DNA of 64,000 bases from positions 140,840 through 204,839 of the forward strand of contig ONHW01000001.1 of assembly GCA_900317745.1 (NCBI GenBank). Reading direction: 5' to 3'. Numbering within the stretch: position 1 is the stretch's first letter; each line of letters starts with the position of its first letter. The notes under the pieces were generated by a model. That model worked only from the letters and a program-made list of their open reading frames with translations, ran no database searches and was not told where the DNA came from. Source of the DNA: an uncultured Bacteroidales bacterium. Its GTDB lineage: Bacteria > Bacteroidota > Bacteroidia > Bacteroidales > Paludibacteraceae. Positions 1 through 64,000 of this stretch are shown here, in pieces. A program made the translations under genes and the position numbers.

Positions 1-470
1 CATGCATAATCCCGTATGTTCTCCCAAAGCGTATAGGGCGGATAGGGCACTTGCGGGTGGGCGTCGAGTTGTTGCTGCCGCTCGGCTCGGTTACGCACCT
101 TTACGCGCCGGTTGTTCTGCTGCAGCGGCACGGATGCAACGAGCCGGCTTGCCGATTGGTAGTTGGCATCGGCTACAGGCGACGGCATCTGTTTGCCCAT
201 GGCATGCATGCAGGTTTCTATCACCTGCTCCACCATATCTTCGTCCACGTTCAGCACGCGCGTGTAACTGTCCACCAGTCCGCGCACGTCCTGCCATGTG
301 GCTATATCATTCAGCTTGCCGTAACGCAACAGCATGTACGCTATCCGCTGTTCGCCTGTGCCGCTGCCGAACGCATCCGCCGTGGCACTCTTGATCTGTG
401 CATCGCTCAGTTGCTGCAAGTCGGGATGCTTGCTCAGCAGTTGCTGCAATAGTTGTTCTTGGGTAGTCAT
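1..470 (-). CDS. Unrecognised protein, N-terminal part only (runs off the window)
   Basis: The reading frame is open from an ATG at 470 to the window edge, about 156 codons with no stop. The product starts MTTQEQLLQQLLSKHPDLQQ, is rich in Gln and charged residues, and has a basic patch (NNRRVKVRNRAERQQQ) about 30 residues before the cut. No signal peptide or membrane segment is visible and I do not recognise the family. It starts 26 bp after the PP2C phosphatase gene and is probably the fourth gene of the kinase/vWA/phosphatase operon. That makes it a candidate partner or substrate of the triad; this role is inferred from position only. Confidence 0.6.
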   Translation of the reverse strand, partial: MTTQEQLLQQLLSKHPDLQQLSDAQIKSATADAFGSGTGEQRIAYMLLRYGKLNDIATWQDVRGLVDSYTRVLNVDEDMVEQVIETCMHAMGKQMPSPVADANYQSASRLVASVPLQQNNRRVKVRNRAERQQQLDAHPQVPYPPYTLWENIRDYA

Positions 471-496
471 ATCTCAATCGGTATTAGTTACAATAA

Positions 497-1339
497 TTAG
501 TTCCTCATGAATAATCTTCGCCATGCGGGCAGCGGCTTGCACAGCACGCCCGCGATGGATATATCGTCGTGCGAGCCTTGCTCCGACATCCTGGGCAGGA
601 AGTCCTGCAGGTCGGCTACCGCCTTATCAGTATCCGCCTGCAGCATCTTCCACAAGGCTTGGTAGAAGGCGTACAGGCGCTCGTCGGTCGTGTAGGTGTC
701 GTCCACTCCGTCGCTGGCTAGGAATACCGCCACGGGCAGATCGCGCGTCATGTATGCGAATCGAAACAGACTGATGGCATCGTTGTCGCATAGCGAGGTC
801 GTCCGGTTCAGGAAGCACCGCTCGTCCCAGGGGATAGGTTGCTGCATCTGCCCCGCGGCATCCACCGCCACACACTTGCCGTCGCCTATCTGTAGCCCGA
901 ACAGGCAGTCCCGGGTCAGCACCGCGGCGATCAGCGTTGTGCCGTAGGCAAACTGCCACCGTCCTGCCTCTATCTCCTGCCTGTCACTGTCCGTCAGCGC
1001 GCCCAGTTCCTCGTCGGTGAACGCTTCCTCGGCACGATCCTGCTCTATGCGGTCGTTCCAGCGCGAGATGATGCTGGCGGCTATCTGCTTCTGCCAGTCG
1101 CCCTCGGGCAGCTGCCGCATGTTCCGGGTGGACGTCAGTAGCTCCTCAAGGATGGCCATCGTCACCTCTACCGCATACCGTGCGCCCCGCTCGCTACGGA
1201 AATACCGCTCGCTGCCATGACCGTCGGCCACAATGCCGATGGCGTAGTCCTTGGTATAGCTGCTCGCCGCATAGTCCTGACAGGGCTTACCTGCCGGGAT
1301 ATGCGAGGAGCCGCGTGTTATGGCATGAAAAGCATACAT
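497..1339 (-). CDS. PP2C-family protein serine/threonine phosphatase
   Basis: The 280-residue protein has the short PP2C (PP2C_2-like) layout. An N-terminal CQDYA segment is followed by the metal-binding Asp-Gly in IVADGHGS (D39-G40), FLASDGVDD in the second half and GSHDDIS near the C-terminus, which supplies the last metal-binding aspartates. It should remove phosphate from Ser/Thr using Mn2+ or Mg2+ in the cytoplasm. Its start lies one base after the stop of the vWA gene, and the kinase gene is just upstream, so the three are almost certainly one operon. The likely role is to oppose the kinase in a TerY-type triad. The family call is secure; the substrate is unknown. Confidence 0.88.
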   Translation of the reverse strand: MYAFHAITRGSSHIPAGKPCQDYAASSYTKDYAIGIVADGHGSERYFRSERGARYAVEVTMAILEELLTSTRNMRQLPEGDWQKQIAASIISRWNDRIEQDRAEEAFTDEELGALTDSDRQEIEAGRWQFAYGTTLIAAVLTRDCLFGLQIGDGKCVAVDAAGQMQQPIPWDERCFLNRTTSLCDNDAISLFRFAYMTRDLPVAVFLASDGVDDTYTTDERLYAFYQALWKMLQADTDKAVADLQDFLPRMSEQGSHDDISIAGVLCKPLPAWRRLFMRN

Positions 1340-1340
1340 A

Positions 1341-2099
1341 TCAGAATCCGTCAGTCAGTTGATCCAAATCATCGTTTACGTCCTTGAAATCCTTCACCTG
1401 CTCGGCAAACTCCGCCTGCTTGGTCTCCTGTCCGGCTACGCCACTGCCGCCACCGCTTACGCTGCTGCCGCCTACACCTATGCCGCTGCTGCGCGAACCG
1501 ATCTTCGACGATGTCACGCTCACGAATCGGATCATCTGCTTCAGTGCCTCGGGCGTGTGGGCGGTCAGCACCAACTCTGGACTACCTGTGAACTCAGCCA
1601 ACACTTTTTTGTCGGCATCATCACCGATGGCTATAGCTACGCGAATAGCGACCTTGAACCATCGGTTCTCACTGAGGTTAGCCAAAGCCTGCTTGTATTC
1701 ATCGGTAGGTTGACCGTCGCTCATCAGGAATAGCACCGGCGCAAAGTTCCCGGTGGGCGAATCAAGGAACTCGTTGCGGGAGAGGCGTTTGTTTAGTTCA
1801 TTGCACGCCTCCCCGAACATCGTCATTCCACCTGCATTTAGGTCAGTCCATGTCAGCCCTTCCACCTCTGTGGGGCGGAACAGCCAATCCACATCGGTGG
1901 CGAACTTCAGGCACGCTACATTGATCTTCGCATCGGCGTTCTCCGACGACAGGTAGGCTATCTCCGGGAGCACTTCCCGTATAGCGGTGTTTACTGCGGC
2001 GATCTTCTCGCCATCCATACTGCCCGATGTATCGACAATGAAGAACAAAGTCATCTGTCTGCGGGCAATCTCTACTGCTTCTAATGGATTCATATGCAT
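1341..2099 (-). CDS. TerY-like von Willebrand factor A domain protein
   Basis: A 252-residue single vWA domain. The MIDAS metal site is visible as DTSGSM (residues 23-28), with a Thr in the GGMTMFGEA loop and an Asp in LFLMSDGQPTDEY. The C-terminus is a flexible Gly/Ser-rich linker and a short acidic tail. TerY-type vWA proteins are known partners of a kinase and a PP2C phosphatase in tellurite/stress-linked gene clusters, which is the arrangement here (kinase 14 bp upstream, phosphatase 1 bp downstream). It probably acts as a metal-dependent adaptor. The start could also be the ATG at 2093. No other ter gene (terD, terC) is seen in the window. Confidence 0.87.
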   Translation of the reverse strand: MHMNPLEAVEIARRQMTLFFIVDTSGSMDGEKIAAVNTAIREVLPEIAYLSSENADAKINVACLKFATDVDWLFRPTEVEGLTWTDLNAGGMTMFGEACNELNKRLSRNEFLDSPTGNFAPVLFLMSDGQPTDEYKQALANLSENRWFKVAIRVAIAIGDDADKKVLAEFTGSPELVLTAHTPEALKQMIRFVSVTSSKIGSRSSGIGVGGSSVSGGGSGVAGQETKQAEFAEQVKDFKDVNDDLDQLTDGF

Positions 2100-2113
2100 A
2101 AAAATTTAAAAGG

Positions 2114-3394
2114 TTATTGTATAGTTGCTTGTATATCGTGTGCGAAGTGCACCTCCACGCCTTTGTATATTGGCAGTCCCGTATTGGGCTTTATCTCCAG
2201 CTCCTTGCCGTTGGGATACACGGCGCGCCACGTATCCCGCGTGCGGTTCATCAAGCCCCATACATTGGGATTGTTCTTGTTAACGACCACCTCCCCCGTC
2301 GCGGTGAACAGGTCGCCGGTAGCGGAGGTCTGGTTGGCATAGATCTTCATCTTCGGGTACAAGGCTACGCGCTGCTTGCCTATACTGAGTACCAGCGGCT
2401 TCTCCACCGACTTCTGGCAGTTGAAGCAGATGGTGAACGTCTTGTCGATATCCACAAACATCTCGTTGCCGCAACTGTGCGTGATGGTCTGGCTGCGCAG
2501 TTGGGTTAGGATTCGTACCCAATCATTGTCGGATTTGCGTAGGTTCGGCTCTTTCAGCACATCCTCATCAAAAGCCTCGATGAACGCCTGCCGTACGAAC
2601 TCAGGGAACAACGGCCAACGGTTGATCACGTTCGTATGTATGCCCCGCACCGGGCGGTTCTGTTGCTTGCCGGGGTCAAAGATGAAGATAGGGTTCTCGC
2701 CATACACATGCCGCTCTATCGCATCGTTGAGGCAGGGTATGTCCGCTACGCGTTTGCCGTCGAACGGATGGTTGTTGAATAGCAGCATGAACAGCACCAC
2801 GCTCAGCGAGAAGTAGTCCGAGAGGTTGTTCGGATTCGTATTGCCAATAACTACCTCGGGAGCCATGTATCGGCACTTGCCCTTGATGCCCAGGTTCGTA
2901 CCCGGCGGACAGACATTATCGTTGTCGCAGATGAGCACATCGCCCGTCTGTGGGTGGAAGAAGAAGTTGCCGTCGTTCAGATCTTGATACGACAAGCCTT
3001 TCCTGTGCAACTCGCGGAAGGCGTATGTGATCTGTATTGCCGCATTGATCATCGCGCTCCATGAGGCGAAGCGCGCTTTGGCTACCAGGAACTTGCTGAA
3101 CTCCACATACTCCTTCGGCCGTATGTCCATCACATAGCCGAATATCCGCGAGGATTGGATAGTCCACAGTGGCCACAGGAAGTGCTTGGTGGGTGCACCC
3201 TTCCGGACATTGTCTTCAAGGTTCTGTATGAACTTCCTGTTCGGCATCTTGGTATATACCTTCATCGCATAGTCGCGCCCGTTGACTGTGACGCGATACA
3301 CCGTGCCCTGGCCGCCTTGGCCAAGTGCCTCTTTGATAGTTGCCACGCTCCCGTTGGAGAGACGAATACTGGTGTTGTCTTGGAAAATTTTCAT
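2114..3394 (-). CDS. Protein serine/threonine kinase with C-terminal zinc-ribbon-like segment
   Basis: The 426-residue protein starts with a kinase fold: glycine loop LGQGGQGTVY (24-33), the AMKVY lysine (K45), then a catalytic loop reading YQDLNDGNF in place of HRD and a metal-binding loop reading CDNDN in place of DFG. The catalytic Asp and Asn are kept, so activity is plausible. After about residue 300 comes a Cys/His cluster (SCGNE then CFNCQK) that looks like a small zinc ribbon, followed by a beta-rich tail. No membrane segment is visible, so it should be cytoplasmic. It is the first gene of the triad (kinase, vWA, PP2C) and has its own promoter at 3416-3446. Confidence 0.87.
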   Translation of the reverse strand: MKIFQDNTSIRLSNGSVATIKEALGQGGQGTVYRVTVNGRDYAMKVYTKMPNRKFIQNLEDNVRKGAPTKHFLWPLWTIQSSRIFGYVMDIRPKEYVEFSKFLVAKARFASWSAMINAAIQITYAFRELHRKGLSYQDLNDGNFFFHPQTGDVLICDNDNVCPPGTNLGIKGKCRYMAPEVVIGNTNPNNLSDYFSLSVVLFMLLFNNHPFDGKRVADIPCLNDAIERHVYGENPIFIFDPGKQQNRPVRGIHTNVINRWPLFPEFVRQAFIEAFDEDVLKEPNLRKSDNDWVRILTQLRSQTITHSCGNEMFVDIDKTFTICFNCQKSVEKPLVLSIGKQRVALYPKMKIYANQTSATGDLFTATGEVVVNKNNPNVWGLMNRTRDTWRAVYPNGKELEIKPNTGLPIYKGVEVHFAHDIQATIQ

Positions 3395-3415
3395 CGTTTA
3401 CGTTCGGTTTTGGTG

Positions 3416-3446
3416 CAAAGGTAGGGCAATTATCGCTAAAATACAA
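3416..3446 (-). promoter_or_regulatory. Bacteroidota-type promoter of the kinase-vWA-PP2C operon
   Basis: On the minus strand a TTG (-33) is followed after 20 bases by TACCTTTG (-7 box, TAnnTTTG), about 20 bases before the kinase ATG at 3394. The spacing equals that of the other promoters in the window. Confidence 0.65.
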
Positions 3447-3496
3447 GCGGTAATCACGCACCGTAAGGTTTATCTAACTAACTTAGGGATTCTACT

Positions 3497-3532
3497 TTAC
3501 GATCGCTCCCTCGAAGGAATGTGTCTTTTCAT
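3497..3532 (-). pseudogene. Possible 5' remnant of a duplicate of the 87-residue gene
   Basis: An 11-codon frame (MKRHIPSRERS, then stop) resembles the first residues of the 87-residue protein encoded at 4592 (MRRHIPLGN). The bases upstream of both ATGs also look alike. It lies between the Sel1 gene and the kinase promoter. It may be the residue of a duplication, but it is too short to be certain. Confidence 0.3.
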
Positions 3533-3559
3533 AGTGGTAGGTTTTAATACTTAATGGTT

Positions 3560-4321
3560 TCATTTTCCGAACTTCTGTTCTATCTTATCCTGAGTCTCGC
3601 GTAGCATGCGGCGCTCGTCGCGCTGGCGGTAGATCTCTGCGCACTTGTCGAACTGCTCGCGTGCCTCCACTTTGCGGCCTACGCTGTACAGAATCTCGGC
3701 ATAGGTGTCCAAGATGTTCGGATCGTCCTGCGCACCTTCCAACTGCATACATTTCTCTATGTACGGCAGCGCCTTCTCATATTCGCCGAGTTCCCACAGA
3801 CCGTATGCCCACTCATTATAATCCCGTGCATCTTGGAGTTTGCTCTCAGTCCCATCGTAATAGTATTGAGCCAGATCGTAATCGCCTAACTCCGTGCAGA
3901 TCTTCCAGATGTACAATCCGCCTGCTATCACATTAAAATCAAAGACCGCATACGCATCTTGTATCATATCCACGGCATCTTCAAGCCGCTTTCTGTCGTC
4001 CTCATAGCCGCTTACGCGGTTTTCGTACAACATACGCCCTATGTAGAACGAGAAACCGCTATACACATCGCATGCAGCTTGGTAAGCTTCCCAAGCCTTT
4101 CGGTCGGTTTCCGGAGTGCGCTCCATGTCATAATATACATGTCCGAGCAGAAGATTGGCATCTTTGCGTCCGTTCTCCACGGCAGAACGTAGCCATTCGA
4201 TTGCTTTCTGTGTATCCGGCTCAACGCCTAATCCCCAATAGTATATCCGCGCTATGCGAATCATCGCACGCGTTGACCCCTCTTGTACTTGCTTGTATAG
4301 TTCTTGAAGTTCGTTTTTCAT
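3560..4321 (-). CDS. Sel1-like/TPR repeat protein
   Basis: A 253-residue soluble protein of helical repeats. The clearest Sel1 units are AMIRIARIYYWGLGVEPDTQ and the next one (AIEWLRSAVENG, NLLLGHVYYD). TPR-like helices follow (AYGLWELGEYEKALPYIEKC) and the C-terminus is charged and coiled. Sel1 proteins usually serve as protein-binding scaffolds, often in signalling complexes. It lies 7 bp after the 87-residue gene, with which it should be co-transcribed from the operator-bearing promoter at 4.65 kb, and it lies immediately upstream of the kinase operon. A scaffold role for the triad is an inference from position. Confidence 0.75.
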   Translation of the reverse strand: MKNELQELYKQVQEGSTRAMIRIARIYYWGLGVEPDTQKAIEWLRSAVENGRKDANLLLGHVYYDMERTPETDRKAWEAYQAACDVYSGFSFYIGRMLYENRVSGYEDDRKRLEDAVDMIQDAYAVFDFNVIAGGLYIWKICTELGDYDLAQYYYDGTESKLQDARDYNEWAYGLWELGEYEKALPYIEKCMQLEGAQDDPNILDTYAEILYSVGRKVEAREQFDKCAEIYRQRDERRMLRETQDKIEQKFGK

Positions 4322-4328
4322 AGTTGTA

Positions 4329-4592
4329 TCATTTAATTATTGCACCTTCCATCAGCAGACACTCCTTCGGAACTGCCCGTAGCACTTTCTGGTAGTCAGG
4401 GTCAGGCAGGTCGTCATCGAAGTCGAAGTCCCCGTCGTTGTAATTCTCACAGATATACAGCAGCGACTCCCATATCTCCTGCTTCTTCTCTTCCGGCATC
4501 ATGTCTGCCGCGTTGACGATGAAGTGGTCGGATATCTCCGCCACGCACTCAAGCATCTCTTCGATGTTTCCTAATGGGATATGTCTTCTCAT
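4329..4592 (-). CDS. Small acidic protein of unknown function
   Basis: An 87-residue protein, mainly helical, with an acidic stretch (NYNDGDFDFDDDLPDPDY) in the second half. It has no signal peptide, no membrane segment and no motif I recognise. It is the first gene after the operator-bearing promoter at 4633-4669 and is followed 7 bp later by the Sel1 gene. A short remnant resembling its start lies at 3497-3532. Because the promoter matches those of hsdM and the DUF2130 gene, it probably belongs to the same regulon; its function is unknown. Confidence 0.6.
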   Translation of the reverse strand: MRRHIPLGNIEEMLECVAEISDHFIVNAADMMPEEKKQEIWESLLYICENYNDGDFDFDDDLPDPDYQKVLRAVPKECLLMEGAIIK

Positions 4593-4632
4593 AGTCGTTA
4601 GATTTAATGGTGTAACTTTTTATTTTCCGATG

Positions 4633-4669
4633 CAAAGTTACTACATCGTTGTGCAACCTATTTGCACAA
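4633..4669 (-). promoter_or_regulatory. Promoter with operator TTGTGCAA-N5-TTGCACAA (site 1)
   Basis: The inverted repeat at 4649-4669 is perfect over 8 bp per arm with a 5-bp centre. On the minus strand it lies 8 bases upstream of a -7 box TAACTTTG (4633-4640). The usual TTTG 20 bases upstream of the -7 box is missing; the repeat occupies that place. Nearly the same sequence and spacing occur at 8942-8978 and 15332-15368. This is probably the binding site of a dimeric regulator. Confidence 0.7.
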
Positions 4670-4724
4670 ACTCCCAAAAATCGTACAATTGCAGCGCTCA
4701 TCGCGCTGGCAGCGTCAATACATG

Positions 4725-5276
4725 CTATTCATTGGCTTTGTTATTTGACTCAATATCGCCAAATAATTTTGCCATATCTTCTTCTATTTCTATTTGTATT
4801 CGTTCGCGTTCTTCCGGGTCTTCAATATGATCCAAGTAATCAACTAACGATAGCCCTTTTCGTGGCTTATCGCCATATAGACATCGATGTGTATATTTAT
4901 CATAGATAGCTACGATTCTATCCAGTAGCTCGGTTTTTGTCGGACGTTCTGTTGGATATAAAGCGCCAAGGTACTCTATACAGATTCTATCTGTTACAAA
5001 ATGTGCCCCTCTTCTTTCTTCCGGACGGGAGGACGTTTGGTTGATATGATCTATAATCAATTTCTTGTCCCGTAATAACTCTTTTATTGCGGTGACATCG
5101 CAATCGTCCAGTTTCTGGGCTGCCCAATACTTGTCATTTGCTTCTCCCCTTCCAGAATCCGGGATAAAACGATGAGATAAAACATCGGTCGAATCATCGT
5201 ATTCAACTTCCAATGTCGGTGTGGACATAAATGAATCGAATGTCCCTTTATACCAAAGTTTAACTTGATTATTCAT
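4725..5276 (-). CDS. Unrecognised protein downstream of the HEMHH protein
   Basis: A 183-residue soluble protein. The N-terminal part (VKLWYKGTFDS, YDDSTDVLSHRFIPDSGRG) looks like a small beta domain and the rest is helical and acidic (RERIQIEIEEDMAKLFGDIE). I do not recognise it. Its ATG overlaps the stop of the 704-residue gene by 4 bp, so the two are probably translationally coupled and work together. It ends about 55 bp before operator site 1. Confidence 0.6.
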   Translation of the reverse strand: MNNQVKLWYKGTFDSFMSTPTLEVEYDDSTDVLSHRFIPDSGRGEANDKYWAAQKLDDCDVTAIKELLRDKKLIIDHINQTSSRPEERRGAHFVTDRICIEYLGALYPTERPTKTELLDRIVAIYDKYTHRCLYGDKPRKGLSLVDYLDHIEDPEERERIQIEIEEDMAKLFGDIESNNKANE

Positions 5277-7387
5277 AGATTTGCGATTTTATATTCAACA
5301 AATGCAATCTCAGCATCCGTCAGCCCAAATAGCCGATAGAATGCGTCGTCATCCCACGGCTGCGACAAGACGGCTGCGCCATTGCTTCTGACATAATCAT
5401 TAATGACTCCTACGATGTTCGGCAAATAGCCCAAAGCAATCTTCGTTATGGTGGGAACAGAATACTTAGTTACCCCTGAATACGTCATCGCAATAAACGT
5501 TGCCAACTCTGACTCAAAGAATGCATCCAAAATTGCCTCCGGCACATGGAATAACATATCTGGATTACTTGGCGGATACGGATTAACAGGATTAATAATC
5601 GATATGGTGTTCGCATTTTTCTTTGTCGCAATCCCGGTCTTTTTCACCATCCGGTACTTGCCAGTAACTCGCTTCAGAAATCGGCTTAATTGAATGGTAT
5701 ATGTTCCGACACCTTGTGCATTATTGAGCATTAAATAACCCATAGACCTGCCACTGCACTTTTCTATGATTTTTAAAGACATCTCGTCTCGTATGATGAT
5801 ATTAAAAAATCGTTGATGCGAAAAACTTGAACCATTAGATAATTGTATCCCTATATCGTGAGACCAAGCACGCGATCGCGTGAGGTCGATGATACAAGCA
5901 CCTTTCGACAATCTGGGATATTGCGGGAGAATCATTTGTGAATCCTCATAATCATATATTCTTTCTACTTTTTTTCTTAGCCTATTATAAAAGTTCTGCT
6001 TGGTATAATCACGCGCATTCCAGTAATAATACCAATCTGCAGGAACGCAGAATTCTCCGCACCTAGTAGTTACGTATAAACTATTTCGAACAGCATTCTG
6101 CCAAACCGCTATTTGCTTACCACGAATAGTCTCGTAGAACGGTGGGATTCCCATAACAACGTAGAATTGTTGACGTGGAGAAGTTTGCCCTAACAGATTC
6201 TGATAATATGTGCTGTCCGGCATTTTGAATGTTCGATAATCTTTTGCCCATACATGAATATCTGACGAATCTTTCCTGCGGAAAATCTGCTTCTCACGGA
6301 TATGTTGCCGACGAGCATTTTCGTCAGGAATTTCCTCAGATAATCCCTCCATCAACATTTCCTCTACTGCGTTTACAAAATCATCTGACAGATAGAACGG
6401 ATCACAAAATGTGATTCTTGTGCTTCTGTAGAGAGAGGGGGGCAAGCTATTCAACGCATCATTAATAGCATCCTGATTGCATTTAGTTGGATTACCAGCC
6501 TTCGAACGAGATATCTTACCCGACGATTGTCCGTTGTGTAAGATCTTCCATAACAACTCAGCATACTCCTCCTCGTGTGGCCATGGGTATGCATTGAGAC
6601 GGAAAGGAAGACTATATGTCCTTATCAGCTGGCTATTCATCAGCGGCTTGCCGGCAACCACCAACATCTGCGGCTGTATCTGCCCTTGCCTAAATATATA
6701 TTCCCCGAATCCATAATCAGGAAGGTAAATTTTCTTCCATTCTACGCTACTGATGGCACTCTTATGAAACCCTTGGTGTTGCGAATTCTTATGCTCAAAC
6801 GCTTTCGCCCACTGCAACATTCCCAACTCAGCCATCGGCTCTTCTATGAATGTGTTGACATCACCTACTGACGGCTGTGTATGATAGGCTGCATGATGCA
6901 TCTCATGTGCATAAGTTTGCGCCAACAGCCAAACGGCTGAAGTGTAGAACTTAACATCATTGCGGATGGTATATAAATACAGGTACACACGCTTGCCCTT
7001 CTCGTCATCTATAAATTCGCCAAGAGTTTTAGGAATCTTTGCATCATGTTCTCCGGCGCGTGCAGACAACACTTGTCTGTAGTAATGGAGATTTTTGTCA
7101 AGATTCTTTTGCTCCTCCGCTGTAAGCGTGCCGTCCTGCATTTTTCTCAACAACTCATCCTGCTCTCTTTTTGCCTGCTCTTGCAGCTCCTTCAGTTCAG
7201 CCTCAGTCACAACCACCTTACGCTGACGAGACTCTTCCTTCCTCGTCAATATATACACCGGAACCTGCTGATGAATATCACCCAGCGACTTCGCGTACGA
7301 TATCTCGTACGGACATGCATCAGCCGCCTGCAATATCTCTAATTCCTGCTGAGTTAATAAATTCTGCGGATCTATAAATGGTGCCAT
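5273..7387 (-). CDS. Large protein with a zincin-like HEMHH motif, otherwise unrecognised
   Basis: A 704-residue protein. Residues 60-105 form a charged helix. Residues 150-190 carry LLAQTYAHEMHHAAYHTQ, in which H161-E162-x-x-H165 fits the HExxH zinc site of metallopeptidases, and IEEPMAELG some 20 residues later could supply the third ligand. The remaining roughly 500 residues show no domain I know. There is no signal peptide, so it would act inside the cell. It is the first gene of a pair with the 183-residue protein and sits between the DUF2130 gene and the TerY-type cluster. It may be a protease effector of a defence or stress system; that is an inference. Confidence 0.65.
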   Translation of the reverse strand: MAPFIDPQNLLTQQELEILQAADACPYEISYAKSLGDIHQQVPVYILTRKEESRQRKVVVTEAELKELQEQAKREQDELLRKMQDGTLTAEEQKNLDKNLHYYRQVLSARAGEHDAKIPKTLGEFIDDEKGKRVYLYLYTIRNDVKFYTSAVWLLAQTYAHEMHHAAYHTQPSVGDVNTFIEEPMAELGMLQWAKAFEHKNSQHQGFHKSAISSVEWKKIYLPDYGFGEYIFRQGQIQPQMLVVAGKPLMNSQLIRTYSLPFRLNAYPWPHEEEYAELLWKILHNGQSSGKISRSKAGNPTKCNQDAINDALNSLPPSLYRSTRITFCDPFYLSDDFVNAVEEMLMEGLSEEIPDENARRQHIREKQIFRRKDSSDIHVWAKDYRTFKMPDSTYYQNLLGQTSPRQQFYVVMGIPPFYETIRGKQIAVWQNAVRNSLYVTTRCGEFCVPADWYYYWNARDYTKQNFYNRLRKKVERIYDYEDSQMILPQYPRLSKGACIIDLTRSRAWSHDIGIQLSNGSSFSHQRFFNIIIRDEMSLKIIEKCSGRSMGYLMLNNAQGVGTYTIQLSRFLKRVTGKYRMVKKTGIATKKNANTISIINPVNPYPPSNPDMLFHVPEAILDAFFESELATFIAMTYSGVTKYSVPTITKIALGYLPNIVGVINDYVRSNGAAVLSQPWDDDAFYRLFGLTDAEIAFVEYKIANL

Positions 7388-7517
7388 ATCGGTATTGATT
7401 TATCGGTTAATAGCTTCTCGGACTTTGCCGGTCATACAACGGCTCACAAAAATCATGCCATCCCATGCAATCTTTTGGGTTTATTTTCTTAAATCCCCAT
7501 TGTTGAAGGCTTTCACC

Positions 7518-7542
7518 CACCGGGAACTATTCGTCCCCGGTG
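7518..7542. terminator. Hairpin around the stop codon of the DUF2130 gene
   Basis: CACCGGG and CCCGGTG form a 7-bp stem with an 11-base loop. The DUF2130 stop codon lies inside the hairpin. There is no T-run, so termination is only a guess; it could also protect the 3' end. Confidence 0.35.
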
Positions 7543-8894
7543 ACTATCCTTGTCTCCTCAAACTTCTCCTTCATCGTCGGATTGCCGCGCGTGAGTTTCT
7601 TGATCGTCAGCGCTTCGGCTTTGTCGTTCGCCAGACGCAGGTTGTTCTCCGAGCCGACCAGGGCTTCGCGAATCTTCTGCAGGTGGGTTATCGACTTGTC
7701 GATCTCCTCGATGGCGGTCTTGAACTTATCCGATGCCAGGCGGTAGTTTCTGCCGAACTTGTCCTTGAAGTCCTCCAGCTCGTTCTCGAAGTTCGTCACG
7801 TCTATCGACTGCGACTTGGCTACTGCCAGTTGGTGCTGCAGCTCGATGGTCTTCTTGTTCGCCTGCACCAGCGTGGTGATGAGCGGGATGAAGAACTGCG
7901 GACGGATTACGTACATCTTCTCGTACTTGTACGACACATCCACTATGCCTCCGTTGTACAGCTCGCTTTCCGGCTCCAGCATCGATACCAGCACCGCGTA
8001 CTCGCAGCCTTTCTCGCGGCGATCCTTGTCCAGCTTGGCAAAGAAGTCCTCGTTCTTGTGCTTCGAGGCGGTTTCGTCCATCTCGTTCTTCATCTCGAAC
8101 ATGATCGATACGTACTCCTGCCCGTCCACCGAGTCACGGAAGATGAAGTCGCCTTTCGAGCCGCCGCTGGCGTCGTTGTCCTTCTCGAAGTAGGCGCTGG
8201 GCATCAGCGGACGCAGATTCTGGTTGAACAGCGTGGAGCAGTGTATCTCCAGCGTCTCGCCCACCATCTTCGTGGACATACGCGTCTTCAGATCCTTGTA
8301 GTACGCCACCTGCTCTTCCGACAGCTTGAGTTTCTGCTCGTACTGCTCTTTTATATTTTGTTCGCGCATGAGCGCCTGCGATGCAGCCAGCTGCTGGTCA
8401 TTGCGCAGCTTCATCAGCTCGGTCTCTTTTTCCCGCAGCGATGCCTCGGCTTTCTGCTGCTCCTCGAGCACAGCTACCCGTTGCGCCGCTTCCAGATCAC
8501 GGATCTTCTGCAATGCCTCGCTGAGCTGCTTTTGCAGTTTCTGCTCGGCGGCACTGAGCTTCTGCTGCATGGCAGTCTCTTTCTCGCTCACCGCCTGCTT
8601 GAGCTCGGCAGCTTTGATCTGCTCCACGGAGCTCAGGCGCTCCTTGAGCGTCTGTATCTCGGCTTCGCGTTCCTGCAGCTTCTTCTCCTGAACATTCAGC
8701 GCCTGCTGATGCGCATTCTCAGCCTTCAGACTGGCAGCTTCCTGCTCCTGCAGCCACAGCGAACGCAACTCGCTCACCCGCGAGTCGACCTCAGCCTTGA
8801 ATTCATCGTTCTTCACTTGACTAAGCAGTTGTGCATAGTCGGCATCATCAATCGAAAACGGTTTCCCGCAATTGGGGCAAATCAAATTTTTCAT
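7527..8894 (-). CDS. DUF2130 family coiled-coil protein with nuclease-like core
   Basis: The 455-residue protein begins with a Cys pair (ICPNCGKPF), followed by a long Gln/Glu/Ala-rich coiled coil (about 35-200) and then the DUF2130 domain ([30 protein letters not shown]). In that domain GDFIFRD followed by IMFEMKNE has the D...ExK pattern of PD-(D/E)XK enzymes, so nuclease activity is possible but not established. I chose the ATG at 8894; a TTG two codons upstream is less likely. It follows hsdR by 130 bp but has its own promoter carrying operator site 2, which links it to hsdMS and to the small-protein/Sel1 operon. Confidence 0.85.
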
Positions 8895-8941
8895 AATCAA
8901 AAGTATTAAATGGTTTAACAGTTGTTTTTCAAATTCCGCTG

Positions 8942-8978
8942 CAAAATTACACTATCGTTGTGCAAGCTATTTGCACAG
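8942..8978 (-). promoter_or_regulatory. Promoter with operator TTGTGCAA-N5-TTGCACA (site 2)
   Basis: The inverted repeat at 8958-8978 matches 7-8 bp per arm. It lies 8 bases upstream of the -7 box TAATTTTG (8942-8949 on the minus strand), the same spacing as at sites 1 and 3. It precedes the DUF2130 gene. Confidence 0.7.
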
Positions 8979-9030
8979 CAAGCAAAAATCTGCATATTCG
9001 GTATCATTTATGCGCCCCAATGGCATCTTT

Positions 9031-12000
9031 TTATGCTGTAATCACCTTATGCAGGCGGTCGATGTATTGCGGAACGGCTTGCGCCTTGTTGCCGAACAGG
9101 TCAAGGCAGTCGTACAACCGGAACGGATCGGTCTGCATTGTCCGGCGCTCGATGTCGCCGTTCTCGCACACGTAACGGATGATGTTCCTCAGGTACTCCT
9201 CCTGCATCGAGGTGAGGTGCTGCCCTTGAATCAGTTCGACGAACTTATCCAGCGCGATGTTCATATCCACGCCGATGATCGTGCGCAGGAACGCGGCTAT
9301 ATTGCCGCCATAGAGTTTGTAGCGATCCTGATGCAGATAGGTGCGCTCGTAGTCCTCTTTCGTGCCCAGTTCCAGCCAAAAGATGCGCTCCAGCTCGCGG
9401 ATGTCGAGTTGCGTCAACTGCTCCACGGTCTGAATCTTTTGCAGTACAGGGTTGTCGGTGTTCTCCGCCAGATAATCCATCACCCGCTGCTTGTAAGACA
9501 TTTGCGTGATGATCAGTTCGGTCTCGCCCTCATCGGTCACCACATCGCTTATATCCACGGTGAACGACTTGTTGCCGTCGCCCATCAGGTATTGCACAAT
9601 CTCGCGCAGCTCCTTGCGTACATGCTCCAGCCGTTCGAGGTTCACGTTTTCCCAGAACACCGGCGTCTGCACCATGCGTATCGTATCCATCTTAGCCATC
9701 ACCTGCGGGATAGAGGCTTTGCCTTCCAGCGCCTTACCAATCTGGATGATCTTGTTCTCGGCTTTCGTGCCCTTGACCTCGGGATTGATGAGCGAGAGTT
9801 GTTTTTGCAGCACAATGAAGTCAAACCGCCGTGCCGAGAGGTCGCTCTGCGCATTGATGAGCAGCGGTGCCAGATTGGACTTGATCATCACTGCATCCAC
9901 CTCGCTCACGTATTGCCAGTTGTCGCGCACCTTGTACTTCTCAACCAGTGCCCATTGCTTGCGCACCGCTATACGTGCCGTTTCCAGCTCGCCAATCTGC
10001 GCACAGAGGATATCCTTCAGTTCGTCATGGAAACTCTTAGCAAACTCATCGGTCTGGTAATCGACATGTTGCAGGATGACGGCTATCTCCAGCCGTGCGT
10101 TGAACAGCCGCTCCGCCAATCCAATCGTGCGCGTACCTTCCGCACCGTTGGGGTTCTGACCAAAGAACTCCAGGTTACCGCACCAGTCGAAGATATAGAA
10201 CTCTTGCTTGTCCTTACCTGCGCCGAAGATGTCCGGGCAAAGCCGCGTGCCGCGACCAACCATTTGCCAGAACTTGATCTTCGACTTCACCTGCTTGAAG
10301 AACACCAGATTCAGCACCTCCGGCACATCCACACCCGTATCGAGCATATCCACCGACACAGCTATCTGTATCTTCCGCTTGGCGGTCTCGCGCGGTTCGC
10401 TGAAGTTATCCAGCAGGTTCTGCGCGTAAGGCGCGTAGTTGTCTATCACTGTGCAGAAGTCCGCCCCGAACTGCGGATACAGCACACGGAACCGCTGCAC
10501 AATCAACTCGGCATGTTCGTGACGGTGGGCGAAGATGATCGTCTTGCCGATGCAGTCGCCGTCGTCCACTTTCAGCCCGTGCTCCATCAGGTCGGTCAGC
10601 ACCTTGTCCACCGTATCTATATTGTAGATGTACTCAAACAACTCACGGCTCTCGATGTCGCGCGTATAGACGCTGTTCGGGTCAAGCAGTTTCTTTGCTT
10701 TCTCGTACCGCCACACATCCTCCAGTTGCTCTTTCTCCTCGGGCGACAGATCATCGTAGCGGATACCGTTGCTCAGCAGGTTCGTCTCGCGCGTAAAGCC
10801 GCGGAAGTTCACCAGAAAATGGTCATCCACCGCCTCTTGCAGTTCGTAGGCGTAGGTCGGTTCGCCATGCTCCAGCCCGAACAGGTCGTAGGTTGAGCGA
10901 TCCACCTCATCGCGCGGCGTAGCCGTCAAGCCTATCAACAGGCTGTCGAAGTAGTCGAAGATACTTCCGTACTTACCAAACACCGACCGGTGCGCCTCGT
11001 CCACGATGATCAGGTCAAAACGCCCGATAGAGAACGGACGTTTGCTGTCGTCGATATAGTTAACCATCGTCTGGTAAGTGGAGAACATCAGTCGTGCGCT
11101 CAGGTCTTTGTCCTTGTCCTGCGTGCGGTCGTCGGAGAGCGTGCAGGATGATACCGACGGCATGAGTTTGGCGAAGTTCCTCGCTGCCTGGTTGACCAGC
11201 GTCGTACGGTCGGCAAGGAACAGGATGTTCTTCGCCCAATTGTTACGCATCAGCAGTTCGGTCAGGGCGATACTCACGCGCGTCTTGCCCGTGCCGGTAG
11301 CCATCACGAGCAGCGCACGACGAAAGCGCTTGTTCAGGTGCTCGCACACGGCATGGATAGCGCTTATCTGATAGTGGCGTCCGGCGATGGCTGTATCCAC
11401 TGCAAGATCGGTGATGTCTTGGCGAGAGCGTTTCTGTATGAGCAGTTCAAGGTCTTGCTCCGTATGGAAGTCGTACACCTCACGATCAGGATAACCCAAT
11501 CCGTCAATCACCTTCGTCTGGAATCCGTTGGTGTAATATATCACCGGTCGCACGCCGTACTCCTGTTCGAGGCAGTCGGCATACAGCATCGCCTGATTAC
11601 GTCCCACCTCCACGTTTTTCGTTGTGCGCTTGGCTTCGATCACCGCCAGCGGCTTGCACGAGGCATCAAACAGCACATAATCCGCATAGCCCTTGCCCTC
11701 GGCGTTCGGCATGCCCGTCACCTCAATCTCCACGCACGCTTTCGAACCCATCTTCGCGCCTTCGGTGTGCTCTATCGTCCATCCGGATTCCTCCAGCATC
11801 AGGTCGATATACAGTCGCCGTGTCTCGGCTTCGCTGATGGCATCCTCCGTAGCCAAAGTCCTGCTTGCCTCGTCGGCTATCGGCTCATCCAGTTTGCCTT
11901 CGTATTTCGCTGCCGTTTCGGCAGGGATGGCTTCGGGTTTCTCCGGTGCTTGCAAGGTAGGCGACGGCGTAGCGGGTATAAGCGCGTTATCGAACGGCGC

Positions 12001-12399
12001 AAAACGGACAATCACTCCCATCCGCTGCAGGATTGTACCCACAAACACATGCAGATTAAGCAACGCAAAGAACGCCTGCCGCTTGCCTACGCGCGAACCT
12101 ACTGAGTCGTGTGCAGCATTGTTACCGCACTTGCGGATATAATGGATGCGCATCATCAGATCATCCGAACCGATGAACGCCTTGAAGTCGTAATCATCCA
12201 CGAGCGAGAACAGCGACGCACGCTCGGGTATATCCCAACCTTTGACCGTATAGATGAGTTTAACCAGATATTCCAACGCACGCCGCGAGGCAACTGCCGA
12301 CTTCTCGGGGTCGCACAGTTGGTAGGTCTCCGCTGTATCGCAATAGCGGTACAACGGCTCAAACTCACGGACGTTTTTCAGAAAGTCAAAGTTTTTCAT
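9031..12399 (-). CDS. hsdR: Type I restriction-modification enzyme, restriction/translocase subunit
   Basis: The 1122-residue protein is the motor and nuclease subunit that moves DNA and cuts it at a distance from unmethylated sites. In order: an N-terminal helical domain (MKNFDFLKNVREFEPLYRYC, DUF4145-like); a PD-(D/E)XK nuclease core with D240 in GYADYVLFD and E255/K257 in VIEAKRT; a superfamily 2 helicase with Walker A ATGTGKT (367-373), VDEAH (466-470) and LTATPRDE; then an EcoEI-type C-terminal part. I moved the start from an upstream possibility to the ATG at 12399, which matches the family start and has AAAGGA before it. hsdS lies upstream, separated by 211 bp and a hairpin, so hsdR may be expressed separately. 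Confidence 0.95.
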   Translation of the reverse strand: MKNFDFLKNVREFEPLYRYCDTAETYQLCDPEKSAVASRRALEYLVKLIYTVKGWDIPERASLFSLVDDYDFKAFIGSDDLMMRIHYIRKCGNNAAHDSVGSRVGKRQAFFALLNLHVFVGTILQRMGVIVRFAPFDNALIPATPSPTLQAPEKPEAIPAETAAKYEGKLDEPIADEASRTLATEDAISEAETRRLYIDLMLEESGWTIEHTEGAKMGSKACVEIEVTGMPNAEGKGYADYVLFDASCKPLAVIEAKRTTKNVEVGRNQAMLYADCLEQEYGVRPVIYYTNGFQTKVIDGLGYPDREVYDFHTEQDLELLIQKRSRQDITDLAVDTAIAGRHYQISAIHAVCEHLNKRFRRALLVMATGTGKTRVSIALTELLMRNNWAKNILFLADRTTLVNQAARNFAKLMPSVSSCTLSDDRTQDKDKDLSARLMFSTYQTMVNYIDDSKRPFSIGRFDLIIVDEAHRSVFGKYGSIFDYFDSLLIGLTATPRDEVDRSTYDLFGLEHGEPTYAYELQEAVDDHFLVNFRGFTRETNLLSNGIRYDDLSPEEKEQLEDVWRYEKAKKLLDPNSVYTRDIESRELFEYIYNIDTVDKVLTDLMEHGLKVDDGDCIGKTIIFAHRHEHAELIVQRFRVLYPQFGADFCTVIDNYAPYAQNLLDNFSEPRETAKRKIQIAVSVDMLDTGVDVPEVLNLVFFKQVKSKIKFWQMVGRGTRLCPDIFGAGKDKQEFYIFDWCGNLEFFGQNPNGAEGTRTIGLAERLFNARLEIAVILQHVDYQTDEFAKSFHDELKDILCAQIGELETARIAVRKQWALVEKYKVRDNWQYVSEVDAVMIKSNLAPLLINAQSDLSARRFDFIVLQKQLSLINPEVKGTKAENKIIQIGKALEGKASIPQVMAKMDTIRMVQTPVFWENVNLERLEHVRKELREIVQYLMGDGNKSFTVDISDVVTDEGETELIITQMSYKQRVMDYLAENTDNPVLQKIQTVEQLTQLDIRELERIFWLELGTKEDYERTYLHQDRYKLYGGNIAAFLRTIIGVDMNIALDKFVELIQGQHLTSMQEEYLRNIIRYVCENGDIERRTMQTDPFRLYDCLDLFGNKAQAVPQYIDRLHKVITA

Positions 12400-12452
12400 C
12401 TTATTTTTCCTTTGTAAACGATTGTATAATAGCATATTACCAGCGCATTTCC

Positions 12453-12480
12453 AAATAAGCACGCTCGACCGTGCTTATTT
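12453..12480. terminator. Strong hairpin between hsdS and hsdR
   Basis: AAATAAGCACG and CGTGCTTATTT pair perfectly (11 bp) around CTCGAC. T-rich bases follow on either strand, but the run is short on the minus strand. It could terminate hsdMS transcription or reduce hsdR expression. Confidence 0.5.
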
Positions 12481-12610
12481 TTCCGCACGCTATACACCGT
12501 ATTTCTTCTCTCCATTTTTCGATTAGTGCGCCGTGCATCAGCGCGGCGTTTGTCCCTCTATATCTATCAACTGGTGTCATCATCTTTCGGTTACTTCTAT
12601 TCTCCGCTGC

Positions 12611-13777
12611 CTATGCAAAATGAAATTCCATTCGTTGCGCGAGCAACGACTCAAACTCGGCTATCGACTGATTAATCAACCGCTTCTGCTCCTCTATGGC
12701 TTGCACCTTCTCCGCAAACGCCTGCTGCAATGAAAGAGGAGGGAGAGGGATAGCAGTATTCTTTATAATTGCCTGTGATATATTAGGCTGCGCACCTCCG
12801 GCTGCAATAGTAGTATACTTTGGCTTCATCGACATCAAGACGTACATTAAGTATAAAGGTGTCGTATCTTCATTAGGCAAAATATTACAAATAGCTTGAT
12901 TTGTACACATCGGCGATTTTATTATGCCAACCTCTCCAACTGTTGCACCGTACATTGCTATGGCTACTGTATCTATGGGAACAATTTTTGCGTTTGAGTT
13001 ATCCAAGCCTTCCTGAGTAATAAATAATTCTGTTTTATATATCATTCCTTGCGAAACCTCACCACTACGTAGCCAAGGGATAGTTCCTCCTTCATAATAT
13101 TCTTTATGAGCCTTTGATGGAGTTCCACCAGAGGTCGTATATGCTATCTCTTCTATCTTCTTCACCTCCCATCCTTTGGGATTGGTGATTGGGTCGCCGA
13201 AGGTGTCGAGGAAGATGGCTTGGGCGAGATTATCCAACTCAAGCACTTGCTGCTTCTTTGCCGATATAACCGAAGATATACTATCCAATTCACGAACAAT
13301 CAACTCTTGGGTGGAAAGAGAGGGAACGGGAACTGAAATATTAGATAATTGCCCTAAGTATATGCCTTTTTGAGCAACACCATGCGCCTCTTCAATTAAC
13401 TTATAACTTTCTGCTTGAAGTAAATATTTGAGAAAACTTGAATTTATAAGTTCTTTTTTGGGAGAAAGAACAGCAACACTTCGTTGTAATGTTATATTCT
13501 TATGCTCCGCATGAACGACAGCAGCTCGTCCTACTGTACCAACAATAGTGAGCAATACATCTCCTTCTGATATCCTTGTGCGCTTATCTTCTTGCTCAAA
13601 ATCCTCTTTTGTCAAGTAGCGAACTCCTCTATTAAGGTCAATGCAATCATTACCAATATTTTGTGAGCTTATCATCAAATAACCAGAATGGGTCACACCT
13701 TTAGGCGGATTGTGACTACCATCTGTTAGTCGTTCACAAAGATCTCCCAACCTCTTATATGTCACGCTCTCTCTCAT
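12611..13777 (-). CDS. hsdS: Type I restriction-modification enzyme, specificity subunit
   Basis: The 388-residue protein has two target-recognition halves. The first (about 1-160) starts YKRLGDLCERLTDGSHNPP and ends in a conserved helix (STQELIVRELDSISSVISAK). The second (about 205-365) starts WEVKKIEEIAYTTSGGTPS and ends SLQQAFAEKVQAIEEQKRL. It sets the DNA sequence recognised by the complex; the site cannot be read from the sequence. Its ATG overlaps the hsdM stop by 4 bp. The variable halves are visibly more AT-rich than the conserved central linker (LAQAIFLDTFGDPITNPKGW), as expected when recognition domains are exchanged between strains. No extra hsdS cassette or inverted copy is seen nearby. 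Confidence 0.95.
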   Translation of the reverse strand: MRESVTYKRLGDLCERLTDGSHNPPKGVTHSGYLMISSQNIGNDCIDLNRGVRYLTKEDFEQEDKRTRISEGDVLLTIVGTVGRAAVVHAEHKNITLQRSVAVLSPKKELINSSFLKYLLQAESYKLIEEAHGVAQKGIYLGQLSNISVPVPSLSTQELIVRELDSISSVISAKKQQVLELDNLAQAIFLDTFGDPITNPKGWEVKKIEEIAYTTSGGTPSKAHKEYYEGGTIPWLRSGEVSQGMIYKTELFITQEGLDNSNAKIVPIDTVAIAMYGATVGEVGIIKSPMCTNQAICNILPNEDTTPLYLMYVLMSMKPKYTTIAAGGAQPNISQAIIKNTAIPLPPLSLQQAFAEKVQAIEEQKRLINQSIAEFESLLAQRMEFHFA

Positions 13778-15264
13778 AGTATTCCTCTCAGACGGTTGAT
13801 GTTCTCGATGATAGTGTTCTCCAGCGTCTCAATGCGCTCCAGCACCTCGTGCGGGTTCTCCTGCTTGACTGCGGCACGCTCCACCTGTTTGTACTTGTTG
13901 AACGTGAAGTCGTAGTCATTCTGCCGTATCTCGTCCACCGGCACGAGGAACGACTGCTCCGTGCGTGCGCGCTCCGCTTCCGCCTCGCGGTTCTGCCAAC
14001 GGCGGATGATGTCGGGTATATCGTTGTCGTCTATCGGATCACGTGTGTCATTGAGCGTGAAGCCGTCAGCGTGCATGTCGTAGAACCACACCTTATCCGT
14101 TCCGCCGTTGTCGGTCTTGGTGAAGATAAGAATAGCCGTGCTCACACCTGCATAAGGCTTGAATACGCCCGAGGGCATAGAGATGACCGCTTCGAGTTTC
14201 TGATGATCCACCAGCTCCATCCTCAGCGCTTTGTGCGCCTTGCTGTTGCGGAACAGCACACCGTCAGGCACGATGCTTGCACAGCGTCCGCCAATCTGTA
14301 AGATTCGGATAAACAGCGCAAGGAACAGCAACTCGGTCTGCTTGGTGTTCGTGAGCGTCAACAGCGACTTGCTGACAACCTCGTTGTCCAGACTGCCCGT
14401 GAACGGCGGGTTAGCCAGACACAAGGTGTAACGGTTGGCATCGGTGTTGTCGGCAGAGAGCGAGTCTTGCCAGGCGATGTTCGGCGCATCAACACCGTGC
14501 AGCATCATGTTCATCGCACCGATACGCAGCATGTTCTGGTCGGTATCGAAGCCGTTGAACATATCCGAACGGAAACGCTGCCGCATGTTCGGCCCCATCA
14601 GTATCCTGCCGTAATGCTCCTTGATATATTTAGCAGCCTCGACGATGAATCCCGCCGAACCCATTGCCGGATCGCAGATCTTGTCGTCAGGCGCAGGCTT
14701 CATCAGCTCCACCATCATCCGGATGATATGTCGCGGTGTGCGGAACTGCCCGTTCGTGCCGGACTCCGCCATCTTGCCGAGCATGTACTCATATACATCC
14801 CCCATAGCATCGCGGTCAGTCATATCCAACGCATCAATGCCATCCACCACCTTCTGCAACGTACGCTCCGAAGGGATAAGGAAGATGGCATTCTGCATGT
14901 AACGCGAATACGCCGACTCCTGACCGCTGCCGATGTTCTTTATGAACACAAACACGTTCTCGCGAACCATCTTGAACATGTTCTGCGAACCGGTGTTCTT
15001 AAACACATGCCAGCGCATATCATTGTAGGGGACGAGATTGCCCGTCTCGGGATTGCGCCACGAGCCGGCAGGGAACGTCGGGTTCTCCAGTTTGTTGCCG
15101 AACAACTGCGCATTGGATTCCTCGCGCCGCTGCGTGTCGTCGAGCATCTTCATAAAGAACATATACGTCATTTGCTCCAATATCGTGATGGAGGTCGTGA
15201 CACCGCTGTTCCAGAATGCATCCCATATCTGGTCAACCCGATTCTTGATCTCGCCTGTTATCAT
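13774..15264 (-). CDS. hsdM: Type I restriction-modification enzyme, adenine-N6 methyltransferase subunit
   Basis: A 496-residue protein of usual HsdM length. The N-terminal HsdM domain (DQIWDAFWNSGVTTSITILE) precedes the methyltransferase fold with the S-adenosylmethionine motif CDPAMGSAGF (197-206) and the catalytic motif NPPF (285-288). It methylates adenine on host DNA and forms the HsdM2S core with the overlapping hsdS product. It is the first gene of the cassette and its promoter carries operator site 3, so modification is probably the regulated step. The intact frames suggest a working system. Confidence 0.95.
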   Translation of the reverse strand: MITGEIKNRVDQIWDAFWNSGVTTSITILEQMTYMFFMKMLDDTQRREESNAQLFGNKLENPTFPAGSWRNPETGNLVPYNDMRWHVFKNTGSQNMFKMVRENVFVFIKNIGSGQESAYSRYMQNAIFLIPSERTLQKVVDGIDALDMTDRDAMGDVYEYMLGKMAESGTNGQFRTPRHIIRMMVELMKPAPDDKICDPAMGSAGFIVEAAKYIKEHYGRILMGPNMRQRFRSDMFNGFDTDQNMLRIGAMNMMLHGVDAPNIAWQDSLSADNTDANRYTLCLANPPFTGSLDNEVVSKSLLTLTNTKQTELLFLALFIRILQIGGRCASIVPDGVLFRNSKAHKALRMELVDHQKLEAVISMPSGVFKPYAGVSTAILIFTKTDNGGTDKVWFYDMHADGFTLNDTRDPIDDNDIPDIIRRWQNREAEAERARTEQSFLVPVDEIRQNDYDFTFNKYKQVERAAVKQENPHEVLERIETLENTIIENINRLRGIL

Positions 15265-15331
15265 AACTTTTCTTATTTAATAGTTTAACATTTCAATAGT
15301 TTAACAATGTCCCCTTTTTCATTTCCCGTTG

Positions 15332-15368
15332 CAAAGGTACTACATCGTTGTGCAAGCTATTTGCATAA
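15332..15368 (-). promoter_or_regulatory. Promoter of hsdMS with operator TTGTGCAA-N5-TTGCATAA (site 3)
   Basis: The inverted repeat at 15348-15368 has one mismatch in the distal arm. It lies 8 bases upstream of the -7 box TACCTTTG (15332-15339, minus strand). The layout matches sites 1 and 2. Just beyond it (15372-15388) is TATAATTCGTGCATTTT, which recurs at 16969-16985. Confidence 0.7.
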
Positions 15369-15410
15369 TCCGTATAATTCGTGCATTTTTTTGAAATAGC
15401 CGCAATTTTA

Positions 15411-16856
15411 TTATCCGAACAAGTCATCTAAAGTTACGACATTTACAAAATCACCAAAGTATTGGTTATATGCCAAACCATAAGTAGTTACCAACGTACT
15501 ATGAATAACTGTTTTCCGACTTACCTTCTCCACCAGCGTATTCATCCTGTGCACCAATCTCATGTGGTACGATTTATTTACCGAGAACTCTTCACTATAA
15601 AATTTCATCTCGCACATATTCACCACATTATCTTTTCGCTGGATAAGCAAATCGATTTGCGTCCCTTCTTGCTGGTCATCGCCATTTACTGCCCATGCAG
15701 ATTGCGAGGACGATATACCGGCAATCTGTAAAGCACGCTTGATAGCACCAATATGGCGCAGGCACAAATCTTCAAAAGCGAAGCCGCGCCAACTATTGAT
15801 TTTGGGCGATTCGACATTGTTCATCCAGAATGCATCATCCATTTCCGATTGCTTATCCACGAACTTCAGATAGAACAAGCAGAATGGATCAATCAAGCGG
15901 TAATGTTCATTACGCTTACTTTCACCAAAGGGCACATAACGCTCCACAAAATCACTTGCCACCAGTGCCTTGAGCCATTGGGAGAGATGCCCGTTACACC
16001 CCAAGTTTGTACCTTCAGCGATGCATTCACGTGTAAATCCTTTTCTTTTGGTTGCAAGATAGCGCACGATACGCATCATTTCCTCCGGGTTAGTAAATAT
16101 GGAAGCAAAGAGTTTGGTGAATTCGTCTTTCAGTTTGGCGTTTTGTGCGAAGAACAGGTTGTCGATATTCTGCGCAAGGCTCTTACCACGCGTAAAATAT
16201 GTCATATAGTACGGAATTCCGCCAAGAATCATATTTGCTTGAGCGATATCATAACGGGAGAGTTGTATGCCTTGGCTCTGGTAGAACTGTTCGCATTCAG
16301 CTAAAGTAAATGGCGTAAGTTTGATCTCGTATGTCGTGCGGCCATACAATCCGCCATGATTATTCACCAAGTTATCCAACATCCACGAATTGGCACTACC
16401 GCACACAACGAGCATCATATTCGTGCGATGACATGCCCATCCGTTCCAAAACGCTTCCAGAGCTGTTATAAACCCGCTTCTCGGCGTATCCATCCATGGC
16501 AATTCGTCAATGAACACAACTTGTCGCGCACCGGTATCAATAGTTTGCAGGTGCTGCTCTAACATAAAGAATGCCTCCAGCCAGTTCTTCGGGCTGCTCC
16601 TACCTTTCCATCCTTGAATCAAGAGAGAATGATAGAAATGCAGCAATTGTGCCTTCATGTTATTCGACTTACCATTCTCATCGATAGGACTTAATCCGGC
16701 ATGACGAAAAGTAATATCCTCGCGAAGTGCTTCATCTACCAAAAAGGTCTTTCCCACACGGCGACGACCATAGATGGCTACAAATTCAGCTTTAGGGCTT
16801 GATACAAGTTTTTTCAACTCGTCAACCTCTTTGTTTCTTCCAATAATTGCGCTCAT
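15411..16856 (-). CDS. AAA-type ATPase with C-terminal nuclease-like (DUF234-type) domain
   Basis: The 481-residue protein begins SAIIGRNKEVDELKKLV, has Walker A GRRRVGKT (30-37), Walker B VVFIDELPW and a sensor-like VVCGSANSW, the signature of the bacterial/archaeal ATPases that carry a DUF234 tail. After a winged-helix-like middle part, the C-terminal domain contains EGTQIDLLIQRK followed by NMCEMKFY, which fits a PD-(D/E)XK core. The family is common in Bacteroidota and often resembles toxin or defence ATPases, but its role is not settled. It lies between the RM cassette and the WYL regulator and has its own promoter (16928-16959). Confidence 0.8.
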   Translation of the reverse strand: MSAIIGRNKEVDELKKLVSSPKAEFVAIYGRRRVGKTFLVDEALREDITFRHAGLSPIDENGKSNNMKAQLLHFYHSLLIQGWKGRSSPKNWLEAFFMLEQHLQTIDTGARQVVFIDELPWMDTPRSGFITALEAFWNGWACHRTNMMLVVCGSANSWMLDNLVNNHGGLYGRTTYEIKLTPFTLAECEQFYQSQGIQLSRYDIAQANMILGGIPYYMTYFTRGKSLAQNIDNLFFAQNAKLKDEFTKLFASIFTNPEEMMRIVRYLATKRKGFTRECIAEGTNLGCNGHLSQWLKALVASDFVERYVPFGESKRNEHYRLIDPFCLFYLKFVDKQSEMDDAFWMNNVESPKINSWRGFAFEDLCLRHIGAIKRALQIAGISSSQSAWAVNGDDQQEGTQIDLLIQRKDNVVNMCEMKFYSEEFSVNKSYHMRLVHRMNTLVEKVSRKTVIHSTLVTTYGLAYNQYFGDFVNVVTLDDLFG

Positions 16857-16927
16857 AATTGCATTAAATGGGCTTCGAATACTTGTTTTTGCTATTTCGT
16901 AGCCCGATATAACTTATTTTTCGGCAG

Positions 16928-16959
16928 CAAAGATACTACATTTTTCTTAATTTTGCAAA
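16928..16959 (-). promoter_or_regulatory. Promoter of the ATPase gene
   Basis: On the minus strand TTTG (16956-16959), 20 bases, TATCTTTG (16928-16935). It overlaps the 3' end of the WYL gene. The region resembles the hsdM upstream region (shared TACTACAT and TATAATTCGTGCATTTT blocks) but lacks the inverted repeat. Confidence 0.65.
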
Positions 16960-17951
16960 TTTTTATGGTATAATTCGTGCATTTTGTTGATTTTTTCTTG
17001 TATTTGCAGCCTTAACGATTCAGGTGCAAGCACCTCAACATCTTCGCCGAACCACAAGATCTGCGCTTCCAGTTCGCGGTTGGGAATAACGGTTATCTCA
17101 ATCAGTCCCTGCTGTTTGTCTTTAGTCTTCTGCGAGGGATGCAGCGGCTTGGATAGTACGTAAGGCAACCGGTTCGGTGCAAACCGCAGCAACACATGTT
17201 CCGGCTCTTTGCCTTGCGGGATACTCACGCCTATAACGTCATCGAAATATTCAGAGAAATCAATATCCGTCTCCTTATACGCAACGCGACTCGGTTCGAT
17301 GCCTTGTATCCTGTCCAGCGCAAAGTTCTTCATCTTACCTGTATCCGCATCCTCCGCGAGCAAGAACCACCGGCTGTTGTGCTGCTTGATATAATACGGA
17401 TGCAGCGTCAGCACTTGCTCCTGTTTACCAAACGGCTGATACGTCAGCTCTATCGACTGCTTGTTCACGATATAGTTAAACAGCGTCTCCAAGTGCTCCA
17501 AGCCTTGCAGATACTCGTTCCCCTCAAAGCCGATGATGCTCTCCGTGTGATTGTTAAGGTGCATCTTGGTCTCTATCTCCGCCAACGTCTCTGCCATCCA
17601 ATCGAACTGCGGCAATCCTTTCAGCCGCGACAACATCAGCACCGTGTCTTTCAGCTTGGCAATCTCCTCATCCGTCAAAGGAGCCTGCTGAATGCTGAAA
17701 TTCGTATCTTCATACCGGTAATACACCCTGCCATACGCATCACGCAGGTGCAGCACATTCACGTGATAGATACTCTCAAACTCGTTGATATCGTATTTGA
17801 GCGTCCGCTCACTCACAGGCGTGCAGTCATATCGCACCAAGTCCTTGTTGCATTCCGCCAACAAGTCCTCAATATAGTACCGCTTCGTCTTGTTCCGAAA
17901 ACACCGATCCAACGCGAAGTGACGTATCTGTTTCTGCTTTATTACCGGCAT
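16947..17951 (-). CDS. WYL-domain transcriptional regulator
   Basis: From the ATG at 17951 the protein has 334 residues. The N-terminal third (RHFALDRCFRNKTKRYYIED, VSERTLKYDINEFES) is a winged-helix DNA-binding region. The middle is a WYL domain (SIELTYQPFGKQEQVLTLHP, RWFLLAEDADTGKMKNFALD) and the end is a WCX-like segment. WYL regulators such as BrxR and CapW repress phage-defence operons by binding inverted repeats as dimers, perhaps in response to nucleic-acid or nucleotide ligands. This gene is next to the RM region, so it is the obvious candidate reader of the three shared operators; that is unproven. An earlier start at 18068 would include its own promoter and is rejected. Confidence 0.85.
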   Translation of the reverse strand: MPVIKQKQIRHFALDRCFRNKTKRYYIEDLLAECNKDLVRYDCTPVSERTLKYDINEFESIYHVNVLHLRDAYGRVYYRYEDTNFSIQQAPLTDEEIAKLKDTVLMLSRLKGLPQFDWMAETLAEIETKMHLNNHTESIIGFEGNEYLQGLEHLETLFNYIVNKQSIELTYQPFGKQEQVLTLHPYYIKQHNSRWFLLAEDADTGKMKNFALDRIQGIEPSRVAYKETDIDFSEYFDDVIGVSIPQGKEPEHVLLRFAPNRLPYVLSKPLHPSQKTKDKQQGLIEITVIPNRELEAQILWFGEDVEVLAPESLRLQIQEKINKMHELYHKNLQN

Positions 17952-17977
17952 ATTTATATATTTTTCCTGAAAACCTA

Positions 17978-18009
17978 CAAAGTTACAAAAAATATATGAC
18001 TTTTGCAAA
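17978..18009 (-). promoter_or_regulatory. Promoter of the WYL regulator gene
   Basis: On the minus strand TTTG (18006-18009), 20 bases, TAACTTTG (17978-17985), 26 bases before the ATG. TTTTGCA and TGCAAAA flank an 18-base spacer just upstream and could be a loose operator. Confidence 0.65.
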
Positions 18010-18074
18010 TGAAAATAAGAAAAAGTGCAAAATATCAGCAAGAAAGTACGAAATTTAACGGGAAGCAAGGGGAG

Positions 18075-18651
18075 GGCATATAGATATGCCAGGCATAGAC
18101 GCGATTATCGGCGGCACTTACAGAGCCGCTGTCCGGATATTATCCGAACGTAATGAACGCTGCTAAGGACGGCAAAGCCGATGCCTGCATCAAATGCAGG
18201 CGCAATAAACATAGTGACGTAAAACAAAATGACGTAACAAAGTAATGTAAACAAAGTAACAGGCGGGCGTAAATATCCGCCCGAAGGGGAAAATGTAAGG
18301 GGACAATGGAATCCAGCCTCAAAAATGCGACGGAAAGGAACAGCCGCATGGTATGCGGAGGAAGAAGAGAGGGAGATCGCCCAAGTTTGGTCGATGCATG
18401 GCGACTCCGGGAGCCGATGCCCGAATACGATTCGGGCGTAATGGACAAAGACAGGACGCCGGAATACCGGCTTAAACAGAACACCGCTGCGCTATACTCG
18501 GCGGGACATCGCCGAGCACTGAACGACTGCAAATATCCGGCGTTGGAAGCACCGGACACAGAACACCAATACTCACAGGAACATTGCCGAACACAGAACA
18601 AAGAACGCGCTGAATGGTAGGAGGAAATATAACACTGCCGCATTTTTGCGG
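18075..18651. other. Non-coding stretch with about twelve unrelated short hairpins
   Basis: The 730-bp gap between the WYL gene and the FAD oxidoreductase gene has no convincing gene. It contains many short perfect inverted repeats with small loops and different stem sequences: 18075-18090 (GGCATA stem), 18111-18129, 18134-18146, 18170-18180, 18183-18201 (GCCTGCAT, 8 bp), 18264-18283, 18344-18358, 18419-18437 (GCCCGAAT, 8 bp), 18458-18471, 18497-18516 (CTCGGCG, 7 bp), 18536-18556 and 18638-18651. Structure rather than sequence seems repeated. It may be a structured RNA, a 3' region of the FAD gene, or a decayed palindromic element. Confidence 0.5.
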
Positions 18652-18684
18652 TTATGTAGTACGGGGAATGGGGTAGTTCTAAGC

Positions 18685-20313
18685 TTAGCACTGTCCGGCG
18701 ATGCGCAGGGCGGCATTGATACCGTCGAGGGCGGAGGAGGTGATACCACCGGCATAGCCGGCACCTTCACCGCAGGGATAGAGGTTAGGGTGGGAGAGGG
18801 ATTGTAAGGTCTCGGGGTCGCGAGGGATACGCACGGCACTGCTGGAGCGGCTCTCGGTAGCGAGAATAATCGCATCGTTGGTCAGGAACCCCGGATACTT
18901 GCGATCGAAATCGCGAAAGCCCTGCCGCAGACGGTTGGCAATGAACGGCGGCAACCACTCGTGCAGCGCGCTGCTGCGGGTACCCGGCAGGTAACTGCAT
19001 GCCGGCAGATCGGCGGAGCGCTTGCCGCGAACAAAGTCCGCAAGGCGCTGAGCCGGTGCTATAGCCGGTGCTCCGCCATGCACAAATGCCAGGTGCTCAA
19101 CCCACTCCTGGGCGCGCAAGCCGGAGAGGGAATCGCTGGCGCTGTTAGACCGCTGCGCTGTTAGACCGCTGGCGCTGACAGACCGCTCTGCTGACAGACC
19201 GCTGTGCTGACAGACCGCTTCGCTGATAGATGGGATGTCTTCGGGGTTGATCTGCACCACTATGCCGGAGTTGGCGTAGGGCGAGTTACGGTGCGAGGCA
19301 CTCATACCGTTCACCACGCAAGCATCGGTGCTGCTCGTAGCCGGCACCATGTGCCCGCCCGGACACATACAGAACGAATAGACGCCACGACCGTCCACCT
19401 GCGTGACGAGACTGTAGGCGGCGTTGCCTATGAAGCGAATCAGATCGGCTTCGCCTGACAGACCGCTCTGCTGACAGACCGCTGCGCTGACAGACCGCTG
19501 CGCTGACAGATGATACATAAGGCGGTTGATGAGCGACTGAGGATGTTCGACGCGAACACCCATTGCAAAACCTTTCGGCTGCAAAGTTACGCCCAGGTCA
19601 CCGAGCATGCGATAGGTGTCGTGTGCCGAGTGACCTATGGCGAGGATAACGGGCGAATCGGCGAGCCATAGCTTAAGTTCCGCCTCACCGACACAGTGAC
19701 CGAAATGCACCTCACCGCCATGCTCAATGATACACTCACGCATAGCGCGGATGATACCGGGCAGTTTGTCGCTGCCTATATGGGCGTGCGTCTCATACAG
19801 AACGGTGTCCGGTGCACCGAAGTAATGAAAGAGCTCCATCACGCGCTGCATGTTGCCGCGTTTCTTCGAGCGGGAGAAGAGTTTGCCGTCGCTGAACGTG
19901 CCGGCACCACCCTCGCCGAAGCAGTAGTTCGACTCGCCGTTCAGACTGATGTTCCGGTTGAGTTGGGCTATATCTTTTTTGCGCTCACTAACCTCCTTGC
20001 CACGTTCGTACAGGATAGGCTTGATGCCATGCTCAATGAGTGTGAGTGCTGCAAACAGTCCTGCCGGACCGGCACCCACGATACGCACGAACCGCTGCGC
20101 ATGATGAACGTCCTGATAGACAGGCGGGGCATACAAAGGAATAGGGGCGTCCTTGGGTACAGGACGCCCGTTCTGATCCGTCAGGAGTGTCAGGTTAACC
20201 TTCAGTTGCCGCTGCCGTGCGTCGATCGAACGTTTGACAACGCGGTACTGCCCGGCTACCTGATACGCCTGCTCGGGAGTAAGAGTCAGTATTTGCTGCG
20301 ACAGTTCACTCAT
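18685..20313 (-). CDS. NAD(P)/FAD-dependent oxidoreductase (COG2509-like) carrying in-frame repeat insertions
   Basis: The 542-residue protein has an N-terminal alpha/beta part, then the FAD-binding Rossmann motif VRIVGAGPAGLFAALTL, the family sequence NYCFGEGGAGTFSDGKL and a C-terminal LYPCGEGAGYAGGITSSALDG. Close relatives are uncharacterised flavoproteins found across bacteria. Two segments look foreign: SAQRSVSAAVCQQSGLSG, and a longer one around residues 360-400 (SGLSAERSVSASGL and onward). Both are encoded by a 16-bp tandem repeat (19453-19510 and 19141-19230) and keep the frame. They probably form surface loops. The gene lies downstream of recA with a 53-bp gap. The start codon sits inside an 18-bp palindrome. 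Confidence 0.85.
   Translation of the reverse strand: MSELSQQILTLTPEQAYQVAGQYRVVKRSIDARQRQLKVNLTLLTDQNGRPVPKDAPIPLYAPPVYQDVHHAQRFVRIVGAGPAGLFAALTLIEHGIKPILYERGKEVSERKKDIAQLNRNISLNGESNYCFGEGGAGTFSDGKLFSRSKKRGNMQRVMELFHYFGAPDTVLYETHAHIGSDKLPGIIRAMRECIIEHGGEVHFGHCVGEAELKLWLADSPVILAIGHSAHDTYRMLGDLGVTLQPKGFAMGVRVEHPQSLINRLMYHLSAQRSVSAAVCQQSGLSGEADLIRFIGNAAYSLVTQVDGRGVYSFCMCPGGHMVPATSSTDACVVNGMSASHRNSPYANSGIVVQINPEDIPSISEAVCQHSGLSAERSVSASGLTAQRSNSASDSLSGLRAQEWVEHLAFVHGGAPAIAPAQRLADFVRGKRSADLPACSYLPGTRSSALHEWLPPFIANRLRQGFRDFDRKYPGFLTNDAIILATESRSSSAVRIPRDPETLQSLSHPNLYPCGEGAGYAGGITSSALDGINAALRIAGQC
19141..19230. repeat. 16-bp tandem repeat array A inside the FAD oxidoreductase gene
   Basis: Five full units and one partial unit of GCTGACAGACCGCTGC, with GCTGTTAG variants in the first two and one 17-bp unit. 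The full units total 81 bp (27 codons), so the frame is kept although the unit itself is not a multiple of three. Confidence 0.85.
19453..19510. repeat. 16-bp tandem repeat array B inside the same gene
   Basis: Three full units and one partial unit of the repeat in array A, about 220 bp away. Two adjacent units are identical (GCTGACAGACCGCTGC). The frame is again kept. Confidence 0.85.
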
Positions 20314-20324
20314 GCATGCATGAG
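20307..20324. promoter_or_regulatory. Perfect 18-bp palindrome over the start codon of the FAD oxidoreductase gene
   Basis: ACTCATGCATGCATGAGT is its own reverse complement and contains the ATG at 20313. It may be an operator or an RNA hairpin that affects translation. GTTGAGGG repeats follow directly on the upstream side. Confidence 0.45.
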
Positions 20325-20366
20325 TTGAGGGTTGAGGGTTTCTAAACTTCGCTAAACTTTCAACTC

Positions 20367-21383
20367 TTAACTCTCAACGTCTTTGCCGTTTCCCATAATC
20401 TTTGCCTCGATCTCGTCAGCCAGATCAGGATTCTCCTGCAGGAGTTTCTTCACAGCATCGCGACCTTGGGCAAGTTTCTGACCGTCATAACTGAACCATG
20501 AGCCTGACTTCTGGAGTATGCCTTTGGCAACGCCAAGATCAACCAGTTCGCCACTGCGGGATATGCCCTCATTGAACATCAGGTCGAACTCAGCCTTCTT
20601 GAACGGCGGTGCCACTTTGTTCTTCACAACCTTGACGCGCACCTGGTTACCTATCACCTCGTCACCATCCTTGATGGGGCTCACGCGGCGAATATCCAGA
20701 CGTACTGAAGCATAGAACTTCAGTGCATTACCGCCGGTGGTTGTTTCGGGATTACCGAACATCACGCCGATCTTCTCACGCAGCTGGTTGATAAAGATGC
20801 AGGTGGTCTGCGTCTTATTGATAGTGGCAGTGAGTTTGCGCAGTGCCTGACTCATCAGTCGTGCCTGCAAGCCTACCTTGTTGTCGCCCATATCGCCATC
20901 AATCTCAGCTTTGGGAGTGAGCGCTGCTACAGAGTCAATCACAATCAGGTCAACGGCTGCCGAGCTGATCAGTTTGTCGGCTATCTCCAAGGCTTGTTCT
21001 CCGCTATCGGGTTGGGCGATAAGCAGGTTGTTGGTATCTACACCTAACTTCTCGGCATAGAAGCGGTCAAAGGCGTGCTCTGCATCAATGATAGCAGCTA
21101 TACCGCCTTGCTTCTGCACCTCAGCCATCGCGTGGATAGCCAGCGTAGTTTTACCGGAGGATTCGGGACCATAGATCTCTATCACTCGTCCACGCGGGTA
21201 ACCGCCAACACCCAACGCCATGTTAAGTGTGACACTGCCGGTCGAGATGATTTGCACATCTTCCACCTTATCGTCACCAAGGCGCATGATAGCTCCTTTG
21301 CCAAAATCCTTGTCGATCTTGTCCATAGCCAACTGCAGAGCTTTAAGTTTCTCTGCAGAAGGCTGTTTTTTCTCGTCTGCCAT
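20367..21383 (-). CDS. recA: RecA recombinase
   Basis: A 338-residue protein with full RecA features: Walker A GPESSGKT (72-79), the Walker B region [10 protein letters not shown], loop 1 EIDGDMGD, loop 2 [17 protein letters not shown] and the C-terminal KPGSW-like region [16 protein letters not shown]. It coats single-stranded DNA, performs strand exchange and supports the DNA-damage response. It starts 11 bp after the GGGtGRT gene, so it is probably in one transcript with the NifU-like and GGGtGRT genes. No SOS-type palindrome was recognised in that short gap. Confidence 0.98.
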
Positions 21384-21394
21384 AGTGGTAGGAG

Positions 21395-22405
21395 TTATTT
21401 GTTAAGAGCGAGAGCTACGTTTACCGCGCAAGCAACGGTGCAACCTACCATCGGGTTGTTACCGATACCCAGGAAGCCCATCATCTCAACGTGTGCGGGA
21501 ACGGAGCTGGAGCCTGCGAACTGTGCATCGCTGTGCATACGTCCGAGGGTATCGGTCATACCATAGGATGCCGGTCCGGCTGCCATGTTATCGGGGTGCA
21601 ACGTACGGCCTGTACCGCCACCTGATGCAACCGAGAAGTACGGCTTGCCGGCCAGGATACGCTCTTTCTTATACGTACCTGCTACCGGGTGCTGGAAGCG
21701 CGTCGGGTTGGTGGAGTTACCGGTGATCGATACATCCACGTTCTCATGCCAGAGGATAGCTACACCCTCACGGACATCATCTGCACCATAGCAGTTCACT
21801 TTCGCACGCGGACCGTCGCTGTAAGCTTTCTTACGAACGATCTTCAGTTCGCCTGTGAAATAGTCGAACTCGGTCTGTACGTAGGTGAAACCATTGATAC
21901 GGCTGATGATCATTGCGGCGTCTTTGCCCAGACCGTTCAGGATGCAGCGCAGCGGGTTCTTGCGAACCTTGTTAGCCATCTCGGCAATCTTGATAGCACC
22001 CTCGGCAGCAGCGAACGACTCGTGGCCTGCCAGGAAGGCAAAGCACTGGGTCTCCTCGCGGAGCAGACGGGCGGCCAAGTTACCGTGACCTATACCTACC
22101 TTGCGGTCGTCAGCCACCGAGCCGGGGATACAGAATGCCTGCAGACCGATACCGATAGCCTCGGCAGCATCAGCGGCGTTCTTGCAACCTTTCTTCAGGG
22201 CGATAGCGGTGCCTACAACGTAAGCCCACTTGGCGTTCTCGAAGCAGATACGCTGTGTCTCCTCGCATGTCAGATAAGGATCGAGGCCGTATTGTTCGCA
22301 GATCTGGTTAGCCTCCTCGATGGATGCTATACCGTTAGCGTTCAGAGCGGCGAGAATCTGTTTCTCGCGGCGGTCTTGCGACTCAAATTTTACTTCACGA
22401 ATCAT
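21395..22405 (-). CDS. GGGtGRT family protein
   Basis: The 336-residue protein contains the signature [13 protein letters not shown] after which the family is named, together with [22 protein letters not shown] at the C-terminus. The function of the family is not established. It is usually paired with a NifU-like protein, as here (12-bp gap upstream), which suggests a role linked to iron-sulfur metabolism. It is soluble and has several conserved cysteines ([20 protein letters not shown]). The pair lies directly upstream of recA. Confidence 0.9.
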
Positions 22406-22417
22406 AGTCTCTCCTCC

Positions 22418-23119
22418 TTAGTTTTTGCGTGGGTCAATTGATTTAACAGCGCCTTGCTCCTTCGTGGTGCGGCCATAGGTACCGGTAACGGACTTCAGAG
22501 CCTCGTCAGCAGGCACACCTTTCTTTACGGCGTCCATGAACTTGCCCATGTGTACGTACTCGTAGCCACAAACCTCGTTGTCCTCGTCAAGGAACTCCTT
22601 GGTGATATAGCCTTCGGTGAGTTGCAGGTAACGAACGCCCTTAGCCTTGGTGGAGTAGAGCGTACCGCACTGCGATACCAAACCTTTGCCGAGGTCTTCC
22701 AGACCGGCACCGATAGTCAGACCGCCCTCGCTGAAGGCAGACTGCGTACGGCCATAAACGATCTGCAGGAACAACTCGCGCATAGCGGTGTTGATAGCGT
22801 CGCATACGAGGTCGGTGTTCAACGCCTCGAGGATAGTTTTGCCCGGCAGAATCTCGGCAGCCATAGCAGCCGAGTGGGTCATACCCGAGCAACCGATGGT
22901 CTCAACGAGGGCTTCCTCGATGATACCGTTCTTCACGTTCAGGCTGAGTTTGCACGCGCCCTGTTGGGGTGCGCACCAGCCGATACCGTGCGTCATACCC
23001 GAGATGTCCTTGATCTCGGTTGCCTTAACCCACTTGCCCTCTTCGGGGATAGGGGCAGGACCGTGCTTCGGACCCTTGGCTACTACGCACATTTCTTGTA
23101 CTTCTTTCGAGTAAATCAT
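22418..23119 (-). CDS. NifU/IscU-like iron-sulfur scaffold protein
   Basis: The 233-residue protein resembles the NifU N-terminal scaffold domain (VETIGCSGMTHSAAMAAEIL, where IscU proteins have a conserved Cys region), extended at both ends. Cys residues at GWCAPQQGAC, GCSGMT and SQCGTLY are candidate cluster ligands. It probably holds an iron-sulfur cluster for delivery to partners, with the GGGtGRT protein as its constant neighbour. sufS lies 3 kb downstream on the map but not in the same operon. The promoter at 23206-23237 starts the operon. Confidence 0.82.
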   Translation of the reverse strand: MIYSKEVQEMCVVAKGPKHGPAPIPEEGKWVKATEIKDISGMTHGIGWCAPQQGACKLSLNVKNGIIEEALVETIGCSGMTHSAAMAAEILPGKTILEALNTDLVCDAINTAMRELFLQIVYGRTQSAFSEGGLTIGAGLEDLGKGLVSQCGTLYSTKAKGVRYLQLTEGYITKEFLDEDNEVCGYEYVHMGKFMDAVKKGVPADEALKSVTGTYGRTTKEQGAVKSIDPRKN

Positions 23120-23205
23120 GTGGATAAATATTGATTGTTAAAGATTAAATTGTCAGATTTTCGGCACACAAGCACCACTTGATGCCTATATACCAAATTA
23201 CGGCA

Positions 23206-23237
23206 CAAAGGTACGAAAAAAAATGCACATTTGCAAA
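23206..23237 (-). promoter_or_regulatory. Promoter of the NifU-like/GGGtGRT/recA operon
   Basis: On the minus strand TTTG (23234-23237), 20 bases, TACCTTTG (23206-23213), leaving a leader of about 80 bases before the ATG at 23119. Confidence 0.65.
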
Positions 23238-23338
23238 TTTTTGGCTACTTTTTTGAAAAATAAATTGCAATGGTGCTTTTTCCTGCCCCGTAAACGTCAA
23301 TTGTACCGCTCAATCGGCACGATATGACAGCAGAACTA

Positions 23339-26089
23339 TTACAGATGGACGCGCAGCAGCAGATGGATATCCGAGCGGGTGAGTGAGCGTGCAGACGATT
23401 GCGGGCGTGCTATCCACGACGGGTGATAAACGGTCTGGCTGACACGCAGATAGAGCGAGAGCAGGCGGGAGAGATTGTACCGAGCATTCATGTACCAGCG
23501 TCCGCCCAACCCGTAGGTAGCCGGAATAGAGAATGCGTACAGCACATCATTCTCATAGGTATAGATACGATTGCTCCAGTTGCGGATATCGAACCCCTGC
23601 AGGCGCAGTTGCAGCACCATAGGTATGGCACGGACATGATACTCTATATCCTGGCAGATGCTCAGTCCCCAGGTGAGTGCCGGAGATTGCGCAGCGTTCT
23701 GCACAAGCGACAGGTCGGCACGCGAACGAAAACGCCAACCGTCAGCAGGACAGATAACCTCCAAGCGGGCACGATGCGTGCGCAGATCGCCCTTGCTGCG
23801 GCTACGCAGTTGCAGCATAGCGGAGCAATACCTGCCCAGATAATCCGCCTGCCCCGACACGTCATAACCAAGCGTTCCTGACCGGCGTATGCCGTACTTG
23901 GGTCCGGCAAAACGGAACACGTCGCCATAGGCAGCCAGACGCAAGCGCTTCAGTCCCTTGTACTCCACACCTATATACCCGCCATGTTCATCACCGAGGC
24001 GTGAGGTCTCACTCAATGCGTAGCCGTAGCGGTTGTCGAACGTGGGCGAGTAGTAGCGGTACATGGCTACTATCCCCAGATCGGACAGCGGAGTGAGCCG
24101 TACACCGGCTATACCGCCTACGCCCCACCGGCTGTTCTCAGCCGCAGCCAGTTCGGCAAACACGTACACCCAACGCCACGAGTAGCGCACATCGGCACCT
24201 GCCACCAACTGGTGCCTACCACGAAAATATGCCTGATTATAGTACGTATTACGCACCGGCAGCGAATCGGAGTACAGATGTTCCATCACGGTTACCCCTA
24301 CACGCAGGTGACTGAAGTTGGCACTGACGTTAGCGCCTATGGCGTGATGCCAGACCTTGTTGCTATCCACCGAGTACCAGGCGCTGACCTCGGTATGTCT
24401 GCCGGCGGTGAACGTAGCACCTATGCCCTGATAGCGCTCGCTGCCTGCCGACGACACCTTGCTGAGTCCCTGCCGTCCGCTGCCCGTAAGCATCACACGG
24501 CTGCTCTTGCCGGTGTGGAAGAATTGGTTGGTGACCAGTCCTTGCCCGAAGCGCACCTGATAACAACCGCCCACCAAACGCTTGAGGTGACCTATATTGC
24601 TCAGTTGCACATATCCGCCGTACTGCAGGTCGTGCCAGCCTCCGGATTGCGGTCGGCGAAGTGTAACACCGGCTGCAATCTGCCGCTTGAACTGATAGCC
24701 GTACTTGACTTGAACGTACACGGGGTCGGAACCCTCGTAACCCTCGATGTTTCTGGCATCGGTTCGCAAACTGATGTCATGCCTGCCGTAGGCGACCAAC
24801 TCACGCGGATAGACAGGCTCGGGCTGCGGTTCACCTACCTGCACGAACGGCAACAGGTTGCGTATCTCATAATCCTTCAGCCCGCTGACGAGTTGCAGTT
24901 CGTACAGGCTCTGCATGGGCAGGTCATTAACCTTGAGCAGTATATTGCCTATCTGCGACTCGCTCAGAAACGGCAGTTCAGCCAATGCGTCGTAACTGCC
25001 TTCGTTGAGCGGAACGGGGTGTGCCATCAGCGAGAGCAGTTCATCCGACAGCGACTCAAAATCCTGGGTACTGCCCTCGGCTGCATCCTCGGTGATCTGC
25101 AAATAGATATCCTCGAGTATCCCGGCAATAGGCACATCAGGTACAGTGCTGTCGCTGTGGTCGGGTATATCCAATACTATAGGCAGGTGATCGGAGTAGC
25201 CCTCCGGCTGATAACTGTAACCGACATAGGTGCGGCACGGCTTATAACCCGTAAACGGTTCATCCGTAGTCTGCAGCCACGGTGTGTCATAAACGAATGC
25301 CTGCACCGTATCCGCCAACGCTGCTGATACATAAAACTGGTCGATACAACTCCACACGCCCTGATACTTATACGTGCCTTTACCTTTCTGCTCAGCGGAA
25401 AGCATGAGGTTGGTCATACCGGGCAGATCGTTCTGTGGCGCACTGTTCATATCGCCCATAACCACTATCCTTGCACGTGGCGCATGGGCTGACACACTAT
25501 CGATATGAGCAGCGATCACCTGCTTGGTTCTCAGGCGCAAAGATACACGCGCAGCACCGCCCAACTGACTGGGCAGGTGGCACAGATACACATGCAGGGT
25601 GTCTCCCTCGGGCATCGTACCGGATACGTACAATATGTCACGCGTCGGGCGTTCACCATCATACGTGGGAACACGCAGCGGACAGGCATGAAGGATGCGG
25701 AACATATCGGTACGGTACAGCAGTGCCACATCTATACCTCGCGGATCCGAACTGTCGAAATGCACATAGGAGTACGGCAGGGCTTTGAGGTTCTGCCTGC
25801 ACAGGTCACGCACACAGCGCTCGTTCTCCACCTCGCATAACCCAACCAGCGCAACGCCTGTCCAACCGCCAATGTTGACAATCGTACGGGCTATACGCTC
25901 ACGCTTGGCGTAGTAGCGTGCCGGAGTCCAGCAACGCAGACCTTCAGCAGTGAACTCGCTATCGTCGTACGTGCTGTCACGTGTGCAATCAAAAAGGTTC
26001 TCGACATTGTACGACACAATGCGAAAACCATATACTTTCGTCAGACCAACCAGCATCAGCACTGCAATATATCCCCAACGTCTGAGCAT
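23339..26089 (-). CDS. Fusion of a secreted endonuclease/exonuclease/phosphatase domain to a helix-hairpin-helix and barrel-like domain
   Basis: A 916-residue protein. Residues 1-21 form a signal peptide (IAVLMLVGLTKVYG). Residues 22-315 are an EEP (DNase I-like) domain with RIVSYNVENLFD, LCEVEN, VVMGDMNSAP and GYSDHLPIVLD, so the catalytic residues are kept. Residues 340-425 match the helix-hairpin-helix domain of large Bacteroidales proteins (ALAELPFLSESQIGNILLKV, LYELQLVSGLKDYEIRNLLP). The rest is rich in alternating aromatic/polar strands and looks like an outer-membrane beta barrel. In relatives I know these parts are separate neighbouring genes, so this looks like a fusion. It may be a surface or periplasmic nuclease linked to DNA uptake; the function is inferred. 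Confidence 0.8.
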   Translation of the reverse strand: MLRRWGYIAVLMLVGLTKVYGFRIVSYNVENLFDCTRDSTYDDSEFTAEGLRCWTPARYYAKRERIARTIVNIGGWTGVALVGLCEVENERCVRDLCRQNLKALPYSYVHFDSSDPRGIDVALLYRTDMFRILHACPLRVPTYDGERPTRDILYVSGTMPEGDTLHVYLCHLPSQLGGAARVSLRLRTKQVIAAHIDSVSAHAPRARIVVMGDMNSAPQNDLPGMTNLMLSAEQKGKGTYKYQGVWSCIDQFYVSAALADTVQAFVYDTPWLQTTDEPFTGYKPCRTYVGYSYQPEGYSDHLPIVLDIPDHSDSTVPDVPIAGILEDIYLQITEDAAEGSTQDFESLSDELLSLMAHPVPLNEGSYDALAELPFLSESQIGNILLKVNDLPMQSLYELQLVSGLKDYEIRNLLPFVQVGEPQPEPVYPRELVAYGRHDISLRTDARNIEGYEGSDPVYVQVKYGYQFKRQIAAGVTLRRPQSGGWHDLQYGGYVQLSNIGHLKRLVGGCYQVRFGQGLVTNQFFHTGKSSRVMLTGSGRQGLSKVSSAGSERYQGIGATFTAGRHTEVSAWYSVDSNKVWHHAIGANVSANFSHLRVGVTVMEHLYSDSLPVRNTYYNQAYFRGRHQLVAGADVRYSWRWVYVFAELAAAENSRWGVGGIAGVRLTPLSDLGIVAMYRYYSPTFDNRYGYALSETSRLGDEHGGYIGVEYKGLKRLRLAAYGDVFRFAGPKYGIRRSGTLGYDVSGQADYLGRYCSAMLQLRSRSKGDLRTHRARLEVICPADGWRFRSRADLSLVQNAAQSPALTWGLSICQDIEYHVRAIPMVLQLRLQGFDIRNWSNRIYTYENDVLYAFSIPATYGLGGRWYMNARYNLSRLLSLYLRVSQTVYHPSWIARPQSSARSLTRSDIHLLLRVHL

Positions 26090-26126
26090 GCGGTGAATAG
26101 TTGCTTATCGGCGTGCTGATCGGTAA

Positions 26127-27344
26127 TCAAGATAACATCTGTACAGCACGCTGGAGTGCAGCAACGAAGAGGTCGATATCCTCACGGGTGTTATATAACC
26201 CGAACGAGATCCTGAGTGTGCCGGGTACGCCGAGATGATTGATGAGCGGTTCGGCGCAGTGGTGTCCGGTACGTACGGCAACGCCTTGATGGTCGAGAAG
26301 CGTACCAAGGTCGAAAGGATGGATAAGCGTGCCCTGCGGGGTATAGACATTGAGCGAAAGAACACCTGCCTTGGGTTGGCGACCGGCATAGATATGTACA
26401 CCGGGAATGCGCGCAAGAGATTCTTCAGCATAAGCAGCGATGTCCTGCTCGTGCGGCAAGATCCGTTGCCATCCGCAATCCAGGATATACTGTACGGCAA
26501 CGCCCCATGCATAGGCACCGACATAATCGGGTGTACCTGCCTCGAAGCGGTAAGGAAGTGTGTTGTAGGTGGTGCCTGACCAGCGGACGTGTTCAATCAT
26601 CTCTCCGCCCCCCTGATACGGCGGCAGCTGCTCAAGCCAGTGCTGCTTGCCATAGAGCAGCCCTATGCCGGTAGGACCGTACATCTTATGTGCAGAGCAG
26701 GCAAAGAAATCGCAATCAAGATCCGAAACATTGACAGGCAAATGCGGTGCAGACTGTGCACCATCGATGCAGACAGGTACGCCTTGGGCGTGTGCCAGAC
26801 GGATAATCTCCTGAACGGGGTTGATGATCCCCAGCACGTTGCTTACATGGGCAACGCTGACGAGCTTGGTGCGTGGCGAGAGCAGGGAGCGGAACGCATC
26901 GATATCAAGAGTGAGATCGTCGCGCAGAGGTATGACCTTGAGTACTGCCTGCTTGCGCTGACAAAGCATCTGCCAGGGAACGATGTTCGAGTGGTGCTCA
27001 AGGGCGGAAACAATGATCTCGTCACCCTCACGGATGAACGCTTCGCCAAAACAGAACGCAAGCATATTGACGGCCTCGGTAGTACCCCTCGTGAAGAGTA
27101 CCTCGTGGCTGTGAGCAGCGCCTATGAACTGCGCCAGAGCGGTACGTGCCTCCTCATGGTGGCGGGTGGCTACTTGGCTCAGATGGTGCACACCGCGGTG
27201 GATATTGCTGTTCCAATGCGTATACGCCTCAGCGATCGCATCGATCACCTGCTGCGGCTTCTGGCTTGTAGCCGCATTATCGAGGTACACCAACCCTCGT
27301 CCGTGTACCTGCTCCTTCAGTATAGGAAAATCTTCTCTATTCAT
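26127..27344 (-). CDS. sufS: Cysteine desulfurase, SufS type
   Basis: The 405-residue group II cysteine desulfurase takes sulfur from cysteine for iron-sulfur cluster assembly. Visible features are the N-terminal YLDNAATSQKPQQVIDA, the PLP-contacting ALEHHSN, the lysine that binds PLP in ACSAHKMYGPTGIG and the active-site Cys in RTGHHCAEP. No sufBCD or sufU gene is next to it, although in Bacteroidota sufS often follows sufD. It lies 9 bp upstream of the acyltransferase gene on the map, in the order acyltransferase then sufS in transcription. Confidence 0.95.
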   Translation of the reverse strand: MNREDFPILKEQVHGRGLVYLDNAATSQKPQQVIDAIAEAYTHWNSNIHRGVHHLSQVATRHHEEARTALAQFIGAAHSHEVLFTRGTTEAVNMLAFCFGEAFIREGDEIIVSALEHHSNIVPWQMLCQRKQAVLKVIPLRDDLTLDIDAFRSLLSPRTKLVSVAHVSNVLGIINPVQEIIRLAHAQGVPVCIDGAQSAPHLPVNVSDLDCDFFACSAHKMYGPTGIGLLYGKQHWLEQLPPYQGGGEMIEHVRWSGTTYNTLPYRFEAGTPDYVGAYAWGVAVQYILDCGWQRILPHEQDIAAYAEESLARIPGVHIYAGRQPKAGVLSLNVYTPQGTLIHPFDLGTLLDHQGVAVRTGHHCAEPLINHLGVPGTLRISFGLYNTREDIDLFVAALQRAVQMLS

Positions 27345-27353
27345 AGTTATTTT

Positions 27354-28442
27354 TCAATTCTTGATTTGTTTTGTTTTCTCTCCCAGTACGCACCATCTGA
27401 TAACAGGAATTCGGCGTATTAGTTCTACTAACAGAAGCAACACGTACATCGCAACCGGAGGAAGCGTTGTATAAACCTTCATGCTATACCCCAAACCGGA
27501 GATGATTATATAGTGAACTACATAGATAGCAAAACTATTGCGGCACATGTAATCTGCAAACTTGGATTTCCGGTCATCAAAGCAGGCAGCGAACCATCCG
27601 ATCATGGCAAGACACATCAGCCATCCATACACACAATTGAGTGGACTGCTTAGGTACACAGGAGTCGTGTTATCTTCACCGAAGGTAGTGATTAATAATG
27701 TTATACCGCTTGCTACGGCGCACACCATCAGTGGTATCCATCCTTTTCGTAATGACGTTAATACATTTTCATGCGAGAAGACGAAGTATCCGCTCAAAAA
27801 GAAAAGAAGATAAAAGAATGGTTTATATCCGTTGTAAAGACTATCCAAACTTTCGGGACGAGGGTTCATGATCAGCGTTCGGGTACCTAACCAATACAAT
27901 ACGCCCAACAGGATAATTCCTGCCAAACCCATCTTCCCGCAAAGCGAGTAGAACCGATCTTGTGCATCAACCTTCCGAACGAGCAGCAAAACCAGACTAA
28001 ACAACCATAGATTCTGTATAAACCATAATGGTCCCGTACCGCTCAGTGACCACGCCACATACTTAATGATGCCCGGAGTGTCGGCAAGCATGTCTATTCC
28101 ATTCGTATAACTAAGTGTATGCGTGTTGAAATAACCGGCGATCCATTGAAAAACAAATAATCCTATTGTAGCAGGTACTAATAACTTGCGGGTGCGACTT
28201 TTGAACCACTCTTTCTCTGAATGAGCATCCAATGCGTACCGGGCACTGATACCTGCCAGCAAGAACAAAAGAGGCATAAACCAAGGATATAGCAGATACA
28301 TGATTCCGTCTTGGTACTGAGGACCTCCGAAACCACCTATTCCGCCTACTACACCTTTGCCGTTATAGTAGTAAATAACATGGTAAAAGAGTACCAACAG
28401 TACGGTCACCCAACGCAAATTATCTATCCAATGTTTTCGCAT
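27354..28442 (-). CDS. Acyltransferase 3 family membrane protein
   Basis: The 362-residue protein has about ten membrane segments and the family start RKHWIDNLRWVTVLLVLFYH with the catalytic-type His, followed by FMPLLFLLAGISARYAL. Such enzymes transfer acetyl or other acyl groups to surface sugars or lipids from the inner membrane. The substrate cannot be read here. It lies between gldB and sufS and is probably co-transcribed with gldB (13-bp gap). Confidence 0.85.
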   Translation of the reverse strand: MRKHWIDNLRWVTVLLVLFYHVIYYYNGKGVVGGIGGFGGPQYQDGIMYLLYPWFMPLLFLLAGISARYALDAHSEKEWFKSRTRKLLVPATIGLFVFQWIAGYFNTHTLSYTNGIDMLADTPGIIKYVAWSLSGTGPLWFIQNLWLFSLVLLLVRKVDAQDRFYSLCGKMGLAGIILLGVLYWLGTRTLIMNPRPESLDSLYNGYKPFFYLLFFLSGYFVFSHENVLTSLRKGWIPLMVCAVASGITLLITTFGEDNTTPVYLSSPLNCVYGWLMCLAMIGWFAACFDDRKSKFADYMCRNSFAIYVVHYIIISGLGYSMKVYTTLPPVAMYVLLLLVELIRRIPVIRWCVLGEKTKQIKN

Positions 28443-28455
28443 GTTTTCTTATGGT

Positions 28456-29373
28456 TTATAATAACTTCTCCACAATTCGCCAGCCGAGCCAGATACCCAA
28501 ACGACCCGGACTGTCCTGGGACACTTCCGACGTGAAGGGTCCGTCGTTCAGATAACTCGTCAGCACCAGACTCTCGGTCTTGAACAGATCCCGCTTGTCC
28601 ATCACCAGATGCCAGATAGCCTCTTCGTTCCGCACACACCAGTCCCATTGCTCTTTCTTCCATCCCATCACTTCGTACCCGGGCTGGTCGTCGTAGATCA
28701 GCGAGGTCAGGTACATCACTTTTCCGCGGTAGATCATCTGGTCCAAGAGACGGCTTCTGGTGCCGGTGTAGGGTAGGGTACGGAAGAGATATGCACTCAC
28801 TACATCGACCGGAATACACTCCTTTCGCATGGTCTGTTTCTGGTAGTCATACACCACCTGGTTGTAGTATTCATAATCGCTCCCAAGATACATGTCTGCA
28901 CCGATACCGATCAGTTCGTCGCCGAAATAGATAGGAGTCTGAAAGCCGGAGATGAAGAGGTAGATAGTAGGTATCTCCGCCTCGGGATACAGATACTTGA
29001 TCCTTGTAAATCCCTTATTTACAGCCGATTGTAGATCCCCTACATCTGCGAACAACTCCTGCTCCCGTTCGTTCGTTGCCTTGAAGCCATAAAGCGTGTC
29101 GTTCAGAAAGAGCGGCAACTGGTGCTCCAAAAAGGCTGTATCGCTGCTCGGAATACCTAAGATATCCTCCACCCACAGCGGCATGAACACCGGATATTCG
29201 TTATACAGCACCCGGATATCCTCCGCAACAGTAGCTTCGTTCACATTCAGGATAGCGTTGTCAAAACGCACCATCTCCATCTCTTGCGGCGGAAGGTCTT
29301 TCGGGAAATAGCTCCTCCCTTTATGGCAAGCCGTAAGCGCTAATACGCATACTATAAAGATAAGTTTTTTCAT
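28456..29373 (-). CDS. gldB: GldB-like lipoprotein
   Basis: A 305-residue lipoprotein with signal peptide and lipobox LTAC (Cys16). The body matches GldB-type proteins ([72 protein letters not shown]). GldB was named for gliding in Flavobacteria, but non-gliding Bacteroidales keep it; its exact role is unclear and may concern the envelope or type IX secretion. It overlaps the lolD gene by 4 bp, which suggests coupled expression with lipoprotein sorting. Confidence 0.85.
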
Positions 29374-30020
29374 TTCATCACTCCGTCTTTGAGTTCGATT
29401 ATTCGGTCGGATATGGCCGCCAGCTCCTTGTCGTGTGTAACAATGACAATGGTCTGCCCGAACTTTGTGCGCATGTGCTGCAGCAGTGCGTGCAGTTCGC
29501 GTTTGTTCGTTTCGTCAAGGCTGCCTGACGGTTCGTCGGCAAGGATGACGTCAGGGTTCATCATCATTGCCCGGGCTGCGGCTACGCGCTGCCGTTCACC
29601 TCCGGAGAGTTCGTTGGGCTTGTGCGAGAGTCGTCCTGCAAGCCCGAGGTCAGTAAGCAGTTGCTCGGCACGCATACGTGCATCACGACTGTTATCGCGG
29701 TGTATGAGTGCCGGCAGCATGACATTCTCGAGTGCCGTAAACTCCGGCAGCAACTGGTGGAACTGGAAGATAAATCCGATATGCGTATTGCGGAACGCCG
29801 CCAGGTCTTTCTCGCCAAGACGCAAGAAATCGGTACCACCGATCGTTACGCTGCCACTATCAGGTCGGTCGAGTGTACCGATGATCTGCAGCAGAGTTGT
29901 CTTGCCGGCACCGGACTTGCCGATAATAGACACTATCTCGCCGCTATTGATAGTGAGCGATACCCCCTGCAGGACGTGCAGGTTACCGAAGGACTTATGG
30001 ATATCTTTAACCTCAATCAT
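29370..30020 (-). CDS. lolD: LolD-like ABC transporter ATP-binding protein
   Basis: The 216-residue ATPase has Walker A GKSGAGKT (34-41), the Q-loop [18 protein letters not shown], signature [10 protein letters not shown], Walker [11 protein letters not shown] and the H-loop VTHD. The [16 protein letters not shown] sequence is typical of LolD, which powers release of lipoproteins from the inner membrane. The permease partner is not in the neighbourhood, as is common in Bacteroidota. It lies 39 bp after queC, with a GAAAGTTGAAAATTGAAAG repeat in the gap, and overlaps the gldB start. Confidence 0.9.
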
Positions 30021-30059
30021 GGAAGTTGAAAGGTGAAAGTTGAAAATTGAAAGATAAGA

Positions 30060-30713
30060 TTATTGTTCGTATTCGGTTGGGTCGGCGATGCCGGCGAGTG
30101 CGAGTGCCTCGCGTCGCTCCTGACAGGTGCCGCACTTGCCGCAGTGCTTGTCGCCGCCCTTGTAGCAACTCCAGGTCTTGGCATAATCGACACCGAGAAG
30201 TTTGCCCCGGCGTGCTATATCCGTCTTTGTCCAATTGGTATAAGGGGTGAACAGTTCTACTCCGTTATATGTACCTTCGCGCACTGCTCCGGCGAGTGCA
30301 TTGACGAACGCCGGCCGGCAATCGGGGTAGATAGCATGATCACCGCTGTGGTTAGCCATGAGTATGCGGCTCAGGTTACGGTCTTCCGCCATGCCGGCAG
30401 CAATGGCGAGCATGATACCGTTGCGAAACGGTACAACGGTGGATCGCATGTTATCATCGTCGTACTTGCCCTCAGGTATATCCGCTGCACCGGAGAGGAG
30501 CGAGGAGTGGAAATACTGCTTGATGAACCCAAGGGGGATAATAATATGCTCTATCCCCAGCCGCTCGCAATGATACGCTGCGAACGGCAGCTCCTTGCGG
30601 TTATGATTGCTGCCATAGTCAAAACTCAACGCCACAGCGATAGAGTCGGCATAGTCGTAGAGCATGGTAACGGAGTCCATACCTCCGGATAATATGATAA
30701 TACTGTCTTTCAT
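30060..30713 (-). CDS. queC: 7-cyano-7-deazaguanine synthase
   Basis: From the ATG at 30713 the protein has 217 residues. It makes preQ0 from carboxy-deazaguanine and ammonia using ATP, for queuosine tRNA modification. The PP-loop SGGMDS (9-14) and the zinc-binding cysteines at the end (SCYKGGDKHCGKCGTC) are present. A longer frame starting at 30860 only overlaps queF and is rejected. The gene follows queF by 4 bp. The genes for earlier steps (queD, queE) are not in the window. Confidence 0.96.
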   Translation of the reverse strand: MKDSIIILSGGMDSVTMLYDYADSIAVALSFDYGSNHNRKELPFAAYHCERLGIEHIIIPLGFIKQYFHSSLLSGAADIPEGKYDDDNMRSTVVPFRNGIMLAIAAGMAEDRNLSRILMANHSGDHAIYPDCRPAFVNALAGAVREGTYNGVELFTPYTNWTKTDIARRGKLLGVDYAKTWSCYKGGDKHCGKCGTCQERREALALAGIADPTEYEQ

Positions 30714-30717
30714 CGGT

Positions 30718-31203
30718 TTATCGCAGTTCTTCACGCATAGCGGCTGAGCACTGCTCGCGCAGGCGTTGCAGTTTAAGATCCTGATGGTCGGCATCGGCAT
30801 AGTTGGCAAACGGATAGATACGTATGCCTCCACGGGGAGTGAACAGGCCCGTGACCTCAAGGTACTTAGGGTCCATGAGTTTGACCAGATCCTTCATGAT
30901 GATGTTCACACAATCCTCATGGAAATCACCGTGGTTGCGGAAAGAGAACAGGTAGAGCTTGAGAGACTTGCTCTCAACCATCCGTTCGCGCGGGATATAC
31001 GAGATGATGATAGTGGCATAATCAGGTTGCCCTGTGAGCGGGCAGAGCGTGGTGAACTCTGGACAATGGAAAGTAACGAGGTACTCGTTGTCAGGATGCT
31101 TGTTGACAAACGACTCCAGTATCTCCGGCGCATAAGTAGTGGGAATAGCAGCACGCTTGTTGCCCAGCAGACTCACGCCTTGTAATTCTTCTTGGGTACG
31201 CAT
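30718..31203 (-). CDS. queF: NADPH-dependent 7-cyano-7-deazaguanine reductase
   Basis: A 161-residue protein of the short unimodular QueF type, which reduces preQ0 to preQ1. The catalytic Cys54 and Asp61 lie in [12 protein letters not shown], and the family segments [20 protein letters not shown] and [12 protein letters not shown] are complete. It is the first gene of the queF-queC transcript, which probably continues into lolD. The promoter is at 31256-31287. I looked for a preQ1 riboswitch in the roughly 50-base leader and saw none. Confidence 0.97.
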
Positions 31204-31255
31204 AAGGGTATTTACGATTTAGATATTTACTATTTACAATTATTAATGATTTCTG

Positions 31256-31287
31256 CAAAGTTACAATAATATTTTGACATTTGCAAA
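31256..31287 (-). promoter_or_regulatory. Promoter of queF-queC
   Basis: On the minus strand TTTG (31284-31287), 20 bases, TAACTTTG (31256-31263), about 50 bases before the queF ATG. Confidence 0.65.
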
Positions 31288-31350
31288 TTTTTCGGCTATA
31301 TACGTGCATTTTGTTGTGCCTGAGAAACAATAATTGTATCTTCGCATGTA

Positions 31351-32268
31351 TTATTTGCCGTCGAAACGCAGGTAGGGAAGCAGTCGTTGTCTTTCGTCGG
31401 GCGAAAAGACGGCAGACAGTTCATCGGATGAGTGCAGGCGGAGTTTGCGCCGCCTGAGGTCATAAAGTTGCTCAGCCTGCTTGTAAGAGATATACGGATG
31501 GCTATAGAGTTGCTTGACAGAGGCGCGGTTGACGTCAATCGGTGTGATGAGCGACGTATCGGCATAGAGGTGCGGAAGGAGGCTGTCGATACGATCATTG
31601 GCAATCTCGCTGATCTCATAGAGTTGGGAGGTGGAATAATAGCCACCCAAGGCCTGGCGGTAACGGATGATCTGCATAGCGGTGAACCTGCCTACACCGC
31701 GCAATAGCATAAGTTCGGTGGTATCGGCAGTGTTGAGGTCAAGAATCGTATCACGCTTGATACGTGGAGTATAAGCGGTAATGACAGTATCGGTGTCCGA
31801 TATAATACTGCCAATCCCAAAAAAACTTGCGAACATGGCAGTGTCGATCTGTATAAACGGAAGAAGAGTGGAGTAGAGCGAGTCGTTCATACCGTACAGC
31901 CGTTGCAGGTCTTCAGAACGGCGAAAAACCTTGCCGGCATTGCGGTAGCGGATCAGGTTGCGAGCCATCCATGGTTTGAGTCCGACCGTAACAAGCAGTG
32001 TGCTGTCGGCAGTGTTCGGATCAAAAGGCTGCAGACGGATAACGGGTTGCGGATAACGGGAGGCATATTGTGCACGTCTGGCGGCACGCTCCGACTCGTC
32101 CAACGAATCGAGGTAACTGAGGAAAGCCTGTTCGCGCTCGGGCTGAAGTGCAAAAAGTTCGGGAGCAGGGTGAGCAGCCTGCCACTTGCGGGTCAAATAA
32201 ACACACGTCTCTACTGCCGTAACCATCAGCAGAACGATTACCAATCCTATCCACTGCTGTTTGCTCAT
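31351..32268 (-). CDS. ComEA-like helix-hairpin-helix protein with membrane anchor
   Basis: The 305-residue protein has one N-terminal membrane segment (WIGLVIVLLMVTAVETCVYL) and three helix-hairpin-helix units: residues about 83-110 (FDPNTADSTLLVTVGLKPWM), 180-210 (LDLNTADTTELMLLRGVGRF) and 250-280 (IDVNRASVKQLYSHPYISYK). ComEA-type proteins bind DNA outside the inner membrane during uptake; Bacteroidota have longer versions like this. The gene overlaps xseA by 4 bp, so it is transcribed with DNA-processing genes. It probably binds DNA; a role in competence is not proved. Confidence 0.85.
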   Translation of the reverse strand: MSKQQWIGLVIVLLMVTAVETCVYLTRKWQAAHPAPELFALQPEREQAFLSYLDSLDESERAARRAQYASRYPQPVIRLQPFDPNTADSTLLVTVGLKPWMARNLIRYRNAGKVFRRSEDLQRLYGMNDSLYSTLLPFIQIDTAMFASFFGIGSIISDTDTVITAYTPRIKRDTILDLNTADTTELMLLRGVGRFTAMQIIRYRQALGGYYSTSQLYEISEIANDRIDSLLPHLYADTSLITPIDVNRASVKQLYSHPYISYKQAEQLYDLRRRKLRLHSSDELSAVFSPDERQRLLPYLRFDGK

Positions 32269-33419
32269 TGGGTAACGGAAGTCAGTTCGCCATCGGCAAG
32301 AACGGTGGTGATGGTTGTACCTGCGGGTACGTCGGCAGCGTGGCGGAGGACCTTGCCATCACACAGAGTAAGAGAGTAACCCTTCCTGAAAATCTGTTCG
32401 GGCGAGTGCAGTCGGACAGCCTGCTCGAACATTCGAAGTTTGCCAAGCTCTGCCTGAATCGTGTTGCTGACCGTGTATTGCAGGGTGAGGCGCAGCTGTT
32501 CGATCTGCCTGCGGCGGAGGGCTACCATCTGTGTGGCTACATGAGCCAGGCGCTGGCGCAGTTCGTCAATACGTACGAGCTGGCGGGCGTTGTGGTCGAT
32601 GAGTGCTTCGGCTACAGCGGTAGGCGTCTTGAGCGACTGATGCACCACCATATCCACGATACTCACGTCGCGCGTATGACCTATACCCGACAAGATAGGC
32701 AGCGGAAACTGTGCACAATGCGAGGCAAGGGAGTAATCGTCAAAACAAGTAAGATCGGTAGTTGCACCTCCACCGCGAATGATAACCACGCTATCGAAGT
32801 CGTCGGCCACCCCGGCAATGGCACTGAGTGCGTTGATGATCGATCGTGCCGCCTGTTCACCCTGCATGACGGCAGGAAAGAGCTGTGTGCTGAACAGCAG
32901 GCGGTACGGGTTATCCGTCAGCTGGTGGCAGAAGTCGCCGTAGCCGGCTGCATCCTCGGCAGAGATAACGGCTATGCGGCGGATAATGGTAGGCAGGCTG
33001 AGCGACTTATTCATATCCAGCACACCATCTTTCTCCAGTTGTTGCAGAGTGAGTTGGCGCTGGCGTGCCAGGTCGCCCAGGGTAAAGGCAGGGTCGATAT
33101 TACGGATATTCAGGCTTAACCCGTATATGGGGTGAAAATCCACACTGACCTCCACCAGCACCTGCATGCCCGGTTCGGGACGTTTGCCTGTCTCCTGCTG
33201 AAAATAGGCGGATATAAGCTGCCAAGTATTGCTCCAGCAGGTAGCGCGAATCTTGGCGGCAAAGATTCCTTTCTCGCCTTTCTCAACGAGCTCAAGGTAA
33301 CAGTGCCCCTTGTCCGTCAGTTGCGCAATCTCTGCACGCACCCAATACGTACCGGGCAGTCCCTGTTGAATACATTGATCCAACTCAGCGCATAACTCGG
33401 ATAGGGATAATGATGTCAT
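32265..33419 (-). CDS. xseA: Exodeoxyribonuclease VII large subunit
   Basis: A 384-residue protein, slightly shorter than E. coli XseA. The N-terminal OB-fold (YWVRAEIAQLTDKGHCYLEL) binds single-stranded DNA, and the catalytic part includes RIAVISAEDAAGYGDFC, VVIIRGGGATTDL and PILSGIGHTRDVSIVDMV. The C-terminus ends in the expected GYSLTLCDGKVLRHAADV. It degrades single-stranded DNA in mismatch repair and recombination. xseB is not seen next to it. Its ATG overlaps the stop of the upstream PD-(D/E)XK gene, so accessory and housekeeping genes share a transcript here. Confidence 0.95.
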   Translation of the reverse strand: MTSLSLSELCAELDQCIQQGLPGTYWVRAEIAQLTDKGHCYLELVEKGEKGIFAAKIRATCWSNTWQLISAYFQQETGKRPEPGMQVLVEVSVDFHPIYGLSLNIRNIDPAFTLGDLARQRQLTLQQLEKDGVLDMNKSLSLPTIIRRIAVISAEDAAGYGDFCHQLTDNPYRLLFSTQLFPAVMQGEQAARSIINALSAIAGVADDFDSVVIIRGGGATTDLTCFDDYSLASHCAQFPLPILSGIGHTRDVSIVDMVVHQSLKTPTAVAEALIDHNARQLVRIDELRQRLAHVATQMVALRRRQIEQLRLTLQYTVSNTIQAELGKLRMFEQAVRLHSPEQIFRKGYSLTLCDGKVLRHAADVPAGTTITTVLADGELTSVTQ

Positions 33420-34399
33420 AGCCCGTAGAATTTCTTCACTGATTGATCTAAATCAAAATCACACAGCACTTCTTGATAAGAAAGCGACGTTTCCAAAACC
33501 TTTAATTTCGATTCTGCTTTAATCATATTCAACTTGCGTGCGAGTTGCTTATATAAATCAACATAAGAGTTGTATGACTTATGACCTTTATCTACGTCCT
33601 CGCTGAACTTAAATAAAATCTCTCCTAAATAAATATGGTCGTAATTCTTTCCATCGCCCTCAATGAAACTATTCTGTATTCCAAGATAGTGCGAAATCAT
33701 CTGCTTGATACCTTGGCAATACTGCTGCGGTTTCCCCTTTGACGCTGAAATGGACCAAGTCTCAGTTCCACGAACAATCTCCAAATCTCTAATAGGCTGA
33801 CCATCAGCAATCAAAGCACGGTAAATATCATCATACACAAAACTAATTTGGTCATATTTACCATGCGTCAAATACTCTGAGAATTTTGATTCTAAGAACA
33901 ATATAACGGACTCGCCAGCATCATTCCTGCCAATCAAAACCACGTCCATATTTGAGTTATGCTGACCTTCCTTATCAATAGGATTCTTCTGCTCAAAAAG
34001 ACTCTTGTAGAATTCAACTTTTCTACCGTCAATCTCCATCGTTAACGGATGGTCTTTCGATAAGGAGTAAAAGCACAACAGAGCCACCAATGAAGAAGAA
34101 TGTAAAGTGGAAATCCGGCGATACTCTTGTCCATCGCCCGAAATAGCCATACAATACTTCCCTCCAAATAATTCATCCGTAATGCCAAATATATCCTTCA
34201 GATTTGCATATACCTGACATTCACTGACGTTTTTACCCATGTCTATAAAAGAGCATGAGTTTTCTGAGTACTTCCCCTGCCAATATGTCTGGAAGAGTTT
34301 TCCTTCCTTAATGCACTTCTCTACAAGAGGATTTTCCTTAAAGAATTGCTGATACAATTTGTCTTTCGGCAATTGCTGTTCTGAATTTATCTTAATCAT
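33416..34399 (-). CDS. Putative PD-(D/E)XK nuclease (restriction-endonuclease-like)
   Basis: A 327-residue soluble protein. Residues 150-176 read NMDVVLIGRNDAG and ILFLESKFSEYL, giving D152, E170 and K172, the PD-(D/E)XK catalytic pattern. The overall look resembles the PGN_0703-type putative restriction endonucleases of Bacteroidales, but I cannot confirm the match. No methyltransferase is adjacent. It overlaps the xseA start by 4 bp and is driven by a normal promoter at 34473-34504. It marks the left edge of the AT-richer accessory island. Confidence 0.7.
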   Translation of the reverse strand: MIKINSEQQLPKDKLYQQFFKENPLVEKCIKEGKLFQTYWQGKYSENSCSFIDMGKNVSECQVYANLKDIFGITDELFGGKYCMAISGDGQEYRRISTLHSSSLVALLCFYSLSKDHPLTMEIDGRKVEFYKSLFEQKNPIDKEGQHNSNMDVVLIGRNDAGESVILFLESKFSEYLTHGKYDQISFVYDDIYRALIADGQPIRDLEIVRGTETWSISASKGKPQQYCQGIKQMISHYLGIQNSFIEGDGKNYDHIYLGEILFKFSEDVDKGHKSYNSYVDLYKQLARKLNMIKAESKLKVLETSLSYQEVLCDFDLDQSVKKFYGL

Positions 34400-34472
34400 A
34401 GTTTTTATATTTTTCTCAACAAATTTGTGACTATCTTGGATAATTACGTTATTGTTCGCAATTTTGCGACTG

Positions 34473-34504
34473 CAAAGTTAGTAAATTTTTCTAAAATTTG
34501 CAAA
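34473..34504 (-). promoter_or_regulatory. Promoter of the PD-(D/E)XK nuclease gene (and possibly xseA)
   Basis: On the minus strand TTTG (34501-34504), 20 bases, TAACTTTG (34473-34480). This is the normal promoter form, unlike the two other operons of the same island. Confidence 0.65.
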
Positions 34505-34522
34505 TAATTGTCTAAAATTCTT

Positions 34523-34843
34523 TCATGAATCTTTTTTTTTGTGAAAATTCCTGTAATTCCACCAGTAAGCAATGCGCTGGAAACAATTGAGATCCTCATT
34601 ATAACAGCCATCCGGCGCTTCAATTTCAGCGATGATGTTTCGGATAGGATCCGTTATTGTCCACCACCAATATCTCCATAAAGGTTCTTGCGAGCAATAA
34701 CAATATGGATGATCGTACTCTTTTGTCAGTTCGCAATACTTATCGATGATATCCATCATCATTGCGATTTGCTTCTGTGACCCATATACCACAAATTCCG
34801 ATTTCTGGTTAGGGCCATGATAAAATTCACCTCTGTAAATCAT
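34523..34843 (-). CDS. Small Trp/Tyr-rich protein of unknown function
   Basis: A 106-residue protein with many aromatic residues (YCYCSQEPLWRYWWWTI, AYWWNYRNFHKK). No domain is recognised. Its ATG overlaps the stop of the DprA-like gene by 4 bp and it is the last gene of the mini-sigma/DprA-like operon. The tight coupling argues that it is a real gene and works with the DprA-like protein. Confidence 0.6.
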   Translation of the reverse strand: MIYRGEFYHGPNQKSEFVVYGSQKQIAMMMDIIDKYCELTKEYDHPYCYCSQEPLWRYWWWTITDPIRNIIAEIEAPDGCYNEDLNCFQRIAYWWNYRNFHKKKDS

Positions 34844-35187
34844 ATTTTAATAATTTTGACGTTTTTACCAGTTTGCTCCATTTTCCGAATGGAGTCAAAC
34901 GTTCCTTTCGATTCTCCGGACGGGAAGGCGACCATCGCATCTGCGTCATCCACGATGAGCGAGTTTCGCACTATGGGAGCCCGTCGTCCGTAAAATGAAT
35001 AATCAGGCAAATGTTCGATGAGCTTCAGGCGGTTTTCTTCGGCTAAACGCCTCGCGAAAGCGTCAATACCAACAGCACCGCCGGAAACAATTGTATCCAC
35101 ATTTGCCGAGATTACCCGACCAAGTTTTTCCTTGAATTCTTCATACGAGATACTTGGATTTCTCGTTCCAACAATAGCTAATTTCAT
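34840..35187 (-). CDS. Small DprA/SLOG-like Rossmann protein
   Basis: From the ATG at 35187 the protein has 115 residues. It has the DprA/SLOG pattern: KLAIVGTRNPS (2-12), DTIVSGGAVGIDAFARRLAE (31-50) and DADAMVAFPSGESKGT near the end. Full DprA (about 300 residues) loads RecA onto single-stranded DNA; SLOG-family proteins bind nucleotides or signalling molecules and occur in defence systems. This one is little more than the nucleotide-binding half. It lies 7 bp after the mini-sigma gene and overlaps the 106-residue gene. The longer frame from 35316 overlaps the mini-sigma gene and is rejected. Confidence 0.8.
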   Translation of the reverse strand: MKLAIVGTRNPSISYEEFKEKLGRVISANVDTIVSGGAVGIDAFARRLAEENRLKLIEHLPDYSFYGRRAPIVRNSLIVDDADAMVAFPSGESKGTFDSIRKMEQTGKNVKIIKI

Positions 35188-35194
35188 ATTGACT

Positions 35195-35476
35195 TTAATT
35201 TTGGTTAAATGGTTTTCCTTCCATCGCTTGACGAATGAACCATACGGCATAAGGAACAAATTTGCATCCACTTTCAGGATTGTACCGATGCCAAGCTTCC
35301 ACCAATCCTGTTTCACCTCTGGTCAGAAGTTCCTCCATTGGAGCCGGGTTGCCGCCGCGCAGTTGACGACGAGCAACCGACTCAACGAAGGGATGAAACT
35401 GTTGTTTGACCTGTTCGTCCGTGAGATTTTTAACTCCAGACTCAATGTTTTTTACAAATTCCAAATTTTCGTTCAT
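35195..35476 (-). CDS. Sigma-70 region 2 only protein (mini-sigma)
   Basis: The 93-residue protein (ATG at 35476; 35488 is also possible) aligns by eye with region 2 of housekeeping sigma factors. FHPFVESVARRQLRGGNPAP and MEELLTRGETGLVEAWHRYN match the 2.1-2.2 core-binding part, and GCKFVPYAVWFIRQAM matches the 2.3 part (FKFSTYATWWIRQAI in RpoD). It stops about ten residues later, so most of region 2.4 and all of regions 3 and 4 are missing. It could bind RNA polymerase core but not a -35 box. It starts an operon with the DprA-like gene and carries the shared 33-bp upstream motif. Decoy, anti-sigma or helper sigma roles are all possible. Confidence 0.72.
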   Translation of the reverse strand: MNENLEFVKNIESGVKNLTDEQVKQQFHPFVESVARRQLRGGNPAPMEELLTRGETGLVEAWHRYNPESGCKFVPYAVWFIRQAMEGKPFNQN

Positions 35477-35532
35477 ATAGAAAAACATTTAGTGTTACAA
35501 TTCAGTATGTAAAAGATCGCTATATTATATAT

Positions 35533-35565
35533 ATACGAACGAGAGGTGTTATTGTTTTTGCTAAC
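35533..35565 (-). promoter_or_regulatory. Island-specific upstream motif, copy 1 (before mini-sigma operon)
   Basis: On the minus strand it begins GTTAGCAAAAA, continues through a TAAC block and TCTC, and ends TTCGTAT. It matches the 37779-37811 copy at 26 of 33 positions. No TAnnTTTG box with a TTTG 20 bases upstream is found between it and the gene. It overlaps the stop codon of the DnaE-like gene. Confidence 0.55.
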
Positions 35566-36733
35566 GGGTAATGGAACGCAGTTCTTCTTCGAGGAGTTTA
35601 TAACAATCGCTATCTTTATCCCGAATAGTTGCAAACGCGTCCAAAAACTCCATTGGATAGTGCGCTTTGAGATATGCTACTTGGTATGCAAGCCATGTAT
35701 AGCAAACGGAATGAGCCTTTAGGAAGGAGAAACGCGAATCATACATGGACTGCCAAATACGATCAAGGGTCTGTTCGTTGTATCCATTTTGGTTCCCGCC
35801 GGATATAAACTTAGTTTTCATTACTTCCACTATAGGTTGATTCATACGTACGAGTGCCCAACGTAGCATATTACTTTCTGCTGGTGTGAAATGGGCTATA
35901 CGCTGAGCCAATAACATTGTTTGCTCTTGATAAACAATCATCCCATAGGTCTCCTTGAGACATTCTCCCACAATGGGAGGTCTTTCTTTGATCTCATCCT
36001 TACGATGCTTGCAGGCAATAAACTGCGGAATCTGTTCCATCGTAGGTGGTCGGTATAAAGCATTCAGCGCAAGAAGATCATTGATGTTTTCCGGAGTAAG
36101 TTCGCGTAAGTATTTCTGCATACCTTCCGATTCGAATTGGAATACACCAACTGTACGACCTTCTTGGAAGAGACGGAATGTATGTTCATCATTTTGTGGG
36201 ATGGCTTTTAGGTCTATGTCTATACCATGTTCCTGCTTGATATTGCTCAGGCATCGCTTAATCATCGTCAGAACGGTAAGCCCTAAGATGTTCGTCTTCC
36301 CCGGACGTGTTTCTCCGAATTTCTGTGCTAAGTAATCCGTCACTTTATCACGTTCGCAAGATTCGACATCAATATCAATTAACGGTACGACACTATTGTC
36401 TGAATAGAAACGTTCAAACAGCAGACCATATCTCAGCGGATCAATGTCGGTTATCTTGAGGCAGTACAACACGAGTGAGCCTGCTGCGGAACTGCGACCA
36501 GGTCCAACATCAATGCCCATTTTACGTGCGGCATTCACATAGTCTGCAACCATTAAAAGATAACTGATAGTACGTTCATTGGAACATAGTGTTTGGTGTT
36601 CTGTTTCTGCACGATGGGTGAAAGCAGGAGTATGAATAAACTCGTTTCCATAACGCTCAATAGCGCCTTGTAATACTTGTTGACGCAACTCTTCTTTGGA
36701 TGAAGAGGGAGAATTAAATAAATGTGTGTTCAT
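35561..36733 (-). CDS. Reduced DnaE-like protein (DNA polymerase III alpha fragment)
   Basis: A 390-residue protein clearly related to DnaE (normally about 1,160-1,250 residues). Kept: the palm start VGPGRSSAAGSLVLYCLKIT (76-95), two metal-binding aspartates in LIDIDVES (D120, D122), and the fingers from VFQFESEGMQKYL through YGMIVYQEQTMLLAQ to KAHSVCYTWLAYQVAYLKAHYP. Missing: the PHP domain, the roughly 140-residue thumb/palm segment with the HAGG motif (the sequence jumps at KFGETRPGKTNILGL), and everything after the fingers, including clamp- and tau-binding parts. The third catalytic Asp (FDFLGL in E. coli) is Asn148 (TNILGL). It is probably not an active polymerase; it may be a decoy or sensor. 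The intact frame argues against simple decay. Confidence 0.8.
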   Translation of the reverse strand: MNTHLFNSPSSSKEELRQQVLQGAIERYGNEFIHTPAFTHRAETEHQTLCSNERTISYLLMVADYVNAARKMGIDVGPGRSSAAGSLVLYCLKITDIDPLRYGLLFERFYSDNSVVPLIDIDVESCERDKVTDYLAQKFGETRPGKTNILGLTVLTMIKRCLSNIKQEHGIDIDLKAIPQNDEHTFRLFQEGRTVGVFQFESEGMQKYLRELTPENINDLLALNALYRPPTMEQIPQFIACKHRKDEIKERPPIVGECLKETYGMIVYQEQTMLLAQRIAHFTPAESNMLRWALVRMNQPIVEVMKTKFISGGNQNGYNEQTLDRIWQSMYDSRFSFLKAHSVCYTWLAYQVAYLKAHYPMEFLDAFATIRDKDSDCYKLLEEELRSITR

Positions 36734-36751
36734 TATAATAGTTGTTTTTAT

Positions 36752-37486
36752 TTAATACGGGATACCTTTCTTGTTAAAATACATAGCAGTAGCCATGTTG
36801 GAGGGTTTGAGGCGAACAACAAAAGCCAAGCGCTGTTTGAAATCGTCCTTCTCAATAGCAAGTTGCACCGCATCAAATGAGGTGACTTTTGCAAGCGGCA
36901 GGTTAAGAAGATATTGAGCCCTTACGTAGCCGATCTCAAAACGCTTCTGAAAGCGCGCACATGCCTCTTTGAGGTCTTTGGAAATGCGAACGAAATGAAT
37001 AAACTCCTCCAAATTATCTACCACAAGCCCACAGCATTCCAATTCGTCAAGATGTCGTTTGATTGCACTTATTTCCGCATCAATATGATTCATCATATAC
37101 CATGCGGAGGTATGAAGCAAGCGAACGTTACGAATACGAATGGATTTCGTATCCGAGGTTTCGAAGTCAGGCAATCCTTCATCAAAATCATCAGGTTCTT
37201 TCAGGTAGTTTTTGGGCGGTTCGGTAAATGTACGTTTGTACGTATCAACGTAGTGCTGCAAAAATGCAGCACGTTCAGTCGAGTCAGCTTGTTGGATTTC
37301 CTGTTCCACATTCTCTATGGGGCTGAAGCCGAAATTCTCCAAGAAGGAGATTTCGTTGTAGTTCGGCATGTCAATCACAGCTTGTCCTGTAGGCGTGAAG
37401 TCTAATAGATTGGGTCTCATAGTTTCTGCATTTTGAAGGCAATGCTTAGCATTGCGTGAAACATTATTGATTCGAATCTCGCGCAT
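36752..37486 (-). CDS. Protein with a GyrA/ParC-like C-gate segment
   Basis: The 244-residue protein (ATG at 37486; a TTG at 37498 is possible) has an unrecognised N-terminal half. Residues about 150-232 resemble the coiled-coil and C-gate of type IIA topoisomerase A subunits: VVDNLEEFIHFVRISKDLKE (GyrA: DNIDEVIxxIRxSKDxxEA) and RFEIGYVRAQYLLNLPLAKV (GyrA: RFxLSxxQAxAILDMRLxxL). The winged-helix domain with the catalytic Tyr and the DNA-wrapping C-terminus are absent, so it cannot cleave DNA. It overlaps the 94-residue gene and precedes the DnaE-like gene by 18 bp. It might interfere with gyrase dimers or copy their surface. The homology is by eye and needs a profile search. Confidence 0.6.
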   Translation of the reverse strand: MREIRINNVSRNAKHCLQNAETMRPNLLDFTPTGQAVIDMPNYNEISFLENFGFSPIENVEQEIQQADSTERAAFLQHYVDTYKRTFTEPPKNYLKEPDDFDEGLPDFETSDTKSIRIRNVRLLHTSAWYMMNHIDAEISAIKRHLDELECCGLVVDNLEEFIHFVRISKDLKEACARFQKRFEIGYVRAQYLLNLPLAKVTSFDAVQLAIEKDDFKQRLAFVVRLKPSNMATAMYFNKKGIPY

Positions 37487-37748
37487 AGTAAATGTCAAAA
37501 TAGCTACTTACGATGGAAGCGACTTGCGCTTCAGCTTGCTTGTCGGTGTATTGCCAGCCGCTTTCACACACGGCATAGTCAGCCAACTGAGCTTTGATGG
37601 CCAGGTGGTTGGAGGTCAGATAGTCCATGACCAGTTCTTGCAACTTGCCGCAGATTTTCTGCTGCCAATCAGCAGGTGGGTTGACGAGACAGCCCTGCAT
37701 GGACTCTAAGTTGGGGAGAGCGAATTGAATTTTGATTTGATTTTCCAT
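37464..37748 (-). CDS. Small protein of unknown function, first gene of the GyrA-like/DnaE-like operon
   Basis: A 94-residue helical protein (NPPADWQQKICGKLQELVMD, DKQAEAQVASIVSSYFDIYY) with no recognised domain. It overlaps the start of the GyrA-like gene, so the two are probably coupled. Its upstream region has the island-specific motif within a long imperfect inverted repeat, whose proximal arm ends at the ATG. Confidence 0.6.
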   Translation of the reverse strand: MENQIKIQFALPNLESMQGCLVNPPADWQQKICGKLQELVMDYLTSNHLAIKAQLADYAVCESGWQYTDKQAEAQVASIVSSYFDIYYARDSNQ

Positions 37749-37778
37749 ATTAGCAAAAATTAACGTTATAGTACCTTA

Positions 37779-37811
37779 ATACGAATGAGAAACGTTAGTA
37801 TTTTTGCTAAT
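37779..37811 (-). promoter_or_regulatory. Island-specific upstream motif, copy 2, inside a long imperfect inverted repeat
   Basis: Second copy of the 33-bp motif (26 of 33 identical to 35533-35565). Here ATTAGCAAAAAT and TAACGTT recur in inverted form at 37748-37766, giving an imperfect palindrome of about 64 bp (37748-37811). The XRE protein encoded just downstream on the map is a candidate reader. Confidence 0.55.
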
Positions 37812-37829
37812 TTTGATATGGACATATAG

Positions 37830-37863
37830 AAAAAAGCCTTGTATTCAAATGGATACAGGGCTT
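37830..37863 (-). terminator. Rho-independent terminator of the XRE gene
   Basis: On the minus strand AAGCCCTGTAT and ATACAAGGC form a stem with one mismatch, followed by a run of six T. It lies 32 bases after the XRE stop codon. Confidence 0.75.
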
Positions 37864-37894
37864 ATGGCGGGATTAGGAGAGGCGAAGATTTTTC

Positions 37895-38515
37895 TTAATT
37901 TTCCTTCAAAAGTTGTTTATAGAACGAACTTTCCTTTACGCGTTTGGCTGACCAATTACGCATGTATGTGTGTTCTTTACGCACCAATGCAACAAGACGT
38001 TTGCTCTCTTTTTCGGCTGCTTTCTCGCGCTCTGCTTCTGCGCGCTCTTCCACATTGATAGGCGCAGGAGTTGCGGGCTCTATGTTTAAATAGATATCAA
38101 GGACATCAGCAATACGCAGGAGCGTTTTGTATGTGGGCGAAGTTTGTCCGCTCTCGATGTGTGAGTAATTGGGTGCGGCGATACCTACGAGCATAGCCAC
38201 ATCCTTAGCCACAAGACCCCGTTTAAGGCGCACCTCACGAATGAGCGCACCGATATTCTGACGCACATCCTCGTCCTCAAAGAAGAGACGAGGCACGAAC
38301 CCCTCGCGCTTACAATGCTTGATGACATACGAGATGACATCTATGCGATCCGCAGACTTGATATCATCGTAAAAAAGATGCTCTATTCGAGTAGCCATCC
38401 AATCATAGGTAAGTTTACCTCGCTCTGGGGGCAACACGAACGAACAGAACAATTCGTCCTTCATCGTAAAAACCTGAACGATTTTTTCGTTGACCAATTT
38501 AACCTTAACATCCAT
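37895..38515 (-). CDS. XRE-family helix-turn-helix regulator
   Basis: The 206-residue protein (ATG at 38515) has an unrecognised N-terminal domain (1-80) and an XRE helix-turn-helix at about 89-142 (IREVRLKRGLVAKDVAMLVG, YSHIESGQTSPTYKTLLRIA). The C-terminus is a highly charged helix (ERAEAEREKAAEKESKRLVA). It is followed by a clear terminator and then by the operon with the 94-residue, GyrA-like and DnaE-like genes, so it probably controls the island. Its promoter would lie in or before gtrA. Confidence 0.8.
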   Translation of the reverse strand: MDVKVKLVNEKIVQVFTMKDELFCSFVLPPERGKLTYDWMATRIEHLFYDDIKSADRIDVISYVIKHCKREGFVPRLFFEDEDVRQNIGALIREVRLKRGLVAKDVAMLVGIAAPNYSHIESGQTSPTYKTLLRIADVLDIYLNIEPATPAPINVEERAEAEREKAAEKESKRLVALVRKEHTYMRNWSAKRVKESSFYKQLLKEN

Positions 38516-38541
38516 CAGTAAATACAAATATAAAGATAGGG

Positions 38542-39030
38542 CTATCGGCGGAAAGTGAAATATTTCTGCCCGAGGAAACTGATAACAACCGTGAGCAGGG
38601 TGATACAGATCTTAGAGGGCGTTGGATACCAGGCAAAATGCTCAACCAACAATTTGAGACCGAAGTAGTTGACTGCGAGGTTGACTCCAACAATCATTAT
38701 ATATCTGCCAAGCTGGCGTGCGCCATGCAGGGATGATTGGGTGAACGTGACATACTTGTTTAGCCAGAATCCTGTCAGCAGCGTTATTGGGAACACTATA
38801 CACAGCGAGGCTATATGCGGCGTGAGGCAAAGCGAGTGACCTGCCAAACTGAGATAAACGAGTTCATGTCCGACCACAAAATTGTACGTCAGGAAGTACA
38901 GCACCCAGTCAAGCACCATATTGCCTCCGCCGCAGGCTGCGTACCGAAAAATCTCCTTTGGTACGTACTTTTGAAACGGAGAATATACAAAATCAATAAT
39001 TTTTGTAATTATTTGTGATAATTTTTGCAT
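38542..39030 (-). CDS. GtrA-like membrane protein
   Basis: A 162-residue protein with four membrane segments in the GtrA pattern (FRYAACGGGNMVLDWVLYFL, GFWLNKYVTFTQ, ISFLGQKYFTFRR). GtrA-type proteins are thought to help move lipid-linked sugars across the membrane for surface glycosylation. No glycosyltransferase is adjacent. It has a normal promoter at 39084-39115 and faces rsmA divergently. Confidence 0.88.
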   Translation of the reverse strand: MQKLSQIITKIIDFVYSPFQKYVPKEIFRYAACGGGNMVLDWVLYFLTYNFVVGHELVYLSLAGHSLCLTPHIASLCIVFPITLLTGFWLNKYVTFTQSSLHGARQLGRYIMIVGVNLAVNYFGLKLLVEHFAWYPTPSKICITLLTVVISFLGQKYFTFRR

Positions 39031-39083
39031 TTATGCTTGCATAAATTAAAAAAAAATATTACTTTTGTGCACGAAAGCGTGTG

Positions 39084-39115
39084 CAAAGATACGACAAATA
39101 ATCCAAATTAGCAAA
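39084..39115 (-). promoter_or_regulatory. Promoter of gtrA
   Basis: On the minus strand TTTG (39112-39115), 20 bases, TATCTTTG (39084-39091). A small hairpin (GCACG-AAAG-CGTG) lies directly after it in the leader. Confidence 0.65.
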
Positions 39116-39191
39116 TTTTTGTTGCATTTTTGTTAGAAAAACGCACATTTTGTTGAACCAATCACACTAAGTATGGACTATCACCCGGATA

Positions 39192-39980
39192 ATGCAGCAA
39201 GTACGTGCCAAAAAATTTTTGGGGCAGCACTTCCTTACGGATTTGAGTATAGCCCAGCGTATAGCCGACACACTGTCATCGGCTAAGTGCCCCGTACTGG
39301 AAATTGGTCCGGGTATGGGTGTTCTGACCCAGTACCTGATAAAGAATCCGAATATTCAGTTAACCGCCATTGAGATTGACCGTGAGTCAGTCGCTTATCT
39401 GCGTGAGTGGTATCCTGAACTTCACCTGATTGAAGGTGACTTCCTAAAAGCAGACCTGAGCACAATCTTCCCGACCGGTCCGTTCTGCGTCATAGGCAAC
39501 TATCCGTACAATATTTCCAGCCAGATCTTCTTCAAGGTGCTGGAATATAGAGACAGAATACCCGTATGCAGCGGCATGATCCAGAAGGAGGTTGCCCTGC
39601 GCCTGGCAGCCAAGCCGGGTAAGAAGGATTACGGCATACTCAGTGTACTGCTGCAGGCGTACTACGATATAGAGTACCTGTTCACGGTAGGTAACCACGT
39701 GTTTAATCCTCCGCCCAAGGTCGAATCGGCAGTCATTCGCCTGACGCGTAACCAGCGCGAACGGCTGGACTGCGACGAACAACTGTTCAAGACGGTCGTC
39801 AAGACGGCTTTCAATCAACGACGAAAACAGATGCGCAATTCTCTTCAGCAGTTGGTAGGAAAAGGCAATCCCCTCCTACAAGAGAATATCTTCACCAAGC
39901 GCCCCGAACAACTGCACGTCGATGAGTTTGTTGAACTTACTAAAATGATTGAACATGGCAGAACTCAAAATATTCTATAA
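39192..39980 (+). CDS. rsmA: 16S rRNA dimethyladenosine transferase
   Basis: The 262-residue KsgA/RsmA enzyme dimethylates two adjacent adenines in the 3' hairpin of 16S rRNA. It shows the family start RAKKFLGQHFLTD, the SAM-binding VLEIGPGMGVLTQYL, the catalytic VIGNYPYNISSQI and the C-terminal AFNQRRKQMRNSL. It is on the plus strand, against most of the neighbourhood, and overlaps corA by 26 bp, so the two form an operon. Confidence 0.97.
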   Translation: MQQVRAKKFLGQHFLTDLSIAQRIADTLSSAKCPVLEIGPGMGVLTQYLIKNPNIQLTAIEIDRESVAYLREWYPELHLIEGDFLKADLSTIFPTGPFCVIGNYPYNISSQIFFKVLEYRDRIPVCSGMIQKEVALRLAAKPGKKDYGILSVLLQAYYDIEYLFTVGNHVFNPPPKVESAVIRLTRNQRERLDCDEQLFKTVVKTAFNQRRKQMRNSLQQLVGKGNPLLQENIFTKRPEQLHVDEFVELTKMIEHGRTQNIL

Positions 39981-40902
39981 GGACAACGAGAAGATCAAAG
40001 TAGCACGTACCATCAGCGCGCTCAAGCAACTCGATAAGAAAGATATCATCTGGATCGACCTGCTCGACGTATCCGACAAGACAGAGGATACGCTGGAGGG
40101 ATTCCTGAAGATCGACATCCAGGAGGATGAAGAGATGGAGGAGATCGAGATGTCCAGCCGTTATATACAGACGGACGACAGTATTGTAGCGAACTCCAAC
40201 TTCCTGCACACGAATTTCGACGTTGAGCCGGTGAACTTCATTCTGAAGAACAGTATCCTCGTTACCTCGCACGACAATGAGTTAGGGTCGTTCAACGAGA
40301 CGGTAAAGCGAATGTTCGTCAATGCCCGAAACTTCCCCACAGGTTTTCACGTGCTCGTAGCACTGATGGAGACCCGAGTAGAGAGAGATGCCGATATGAT
40401 TGAGGATACGACGGATATGATTACCGAGCTGTCCACCACTATCAACGCATCCGACCATGTGGATCAGGAAATCCTGATACAGATCAAGAACTTACAGGAA
40501 AAAGTGACTATCCTCCGCCAGAACATCATGGATAAACAGCGCGTGATAAGCAACTTCCTGAAGTGCGATTTCTTCCCCGAAGAACTGCAACCGCGATTGA
40601 CCATGGTGATCAAGGATATCAACTCACTGTTTGAATACACGCGCTTCGGATTCGACCGTCTGGACTACCTCCAGGATACGTTCCTCGGTCTGGTTAACAT
40701 CGAGCAGAACAAGATTATCAAGATCTTCACCGTGGTGAACGTCATCTTCCTGCCACCAACACTGATTGCCAGTATGTACGGCATGAACTTCAAGGTTATG
40801 CCCGAGCTGGAGTGGACGTTCGGTTACCCGTTCTCCATCGGACTGATGATCGTATTCACACTGATTGTACTGCTGATCTTCAAACTGAAGAAGTGGCTGT
40901 AA
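39955..40902 (+). CDS. corA: CorA-family magnesium/cobalt transporter
   Basis: From the ATG at 39955 (inside the rsmA 3' end) the protein has 315 residues. The N-terminal cytoplasmic domain is charged and helical. The C-terminus has two membrane segments, with the selectivity motif YGMNF after the first (IFTVVNVIFLPPTLIASM) and a second ending FTLIVLLIFKLKKWL. It imports Mg2+ or other divalent ions. The overlap with rsmA suggests translational coupling. Confidence 0.95.
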   Translation: MAELKIFYKDNEKIKVARTISALKQLDKKDIIWIDLLDVSDKTEDTLEGFLKIDIQEDEEMEEIEMSSRYIQTDDSIVANSNFLHTNFDVEPVNFILKNSILVTSHDNELGSFNETVKRMFVNARNFPTGFHVLVALMETRVERDADMIEDTTDMITELSTTINASDHVDQEILIQIKNLQEKVTILRQNIMDKQRVISNFLKCDFFPEELQPRLTMVIKDINSLFEYTRFGFDRLDYLQDTFLGLVNIEQNKIIKIFTVVNVIFLPPTLIASMYGMNFKVMPELEWTFGYPFSIGLMIVFTLIVLLIFKLKKWL

Positions 40903-40932
40903 ATTTCCACTACAACACAGCATAAAGACAAC

Positions 40933-40960
40933 AAAAGCGGTTACTCACCGCTTTTATTGT
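40933..40960 (+). terminator. Terminator after corA, overlapping the 3' end of the ABC exporter gene
   Basis: AAAAGCGGT and ACCGCTTTT pair around TACTC, followed by TATTGTTTTG. The hairpin contains the last codons of the convergent ABC exporter gene and could serve both directions. Confidence 0.7.
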
Positions 40961-42818
40961 TTTGTTGCATCTCTATCAACCGCTTGTAGTACCCGCCCAG
41001 AGCGAGCAGTTCGTTATGCGTGCCTTGCTCGACTATCCGTCCTTCGTGAAGTACGCAAATAAGGTCGGCATTTCTGATGGTACTCAGCCGGTGTGCAATC
41101 ACCAGCGTTGTTCTGTCACGCATGAGTTGCTCCAATGCCTCTTGTACCAATTGTTCGGACTCGGTATCCAGTGCTGATGTCGCTTCATCCAGCAGGAGGA
41201 TAGGCGGATTCTTGAGTATAGCCCGCGCTATACTGATACGCTGGCGCTGACCGCCCGACAGACGCGAACCGCGATCACCTATACAGGTCTGATAACCGTC
41301 AGGCGTATCCATAATGAACGAGTGAGCATTGGCAATCTTTGCCGCACGCTCCACTGCCTGTTGCCACGACAAACCTTCCGGCGCAGGACGCGAAGTATCT
41401 ACACCGAAAGTGATATTGTTGTATATCGTATCGTTGAACAGAATAGCGTCCTGATTGACGTAACCTGTCATCTCACGCAGATCATGAATCTTCAGGCTGC
41501 GTATATCTTTGCCGTCGATGGTTATACAGCCTTGCTGCACATCGTAGAACCGCGGCAGCAGATCAGCCAGTGTTGTTTTGCCGCTGCCCGACTGACCGAC
41601 CAACGCCACAATCTGCCCCTTGCCTATACGCAGATTGATATCCTGCAGTACGGGACGTGAAACATCATAACCGAAGGTGACGTGCTCGTAGCATATACAT
41701 TCGCCAAAACCGTTGATACTCGAAGCCTCAGCTGACTCGGTGATATTGGACTTCGTATCCAGCACCTTGTCGATACGCTCCAGCGAAGCTTGTCCCTTGC
41801 GGATAGAGTATCCCGCCTTGCTCAGGTCCTTGGCTGGGTTAATGATCGAGTAGAAGATAATCAGGTAATAGATGAACGTAGCCGCATCAATGGTGCTATG
41901 GTGATTGAGTATCAACATTCCTCCAAACCACAGGATAACGGCTATCAGACATGTACCCATAAACTCCGACACCGGGTGAGCCAGATAATACCGCCGGTTG
42001 ATTCGGTTGAAGGTCTGCCGTGTGGCGTCAATCAGTACGGCAAAACGTGCACGGAGCTTGTTCTCGGCATTGAACGCCTTCACCACACGCAAGCCCGACA
42101 GGGTCTCCTCCACCTGGCTGAGTATATCCGCGTTCTGCTCCTGACCACGTTTGGAGGCACGCTTCAGGCTGCGGCCTATCCTGCCTATCAGCAACCCGGC
42201 TACGGGTAGCAATATGAGTACAAACAGTGTCAACTGCCAACTGATAACAAACAACGTAAGCAGATACACGGTGATCATAATCGGATCCTTGAACAGCACG
42301 TCCAGCGCGCTCATGATGCTGGCTTCCACCTCGTTGACATCGTTTGTCATGCGCGATAGAATATCGCCTTTGCGCTCCTGCGTGAAGTATCCCAGAGGCA
42401 GACTGACAATCTTGTCGTACAACTGCCGTCTCAGGTCGCGTAACACACCCGTACGTATAGGTACCATATAATAGTTAGCCAGCCACGCAGTAAGGCATTT
42501 AAGTCCGGTCATAACGCCCAAGAACAATCCCAGCCACGCCAGCATTACTCCGCCGCCGTACGTACCTATCATCTCACCCAGCAGGTAATACAGGTTACCC
42601 TTGGCTGCCACCAGCCATTGCTCCAAACCTTCCGTACTGCCCAAATCGACATACACCGTATCCACCTGACTGATGCCGAACAATATACGCAGCACCGGTA
42701 TAATAGCGGCAAACGAGAACAACGAAAGGATAGTGGACAGCAGGTTGAACACAAGGTTCAGAACCACCAGCCACTTGTAGGGCGAAGCAAATCGGCGTAT
42801 CAGACGGATAAACGACAT
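40941..42818 (-). CDS. MsbA-like ABC exporter (fused permease and ATPase)
   Basis: The 625-residue protein has an N-terminal six-helix permease (about 1-340) and a C-terminal ATPase with Walker A GQSGSGKTT, Q-loop GYVNQDAILFND, signature LSGGQRQRIS and Walker B ILLLDEATS. The motif TNDVNEVEASIM in the coupling region is typical of lipid A flippase-like exporters in Bacteroidota. With lpxK 17 bp away in the same direction, lipid A-core export is the most likely job, though other multidrug or lipid substrates are possible. Confidence 0.88.
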   Translation of the reverse strand: MSFIRLIRRFASPYKWLVVLNLVFNLLSTILSLFSFAAIIPVLRILFGISQVDTVYVDLGSTEGLEQWLVAAKGNLYYLLGEMIGTYGGGVMLAWLGLFLGVMTGLKCLTAWLANYYMVPIRTGVLRDLRRQLYDKIVSLPLGYFTQERKGDILSRMTNDVNEVEASIMSALDVLFKDPIMITVYLLTLFVISWQLTLFVLILLPVAGLLIGRIGRSLKRASKRGQEQNADILSQVEETLSGLRVVKAFNAENKLRARFAVLIDATRQTFNRINRRYYLAHPVSEFMGTCLIAVILWFGGMLILNHHSTIDAATFIYYLIIFYSIINPAKDLSKAGYSIRKGQASLERIDKVLDTKSNITESAEASSINGFGECICYEHVTFGYDVSRPVLQDINLRIGKGQIVALVGQSGSGKTTLADLLPRFYDVQQGCITIDGKDIRSLKIHDLREMTGYVNQDAILFNDTIYNNITFGVDTSRPAPEGLSWQQAVERAAKIANAHSFIMDTPDGYQTCIGDRGSRLSGGQRQRISIARAILKNPPILLLDEATSALDTESEQLVQEALEQLMRDRTTLVIAHRLSTIRNADLICVLHEGRIVEQGTHNELLALGGYYKRLIEMQQNNKSGE

Positions 42819-42835
42819 ATATAACCTTTAATTTT

Positions 42836-43861
42836 TCAATTTTCCCCTTTCAATTTACGCGTGCTCTCGCTAACGTATGCCAACACATCATCATCCAGCG
42901 TACGGACTTCGGCATCTACCGTCACGCGGATAGGCAGAGGTATAACCGGCTTATCGTATCGCTCAAACAAATCGGTCTGACGTAGGCGCTGCATATCCTT
43001 CTCGGTCGTAAGGATACAGTCGCAATGTTCTGCCCGCTGCAGGATAGTTGATACATCATTCGCCGTGAAACGGTGATGATCGGGATATGTCAGCACTTCG
43101 GCATTGCTGTAGCGCGAACGCACATGTTCCACCAGATACTCCGGCCGGGCTATGCTGGCTATCAGCAACGGCACACCTTCCACCTGAACAGGCTCATACT
43201 TGATCTTCGAGAAATACAGGTGCTGGAAGGTAGCCAGTTTTAAACTGTTGTCCACCACACGTTTGTCTATCGGGCGTATATTGTCCGGACACTTGGTCAC
43301 CACCACAATATTGGCCTTGCTGGCACGGAAAGGTATATCCCTCAATGTCCCGAGCGGTAGCAGGTGGTCGTGAACATACAGGTTGTCGTAGGCGGTAAGC
43401 AAGATATTCAGCCCGCACACTATCGACCTGTGCTGATACGCGTCATCCAGCAGCACAACATCAGGTGGGGAAGGCATGTTCTGGATTCGCCTTATACCTA
43501 TCACCCTCTCCTCACACACTGCTACCAGCACGTCGGGAAACTTGCTGTGTATCTGCATCGGCTCGTCGCCTATCGTATCGGCTGTGGATTGGGCACCGGC
43601 AATCTGAAACCCGTGTGTACGGCGTTTGTATCCGCGCGACAGCACACCTACCTTGTAACCGTGCTTCTGCAACAGACGAATCAGATACTCCACCATCGGT
43701 GTTTTACCTGTTCCGCCCACAGCCATGTTACCTACACAGATAGTAGGTATATGCGGCGTGTACTTCGGTAGCACGTGCTCGTCATAGAGCAGGTGACGGA
43801 GAGTAATCACTCCTCCGTACAACACCGCCAAAGGCGCAGCCAACCATCGCCATTTACCCAT
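42836..43861 (-). CDS. lpxK: Tetraacyldisaccharide 4'-kinase
   Basis: From the ATG at 43861 the protein has 341 residues. LpxK phosphorylates the 4' position of the lipid A disaccharide at the inner membrane. The N-terminal segment WRWLAAPLAVLYGGVITLRH is the membrane-associated helix. The P-loop is VGNMAVGGTGKTPMVEYL, followed by GVLSRGYKRRTHGFQ and VLLDDAYQHRSI. A longer start at 43897 would be encoded by CTCAAC-type repeats and is rejected. It is followed by the MsbA-like gene, matching lipid A synthesis then export. Confidence 0.95.
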   Translation of the reverse strand: MGKWRWLAAPLAVLYGGVITLRHLLYDEHVLPKYTPHIPTICVGNMAVGGTGKTPMVEYLIRLLQKHGYKVGVLSRGYKRRTHGFQIAGAQSTADTIGDEPMQIHSKFPDVLVAVCEERVIGIRRIQNMPSPPDVVLLDDAYQHRSIVCGLNILLTAYDNLYVHDHLLPLGTLRDIPFRASKANIVVVTKCPDNIRPIDKRVVDNSLKLATFQHLYFSKIKYEPVQVEGVPLLIASIARPEYLVEHVRSRYSNAEVLTYPDHHRFTANDVSTILQRAEHCDCILTTEKDMQRLRQTDLFERYDKPVIPLPIRVTVDAEVRTLDDDVLAYVSESTRKLKGEN

Positions 43862-43864
43862 TTT

Positions 43865-43932
43865 CACTCTAAACGCTAAACACTCAACTCTCAACACTCA
43901 ACCCTAAACACTCAACTCTAAACACTCAACTA
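43865..43932. repeat. CTCAACAC/CTAAACAC short tandem repeats between sppA and lpxK
   Basis: About nine degenerate 7-8-bp units of ACTCTAAAC and ACTCTCAAC type fill the whole gap. The same family occurs at 20325-20380, 46435-46480, 49289-49332 and 57465-57533. Confidence 0.8.
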
Positions 43933-45690
43933 CTTAATCACCACTTCCTCCATAAGCATCATTACCCGAGGCTCCTTGGCAAAGGTCTTCAGGCGAGTAA
44001 TCAGTTTCTCCTCCTCCGACTCTTCGCCGCTCAGCAACTTCAGCATCTCCTCCAGTTGATCTTTGCTCTCGGGATAATAGTTGATATCATAACTCTCAAT
44101 GCCCGCCAGTTCGGCAGCCTTGGTGATAGCGTCACTCATGTTACCCATATCATCCACCAGACCGATCTGCTTGGCATCCTTGCCGAGCCATACACGACCT
44201 TCGGCAATCTTCTTTATATCGTCCTGTGACATCTTTCTGCCATCGGCACAACGGCGTGTGAACAAGTCATAACCGCGCTCGATCATAGCCTGCATCATAG
44301 CCTGCTCCTCGCTGTTCATACCCTGATAAATCATATTCAAACCCATGGTTGAGTGCTTGTGCGTACCTACTCCGTCAATATCCAGACCTACTTTGTCTCT
44401 GATCTTCTTTACATTAGGAATAGTTCCAAATATACCTATCGAACCGGTCAGCGTGGTAGGCTCGGCATAGATATAGTCAGCAGCACAGGATATATAATAT
44501 CCGCCCGAAGCAGCCAGGTCGCTCATCGACACTACTACCGGCAGACCTTTGGCTTGCAGGTCTTTCACTCCGTGCCATATCTCTTCACTTGCATCGGCAC
44601 TACCGCCGGGACTGTTCACGCGGAACACAACGGCTTTTACCTGGTCGTCTTTCTTTATTTCCTTCATCTGCTTGAGGATCTCCTTGGCGGTTATACCTTC
44701 ACCGTCGTCACCTACTATCTGCCCTTCGGCATACAGCACGGCTATGCGGTTCGGCAGTTTGGCTTTCGGACGCTCAACCTGCGCCAGCTTGGCGGTACTC
44801 ATCAGTTTGTAATCCTTCGAGCCGCTCATAATACGCAGAATCTCGTCCATCTGTTCACGATAAACAACCGTATCTACCAGATGGCAGTCAGCAAACGTTT
44901 GTGCGTTTTGTAGTTCGATATATTCGTCCGCAAACTTGTCGAGATCAGCTTCGCTTATGCCGCGCGAAGCACTGACTGCACTCCTGTATTCTTCCCATAT
45001 ACCGTTCAGGTAAAGCTCCGTCTGCTTGCGGTCGGCTTCTGACATCGAGGTGCGGAAGAACGGTTCAACGGCACTCTTGTACGTACCAACCTTCAGAATC
45101 TGCATCTCTACGCCCACTTTCTCCATCAGGCGTGTGTAATACATCTTTACTGCTGCCAAACCGTGCCAATCAACATGACCCGTAGCATTCAGGTAGATCT
45201 TGTCTGCCACACTTGCCAGATAGTAGTTCGTTGCATCATAATTGTCAGCGTAGGCAATAACCCACTTACCCGAACGCTCTTTGAACAACTGCAACCTGTC
45301 GCGGATAGCCTTGGCGGAAGCAGGTGCCATTGACATCTCACCGTCCAGAATATATATACCCTTTATCTTGTCATTCGTCTCTGCCAAACGGATGTTTTCC
45401 ATTATCTGATCCAAACCTGTTGATACTGTCTGATTGCCGTACATAGGCATATCTTTCAGTATATCAGCAAACGGGTTAGCAGACTGACCTTGTTCTACCA
45501 GATTACCCTTCAACTCCAGTTTGTAGATACTGTAATCTTCCAGTTTGACTTTTGCCGGTGTAAACATGTCGCCGAGAATCAGACCGAAAATAAAACTCAA
45601 TCCGAAATAGATTGCCAAACCAATCAGGCAACCGCGCAGACAACCGCCGTGACGCTGCGGCTGCTGACCATTGTTACTTGCTAAATTCAT
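43930..45690 (-). CDS. sppA: Signal peptide peptidase SppA, long type
   Basis: The 586-residue membrane-bound serine protease degrades leftover signal peptides. One membrane segment (CLIGLAIYFGLSFIFGLILG) near residue 30 is followed by two tandem crotonase-like halves. The general-base Lys lies in KVGTYKSAVEPFFR in the first half and the nucleophile Ser in SDLAASGGYYIS in the second, as in the 67-kDa E. coli type. The C-terminus is acidic (SGEESEEEKL). It is in line with rnhB upstream (30-bp gap). Confidence 0.95.
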   Translation of the reverse strand: MNLASNNGQQPQRHGGCLRGCLIGLAIYFGLSFIFGLILGDMFTPAKVKLEDYSIYKLELKGNLVEQGQSANPFADILKDMPMYGNQTVSTGLDQIMENIRLAETNDKIKGIYILDGEMSMAPASAKAIRDRLQLFKERSGKWVIAYADNYDATNYYLASVADKIYLNATGHVDWHGLAAVKMYYTRLMEKVGVEMQILKVGTYKSAVEPFFRTSMSEADRKQTELYLNGIWEEYRSAVSASRGISEADLDKFADEYIELQNAQTFADCHLVDTVVYREQMDEILRIMSGSKDYKLMSTAKLAQVERPKAKLPNRIAVLYAEGQIVGDDGEGITAKEILKQMKEIKKDDQVKAVVFRVNSPGGSADASEEIWHGVKDLQAKGLPVVVSMSDLAASGGYYISCAADYIYAEPTTLTGSIGIFGTIPNVKKIRDKVGLDIDGVGTHKHSTMGLNMIYQGMNSEEQAMMQAMIERGYDLFTRRCADGRKMSQDDIKKIAEGRVWLGKDAKQIGLVDDMGNMSDAITKAAELAGIESYDINYYPESKDQLEEMLKLLSGEESEEEKLITRLKTFAKEPRVMMLMEEVVIK

Positions 45691-45720
45691 AATCTATAAT
45701 TTTTTTTATTTATAATTTCT

Positions 45721-46407
45721 TTAGTCTTTGAGCAGGCTTTGCCTGCGGTCTTTTGACTTTCGACTTTCGACTAATCTAAAACTTTTCCTGTGATACTTTG
45801 TCACCCCGTATTTCTGTATCGCCTCATAGTGTGCCGCGGTAGGATAACCTTTGTTCTCGTCCCAATGATACATCGGATATTCCTCGTGCAACCGCAGCAT
45901 ATAATCGTCCCTGTACGTCTTTGCCAGCACACTGGCGGCAGCTATGCTCATATACGTTGCATCACCTTTCACCACCGTTCGTGCCGGCACTTCCAGTAAT
46001 CCGCCTTCAGACACGTAGGGTTTCCATTTGTTGCCGTCAACCAGTATATGTTCCGGCGTAAGAACTTTTCCTCCACGCACTACCAGTCCCGGTATATCTT
46101 TTCCATCAGCGCCTAACCCGTCCAACGCCCTATGCATTCCTGTCAGCGAGGCTTGCAGTATATTTATCCTGTCTATCTCCTCTGCCGACACTTCCACTAC
46201 TGCCCACGACACAGCTTCTTTCTCTATCACCTCGCGAAGAGCGTAACGTTGTTTCTCCGTCAGTTGCTTCGAATCGTTCAGTATATCGTTGCTGAAGTCC
46301 GGCGGTAGCACCACAGCCGCAGCAAACACACTGCCAGCCAACGGTCCTCTGCCAGCCTCATCGCACCCGGCCTCCAACACGCCTTCTATCATACATCTTT
46401 TCAACAT
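45721..46407 (-). CDS. rnhB: Ribonuclease HII with a repeat-derived C-terminal tail
   Basis: The 228-residue RNase HII removes RNA, including single ribonucleotides, from DNA. The catalytic start EAGCDEAGRGPLAG (D16, E17) and the later ILNDSKQLTEKQR and SVLAKTYRDDYML are complete. After the usual family end (YHRKSFRL) there are about 17 extra residues (VESRKSKDRRQSLLKD) encoded by TTTCGACTTTCGAC repeats and a GCAGGC-TTT-GCCTGC hairpin. The tail looks acquired and is probably disordered. A nearby start at MIEGVLEAG is also possible. Confidence 0.95.
   Translation of the reverse strand: MLKRCMIEGVLEAGCDEAGRGPLAGSVFAAAVVLPPDFSNDILNDSKQLTEKQRYALREVIEKEAVSWAVVEVSAEEIDRINILQASLTGMHRALDGLGADGKDIPGLVVRGGKVLTPEHILVDGNKWKPYVSEGGLLEVPARTVVKGDATYMSIAAASVLAKTYRDDYMLRLHEEYPMYHWDENKGYPTAAHYEAIQKYGVTKYHRKSFRLVESRKSKDRRQSLLKD
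45750..45775. repeat. TTTCGACTTTCGAC repeat encoding the RNase HII tail
   Basis: Three units of CGACTTT type with a preceding hairpin at 45732-45746. A very similar block is at 62212-62237 inside the AsmA-like gene. Confidence 0.75.
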
Positions 46408-46477
46408 TCACTTTCTTCTTTCAGCGCAGCAATCTCTCAACACTCAACTCTAAACACTCAACTCTCAACACTCAACT

Positions 46478-48739
46478 CTAAAACGGATATCCTATAGCAA
46501 AGTGGAACGTCATATCGTCTTTCCAGCACAATCCGTTCTTTACCGTGCGCCATTGCGTGCCTGCCAACTTGCCTTCCATGCGGCTCGGGTCATACAATTT
46601 AACTCCGAAATCCACACGGAAAAGCAGTATGTTGAAGTCCAGACGCAATCCCACACCGTACGACATAGCTATCTGCGTATAAAACTTATCCCACAGGAAT
46701 ACTCCGTTCGGCTGCGCTTCATAGTCGTCAATCGTCCAGTTGTTTCCCGCATCTACAAACGCCGCCAACTCGATGATCCGCCACACGCGCCAGCGATACT
46801 CCACGTTCATATCCAGACGTATATCGCCCACTTGCAGGTCGTAACTCGACAGACTGTTGTTGCCTCTGTAACTGCCCGGACCCAATGTCCTTGCCTGCCA
46901 ACCGCGCACACTGTTCGCTCCGCCCGAGAAGAAACGCTTCTCAAACGGCACGTTCTTTGAGTTAAGATACGGAACAGCAGCACCTATACCTACATGGAAC
47001 ACCAATCGATGGTTGGTTGTCAGCAACTGGTTGTACGACAAGTCCACATTCAACCGCGCAAACTGCGAGTACGGCACATTCACTATCTCGTATATTCCCG
47101 CCTCGTTAGGTTTCTCGTCAGCCAGCCGGCTCAAGGCGTATAACATGTTTCCTGCCGTCTCCAACTGGTATCCGAAGTTAACATAACTTGTCTCCGAGTT
47201 GTTCGGACGTTTGTTACTGTAGTTGCCCGAGTATCCCCAACCTACTATCAGGTGGTCGGTATAACTGTATTTCAGTATCGACGAACGCGACAAAATCTCG
47301 TTCTTGAACCGGTCGGAAATGTAAGGCAGATAGATATAACTTATATCCAGCACATTGAAGTTGTGCCGCCAGCGGCTGTACGGTTTGTACCACGTGTAGT
47401 ACAATCCCGCATTGAAAATATTCCGCGTATATTCGTCCGGACGGTTCTGATACGAATACATCAGGTTTGTCCGCCAGTGTGTCGGAAAACTCAACGCCGC
47501 TTCGCCTCGCGCCTCTATTGCACGACCGCCGTCCATACGCCACTCGTACTGCGCACCCGCACTGATCTTCAATTCCTCCGCGCCGCGGAAGATGTTCCTG
47601 TTCGCATACGACACCTGACCTTTTATACCCCACGCGTCACTCGAATAGGTGCCTTCCACTTCGGCACTCACCGTGTTGATCTTGTTCCGCGACAGATAGA
47701 TATGACACTCCAGACTATCCGCCGCCACTAACTCAAACCGTATATCCGAATACCGCACAGGACCCAAACCGTTGATATTGGCGTACGTGTTCGTCACGGC
47801 ACGCTCTCTGTACAAATCTCCCGGCTTGATCTCACACTGGCTCATCAGCACACTCTCACGCAGCAACTTGTTTCCGCGGTGCATAAACACGTAATTGTCT
47901 TTCTCTTTTACGTGCAACACTGTATCTTTGTCTTCCGCCTCGCTAAAGTCCTGATGAAAGAATACCCGCGAAATTTTGTACTGCCTGAATATTATATCTT
48001 GCACACTGTCAGGCTGTTCCGCCACATAGTCATGCAAGTGCATACGTATGTCTATCTCGCGGTTGTACGTACTGTCTGCCTCGTAGTGCAGATACTCCTT
48101 GTCGAAGAAGTAATATCCTCTGTTTCGCATCCGCTTGGTTATACGTTCCCGCTCGTCATCCAACGCCTGCGTCGAGTAACGCATTCCTCGTTCTATCAGG
48201 TGACGGCGGGTGTTGTAGGCCATATCGAACAACACAGGATTCTTCAGATCTATCGTATAGTTGCGAATCGTATATTCGGGTCCCGAATGCACATTGTACG
48301 TCAGCCATACTTTCCGCTCTTTCTTTTCTATCGTCGTATCTACCGTGGCTTGGAAATATCCCTCGTTACGCATCGCTTTCTTTATCTGCTCCATACTTTT
48401 CACGGTCTGCAAACTGTCATAGATAACAGGCGCCTCGCCTATCTTGTGCGCATTCTTTGTCGCCCACTTGTTGTATGGAGTGAGTGTATCCGAAGGTGCT
48501 GTGTTATACAGGTGCAACTGCAATTTCCAGAATCCCAACACCTCCGTATTCTGTGTCTGACGCAAGTAATGACGCAACTTCGATGCAGGTACCTGGTTCG
48601 TTCCATCTACATTCACGTTAACCTTGTACAGCAACTCCTTGTCTTCAGGCACAAACTTCGTCATATTACAACTGCTCAACAGTACTCCTGTAAGAAGTAC
48701 CATACACAGAATAATATGTTTTCTGCACCACTTTTGCAT
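46478..48739 (-). CDS. tamL: TamL-type outer-membrane Omp85 lipoprotein
   Basis: From the ATG at 48739 the protein has 753 residues. The signal peptide ends in a lipobox (LLSSC). Residues to about 330 are POTRA-like repeats (VNVDGTNQVPASKLRHYL, MEQIKKAMRNEGYFQATVDT) and the rest is a 16-strand Omp85 barrel with the conserved FFSGGANSVRGWQARTLGPGSY (RGF-type loop) and final strand FHFAIGYPF. Bacteroidota TamL is a lipidated relative of TamA that pairs with TamB. The AsmA-like protein at the end of this window is a possible partner. Upstream starts overlap the promoter. Confidence 0.9.
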   Translation of the reverse strand: MQKWCRKHIILCMVLLTGVLLSSCNMTKFVPEDKELLYKVNVNVDGTNQVPASKLRHYLRQTQNTEVLGFWKLQLHLYNTAPSDTLTPYNKWATKNAHKIGEAPVIYDSLQTVKSMEQIKKAMRNEGYFQATVDTTIEKKERKVWLTYNVHSGPEYTIRNYTIDLKNPVLFDMAYNTRRHLIERGMRYSTQALDDERERITKRMRNRGYYFFDKEYLHYEADSTYNREIDIRMHLHDYVAEQPDSVQDIIFRQYKISRVFFHQDFSEAEDKDTVLHVKEKDNYVFMHRGNKLLRESVLMSQCEIKPGDLYRERAVTNTYANINGLGPVRYSDIRFELVAADSLECHIYLSRNKINTVSAEVEGTYSSDAWGIKGQVSYANRNIFRGAEELKISAGAQYEWRMDGGRAIEARGEAALSFPTHWRTNLMYSYQNRPDEYTRNIFNAGLYYTWYKPYSRWRHNFNVLDISYIYLPYISDRFKNEILSRSSILKYSYTDHLIVGWGYSGNYSNKRPNNSETSYVNFGYQLETAGNMLYALSRLADEKPNEAGIYEIVNVPYSQFARLNVDLSYNQLLTTNHRLVFHVGIGAAVPYLNSKNVPFEKRFFSGGANSVRGWQARTLGPGSYRGNNSLSSYDLQVGDIRLDMNVEYRWRVWRIIELAAFVDAGNNWTIDDYEAQPNGVFLWDKFYTQIAMSYGVGLRLDFNILLFRVDFGVKLYDPSRMEGKLAGTQWRTVKNGLCWKDDMTFHFAIGYPF

Positions 48740-48759
48740 AATTCGCACAATTCGGCATA

Positions 48760-48791
48760 CAAAGATACTAAATTATTTGCATATTTCCAAA
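48760..48791 (-). promoter_or_regulatory. Promoter of tamL
   Basis: On the minus strand TTTG (48788-48791), 20 bases, TATCTTTG (48760-48767). It overlaps the oppositely directed promoter of the methyltransferase gene. Confidence 0.65.
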
Positions 48792-48807
48792 TTTTTTTGT
48801 ACCTTTG
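48776..48807 (+). promoter_or_regulatory. Promoter of the TrmH-family methyltransferase gene
   Basis: TTTG (48776-48779), 20 bases, TACCTTTG (48800-48807). It shares 16 bases with the tamL promoter, so the two probably compete for RNA polymerase. Confidence 0.65.
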
Positions 48808-48835
48808 CATAAAATTTGTTTAATATTTACGCATT

Positions 48836-49576
48836 ATGACCCAAAACGAGATAAAACAGATACGTTCATTGCAAATCAAAAAGTTCCGCGACGAACTCAA
48901 TCTCTTTGTTGCCGAAGGTGACAAATGTATCTCCGAACTGTCCAAATCGTTCACTCTCGTTCAGCATTTCTCTGCTGCCGACACGCCGCTCAAGGATATC
49001 GAACGGGCTTCCTCGCTTCGTACACCGCAAGGCAGTATTGCTGTTTTCCGCAAACCGCAATTCCCGCTGCCGGTTATCGAACCTGACACACTCTATCTTG
49101 CACTCGACGGTATTCAGGATCCGGGTAATCTCGGCACTATCATCCGTACTGCCGACTGGTTCGGTATTCGTGATATCATCTGTTCTGCCAATACTGCCGA
49201 CTGTTTCAGCCCGAAGGTTGTCCAAGCCACTATGGGTGCTCTCGCACGCGTACGCGTACATTATACTGACTTACCCGCATGGCTCACTAACCCTCAACTC
49301 TCAACCCTCAACTCTCAACCCTCAACTATATATGGTACTCTCCTCACCGGCAAAGATCTCTATGCTCCCGATGCTATACCTGACAAACGTTCCGGCATTA
49401 TAGTCATGGGCAACGAAGGCAATGGTCTTTCTCCCGAGGTCAGAAAACTGATCACACATTCGCTACGTATCCCATCGTTCCCGCCTGATGAGCCTACTTC
49501 CGAGAGTCTCAACGTTGCCATTGCTACTGCTATAATACTCGCACACTTCCGTCAACCTGATCCTATTAAACTCTAA
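48836..49576 (+). CDS. TrmH/SpoU-family RNA 2'-O-methyltransferase
   Basis: A 246-residue SPOUT enzyme with an N-terminal substrate-binding part and the three SpoU motifs: LDGIQDPGNLGTIIRTADWF, GIIVMGNEGNGLSPEV and LRIPSFPP with SLNVAIATAIIL. It methylates the ribose of a tRNA or rRNA nucleotide; the target cannot be told. Between motifs, the segment LTNPQLSTLNSQPSTI (49289-49332) is encoded by CTCAACTCTCAACC repeats and looks like an in-frame insertion. The gene is divergent from tamL, with overlapping promoters. Confidence 0.92.
   Translation: MTQNEIKQIRSLQIKKFRDELNLFVAEGDKCISELSKSFTLVQHFSAADTPLKDIERASSLRTPQGSIAVFRKPQFPLPVIEPDTLYLALDGIQDPGNLGTIIRTADWFGIRDIICSANTADCFSPKVVQATMGALARVRVHYTDLPAWLTNPQLSTLNSQPSTIYGTLLTGKDLYAPDAIPDKRSGIIVMGNEGNGLSPEVRKLITHSLRIPSFPPDEPTSESLNVAIATAIILAHFRQPDPIKL
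49289..49332. repeat. CCCTCAACTCT repeats inside the methyltransferase gene
   Basis: Three units of about 14 bp (CCCTCAACTCTCAA type) read in frame as NPQLSTLNSQPST. They belong to the family seen between genes at 43.9, 46.4 and 57.5 kb. Confidence 0.8.
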
Positions 49577-49632
49577 TCATCGACCACTGACTGCTGATTG
49601 CTGACTACTGATTACTGACCACTGACTGCTTC
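49577..49632. repeat. CTGACTGCTGATTG-type repeats after the methyltransferase gene
   Basis: Degenerate 7-bp units (CTGACTG, CTGATTG, CTGACTA, CTGATTA, CTGACCA) directly after the stop codon. No other feature is seen in them. Confidence 0.7.
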
Positions 49633-49697
49633 CTACCAACAAATTATAAATATATATCTTTTCTTTTAAACCTCTATATTTATAATAGTTTGTTGAA

Positions 49698-49990
49698 ATG
49701 TTCATAACCTCTGTTACCTGTTTACTTTCAGCACGTTCCGTTGTTCATAACTTTCAACAATTTTTTCTACACTGTTGATAGTTTTGAGTTATCAACAAGA
49801 GTACCTCTTTTTTCTTCAACATCTTTTCCACACTTTTCATAGTTATCAACAGCCTATTGTTAATAACTCCTGCAACTGTGTGATTTTCAGTTTTACTTTT
49901 CACTTTTTTCCGTTCTATTTTACATAGTATAGTAGGTGATTAGTAGGTGATCAGTAGGTAATTAGTAGATGATTAGTATATGATTTACCC
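49698..49990. other. Candidate replication origin (oriC-like region)
   Basis: An AT-rich, gene-free stretch. It has TTATCAACA at 49789-49797 and 49843-49851 and TTTTCCACA at 49824-49832 (each one base off the DnaA box TTATCCACA), plus weaker reverse sites near 49700, 49742, 49773 and 49857. Five 11-bp TAGTAGGTGAT units follow, resembling the TAG-type DnaA-trio element. Genes to the left mostly point away from it; to the right only 50.2-56.2 kb does. No dnaA gene is nearby, which is normal in Bacteroidota. Confidence 0.4.
49930..49984. repeat. Five tandem 11-bp repeats, TAGTAGGTGAT
   Basis: The first two units are identical; the others read CAGTAGGTAAT, TAGTAGATGAT and TAGTATATGAT. Each contains TAG/CAG plus TAG trinucleotides. 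They lie 80-140 bp from the last DnaA-like box. Confidence 0.85.
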
Positions 49991-50136
49991 AATAAAAACG
50001 CAACTACCTCGTAATGTAACTATACTGTCACAATACCATTCTTACTCTTTTATTGAATTGATTGTGCGTTTTATCGCTAAAATTATGGCATGCATTGTTG
50101 CAAAAAACTATTTTTTAATAAAATAATGAAAATAAA

Positions 50137-50168
50137 TTTGCTTTTCTCAAAATTATTTTGTATCTTTG
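50137..50168 (+). promoter_or_regulatory. Promoter and conserved leader of the first secreted-protein gene
   Basis: TTTG (50137-50140), 20 bases, TATCTTTG (50161-50168). In the leader, CATAATTAACC followed by a T-run and GTTAAC (50209-50232) recurs almost unchanged at 54978-55001 before the third gene, and the AATAAATTTGCTTTT block around the -33 box is shared too. Confidence 0.7.
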
Positions 50169-50250
50169 CAACGATAATTGGAATTTATCAAATAATAATG
50201 TTTTCTAACATAATTAACCAATTTTTGTTAACTTAAAAAATCAAACAATC

Positions 50251-51732
50251 ATGAAGAAATTCTTCTCAATTTTCGCTGCCGTGCTCTTCGCAGGTAGCAT
50301 GATGGCTGAGACTGTAACCCTTAAGATGGAGGATTATGCCGCTACATCGTTTACAGGTAATGGAATTACAGTATCTACAGCTAAAAATACTGGAGGTACA
50401 GAGCCTGCTTATAATGCAACGGGTAAAGACCTGCGCATATATGCTAAAGGTTCTATTACTATTTCTGCAGAAGCAAACATTACCGCAATTTCTTTTACTA
50501 TTTCTACCCAAGGTAAAAAACGTCTTGCTCCGCTGACAGTTAACGTTGGTACTGTTACTGTTAAGGGTACGCCTGATTTTACTGCAACATGGATTGGTTC
50601 TGCAAAAGAGGTTATCTTCACAGTTGGCGATAAAGCTGATTATGGAACAGATGGTAATTCTAAGGCAGGACAATTGGATTTTACTGAAATTGAAGTAACT
50701 CTTGAAGAGGGCTCTGCTCCCGCTGTTTCTACTCCGGTTATCACGGGCGATGCATCTTTCTACGAGACTGCTGAAATATCCATTGCTTGCTCTACCGAAG
50801 GTGCAAAAGTATATTATACACTCGATGGTGCTGAGCCTACCGCTGAATCAGCTCTCTACGCCGCTCCGTTCGAAATAAACGCTACTACCACTGTTAAAGC
50901 TATCGCTATCAAGGGTGAGGATAAGAGCGCTGTTGCTGAGAAAACATTCACCAAAGCTACTGTTCTGACCGTTGCACAAGCACTTGCTCTCGACCTCTCT
51001 ACACCTGTAGCAAACCAATATGTTGAAGGTATTGTTAGCAAGGTAGAAAGCTTCAACTCCACATACGGATCAATCACTTATTGGATCTCTGACAATGGTG
51101 AACAAGCAAACGAACTTGAGGTGTATGGCGGACTTGCAATGAACGGTGACAAATTTGAAGCACAAGACGACCTCGCAGTTGGCGACAAAGTGGTGGTATT
51201 TGGTACACTGAAGTTATATGATGGTACTAAAGAATTTGACAAGAACAACTACCTCGTAGCATTCGAGCCTGCAGGTATAGTAGTTTCCACCTGCGATTGG
51301 GATAATATTGAATGGCTTGGTGACGGCAGTCCTGAGCAAACATTTGGCAGCCAGTTCAAGGTTTGCAAGGATGGCACACAACCCGGTGTAGTGAACATAC
51401 AAAAACCGGGATGGGCTGCTGAAACAGGTATCTACCTCACGTTCCCAAGCGCTGCATTTGGCGAAATATCTCTGCCTGAGAATAAGTATGTTAAGGAAGG
51501 TGCCGGTATAGTATTCTATCTCTCAGCTTTCACGGCTAAAGAGACTGAGGTTTCTGTTATGTGCGAGAGCAACGAGATTATATTTACCGTTTACAACGAC
51601 AAGGGTACTGACGAACCTACTGCTCTCATCAATACCAAACCTGAGGTTAAAGCCGTTAAGACTGTTATCAACGGTCAGGTTGTTATCATCCGCGACGGTA
51701 AGATGATCAATGTTCTTGGCGTACAACTCTAA
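50251..51732 (+). CDS. Secreted modular protein with chitobiase-type and OB-like domains (copy 1)
   Basis: A 493-residue exported protein. The signal peptide MKKFFSIFAAVLFAGSMMA precedes a beta domain (about 20-155) found also in the next gene. Residues about 160-235 match the chitobiase/beta-hexosaminidase C-terminal-type repeat (YYTLDGAEPTAESALYAAPF, TTTVKAIAIKGEDKSAVAEK). An OB-fold-like domain follows (ANQYVEGIVSKVESF, VVVFGTLKLYDG). The last 30 residues (VKTVINGQVVIIRDGKMINV) form a tail shared by all three neighbours, perhaps a sorting or anchoring signal. No catalytic site is seen; a surface or structural role is likely. Confidence 0.75.
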   Translation: MKKFFSIFAAVLFAGSMMAETVTLKMEDYAATSFTGNGITVSTAKNTGGTEPAYNATGKDLRIYAKGSITISAEANITAISFTISTQGKKRLAPLTVNVGTVTVKGTPDFTATWIGSAKEVIFTVGDKADYGTDGNSKAGQLDFTEIEVTLEEGSAPAVSTPVITGDASFYETAEISIACSTEGAKVYYTLDGAEPTAESALYAAPFEINATTTVKAIAIKGEDKSAVAEKTFTKATVLTVAQALALDLSTPVANQYVEGIVSKVESFNSTYGSITYWISDNGEQANELEVYGGLAMNGDKFEAQDDLAVGDKVVVFGTLKLYDGTKEFDKNNYLVAFEPAGIVVSTCDWDNIEWLGDGSPEQTFGSQFKVCKDGTQPGVVNIQKPGWAAETGIYLTFPSAAFGEISLPENKYVKEGAGIVFYLSAFTAKETEVSVMCESNEIIFTVYNDKGTDEPTALINTKPEVKAVKTVINGQVVIIRDGKMINVLGVQL

Positions 51733-51783
51733 GCATAACAAACATGCTGTACATCATTGTTAAAATTTGATCAGCATTCAACT

Positions 51784-51817
51784 GCCTGGGTGTACCTTGT
51801 GATACACCCAGGCTTTA
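51784..51817 (+). terminator. Terminator between secreted-protein genes 1 and 2
   Basis: GCCTGGGTGTA and TACACCCAGGC form a perfect 11-bp stem with an 8-base loop, followed by TTTATAA. Gene 2 has no separate promoter of the usual kind, so it may rely on partial read-through. Confidence 0.85.
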
Positions 51818-51846
51818 TAAACCCAATCAATTAATACTTTCTAATC

Positions 51847-54705
51847 ATGAAGAAATTATTCTCAATTCTCGCCGCCGTGCTATTTGCAGGTAGCATGATG
51901 GCTGAGACGGTTACCCTCACTATGGCGGATTTTGCTGATGTAAGTTTTTCGGATCAAATTTCCGGAATATCTGTTTCAACTGCTAAAAATGCAGGTCAAA
52001 CGGCTCCCGCTTACAATGCAACAGGTAAAGACCTTCGCGTGTATGCTAAAGGCTCGATTACAATCGAGGCTGCTAAAAACATTACATCTATCTCTTTCAC
52101 TATTTCTAGCCAAGGTAAGAAGCGTCTTGCACCGCTTACCGCAAGTGTGGGATCTGTAGTTGTAGCCGGCGATCCTGACTTTACGGCTGAATGGACAGGT
52201 TCTGCTACTTCGGTTACGTTGACTGTAGGTGATGTAGCATCGTATGGAACAGAAAGTACAAAAGCTGGTCAATTGTGCTTTACAGCTATTGTTGTTACCA
52301 TCGGCGAAGGTGGTGGTGGCGAAACTCCCGCTGTAGCTACTCCGGTTATCTCCGGCAGTGAGACCTTCACTGGGAGCTTGACTATTACGATGACCTGCTC
52401 TACTCCTGATGCTGACATCTACTACACCACCGATGGTACCACTGATCCTAAGTGTGATTGCGCGGCTGCCCCGGAGTACAAAGCCCCGATCACCATTACA
52501 GAGACCACTACTATCATGGCTGCTGCTTATACCGGCAATGATTGGAGTGCTGTGGCTACCAAGACTTTCACCAAGGTGGAACCGGCTCAGGCTGTCACTT
52601 GTGTGGATGTTTATTTAATGGCTAAGGGAGATGTAGTTGATTTGCTCAACGATGTAACGGTTACCTATGCTAACGGCAAGAACGTTTGGGTAAAAGACGG
52701 CTCTGCTCCTATGCTTATCTTCCTGCCCTCCGACGGTTCGTATGTTCCGGGTGACATCCTTTCTGGAGTTGCCGGAGTTGTGGATATTTACAATGGCGTG
52801 CACGAAATCAAACCGACGGCAGACCAAGTTAGCGCAATTACTGTTACTAAGGGTGAAGCTCCCGCTGCTATCCCTGTTGTCAATATGGACGAGTATGATG
52901 TAAACAAATACATCGTTATGGAGGGTGTTCAGGTTTCGGGTTCTTTCCAGGAAGGTACACAATCCAATATCACTGTCAACGGTGTCGTTGTTCGTAACCA
53001 GTTCAAGAACGGCTATACTTTCGCGGCTGACAAGCTGTATAACATCTACGGTGTTGTTACACTCTACCAAAGCAATCCTCAAGTATATTTCATCACCGCC
53101 ACTGAAGCTGGTGATGCACCCGGTGGTGGTGGCCAAACCGGCGAAATCACTACCTGCGCTGCTGCCGCTGAGGCTGCCCTCTCTGTAAGTGCAAACAACG
53201 AACTCTACAACAACGGTGCTTCATATACCATCACAGGCTACGTTACATCTATTGCTTACGCTTGGAAAGAAGGCTCGATGAGCTTCTGGATGGCTGATAC
53301 CGAGAATGGTGGCAATGTGCTGGAGGCTTACAAGTGCGCTATTGCAAATGAGGCTGACGCTGTGCTGGTTGGCGACAAAGTAGCCGTTACAGGACAACTG
53401 ACCAAATATAACTCAACTCCCGAATTTGCTGCAGGTTGCACCGTTGAAATCATTGAGCGTGCTGAAGCTGCAAAGAACCTTGGCGAGAAAACTATCGCTG
53501 AGTTCCTCGCTCTCAAGAATACCAAAGATACTTGCATCCTCACCGGCGTTGTAGCCAATATCCAGAATGAGGAATATGGCAACTTCGACCTCGTTGACGA
53601 AACAGGTTCGGTTTATATCTACGGTCTGTTGACTCCGGAAGGCGAGAGCAAGAAATTCGCTGACCTCAACGTAGCTGAGAAAGATACCCTTACTGTCCTC
53701 GCTATCTACAATGAGTACAACGGAAACCCGCAGGCTAAGAACGCTATCTTCGTTGAGGTAAAGAAAGCAGCTGTTGAGCCGGGCGACACGATCAAACTCG
53801 TCTTCGACAATGGTGGAGTAGATAACTACTACTATGCTAATTATGGCTCTACCGACATCCAACTCTACAATATTCCTGTAGTGGGCGGCAAACTCCAAGG
53901 CGACGGTGACTTTATCCAACTCGAAATCTATCCTGCTGATCCGAACGACATCTCCGGCGAGTATTCGATCGAGGATGAAGGATTGGATGATTACTATACT
54001 TACCTCATGCGCATCAGCGGAAATGATACTACAGAGATTGAATTCGTTGCCGGTAGTATTACGGTCAGTGTCCAGAACCCTGATAAAGAGAACAGCTCGG
54101 CTGACCTCACTGTGCAGGGAGAACTGAAGACGGCTGAAGGCGATGTTTACGTAATCAACTCTACTCTGAATGTTTACTACAACTTCACCATCTCCGAGGA
54201 AGAGAAGTACACGCTTGATGAGGCAGAGACTGACTTCAATTATAACTTCGATACGTATCAAATCATGCTGACCGGTAACGATATTATCGTAGGCGTTTTT
54301 GCTCAGACAGACGAAGCATTGATTGCTGCTACGATCGTTTTGCCGCAAGGTCATACCGAACTGGTAGCCGGTGAGTATGAGGTTTCCGTTATGCCGATGT
54401 ACGGCACAGTAATGGCTGGTCAGTACACCGCTGAAGGACCGCAACCGTCATATGCTTTGACGAATGACGGTAAACTCTGGTATATCGTTTCTGGTAAAGT
54501 TACCGTAGAAGGAGATGGCTCTATCGTAATCGACGCGCTCAACTCGAACGGCAAGGCTATCAAGTCCACGCTGGACCACCTCCAGGGTATGGGCATCGAG
54601 GATGTGAATGCTGCTAAGAAGGTCACCAAGTCCATTATCAACGGTCAGCTCATCATCGAGAAGAACGGCGTACGCTACAACGTCAACGGTCAACGAATCA
54701 AATAA
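51847..54705 (+). CDS. Secreted modular protein with chitobiase-type and several OB-like domains (copy 2)
   Basis: A 952-residue exported protein. The signal peptide MKKLFSILAAVLFAGSMMA and the first roughly 150 residues are close copies of gene 1, so this end arose by duplication. A chitobiase-type repeat (about 160-245, YYTTDGTTDPKCDCAAAPEY) is followed by at least three OB-like units (DVTVTYANGKNVWVKDGSAP, ITGYVTSIAYAWKEGSMSFW, ILTGVVANIQNEEYGNFDLV), a Gly-rich linker, and a long acidic beta-rich part. The tail KSIINGQLIIEKNGVRYNVN matches those of its neighbours. The function is unknown; carbohydrate or surface binding is plausible. Confidence 0.75.
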   Translation: MKKLFSILAAVLFAGSMMAETVTLTMADFADVSFSDQISGISVSTAKNAGQTAPAYNATGKDLRVYAKGSITIEAAKNITSISFTISSQGKKRLAPLTASVGSVVVAGDPDFTAEWTGSATSVTLTVGDVASYGTESTKAGQLCFTAIVVTIGEGGGGETPAVATPVISGSETFTGSLTITMTCSTPDADIYYTTDGTTDPKCDCAAAPEYKAPITITETTTIMAAAYTGNDWSAVATKTFTKVEPAQAVTCVDVYLMAKGDVVDLLNDVTVTYANGKNVWVKDGSAPMLIFLPSDGSYVPGDILSGVAGVVDIYNGVHEIKPTADQVSAITVTKGEAPAAIPVVNMDEYDVNKYIVMEGVQVSGSFQEGTQSNITVNGVVVRNQFKNGYTFAADKLYNIYGVVTLYQSNPQVYFITATEAGDAPGGGGQTGEITTCAAAAEAALSVSANNELYNNGASYTITGYVTSIAYAWKEGSMSFWMADTENGGNVLEAYKCAIANEADAVLVGDKVAVTGQLTKYNSTPEFAAGCTVEIIERAEAAKNLGEKTIAEFLALKNTKDTCILTGVVANIQNEEYGNFDLVDETGSVYIYGLLTPEGESKKFADLNVAEKDTLTVLAIYNEYNGNPQAKNAIFVEVKKAAVEPGDTIKLVFDNGGVDNYYYANYGSTDIQLYNIPVVGGKLQGDGDFIQLEIYPADPNDISGEYSIEDEGLDDYYTYLMRISGNDTTEIEFVAGSITVSVQNPDKENSSADLTVQGELKTAEGDVYVINSTLNVYYNFTISEEEKYTLDEAETDFNYNFDTYQIMLTGNDIIVGVFAQTDEALIAATIVLPQGHTELVAGEYEVSVMPMYGTVMAGQYTAEGPQPSYALTNDGKLWYIVSGKVTVEGDGSIVIDALNSNGKAIKSTLDHLQGMGIEDVNAAKKVTKSIINGQLIIEKNGVRYNVNGQRIK

Positions 54706-54796
54706 AACATCGTCTGAAATTATTGATAATTATTGATAATTGTTGACCCCAATTAACCATATGCAAATTATTGTTAATTGTTGACCAACATTCTCT

Positions 54797-54832
54797 AAGG
54801 AAGAACGCCCGATGAGCGTTCTTCCTTATTTT
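54797..54832 (+). terminator. Terminator after secreted-protein gene 2
   Basis: AAGGAAGAACGC and GCGTTCTTCCTT form a perfect 12-bp stem followed by ATTTTA. The 90 bases before it hold ATTATTGATA and ATTGTTGACC direct repeats. Confidence 0.85.
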
Positions 54833-54905
54833 ATACGCACGCACACGAGGAAATTTACCCTTTTTCAGTAAAAAAACAAATATTTAGAAAATTATTGCAA
54901 ATAAA

Positions 54906-54937
54906 TTTGCTTTTATCAAAAAAAAGTCGTACCTTTG
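54906..54937 (+). promoter_or_regulatory. Promoter and conserved leader of the third secreted-protein gene
   Basis: TTTG (54906-54909), 20 bases, TACCTTTG (54930-54937). The -33 surroundings and the leader block at 54978-55001 match those of gene 1, so the two are probably regulated together. Confidence 0.7.
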
Positions 54938-55017
54938 TACCGCTTATGTGGAATAACGCATTTTTTATGCTTTATAACATAACTAACCAATTTTTATTAA
55001 CAATAAAACTAAAAATC

Positions 55018-56241
55018 ATGAAAAAATTATTCTCATTTATTGCTATTGCATGCATCGCTATGACGGTAAGTGCAGAGCAGATTACTGTTGCCAAAGCTTT
55101 GGAAATTGCTGGTCAGTTGGCAGAGAATGCTTCTACAACTGAGGAGTATGAGGTAGTAGGTTACGTAACTGCTTATGCAGGTTCAGATGCTGCTACAGAC
55201 GGTGGTTGGGCAAAGTACAACAACCAAATCTTCTGGATTGCTGACGAGAAAGGAACAGCTGCATCCAATGCCGACGGTGCACTTGAAGTTTATCAGGGCG
55301 TTGCCGAGGAAATGGTGTATGTTGGTGACAAAATTGTCGTTAAGGCTGCACTCTCCAATTACAAAGGCTTGCTTGAAACAAAGCAAAAAGGTGTTGTAAC
55401 TATTCTTGAGAAAGTTGATCGCCCCGAGCAACCCGTGGTTGAGCCTGCTGATGTTGTAATCAGTGGCGCTGATTTTGCAGGTCAAGGTACTGCTGAAACC
55501 GGTAGCGAAGTATCAGTTACCAAAGACGGCGTTACTTTCACTTGCGACAAGGGCTACAGCGATGACGCGCACAGCACACTCCGCTGCTACAAGAATTCTA
55601 TTATCACAATTTCTTCTACCGGTGAGCAAATCGGTAAACTGGTATTCCAGTTCTACTCAACCTATACCGGTGATTTGGATGAAGAGATTGTTGTTAATGC
55701 ACAAGAGTGGGAGACAACCCTTACTACTTCACAAGCTCGTATCGAGAAAGTTTCTATCTACTTCGGCGAATATGAGGAGAAACCTGTTGAGGAACTTACT
55801 CCTATCACCGTTGCTGAGGCTTTGACTATCGCACAGGCTTTAATTCCCGAAAAGGGCAAATCGGCTACTACTGCTGAGAAATATGCCGTTAAGGGTTATG
55901 TTGTAGGTATCTCGGCAAAGAATGAGAACACCTTCTACCTGGCTGACGAAGCTGGCGCATATGGCGAATTTGAGGCTTACAAGTGCTCGTCTATTGACCG
56001 TGAAGTTAGTGAGGGTGATATCGTAATCGTTACCGGTAAAATCCAGCACTATTTTGGCGAAAGCGATAAAGGTGAGTATCATACGTATGAGATCTCAGGC
56101 GGTACACTCGTTCACGCTGAAGGTGCAGGCGTTGAGAACATTGCTCTCGGCGTTGAGGCACAAAAGGTTATGATGGAAGGCGTTGTTTACATCGTTCGTG
56201 ACAACAAACTCTTCAACCTCCAGGGCGTACAAATCCGCTAA
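55018..56241 (+). CDS. Secreted protein with two OB-like domains (copy 3)
   Basis: From the ATG at 55018 the protein has 407 residues (an earlier frame start at 54895 includes the promoter and is rejected). The signal peptide MKKLFSFIAIACIAMTVSA is followed by an OB-like unit (EYEVVGYVTAYAGSD, VYVGDKIVVKAALSNYKG), a beta domain (about 135-260) and a second OB-like unit (EKYAVKGYVVGISAKNENTF, GDIVIVTGKIQHYFG). The tail QKVMMEGVVYIVRDNKLFNL resembles those of genes 1 and 2. It is probably part of the same surface protein set. Confidence 0.75.
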   Translation: MKKLFSFIAIACIAMTVSAEQITVAKALEIAGQLAENASTTEEYEVVGYVTAYAGSDAATDGGWAKYNNQIFWIADEKGTAASNADGALEVYQGVAEEMVYVGDKIVVKAALSNYKGLLETKQKGVVTILEKVDRPEQPVVEPADVVISGADFAGQGTAETGSEVSVTKDGVTFTCDKGYSDDAHSTLRCYKNSIITISSTGEQIGKLVFQFYSTYTGDLDEEIVVNAQEWETTLTTSQARIEKVSIYFGEYEEKPVEELTPITVAEALTIAQALIPEKGKSATTAEKYAVKGYVVGISAKNENTFYLADEAGAYGEFEAYKCSSIDREVSEGDIVIVTGKIQHYFGESDKGEYHTYEISGGTLVHAEGAGVENIALGVEAQKVMMEGVVYIVRDNKLFNLQGVQIR

Positions 56242-56272
56242 TCGGATGGTAATAACCAAAACAAAAGTGGTG

Positions 56273-56293
56273 CGATTTCGCACCACTTTTTTC
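56273..56293. terminator. Bidirectional terminator between secreted-protein gene 3 and the asparaginase gene
   Basis: AGTGGTGCGA and TCGCACCACT pair with a 2-base loop and have A/T runs on both sides, so it can serve both convergent transcripts. The 100 bases after it hold a TCGATATTCC direct repeat. Confidence 0.8.
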
Positions 56294-56414
56294 GTTTATT
56301 TTTTACTATTGCTCTCGAGTCCTTTTTACTTTTATACTCAAGTTATATTTGCTATCACTCTCGATATTCCTTCGATATTCCCTCGATAAAACCCCGATCG
56401 AACGGAACGTTTTT

Positions 56415-57452
56415 TCAATTTTCCACAGTCATTTCTCCGCAGATAGAAACGTTCAATTGATGTTTTACCCGCTCTATGTCGTCGGGTGATTCGCCAAACA
56501 GAGTCATCATTTTTGTCAGCAACGCTTCTGTCGTTATGTCGTAGCCGGATAGCACGCCTGCTTTCAGCAGGTTTCTTGCTACCTCATATTGTCCCATATC
56601 TACCGAACCCATCGAACATTGCGTTTTGTTCACAATGATTACTCCCCGTTCTGTCGCTTCCTTTAGTGCCTTGTACAGCCATTGTGCCGAAGGCGCATTA
56701 CCCGAACCGTACGTCTCCAGCACGACGCCTTTCAGTCCTTCGGTGTTCAGCACCGCGCGTACAACGGATTCGTTGATTCCCGGAAACAACTTCAGTATGG
56801 CTACATCCGTGCAAGTTTTCGTATGAACGAACAGAGGCATATTGTTGTCTTTCGGATAGTGAATAAGGTTCGTGCGGTACTGGATATGTACGCCGGCTTT
56901 GGCAAGCGACGGATAATTGTATGAGTCAAACGCCTCAAAGTGCTCGGCATTCTTTTTTGTTGCCCGGTTGGCACGGAACAAACTATCCTCAAAGAAGATT
57001 GTTACCTCCGGAACCATCGGTTTGCCGTCTTTGCCTGTTGCTGCGGCTATCTCTATTGCCGTCAGCAGGTTCTCCTTGGCATCCGAGCGCAGCACGCCTA
57101 CCGGCAACTGCGAACCGGTGAACACCACCGGCTTGCTCAGGTTCTCCAGCATAAACGACAATGCCGATGCCGAATAAGACATGGTATCCGTGCCGTGCAG
57201 CACAACAAATCCGTCGTACTTGCCGTAGTTATCCGCCACGGTATTTGCCATTCTTGCCCAGTTCTTCGGACTCACATCCGATGAATCGATCAGCGGATTG
57301 AACGGCAGCATTTCTACATCTACACTGCCTGCAAACAGTTCCGGCACAAATGCCTTGAACGTCTCTACATCCGCCGGACGCAACGCACCCGACTCATGAT
57401 TACGAACCATCGTAATCGTTCCGCCGGTCAGTATTACCAATATTCGTTTCAT
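56415..57452 (-). CDS. ansA: Type I (cytoplasmic) L-asparaginase
   Basis: A 345-residue enzyme that hydrolyses asparagine to aspartate and ammonia. The first nucleophile Thr is in ILVILTGGTITM (T12) and the second catalytic set is in VVLHGTDTMSYSASAL. KPVVFTGSQLPVGVLRSDA and LETYGSGNAPS are family segments. It has no signal peptide, so it belongs to the cytoplasmic type. It follows the response-regulator gene across a repeat-filled gap. Confidence 0.93.
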   Translation of the reverse strand: MKRILVILTGGTITMVRNHESGALRPADVETFKAFVPELFAGSVDVEMLPFNPLIDSSDVSPKNWARMANTVADNYGKYDGFVVLHGTDTMSYSASALSFMLENLSKPVVFTGSQLPVGVLRSDAKENLLTAIEIAAATGKDGKPMVPEVTIFFEDSLFRANRATKKNAEHFEAFDSYNYPSLAKAGVHIQYRTNLIHYPKDNNMPLFVHTKTCTDVAILKLFPGINESVVRAVLNTEGLKGVVLETYGSGNAPSAQWLYKALKEATERGVIIVNKTQCSMGSVDMGQYEVARNLLKAGVLSGYDITTEALLTKMMTLFGESPDDIERVKHQLNVSICGEMTVEN

Positions 57453-57458
57453 ATCAAT

Positions 57459-57533
57459 TCTCTAAACTCTAAACTCTCAACACTAAACACTAAACACTAA
57501 ACGCTAAACCCTCAACCCTCAACTCTCAACTAA
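57459..57533. repeat. CTAAACACTAAAC/CTCAAC tandem repeats between the response regulator and asparaginase genes
   Basis: About ten degenerate 7-bp units fill the gap and run into the 3' end of the response-regulator gene, where they supply its last codons (Val-Glu-Ser) and stop codon. Confidence 0.85.
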
Positions 57534-58199
57534 CCTGTACCCTTTTCCGTGCACGCCTATGATCTGCATGTTTGTGCCGCTCAGGTGCTTGCGCAGATGA
57601 TTGACATACACGCTCAGACTTCGGCTGGCGAAGTACGACTCCTGGTGCCACAATTGTCTAAGGATCAGATTGCGGTCAACAGTCTGATTGATGTTTCTGC
57701 ACAGGATAAGCAGCAGGTCGCTCTCTCTGGACGGCAGGTGTGTCTCGCCTAACATCTGCCGAACGGAATCAAAGTGTTTGTTTCCCAAATCAAACTCCAC
57801 CTCGTTGTTCTTCTTGCTCAGTTGGCAGCGCCTGAGTATAGCGCGCATCTTACACAGCAGGATATCCATCGGGCAGGGTTTGGTCAGGTAGTCGTCGCAA
57901 CCAAGGTTATATCCTTTCACTATATCTTCTATCGCCTTGCGTTCGGTCAGAAACAGTACCGGCACTTCGCTGCCCATGTTACGTATATCTTCGAGTAACT
58001 CAAATCCGTTCTTTTCGGGCATATTGATGTCCAGCAGACATATATCGTACTGCCGTTGGCGGAACGCGTCCCAACCATCCTCTCCGTTGTTGCACAAGGT
58101 CACTTCATAGTTCAGCCGGCGCAGATAATCCGCCAGCAACGAGCCTAAAGCCGCATCATCCTCGCACAACAATACACGTTCTTGTTCTTCAGCAAACAT
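57519..58199 (-). CDS. OmpR-type response regulator, RprY-like
   Basis: The 226-residue protein has a receiver domain (1-120) with acidic pocket CEDDAA, phospho-acceptor Asp57 in ICLLDINMPEKNG and Lys in DYLTKPC, then a winged-helix DNA-binding domain (SRESDLLLILCRNINQTVDR, SLSVYVNHLRKHL). It resembles RprY of Bacteroides. No histidine kinase gene is adjacent. The C-terminal codons come from the CTCAAC-type repeat. The upstream membrane-protein gene ends 25 bp before it, so they may be co-transcribed. Confidence 0.88.
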   Translation of the reverse strand: MFAEEQERVLLCEDDAALGSLLADYLRRLNYEVTLCNNGEDGWDAFRQRQYDICLLDINMPEKNGFELLEDIRNMGSEVPVLFLTERKAIEDIVKGYNLGCDDYLTKPCPMDILLCKMRAILRRCQLSKKNNEVEFDLGNKHFDSVRQMLGETHLPSRESDLLLILCRNINQTVDRNLILRQLWHQESYFASRSLSVYVNHLRKHLSGTNMQIIGVHGKGYRLVES

Positions 58200-58224
58200 A
58201 TTCAGAGCAGTTGTTTTTGCACTC

Positions 58225-59142
58225 CTAAAGTACCAATACGATCCACATATACAACGCTACAGCCCCGATCAGATACAGCAGCAGACTTACTCCGCGACTT
58301 TCACTCTCGTGCTGCAGCATATATATTCCCGCTGTTGTGGATAACGAAAGCGGCAGCAGTACCCATATATCCTGATTGACTGTTGTAAACACAATCAGTG
58401 GTGACGACAGCAATCCTGTCAGCACAGCATGATACAACAACATTCGTGCGCTGACCAGATCATACGAACTGCGTCGGAACGCTCCGCCCGCCACGCATAA
58501 GAATCCTGCGTACATCACACCTACCGTAGCCGTTATACATATAGGCGATGACACGCCGAACCACTCGCGCTCAAACAACTCGTTGTATTCCCACATATCC
58601 GCTATATCAAAGTATAGCAAGATTGCGTAGTATATGCCTACCAGTATGATTCCCAGCAGCGATGCAACTATCGTACGCAATGTGAATGTACCTTGCAGCA
58701 GCACTACCAGCCACAGCATCAGTATGCACCATATAGCGTCGGGCACCCACAGAGCCGTTATGCATAGCAGGATAGTCATTAGCATAACCATGCTGTTGGG
58801 CTCATGATTATCCGTCATGTTGCGTGTAGCGTGCAGGAAAATCAGCATGATAGCGGCTATCAACTGCGGTTCCCAGTGCTCACGCAAGTTCGGCAAAACG
58901 CCTACCGCTGCTACATACAAAACCGCCGGCAGCAGCGAAAAATCTTCGCTGACCTTGGCGCGGTACAGAGTCATACATAGCAGCAAACCGCTGAAAAGGG
59001 TCAGTAACTGGCTGCCAAGTATCGTTCCCCACAACTCGGGCATCCGAATGTAGTCAATCACCCACATACCCGAAGCGCATACCAACAGCAGCAATGCCAT
59101 TGGTGCGCTCATCCGGGTAATATGTCGCAGCCAGTATCTCAC
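58225..59142 (-). CDS. Multi-pass membrane protein of unknown function
   Basis: The 305-residue protein has about nine hydrophobic segments (MSAPMALLLLVCASGMWVID, IWCILMLWLVVLLQGTF, IVASLLGIILVGIYYAILLY). There are few charged residues and no known motif. Proteins of this kind are common hypothetical genes in Bacteroidota. It lies directly upstream of the RprY-like regulator and 31 bp after the M3 peptidase gene. Confidence 0.75.
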   Translation of the reverse strand: MRYWLRHITRMSAPMALLLLVCASGMWVIDYIRMPELWGTILGSQLLTLFSGLLLCMTLYRAKVSEDFSLLPAVLYVAAVGVLPNLREHWEPQLIAAIMLIFLHATRNMTDNHEPNSMVMLMTILLCITALWVPDAIWCILMLWLVVLLQGTFTLRTIVASLLGIILVGIYYAILLYFDIADMWEYNELFEREWFGVSSPICITATVGVMYAGFLCVAGGAFRRSSYDLVSARMLLYHAVLTGLLSSPLIVFTTVNQDIWVLLPLSLSTTAGIYMLQHESESRGVSLLLYLIGAVALYMWIVLVL

Positions 59143-59173
59143 TAACTATTTAACGGCTTAACAGTTTAACCGC

Positions 59174-61267
59174 TTATTCCACAAATCCCTTACGTTGCAG
59201 CAGATATTTCGGGTCAGCCTCTTTGCCGCGGAACTCGAGGTAAAGCTCCTGTGCATCGCGTGTACCGCCCTGCTCGAGCAGGTGGCGGAACTTGGCGGCT
59301 GTAGCCGGGTCGAACAGGTTGCCTGTCTCCTTGAATGCGGCAAACGCATCGGCATCCAGCACGGCGGACCAGGTATAGCTGTAGTAACCAGCCTCGTAGC
59401 CCGTGGTGAAGATATGGTTGTAGAACGTAGGACGGTAGCGAACGATGATCTCGTCGATCATACCCATCTTCTTCAGGCTCTCTGCCTCAAAGGCGTTCAC
59501 ATCCAGACCTTCGGCTGTAGTCAGTTCGTGGAAATCCATATCCAGGATAGATGCGGAGAGCAGCTCTGTCGTTACAAAGCCCTGATTGAACTTGCCTGCA
59601 GCATTGATCTTCTGAATCAGTTCGTCAGGAATAACCTCGCCTGTCTGATAGTGGAAGGCGTAGGTCTTCAGTACCTCCGGTTCGTAAGCATAATTCTCCA
59701 TGAACTGCGAGGGCAGTTCTACGAAGTCACGCGGTGTGTTTGTGCCGCTCAGGTTCTTGTAGTGTGCCTTGCTCAGCAGTCCGTGCAGGGCGTGTCCGAA
59801 CTCATGGAACAGAGTCTCTACATCATCCATCGACAGCAGCGACGGGTTGCCGGCGGTAGGTTTGTTGAAGTTACCTACGTTGATAATCACAGGGCGATGA
59901 TCTACGCCCTCGGCATCCACGTATTGCGTCATGATATTGTTCATCCAAGCACCCGGACGTTTGCCGGCACGGGGGAAATAGTCGGTGTAGAGGATACCGA
60001 TCAGTTCGCCGTCTGCACCGGTCACCTTGAATACTTCTACCTCGGGGTTATACACCGGCATATTCTGCAGCGGCTCGAATTGCAGGCCATAGAGTTTGGT
60101 AGCCACGCCGAATGCGCCTTTGCGTACATTGCTCAGTTCGAAGTACGGCTTGATCTCTTCCTCATCCAGTGCATATTTGGCTTTGCGCAGTTTCTCGGCA
60201 TAGTACCACCAATCCCATGGTTGCAGTTTCTCGCCCGGCAGGTCAGCGTCCAGCATTTTCTGCAGTTCTGCAGCCTCACGCTTGGCAGCAGCCAGCGAGG
60301 GAGCCCACACGGATTGAAGGAAAGCGTCCACCGTCTGATGATTCTTCGCCATGCAGTCCTTCAGGATATAGTCGGCAGGATTGTCGTAGCCGAAGAGTTT
60401 GGCTTTCTCGATGCGAAGTTCCATTTCACGGATGATAACGGCTTTGTTGTCGTTCTGATTGTCGTGGTTGGCACGAGTGGTATAATCCATTAGCAGTTGC
60501 TTGCGCAGTTCGCGGTTCTCGCAGTATTGCAGCACAGGTGTAAACGATGTACGCTTGGGTGAGAACATCCACTCGCCCGGATGTCCGGCAGCTGCAGCCT
60601 CTTCGGCAGCCGCAGCCTTGGCGCTCTCGGGCAGACCTTTCAGTTCCTCTTCGCTGGTTACGAAACGCCGGCAGCTGTTCGTCTCGGCTACAACGTTTCT
60701 GCCGAACTGCAGTGATAGCAGGTCGAGTTCTTCGTTGATCTGTTTGAGGCGTTCCTTCTTGTCAGCAGGCAGGTTCGCACCGTTGTCGGCAAAACCTTTG
60801 TAGGTCTCGGTCAGCAGGCGCATCTGCTCGGGATTCAGATCCAGACTCTCGCGCTGGTCATAAACGGCTTTGACGCGCTCAAACAGTTTGTCGTTCAGCG
60901 TGATGTACGACGACAGTTCCGACAGCATCGGACTCACCTTCTCGGCTATAGCGTCCATCTCGTCGTTACCGTCAGCCTCCAGTACGTTAAAGAACACGCC
61001 TGATACGCGCTCCAGCAGTTCGCCGTTGCGATCCAGAGCAACGATGGTATTTTCGAACGTAGGTGCCTCTGTGTTATTGGCGATAGCATCTATTCCTGCT
61101 TTGTCCTGGCGGATAGCCTCCTCGAAGGCAGGCATATAATGTTCTAACTTCACTTGGTCGAACGCCGGCACACCAAATGGCGTAGCGGGTTGATCAATTA
61201 GCGGATTGGTCTTGTTGCATGCTAACAAACTCATAGCAATTGCTCCTAAAATAATCGTTTTTTTCAT
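59174..61267 (-). CDS. dcp: M3-family peptidyl-dipeptidase, lipoprotein
   Basis: The 697-residue protein has a lipobox (SLLAC, Cys17), so it is probably membrane-anchored in the periplasm. The zinc site is ETLFHEFGHALHGLLS, and the downstream family segments PSQFMENYAYEP and TTGYEAGYYSYTWS are present. Dcp-type M3 enzymes remove dipeptides from peptide C-termini. The length and order fit bacterial Dcp. It is the first complete gene in the right-hand minus-strand group. Confidence 0.94.
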   Translation of the reverse strand: MKKTIILGAIAMSLLACNKTNPLIDQPATPFGVPAFDQVKLEHYMPAFEEAIRQDKAGIDAIANNTEAPTFENTIVALDRNGELLERVSGVFFNVLEADGNDEMDAIAEKVSPMLSELSSYITLNDKLFERVKAVYDQRESLDLNPEQMRLLTETYKGFADNGANLPADKKERLKQINEELDLLSLQFGRNVVAETNSCRRFVTSEEELKGLPESAKAAAAEEAAAAGHPGEWMFSPKRTSFTPVLQYCENRELRKQLLMDYTTRANHDNQNDNKAVIIREMELRIEKAKLFGYDNPADYILKDCMAKNHQTVDAFLQSVWAPSLAAAKREAAELQKMLDADLPGEKLQPWDWWYYAEKLRKAKYALDEEEIKPYFELSNVRKGAFGVATKLYGLQFEPLQNMPVYNPEVEVFKVTGADGELIGILYTDYFPRAGKRPGAWMNNIMTQYVDAEGVDHRPVIINVGNFNKPTAGNPSLLSMDDVETLFHEFGHALHGLLSKAHYKNLSGTNTPRDFVELPSQFMENYAYEPEVLKTYAFHYQTGEVIPDELIQKINAAGKFNQGFVTTELLSASILDMDFHELTTAEGLDVNAFEAESLKKMGMIDEIIVRYRPTFYNHIFTTGYEAGYYSYTWSAVLDADAFAAFKETGNLFDPATAAKFRHLLEQGGTRDAQELYLEFRGKEADPKYLLQRKGFVE

Positions 61268-61334
61268 TGTTTGTAGTTTTTTGTCTTTACTCTTTCAGAC
61301 CGTGGGCCGGTCTATATTCTTTCCGCGCGGCAGT

Positions 61335-64000
61335 CTATCGAATACGCACGTTTTTCTCCATTGATTTCTTTATACGTTCGCGCAGTTCCTGTGATTGGGT
61401 GTCGGCTTTCTGATACCAGTGCGGACGGAAGTCCTGTGCAAACTTACACTTGGCGAGTTTGATCTTCAGGTCATCCATTGTACCGCTGACGTTCACGCCC
61501 AGATAAATAGGACTGAGTACGTTGATATCGTAGTCGAAAGTCATGTTCGTGTTGTGCCGTCCGCCCAGAGCGACCATGTAGTTGTCCATCTGTACGCAGA
61601 GCGGATAGACGTCGATCTCGTTCTTATATACGGTGATCTCTGCATTGAGCGAGTCGATGCGGTTCTCGGTCTTCTTGTTGAACATCAGCAGTTTGCTGAT
61701 AGTGCTGAAGGTCTCTCCGTCCAAAACTACAAGGTCTTTGCCGGTGAGTGAGGCAGCACCGCGCAAGGTACTCATCTTCGGTTTGTACTGGCTGTTCAGA
61801 TAGGTTTCGGCAGCCAGATGGAACTCTGCAGCACCCTTGAAGCTGCTGAGCATAGGCATCATTTGCTCCAGGTCGGGAATCATGGAGAGCAGTTCGTCGA
61901 TATCCACGTCAATCATGTGGTAGTCCATGCCCAGATACAAGTGGTTCTTACGCGGTGTGCGGTACATAGCCGTGAGTTGCAGTTTGGCAGCCTTGCATAC
62001 AAAACCTACCTCGTCCAGAATCAATATACCGTTGTTGACATAGATGCCACCTTTCAGGTCTTTGGCGTTCTGGTTGAACACATCCACGTCGCGCATGTGC
62101 GTGCGGAGAGCCAGATTGACATCTTTCGGCACGAGGAACGGTTCGGACTCCTTTGTTGTTTGCTCATTTTGTGCAGTGGACTCATCGCTGCTTTCTTCTT
62201 TCGACTCACTGCTTTCGACTTTCGACTTTTGACTATCGGCTTGATCGGTTTCTTCACTGCCTTTGTCGTCGCTGAACCAAGCCATCAGTTGGTTGAGGTC
62301 ACAGTGGTCGGATATAAGTTCCAGTTCGCCCTCCAGGATAGTGTCGTGGCGGAACCATTTGCCAATGTTATGCACGTGACCTTTGAGGTTCAGGTCGGAC
62401 TTGCCGAGTTCGATACGCGAGTTGTCGATATCCATGTCGCGGTTGGAGTAGCTGAACTCGATCGATGGGATAAACACCGGTTCGGGCAGTCGTTGCGGCA
62501 GTTGTACCTCGCCTTTCTTCAGGTTCACTTTCAGGCGCGGATTCCATTGCAGCAGTACGTTCTGTCCTTTGGCGTTGTATCGTGCTGCGGCTTCCAGAGC
62601 GAGTGTGCCTGTCTTGGCAGCCAGTTCGTCGCCCATCTTGGCTTGCAGTGCCTGGGTGTTGATTTTGGCTTTCAGGCGCGGAGCCGACTTGTCTTTGCGT
62701 CCGCCGCTGACCGAAGCCTCGAGTTGTGTGGCTTTCAGTTTGCCGCTTATGTCCTTGAAGAAGCCGTCGAGAGCCTTGCAGTCCAGTTTGGCTTGCAGCA
62801 CGGGCATAACGGTTGTGTCCTTGGTGTTGTACTCGGCGTAAGCATGGAGTTTGGGTGCGTCAATCACGCCGCCCATCGAATCCATCTGTGCCTCAACCGG
62901 ATAGTCTGATTGCAGGTCAACAGCGGCATACAGTACGGGATCTTTCGACAGTACGTCGCCTGCTTCCAGACGGATAGCCGACTTCTGCAATTTTGCTACC
63001 AGCGGCGTAGCCATACTGAAGTCCACGCTCTCGGTATTGAGGTCGATACAAGCCCAGTTCACCTTAGGTTTGCTTGGTGCAGCATTCGGTATCTGAATTT
63101 TGGCGTGTGTCTTACCCAAGTCGGCAACCATCGAATCCATGGCGTAGTGAAGATCGGTCAGAGTCAGGTCGGCATTGATCTTGCCTTTGCCCAGATTCAT
63201 CTTGGTCAGGTCAGCCAGTTTGATACGTGCAGCGGCTGTACCTTTCGCTCCGCCGACAAGTTGCATATCTTTCGGCAGGAAGTATGCAAAGTCCGGGAGG
63301 TTGGCATCGAGTGCAAGTTGCAGGTCGATGAGCATGTCGCCGAGTAGGTCGTTGACTTGCCCTTTGGCTGACAGTTCGCTTTTCTTTGTTTTTGCCGCGA
63401 GGCTGTTGATCTTCACGTTCGATACCTGCCCTTTGTTCAGGTTGAGGTCGGCATCGGCGTTGAGCGATAGGTCGCGCAAGGTATATGGCAGGGGTTTGTA
63501 ACTGCCTTCGCCGTCCTCGAGTGACAGATGGGCGGTTACGCGCGGCATCTGTTCGTTGCCGAACTGTCCTTTGGCTGTGGCATCGAGTTCAAGTTGACCG
63601 TCCACATCCAGGTCTTTGAGACTTTCGGTGAACTTGGCAGGCACGAGAGCGAGCAGCGGTTTGATTTGCCACTTGCCGGTGGACAGGTTGACATCCATAT
63701 CAATCACATCGCCGAGTGTCACGTCGCCGTCCACGCCCAGTTCAAACTCGTTGACAGCCAGTTTGGCTTTGCGGAGCGTGAAGTGCATGTTATCCAGATC
63801 GGCAGCGAGCGGGGCGTTGAGTGCGAGGTGCAGACTGTCGGCATAGGTATCCCCTTTCAGTCGTGCGCAGATGTTGTTGGCGTCCAGTTTGACGCGTATA
63901 TCGTCCCAACTTTCTGCTTTTGCCGACAGTTCGGTGTTGGCGAGCGAGGCGTCGATAGTGTCTTTGGCGTCCACGAACGTTATCTGTCTTGCCTGTACGC
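61335..64000 (-). CDS. AsmA/TamB-like large envelope protein, N-terminus outside the window
   Basis: The frame is open from the stop at 61335 to the window edge (about 888 residues seen), so a GTG at 63974 is not the true start. The sequence is a long run of alternating beta strands typical of AsmA-like lipid-transfer proteins (LSLNADADLNLNKGQVSNVK, LNLKGHVHNIGKWFRHDTIL), ending with an AsmA C-terminal-like region (MDDLKIKLAKCKFAQDFRPH). Such proteins span the periplasm and move phospholipids to the outer membrane, sometimes with Omp85 partners such as TamL here. A low-complexity stretch (QKSKVESSESKEESSDEST) is encoded by the TTTCGAC repeat and probably forms a disordered loop. Confidence 0.85.
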   Translation of the reverse strand, partial: VQARQITFVDAKDTIDASLANTELSAKAESWDDIRVKLDANNICARLKGDTYADSLHLALNAPLAADLDNMHFTLRKAKLAVNEFELGVDGDVTLGDVIDMDVNLSTGKWQIKPLLALVPAKFTESLKDLDVDGQLELDATAKGQFGNEQMPRVTAHLSLEDGEGSYKPLPYTLRDLSLNADADLNLNKGQVSNVKINSLAAKTKKSELSAKGQVNDLLGDMLIDLQLALDANLPDFAYFLPKDMQLVGGAKGTAAARIKLADLTKMNLGKGKINADLTLTDLHYAMDSMVADLGKTHAKIQIPNAAPSKPKVNWACIDLNTESVDFSMATPLVAKLQKSAIRLEAGDVLSKDPVLYAAVDLQSDYPVEAQMDSMGGVIDAPKLHAYAEYNTKDTTVMPVLQAKLDCKALDGFFKDISGKLKATQLEASVSGGRKDKSAPRLKAKINTQALQAKMGDELAAKTGTLALEAAARYNAKGQNVLLQWNPRLKVNLKKGEVQLPQRLPEPVFIPSIEFSYSNRDMDIDNSRIELGKSDLNLKGHVHNIGKWFRHDTILEGELELISDHCDLNQLMAWFSDDKGSEETDQADSQKSKVESSESKEESSDESTAQNEQTTKESEPFLVPKDVNLALRTHMRDVDVFNQNAKDLKGGIYVNNGILILDEVGFVCKAAKLQLTAMYRTPRKNHLYLGMDYHMIDVDIDELLSMIPDLEQMMPMLSSFKGAAEFHLAAETYLNSQYKPKMSTLRGAASLTGKDLVVLDGETFSTISKLLMFNKKTENRIDSLNAEITVYKNEIDVYPLCVQMDNYMVALGGRHNTNMTFDYDINVLSPIYLGVNVSGTMDDLKIKLAKCKFAQDFRPHWYQKADTQSQELRERIKKSMEKNVRIR
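62212..62237. repeat. TTTCGAC repeat inside the AsmA-like gene
   Basis: Three CGACTTT-type units, nearly the same as those at 45750-45775 in rnhB, encoding SQKSKVES in an acidic low-complexity stretch. Confidence 0.7.

What the first reader, a model, noticed from the sequence alone, without database searches (positions are those of the whole stretch)
33416..38515. Island encoding cut-down copies of replication, topoisomerase and transcription proteins
Within 5 kb there are a DnaE-like protein without thumb, PHP and clamp-binding parts, a protein with only the C-gate segment of GyrA/ParC, a sigma protein with only region 2, and a DprA-like half protein, plus a PD-(D/E)XK nuclease and an XRE regulator. 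All frames are intact, several genes overlap, and two operons share a special upstream motif. Random decay would not give open, coupled genes of this kind. The set could be decoys or sensors for phage proteins that attack DNA polymerase, gyrase or RNA polymerase, or an anti-host module of a mobile element. The function is inferred; the fragment pattern is seen in the sequence.
Basis: partly seen in the sequence, partly recalled or inferred. Interest (0 to 1): 0.85.

Follow-up and report, generated by a model that had tools for sequence, protein, structure and literature searches.

The report
Mobile island of dead replication-protein fragments
A small movable gene island in uncultured Bacteroidales bacteria carries a likely DNA-cutting enzyme next to shortened copies of the cell's DNA-copying, DNA-untwisting and gene-reading proteins, which selection has kept in shape; it looks like a new kind of defence or conflict system, but its function has not been tested.

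Summary
Between xseA and gtrA lies a 5.1-kb, low-GC insert with eight same-strand genes: XRE regulator, orf94, GyrA C-gate fragment, mini-DnaE, sigma region-2 protein, small DprA-like protein, orf106 and a PD-(D/E)XK nuclease. Relative G563 shows the empty site. I read eleven loci, the window included; all carry a DnaE-derived module and a PD-(D/E)XK-type nuclease. The fragments evolve under purifying selection. Mini-DnaE keeps two catalytic aspartates but has lost the third in 5 of 5 copies. Seven loci (four lineages or so) fuse a nuclease, with its D...ExK site, to a more degraded DnaE, once also to DnaB pieces. One locus keeps a longer PHP-palm-finger DnaE with all three aspartates. A 32-base motif precedes 17 cassettes; among 161 genomes it occurs in exactly the 7 that encode the XRE protein, and only in their islands. 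Best reading (0.45): an XRE-controlled, modular conflict island, probably anti-phage or anti-plasmid, in which dead replication-machine fragments dock or trigger nucleases. Free decoys, a replisome parasite or a toxin-antitoxin set are not excluded. No described system with this composition turned up in the libraries and paper searches used.

The parts
37895..38515 (-). XRE-family regulator (conserved ATG at 38515; ORF list gives TTG 38527), HTH in the middle, unknown N-terminal ~85 aa
   Evidence: Pfam HTH_3 9e-11; PDB profile hits HipB, DdrO, HigA; orthologues in 7 other genomes of the genus
37831..37864 (-). terminator-like hairpin in front of the orf94 operon
   Evidence: read from the sequence; a hairpin of this kind stands before 7 of the 8 orf94 or nuclease-DnaE genes printed; it is not in the list of the consensus terminator scan
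37779..37810 (-). shared upstream motif, copy 1 (orf94 operon)
37464..37748 (-). orf94, unknown function, among the most conserved proteins of the set
   Evidence: no Pfam, NCBIfam or PADLOC hit; 91, 88 and 84% in L101, L103 and L105; dN/dS about 0.07 to L101
36752..37486 (-). gyrC: protein with only a GyrA/ParC C-gate segment (C-terminal ~90 aa)
   Evidence: open-frame orthologues in 8 of the 10 other loci read
35561..36733 (-). mini-DnaE, palm and fingers only, third catalytic Asp changed to Asn148
35533..35564 (-). shared upstream motif, copy 2 (sig2 operon); contains the stop codon of mini-DnaE
35195..35476 (-). sig2: sigma-70 region 2 only
   Evidence: Pfam 1e-9; PDB sigma factors
34840..35187 (-). 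small DprA-like (SLOG family) protein, about 115 aa
   Evidence: Pfam DNA_processg_A 8e-11; PADLOC ShosA 3e-9, PsyrA 5e-8
34523..34843 (-). orf106, unknown; overlaps dprA by 4 bases
   Evidence: no significant family hit; 90% in L101
33416..34399 (-). PD-(D/E)XK nuclease; its stop overlaps the xseA start codon
   Evidence: PF22558 1.5e-6; NMD...ESK; 63% in L103
33420..38541 (.). extent of the insert between xseA and gtrA
   Evidence: empty site in G563, locus L125; GC drop

Best explanation
A horizontally spreading conflict island, most likely against phages or plasmids. An XRE protein made from an ordinary Bacteroidetes promoter controls cassettes that start with a shared operator-like motif. 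The cassettes encode PD-(D/E)XK nucleases plus catalytically dead or partial pieces of the replisome (DnaE, DnaB), gyrase (GyrA C-gate) and RNA polymerase (sigma region 2). The pieces keep surfaces that dock onto replication or transcription complexes, so that, fused or side by side, they bring the nuclease to an invader's fork or hold it until an invader protein binds the mimic. Shown: gene content, empty site, selection, loss of polymerase residues, kept nuclease residues, nuclease-DnaE-DnaB fusions, XRE-motif link. Inferred: docking, triggering, target, and that XRE binds the motif.
For: Nuclease and DnaE-derived module occur together in 11 of 11 loci read, window included. Seven of the 11 (L102, L104, L106, L109, L110, L111, L113; near-copies make this about four lineages) fuse a PD-(D/E)XK domain to a degraded DnaE. 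Of 11 nuclease sequences aligned, 10 keep NMD...ESK and one has NFD...EIK, while 5 of 5 mini-DnaEs aligned lost the third Asp, and 4 of 4 fusions aligned lost the third-Asp segment and the first Asp of the DxD pair (the second is E, D, E, E). Purifying selection on all parts compared. Motif in exactly the 7 of 161 genomes with XRE, all 15 sites in the islands. The extra nuclease genes differ from locus to locus, and a WYL regulator stands in place of XRE in L109, as in known defence loci (recalled). Defence-type neighbours in the two neighbourhoods scanned: RloB/AAA pair near L104, Fic gene beside L101.
Against: No function tested. PADLOC gives only domain-level hits (DprA, sigma, HTH, WYL), no model of a known system for the set. 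The nuclease assignment of some members is weak: L103's is just under the PF22558 cut-off and L101's 303-aa protein has no nuclease hit in Pfam; they rest on the alignment. The window itself has no fusion; its nuclease is a separate gene without the motif in front of it. XRE is known from one genus only, so lineages are few; L109-L111 and, in part, L104/L113 are near-copies. L105 has a longer DnaE with all three Asp kept, which could be an active polymerase. sig2, dprA and gyrC do not obviously fit a nuclease-docking role.
Confidence: 0.45

Rival explanations
1. Free decoys or guards: the fragments soak up or sense phage proteins that attack DnaE, gyrase, DnaB or sigma, and the nuclease is a separate cargo gene.
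For: Mini-DnaE lacks the third catalytic Asp but is predicted to keep the fold; each fragment corresponds to a machine that phages attack (recalled); in the window the nuclease is a separate gene.
Against: Direct nuclease-DnaE fusions in seven of 11 loci, one with DnaB pieces, and nucleases in 11 of 11 loci.
Confidence: 0.17
2. A selfish element's tool to recruit or block the host replisome (replication or anti-host module of a mobile element).
For: A DnaG-type primase of mobile-element kind lies next to sig2 in L104 and L106; DnaB and DnaE pieces; the island has moved.
Against: That primase occurs in 33 of 151 genus genomes, of which only 3 (G492, G480, G520) are island carriers, and in G492 it is on another contig, so it is a neighbour rather than a part; no integrase or relaxase among the window's island genes; nucleases in every locus read; no relative of gyrC or exact copy of the motif pattern found in viral contigs.
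Confidence: 0.18
3. A toxin-antitoxin-like addiction set: the nucleases are toxins, and XRE plus the small proteins (DprA-like, orf94) restrain them.
For: XRE profile hits include HipB and HigA antitoxin HTH domains, beside DdrO and others; DprA-like protein matches ShosA and PsyrA, and DprA homologues are antitoxins in shosTA (PMC9122126, passage).
Against: No dprA match in L102, L105, only a trace in L101, and none seen in L109-L111 (the last two are short contigs), while nucleases stay; no XRE in L109.
Confidence: 0.12
4. Chance remnants: decaying gene copies.
For: Some sister loci carry a frameshift or deletion.
Against: Cut-down gyrC conserved at 59-79%; dN/dS about 0.04-0.35 for the parts where dS is finite and not tiny; shared motif.
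Confidence: 0.03

Closest known systems
[quoted passage not shown]
   Same: RsoA is also a separate protein that supplies only the sigma-2 domain (PMC10028694, passages)
   Different: No region-4 protein among the 9 window proteins scanned; in G492 (L105) the motif is present with no sig2-like match except the host sigma factor
Nuclease anti-phage systems (Shedu, Gabija, Lamassu, Hachiman and others; review PMC12904381, passages)
   Same: Nuclease effector; patchy presence; XRE or WYL regulators as in many defence loci (recalled)
   Different: The review's main text has 0 occurrences of 'replisome' and of 'DNA polymerase'; in the passages seen none uses polymerase or helicase fragments as targeting parts
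ShosTA / DprA-PRTase systems
   Same: Small DprA-like protein
   Different: No phosphoribosyltransferase among the 9 window proteins; the DprA-like protein is missing in several loci
Integrated-decoy immune receptors of plants (recalled)
   Same: A mimic of an attacked host protein fused to an effector-bearing protein, by analogy with nuclease-DnaE fusions
   Different: Analogy only; no homology and no ligand known
DNA polymerase III alpha (DnaE)
   Same: Palm/finger homology and fold; island DnaEs fall beside the host-type Bacteroidales DnaE, away from viral ones
   Different: No PHP, thumb region (limits recalled), C-terminal part or third catalytic Asp in the mini form

Membership tests
Functional DNA polymerase III alpha | three catalytic aspartates of the palm | tested here: not met
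   DxD kept, third Asp lost in 5 of 5 mini-DnaEs aligned; kept in the L105 long form
Functional DNA polymerase III alpha | PHP domain and clamp-binding C-terminal part | tested here: not met
   390 aa, only palm and finger Pfam domains
DNA gyrase/topoisomerase IV subunit A | catalytic tyrosine domain (winged helix) and tower | tested here: not met
   only profile positions 323-420 of 432 matched
Sigma-70 factor | region 2 and region 4 | tested here: not met
   region 2 only
Split sigma factor (SigO-RsoA type) | partner protein with region 4 encoded nearby | tested here: not met
   no region-4 hit among the 9 window proteins scanned; the rest of the genome was not searched for one
Restriction-modification | cognate DNA methyltransferase | tested here: not met
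   no DNA methyltransferase domain among the 9 window proteins scanned
MZA anti-phage system | full-length MzaA plus MzaB-E (gene set recalled) | tested here: not met
   only the general sigma part of MzaA matches (3e-5), no other Mza hit among 8 proteins
ShosTA / PsyrTA | DprA-like antitoxin with its toxin partner | tested here: not met
   DprA-like match only; no toxin-partner hit
PD-(D/E)XK nuclease superfamily | D...ExK active site in the family core | tested here: met
   PF22558 1.5e-6; aligned NMD...ESK; activity not tested
Anti-phage defence system | protection against a phage | not testable with these tools
   needs plaque assays
XRE-controlled regulon | regulator binds the shared motif | not testable with these tools
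   only co-occurrence: 7 of 7 motif genomes have XRE, 0 of 154 others

The most novel reading that the evidence does not exclude
A bacterial immune system built from integrated decoys: inactivated fragments of the cell's own DnaE, DnaB, GyrA and sigma factor, shuffled as motif-led cassettes and coupled to nucleases, recognise the invader by what it does to, or takes from, the host's replication and transcription machines.
Probability: 0.3. Interest if true: 0.92.

Novelty: categorically new. Interest (0 to 1): 0.74.

Why it matters
Bacterial immune systems are mostly known to sense DNA features, nucleic-acid ends or single phage proteins. A set of selected, cut-down copies of core machines, some fused to nucleases, would be a direct bacterial counterpart of integrated decoys and would name the host surfaces that invaders use. 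It also gives a graded series (full DnaE, 816-aa form, mini form, nuclease fusion) in which the change from enzyme to mimic can be followed.

Tried and rejected
Decay of chromosomal copies: rejected for the window by codon-level selection. Phage origin of the mini-DnaE: island DnaEs form a clade of their own (support 0.996) beside the Bacteroidales chromosomal DnaE, far from seven viral DnaEs; relatives of gyrC and the motif pattern were not found in viral contigs; of 401 plasmid and 253 phage records with a match, 0 cover 80% of the nuclease-DnaE fusion. sig2 as the protein that reads the motif: weakened, since G492 (L105) has the motif but no sig2 match except the host sigma factor. The neighbouring primase as part of the system: weakened, 33 of 151 genus genomes have it, 3 of these being island carriers. 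Fold of gyrC: mean pLDDT 46, discarded. RNA families: none at gathering score in 32000-40000. tRNA: none in the window. The first genome-contig scan with the single gyrC sequence found none; the scan with the profile found eight. Papers: ten searches, of which I saw titles and abstract starts of the rows listed (only part of the hits); none of these describes such a set; most subscription papers are not in that library. Three papers were opened for passages, none read whole. The repeat search first showed the motif as a 54-nt pair at 72%.
Full report
WHAT IS THERE. The window lies in a 2.6-Mb draft genome, G000; records that hold relatives are titled uncultured Bacteroidales or Paludibacteraceae, one of them from dairy-cattle rumen. 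Between xseA (32265-33419) and gtrA (38542-39030) sit eight genes on the minus strand: XRE, orf94, gyrC, mini-DnaE, sig2, dprA, orf106, nuclease. GC falls to 36-48% against 41-58%, mostly near 50%, around it. In G563 (locus L125) xseA and gtrA are neighbours with about 3 bases between the start of one and the stop of the other, so the window carries an insert of about 5.1 kb at this junction; the nuclease stop codon shares four bases with the xseA start. No integrase or transposase domain was found among its genes. Twenty other gtrA neighbourhoods of the genus (L074-L093) gave no match to any of the eight island genes; xseA was not in those stretches either, so they are not strict empty sites.

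ARE THE CUT-DOWN COPIES REAL. Mini-DnaE: Pfam palm/NTPase 1e-32 and finger 2e-50, 44-46% identical to the host's DnaE on contig C18. Against Taq Pol III alpha the match jumps from about residue 490 to 616, which removes the thumb and part of the palm (domain limits recalled). AlphaFold2 with 16 sequences, ten of them chromosomal DnaE and so leaning towards that fold, gave pLDDT 86 and pTM 0.87; Pol III alpha is the best PDB match. gyrC: a GyrA/ParC segment of about 85 residues in its C-terminal part; its structure model was too poor to use. sig2: sigma region 2. dprA: about 115 residues of DprA/SLOG type. Nuclease: PF22558 just above cut-off; no PDB nuclease by phmmer.

RELATIVES. XRE was found in 7 of 151 genus genomes, 8 of 358 family genomes, all one genus, and 1 of 198 genomes over the order, the window's own. 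Among 295 order genomes the single gyrC sequence matched in full only its own; the other 110 matching genomes gave short GyrA-type hits in long frames. Eleven loci were read: window, L101-L106, L109, L110, L111, L113. L110 and L111 are short contigs. Contents by locus: L103 is the closest (mini-DnaE 90%, sig2 95%, nuclease 63%), but its gyrC is reduced to a 25-residue leader fused to mini-DnaE. L101 has orf94-gyrC-mini-DnaE, a sig2 split over two frames and only a trace of dprA. L105 has gyrC and an 816-residue DnaE with PHP, palm and fingers. L102 has a nuclease-DnaE fusion that runs on into a sig2 remnant. L104, L106 and L113 have sig2-dprA, XRE, extra nuclease-like genes, a nuclease-DnaE fusion (in L106 extended by a DnaB C piece and a DnaB N domain), gyrC and a DnaB-C-like protein. 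L109-L111 have a nuclease-DnaE fusion, gyrC and, in L109 and L111, mini-DnaE (L110 ends before it); L109 shows a WYL regulator in place of XRE. L109-L111 are near-copies, as are L104 and L113 in part, so the 11 are not 11 independent cases.

DEAD POLYMERASE, KEPT NUCLEASE SITE. In an alignment with four chromosomal DnaEs and the host piece, the DxD pair is kept in 5 of 5 mini-DnaEs and in L105; the third Asp is kept in L105 and the chromosomal copies but is N, N, T, Q and H in the five mini forms; the four fusions aligned (of seven) lack the third-Asp segment, have lost the first Asp of the pair (the second is E, D, E, E) and have a degraded GPGR motif. The site NMD...ESK is kept in 10 of 11 nuclease sequences aligned, and the eleventh has NFD...EIK; other nuclease-like genes (L103 268 aa and L106 276 aa, L101 281 aa, L109 321 aa, L113 206 aa, fusions of L110 and L111) were not in that alignment. 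Codon comparison (Nei-Gojobori) gives, for pairs with finite and not tiny dS, dN/dS of about 0.04-0.35 for gyrC, mini-DnaE, sig2, dprA, orf94, XRE and the nuclease; many dS values are saturated and were not used as ratios. The tree of palm-finger sequences puts all island DnaEs in one clade (0.996) beside the host-type Bacteroidales DnaE; deeper placement has weaker support, 0.82-0.90. Two phage-labelled faecal contigs, 48% and 42% identical, fall with the host copy and are probably bacterial.

CONTROL. A motif, TTAGCAAAAACGATAAC, eight bases, TTCGTAT, occurs 17 times in eight loci: ahead of sig2 (6), orf94 (4), nuclease-DnaE fusion (4), and three single genes, two of PD-(D/E)XK type and one of DUF6946 type. 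By my reading of those sites, six have the stop codon of the preceding gene inside the motif. A pattern made from these sites finds 15 places in 7 of 161 genus genomes; all 15 are in the islands, and the seven are exactly the XRE carriers among them; the pattern read backwards finds none. Since the pattern came from these islands, their own hits are expected; what is informative is the absence from the other 154 genomes and from the rest of the seven. L109-L111 lack it. The Bacteroidetes -7 element TAnnTTTG (recalled) lies within 80 bases of 7 of 8 XRE genes but only 1 of 17 motif-led genes. XRE is thus the likeliest reader of the motif; sig2 is less likely.

HOW IT MAY WORK. Shown: mobile, selected, sharing an upstream motif, nuclease-bearing, with replication-machine fragments of which mini-DnaE and the fusions lost catalytic residues. 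Inferred: the fragments dock the nuclease on, or tie its release to, replication or transcription complexes of an invader. For: fusions, constant partnership, variable nuclease genes, defence-type regulators and, in two neighbourhoods scanned, defence-type neighbours. Against: no known defence system matches the set, the window nuclease is unfused and has no motif, some nuclease assignments are weak, and L105 may still encode an active polymerase. I put 0.45 on this, 0.35 on decoy or parasite readings together, 0.12 on a toxin-antitoxin set.

NOVELTY. Each domain is known. PADLOC, the one library of systems used, has only domain-level hits to the proteins, and the ten paper searches listed none that describes the set (see Tried and rejected for their limits). 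I rate it categorically new in composition, with function open.

Noticed in passing
L206 1940-3795 (G480, just beyond the primase near island L104): RloB-like protein with an AAA_21 ATPase (PADLOC AbiLi/AbiLii 1e-66 and 1e-16), a likely defence pair next to the island.
   Followed up: partly
L101 10524-11624: Fic/HTH gene (PADLOC PDC-S72, 5e-120) directly upstream of the XRE gene.
   Followed up: partly
L219 (G493:C32:2851-6078) and 11 other genomes: Mobile DnaG-type primase homologues, about 50% identical to the L106 primase, with one in-frame TAG each in 12 genomes; perhaps TAG recoding in a phage or plasmid.
   Followed up: no
L042 (MT836180.1) and L043 (MT839029.1): Faecal contigs filed as 'Bacteriophage sp.' whose DnaE groups with the host-type Bacteroidales DnaE; probably bacterial DNA in a phage collection.
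   Followed up: partly
window 37464-37748: orf94 is among the most conserved proteins of the island yet has no family match; it precedes gyrC (or its remnant) in four loci.
   Followed up: partly
L102 9347-11209: Nuclease-DnaE fusion whose reading frame runs into a sig2 fragment: a deletion that joined two cassettes.
   Followed up: partly
gyrC, nuclease-DnaE and L103 mini-DnaE start regions: Different proteins begin with a similar leader of about 20 residues, as if cassettes had recombined there; L106 gyrC and L109-L111 do not show it.
   Followed up: partly
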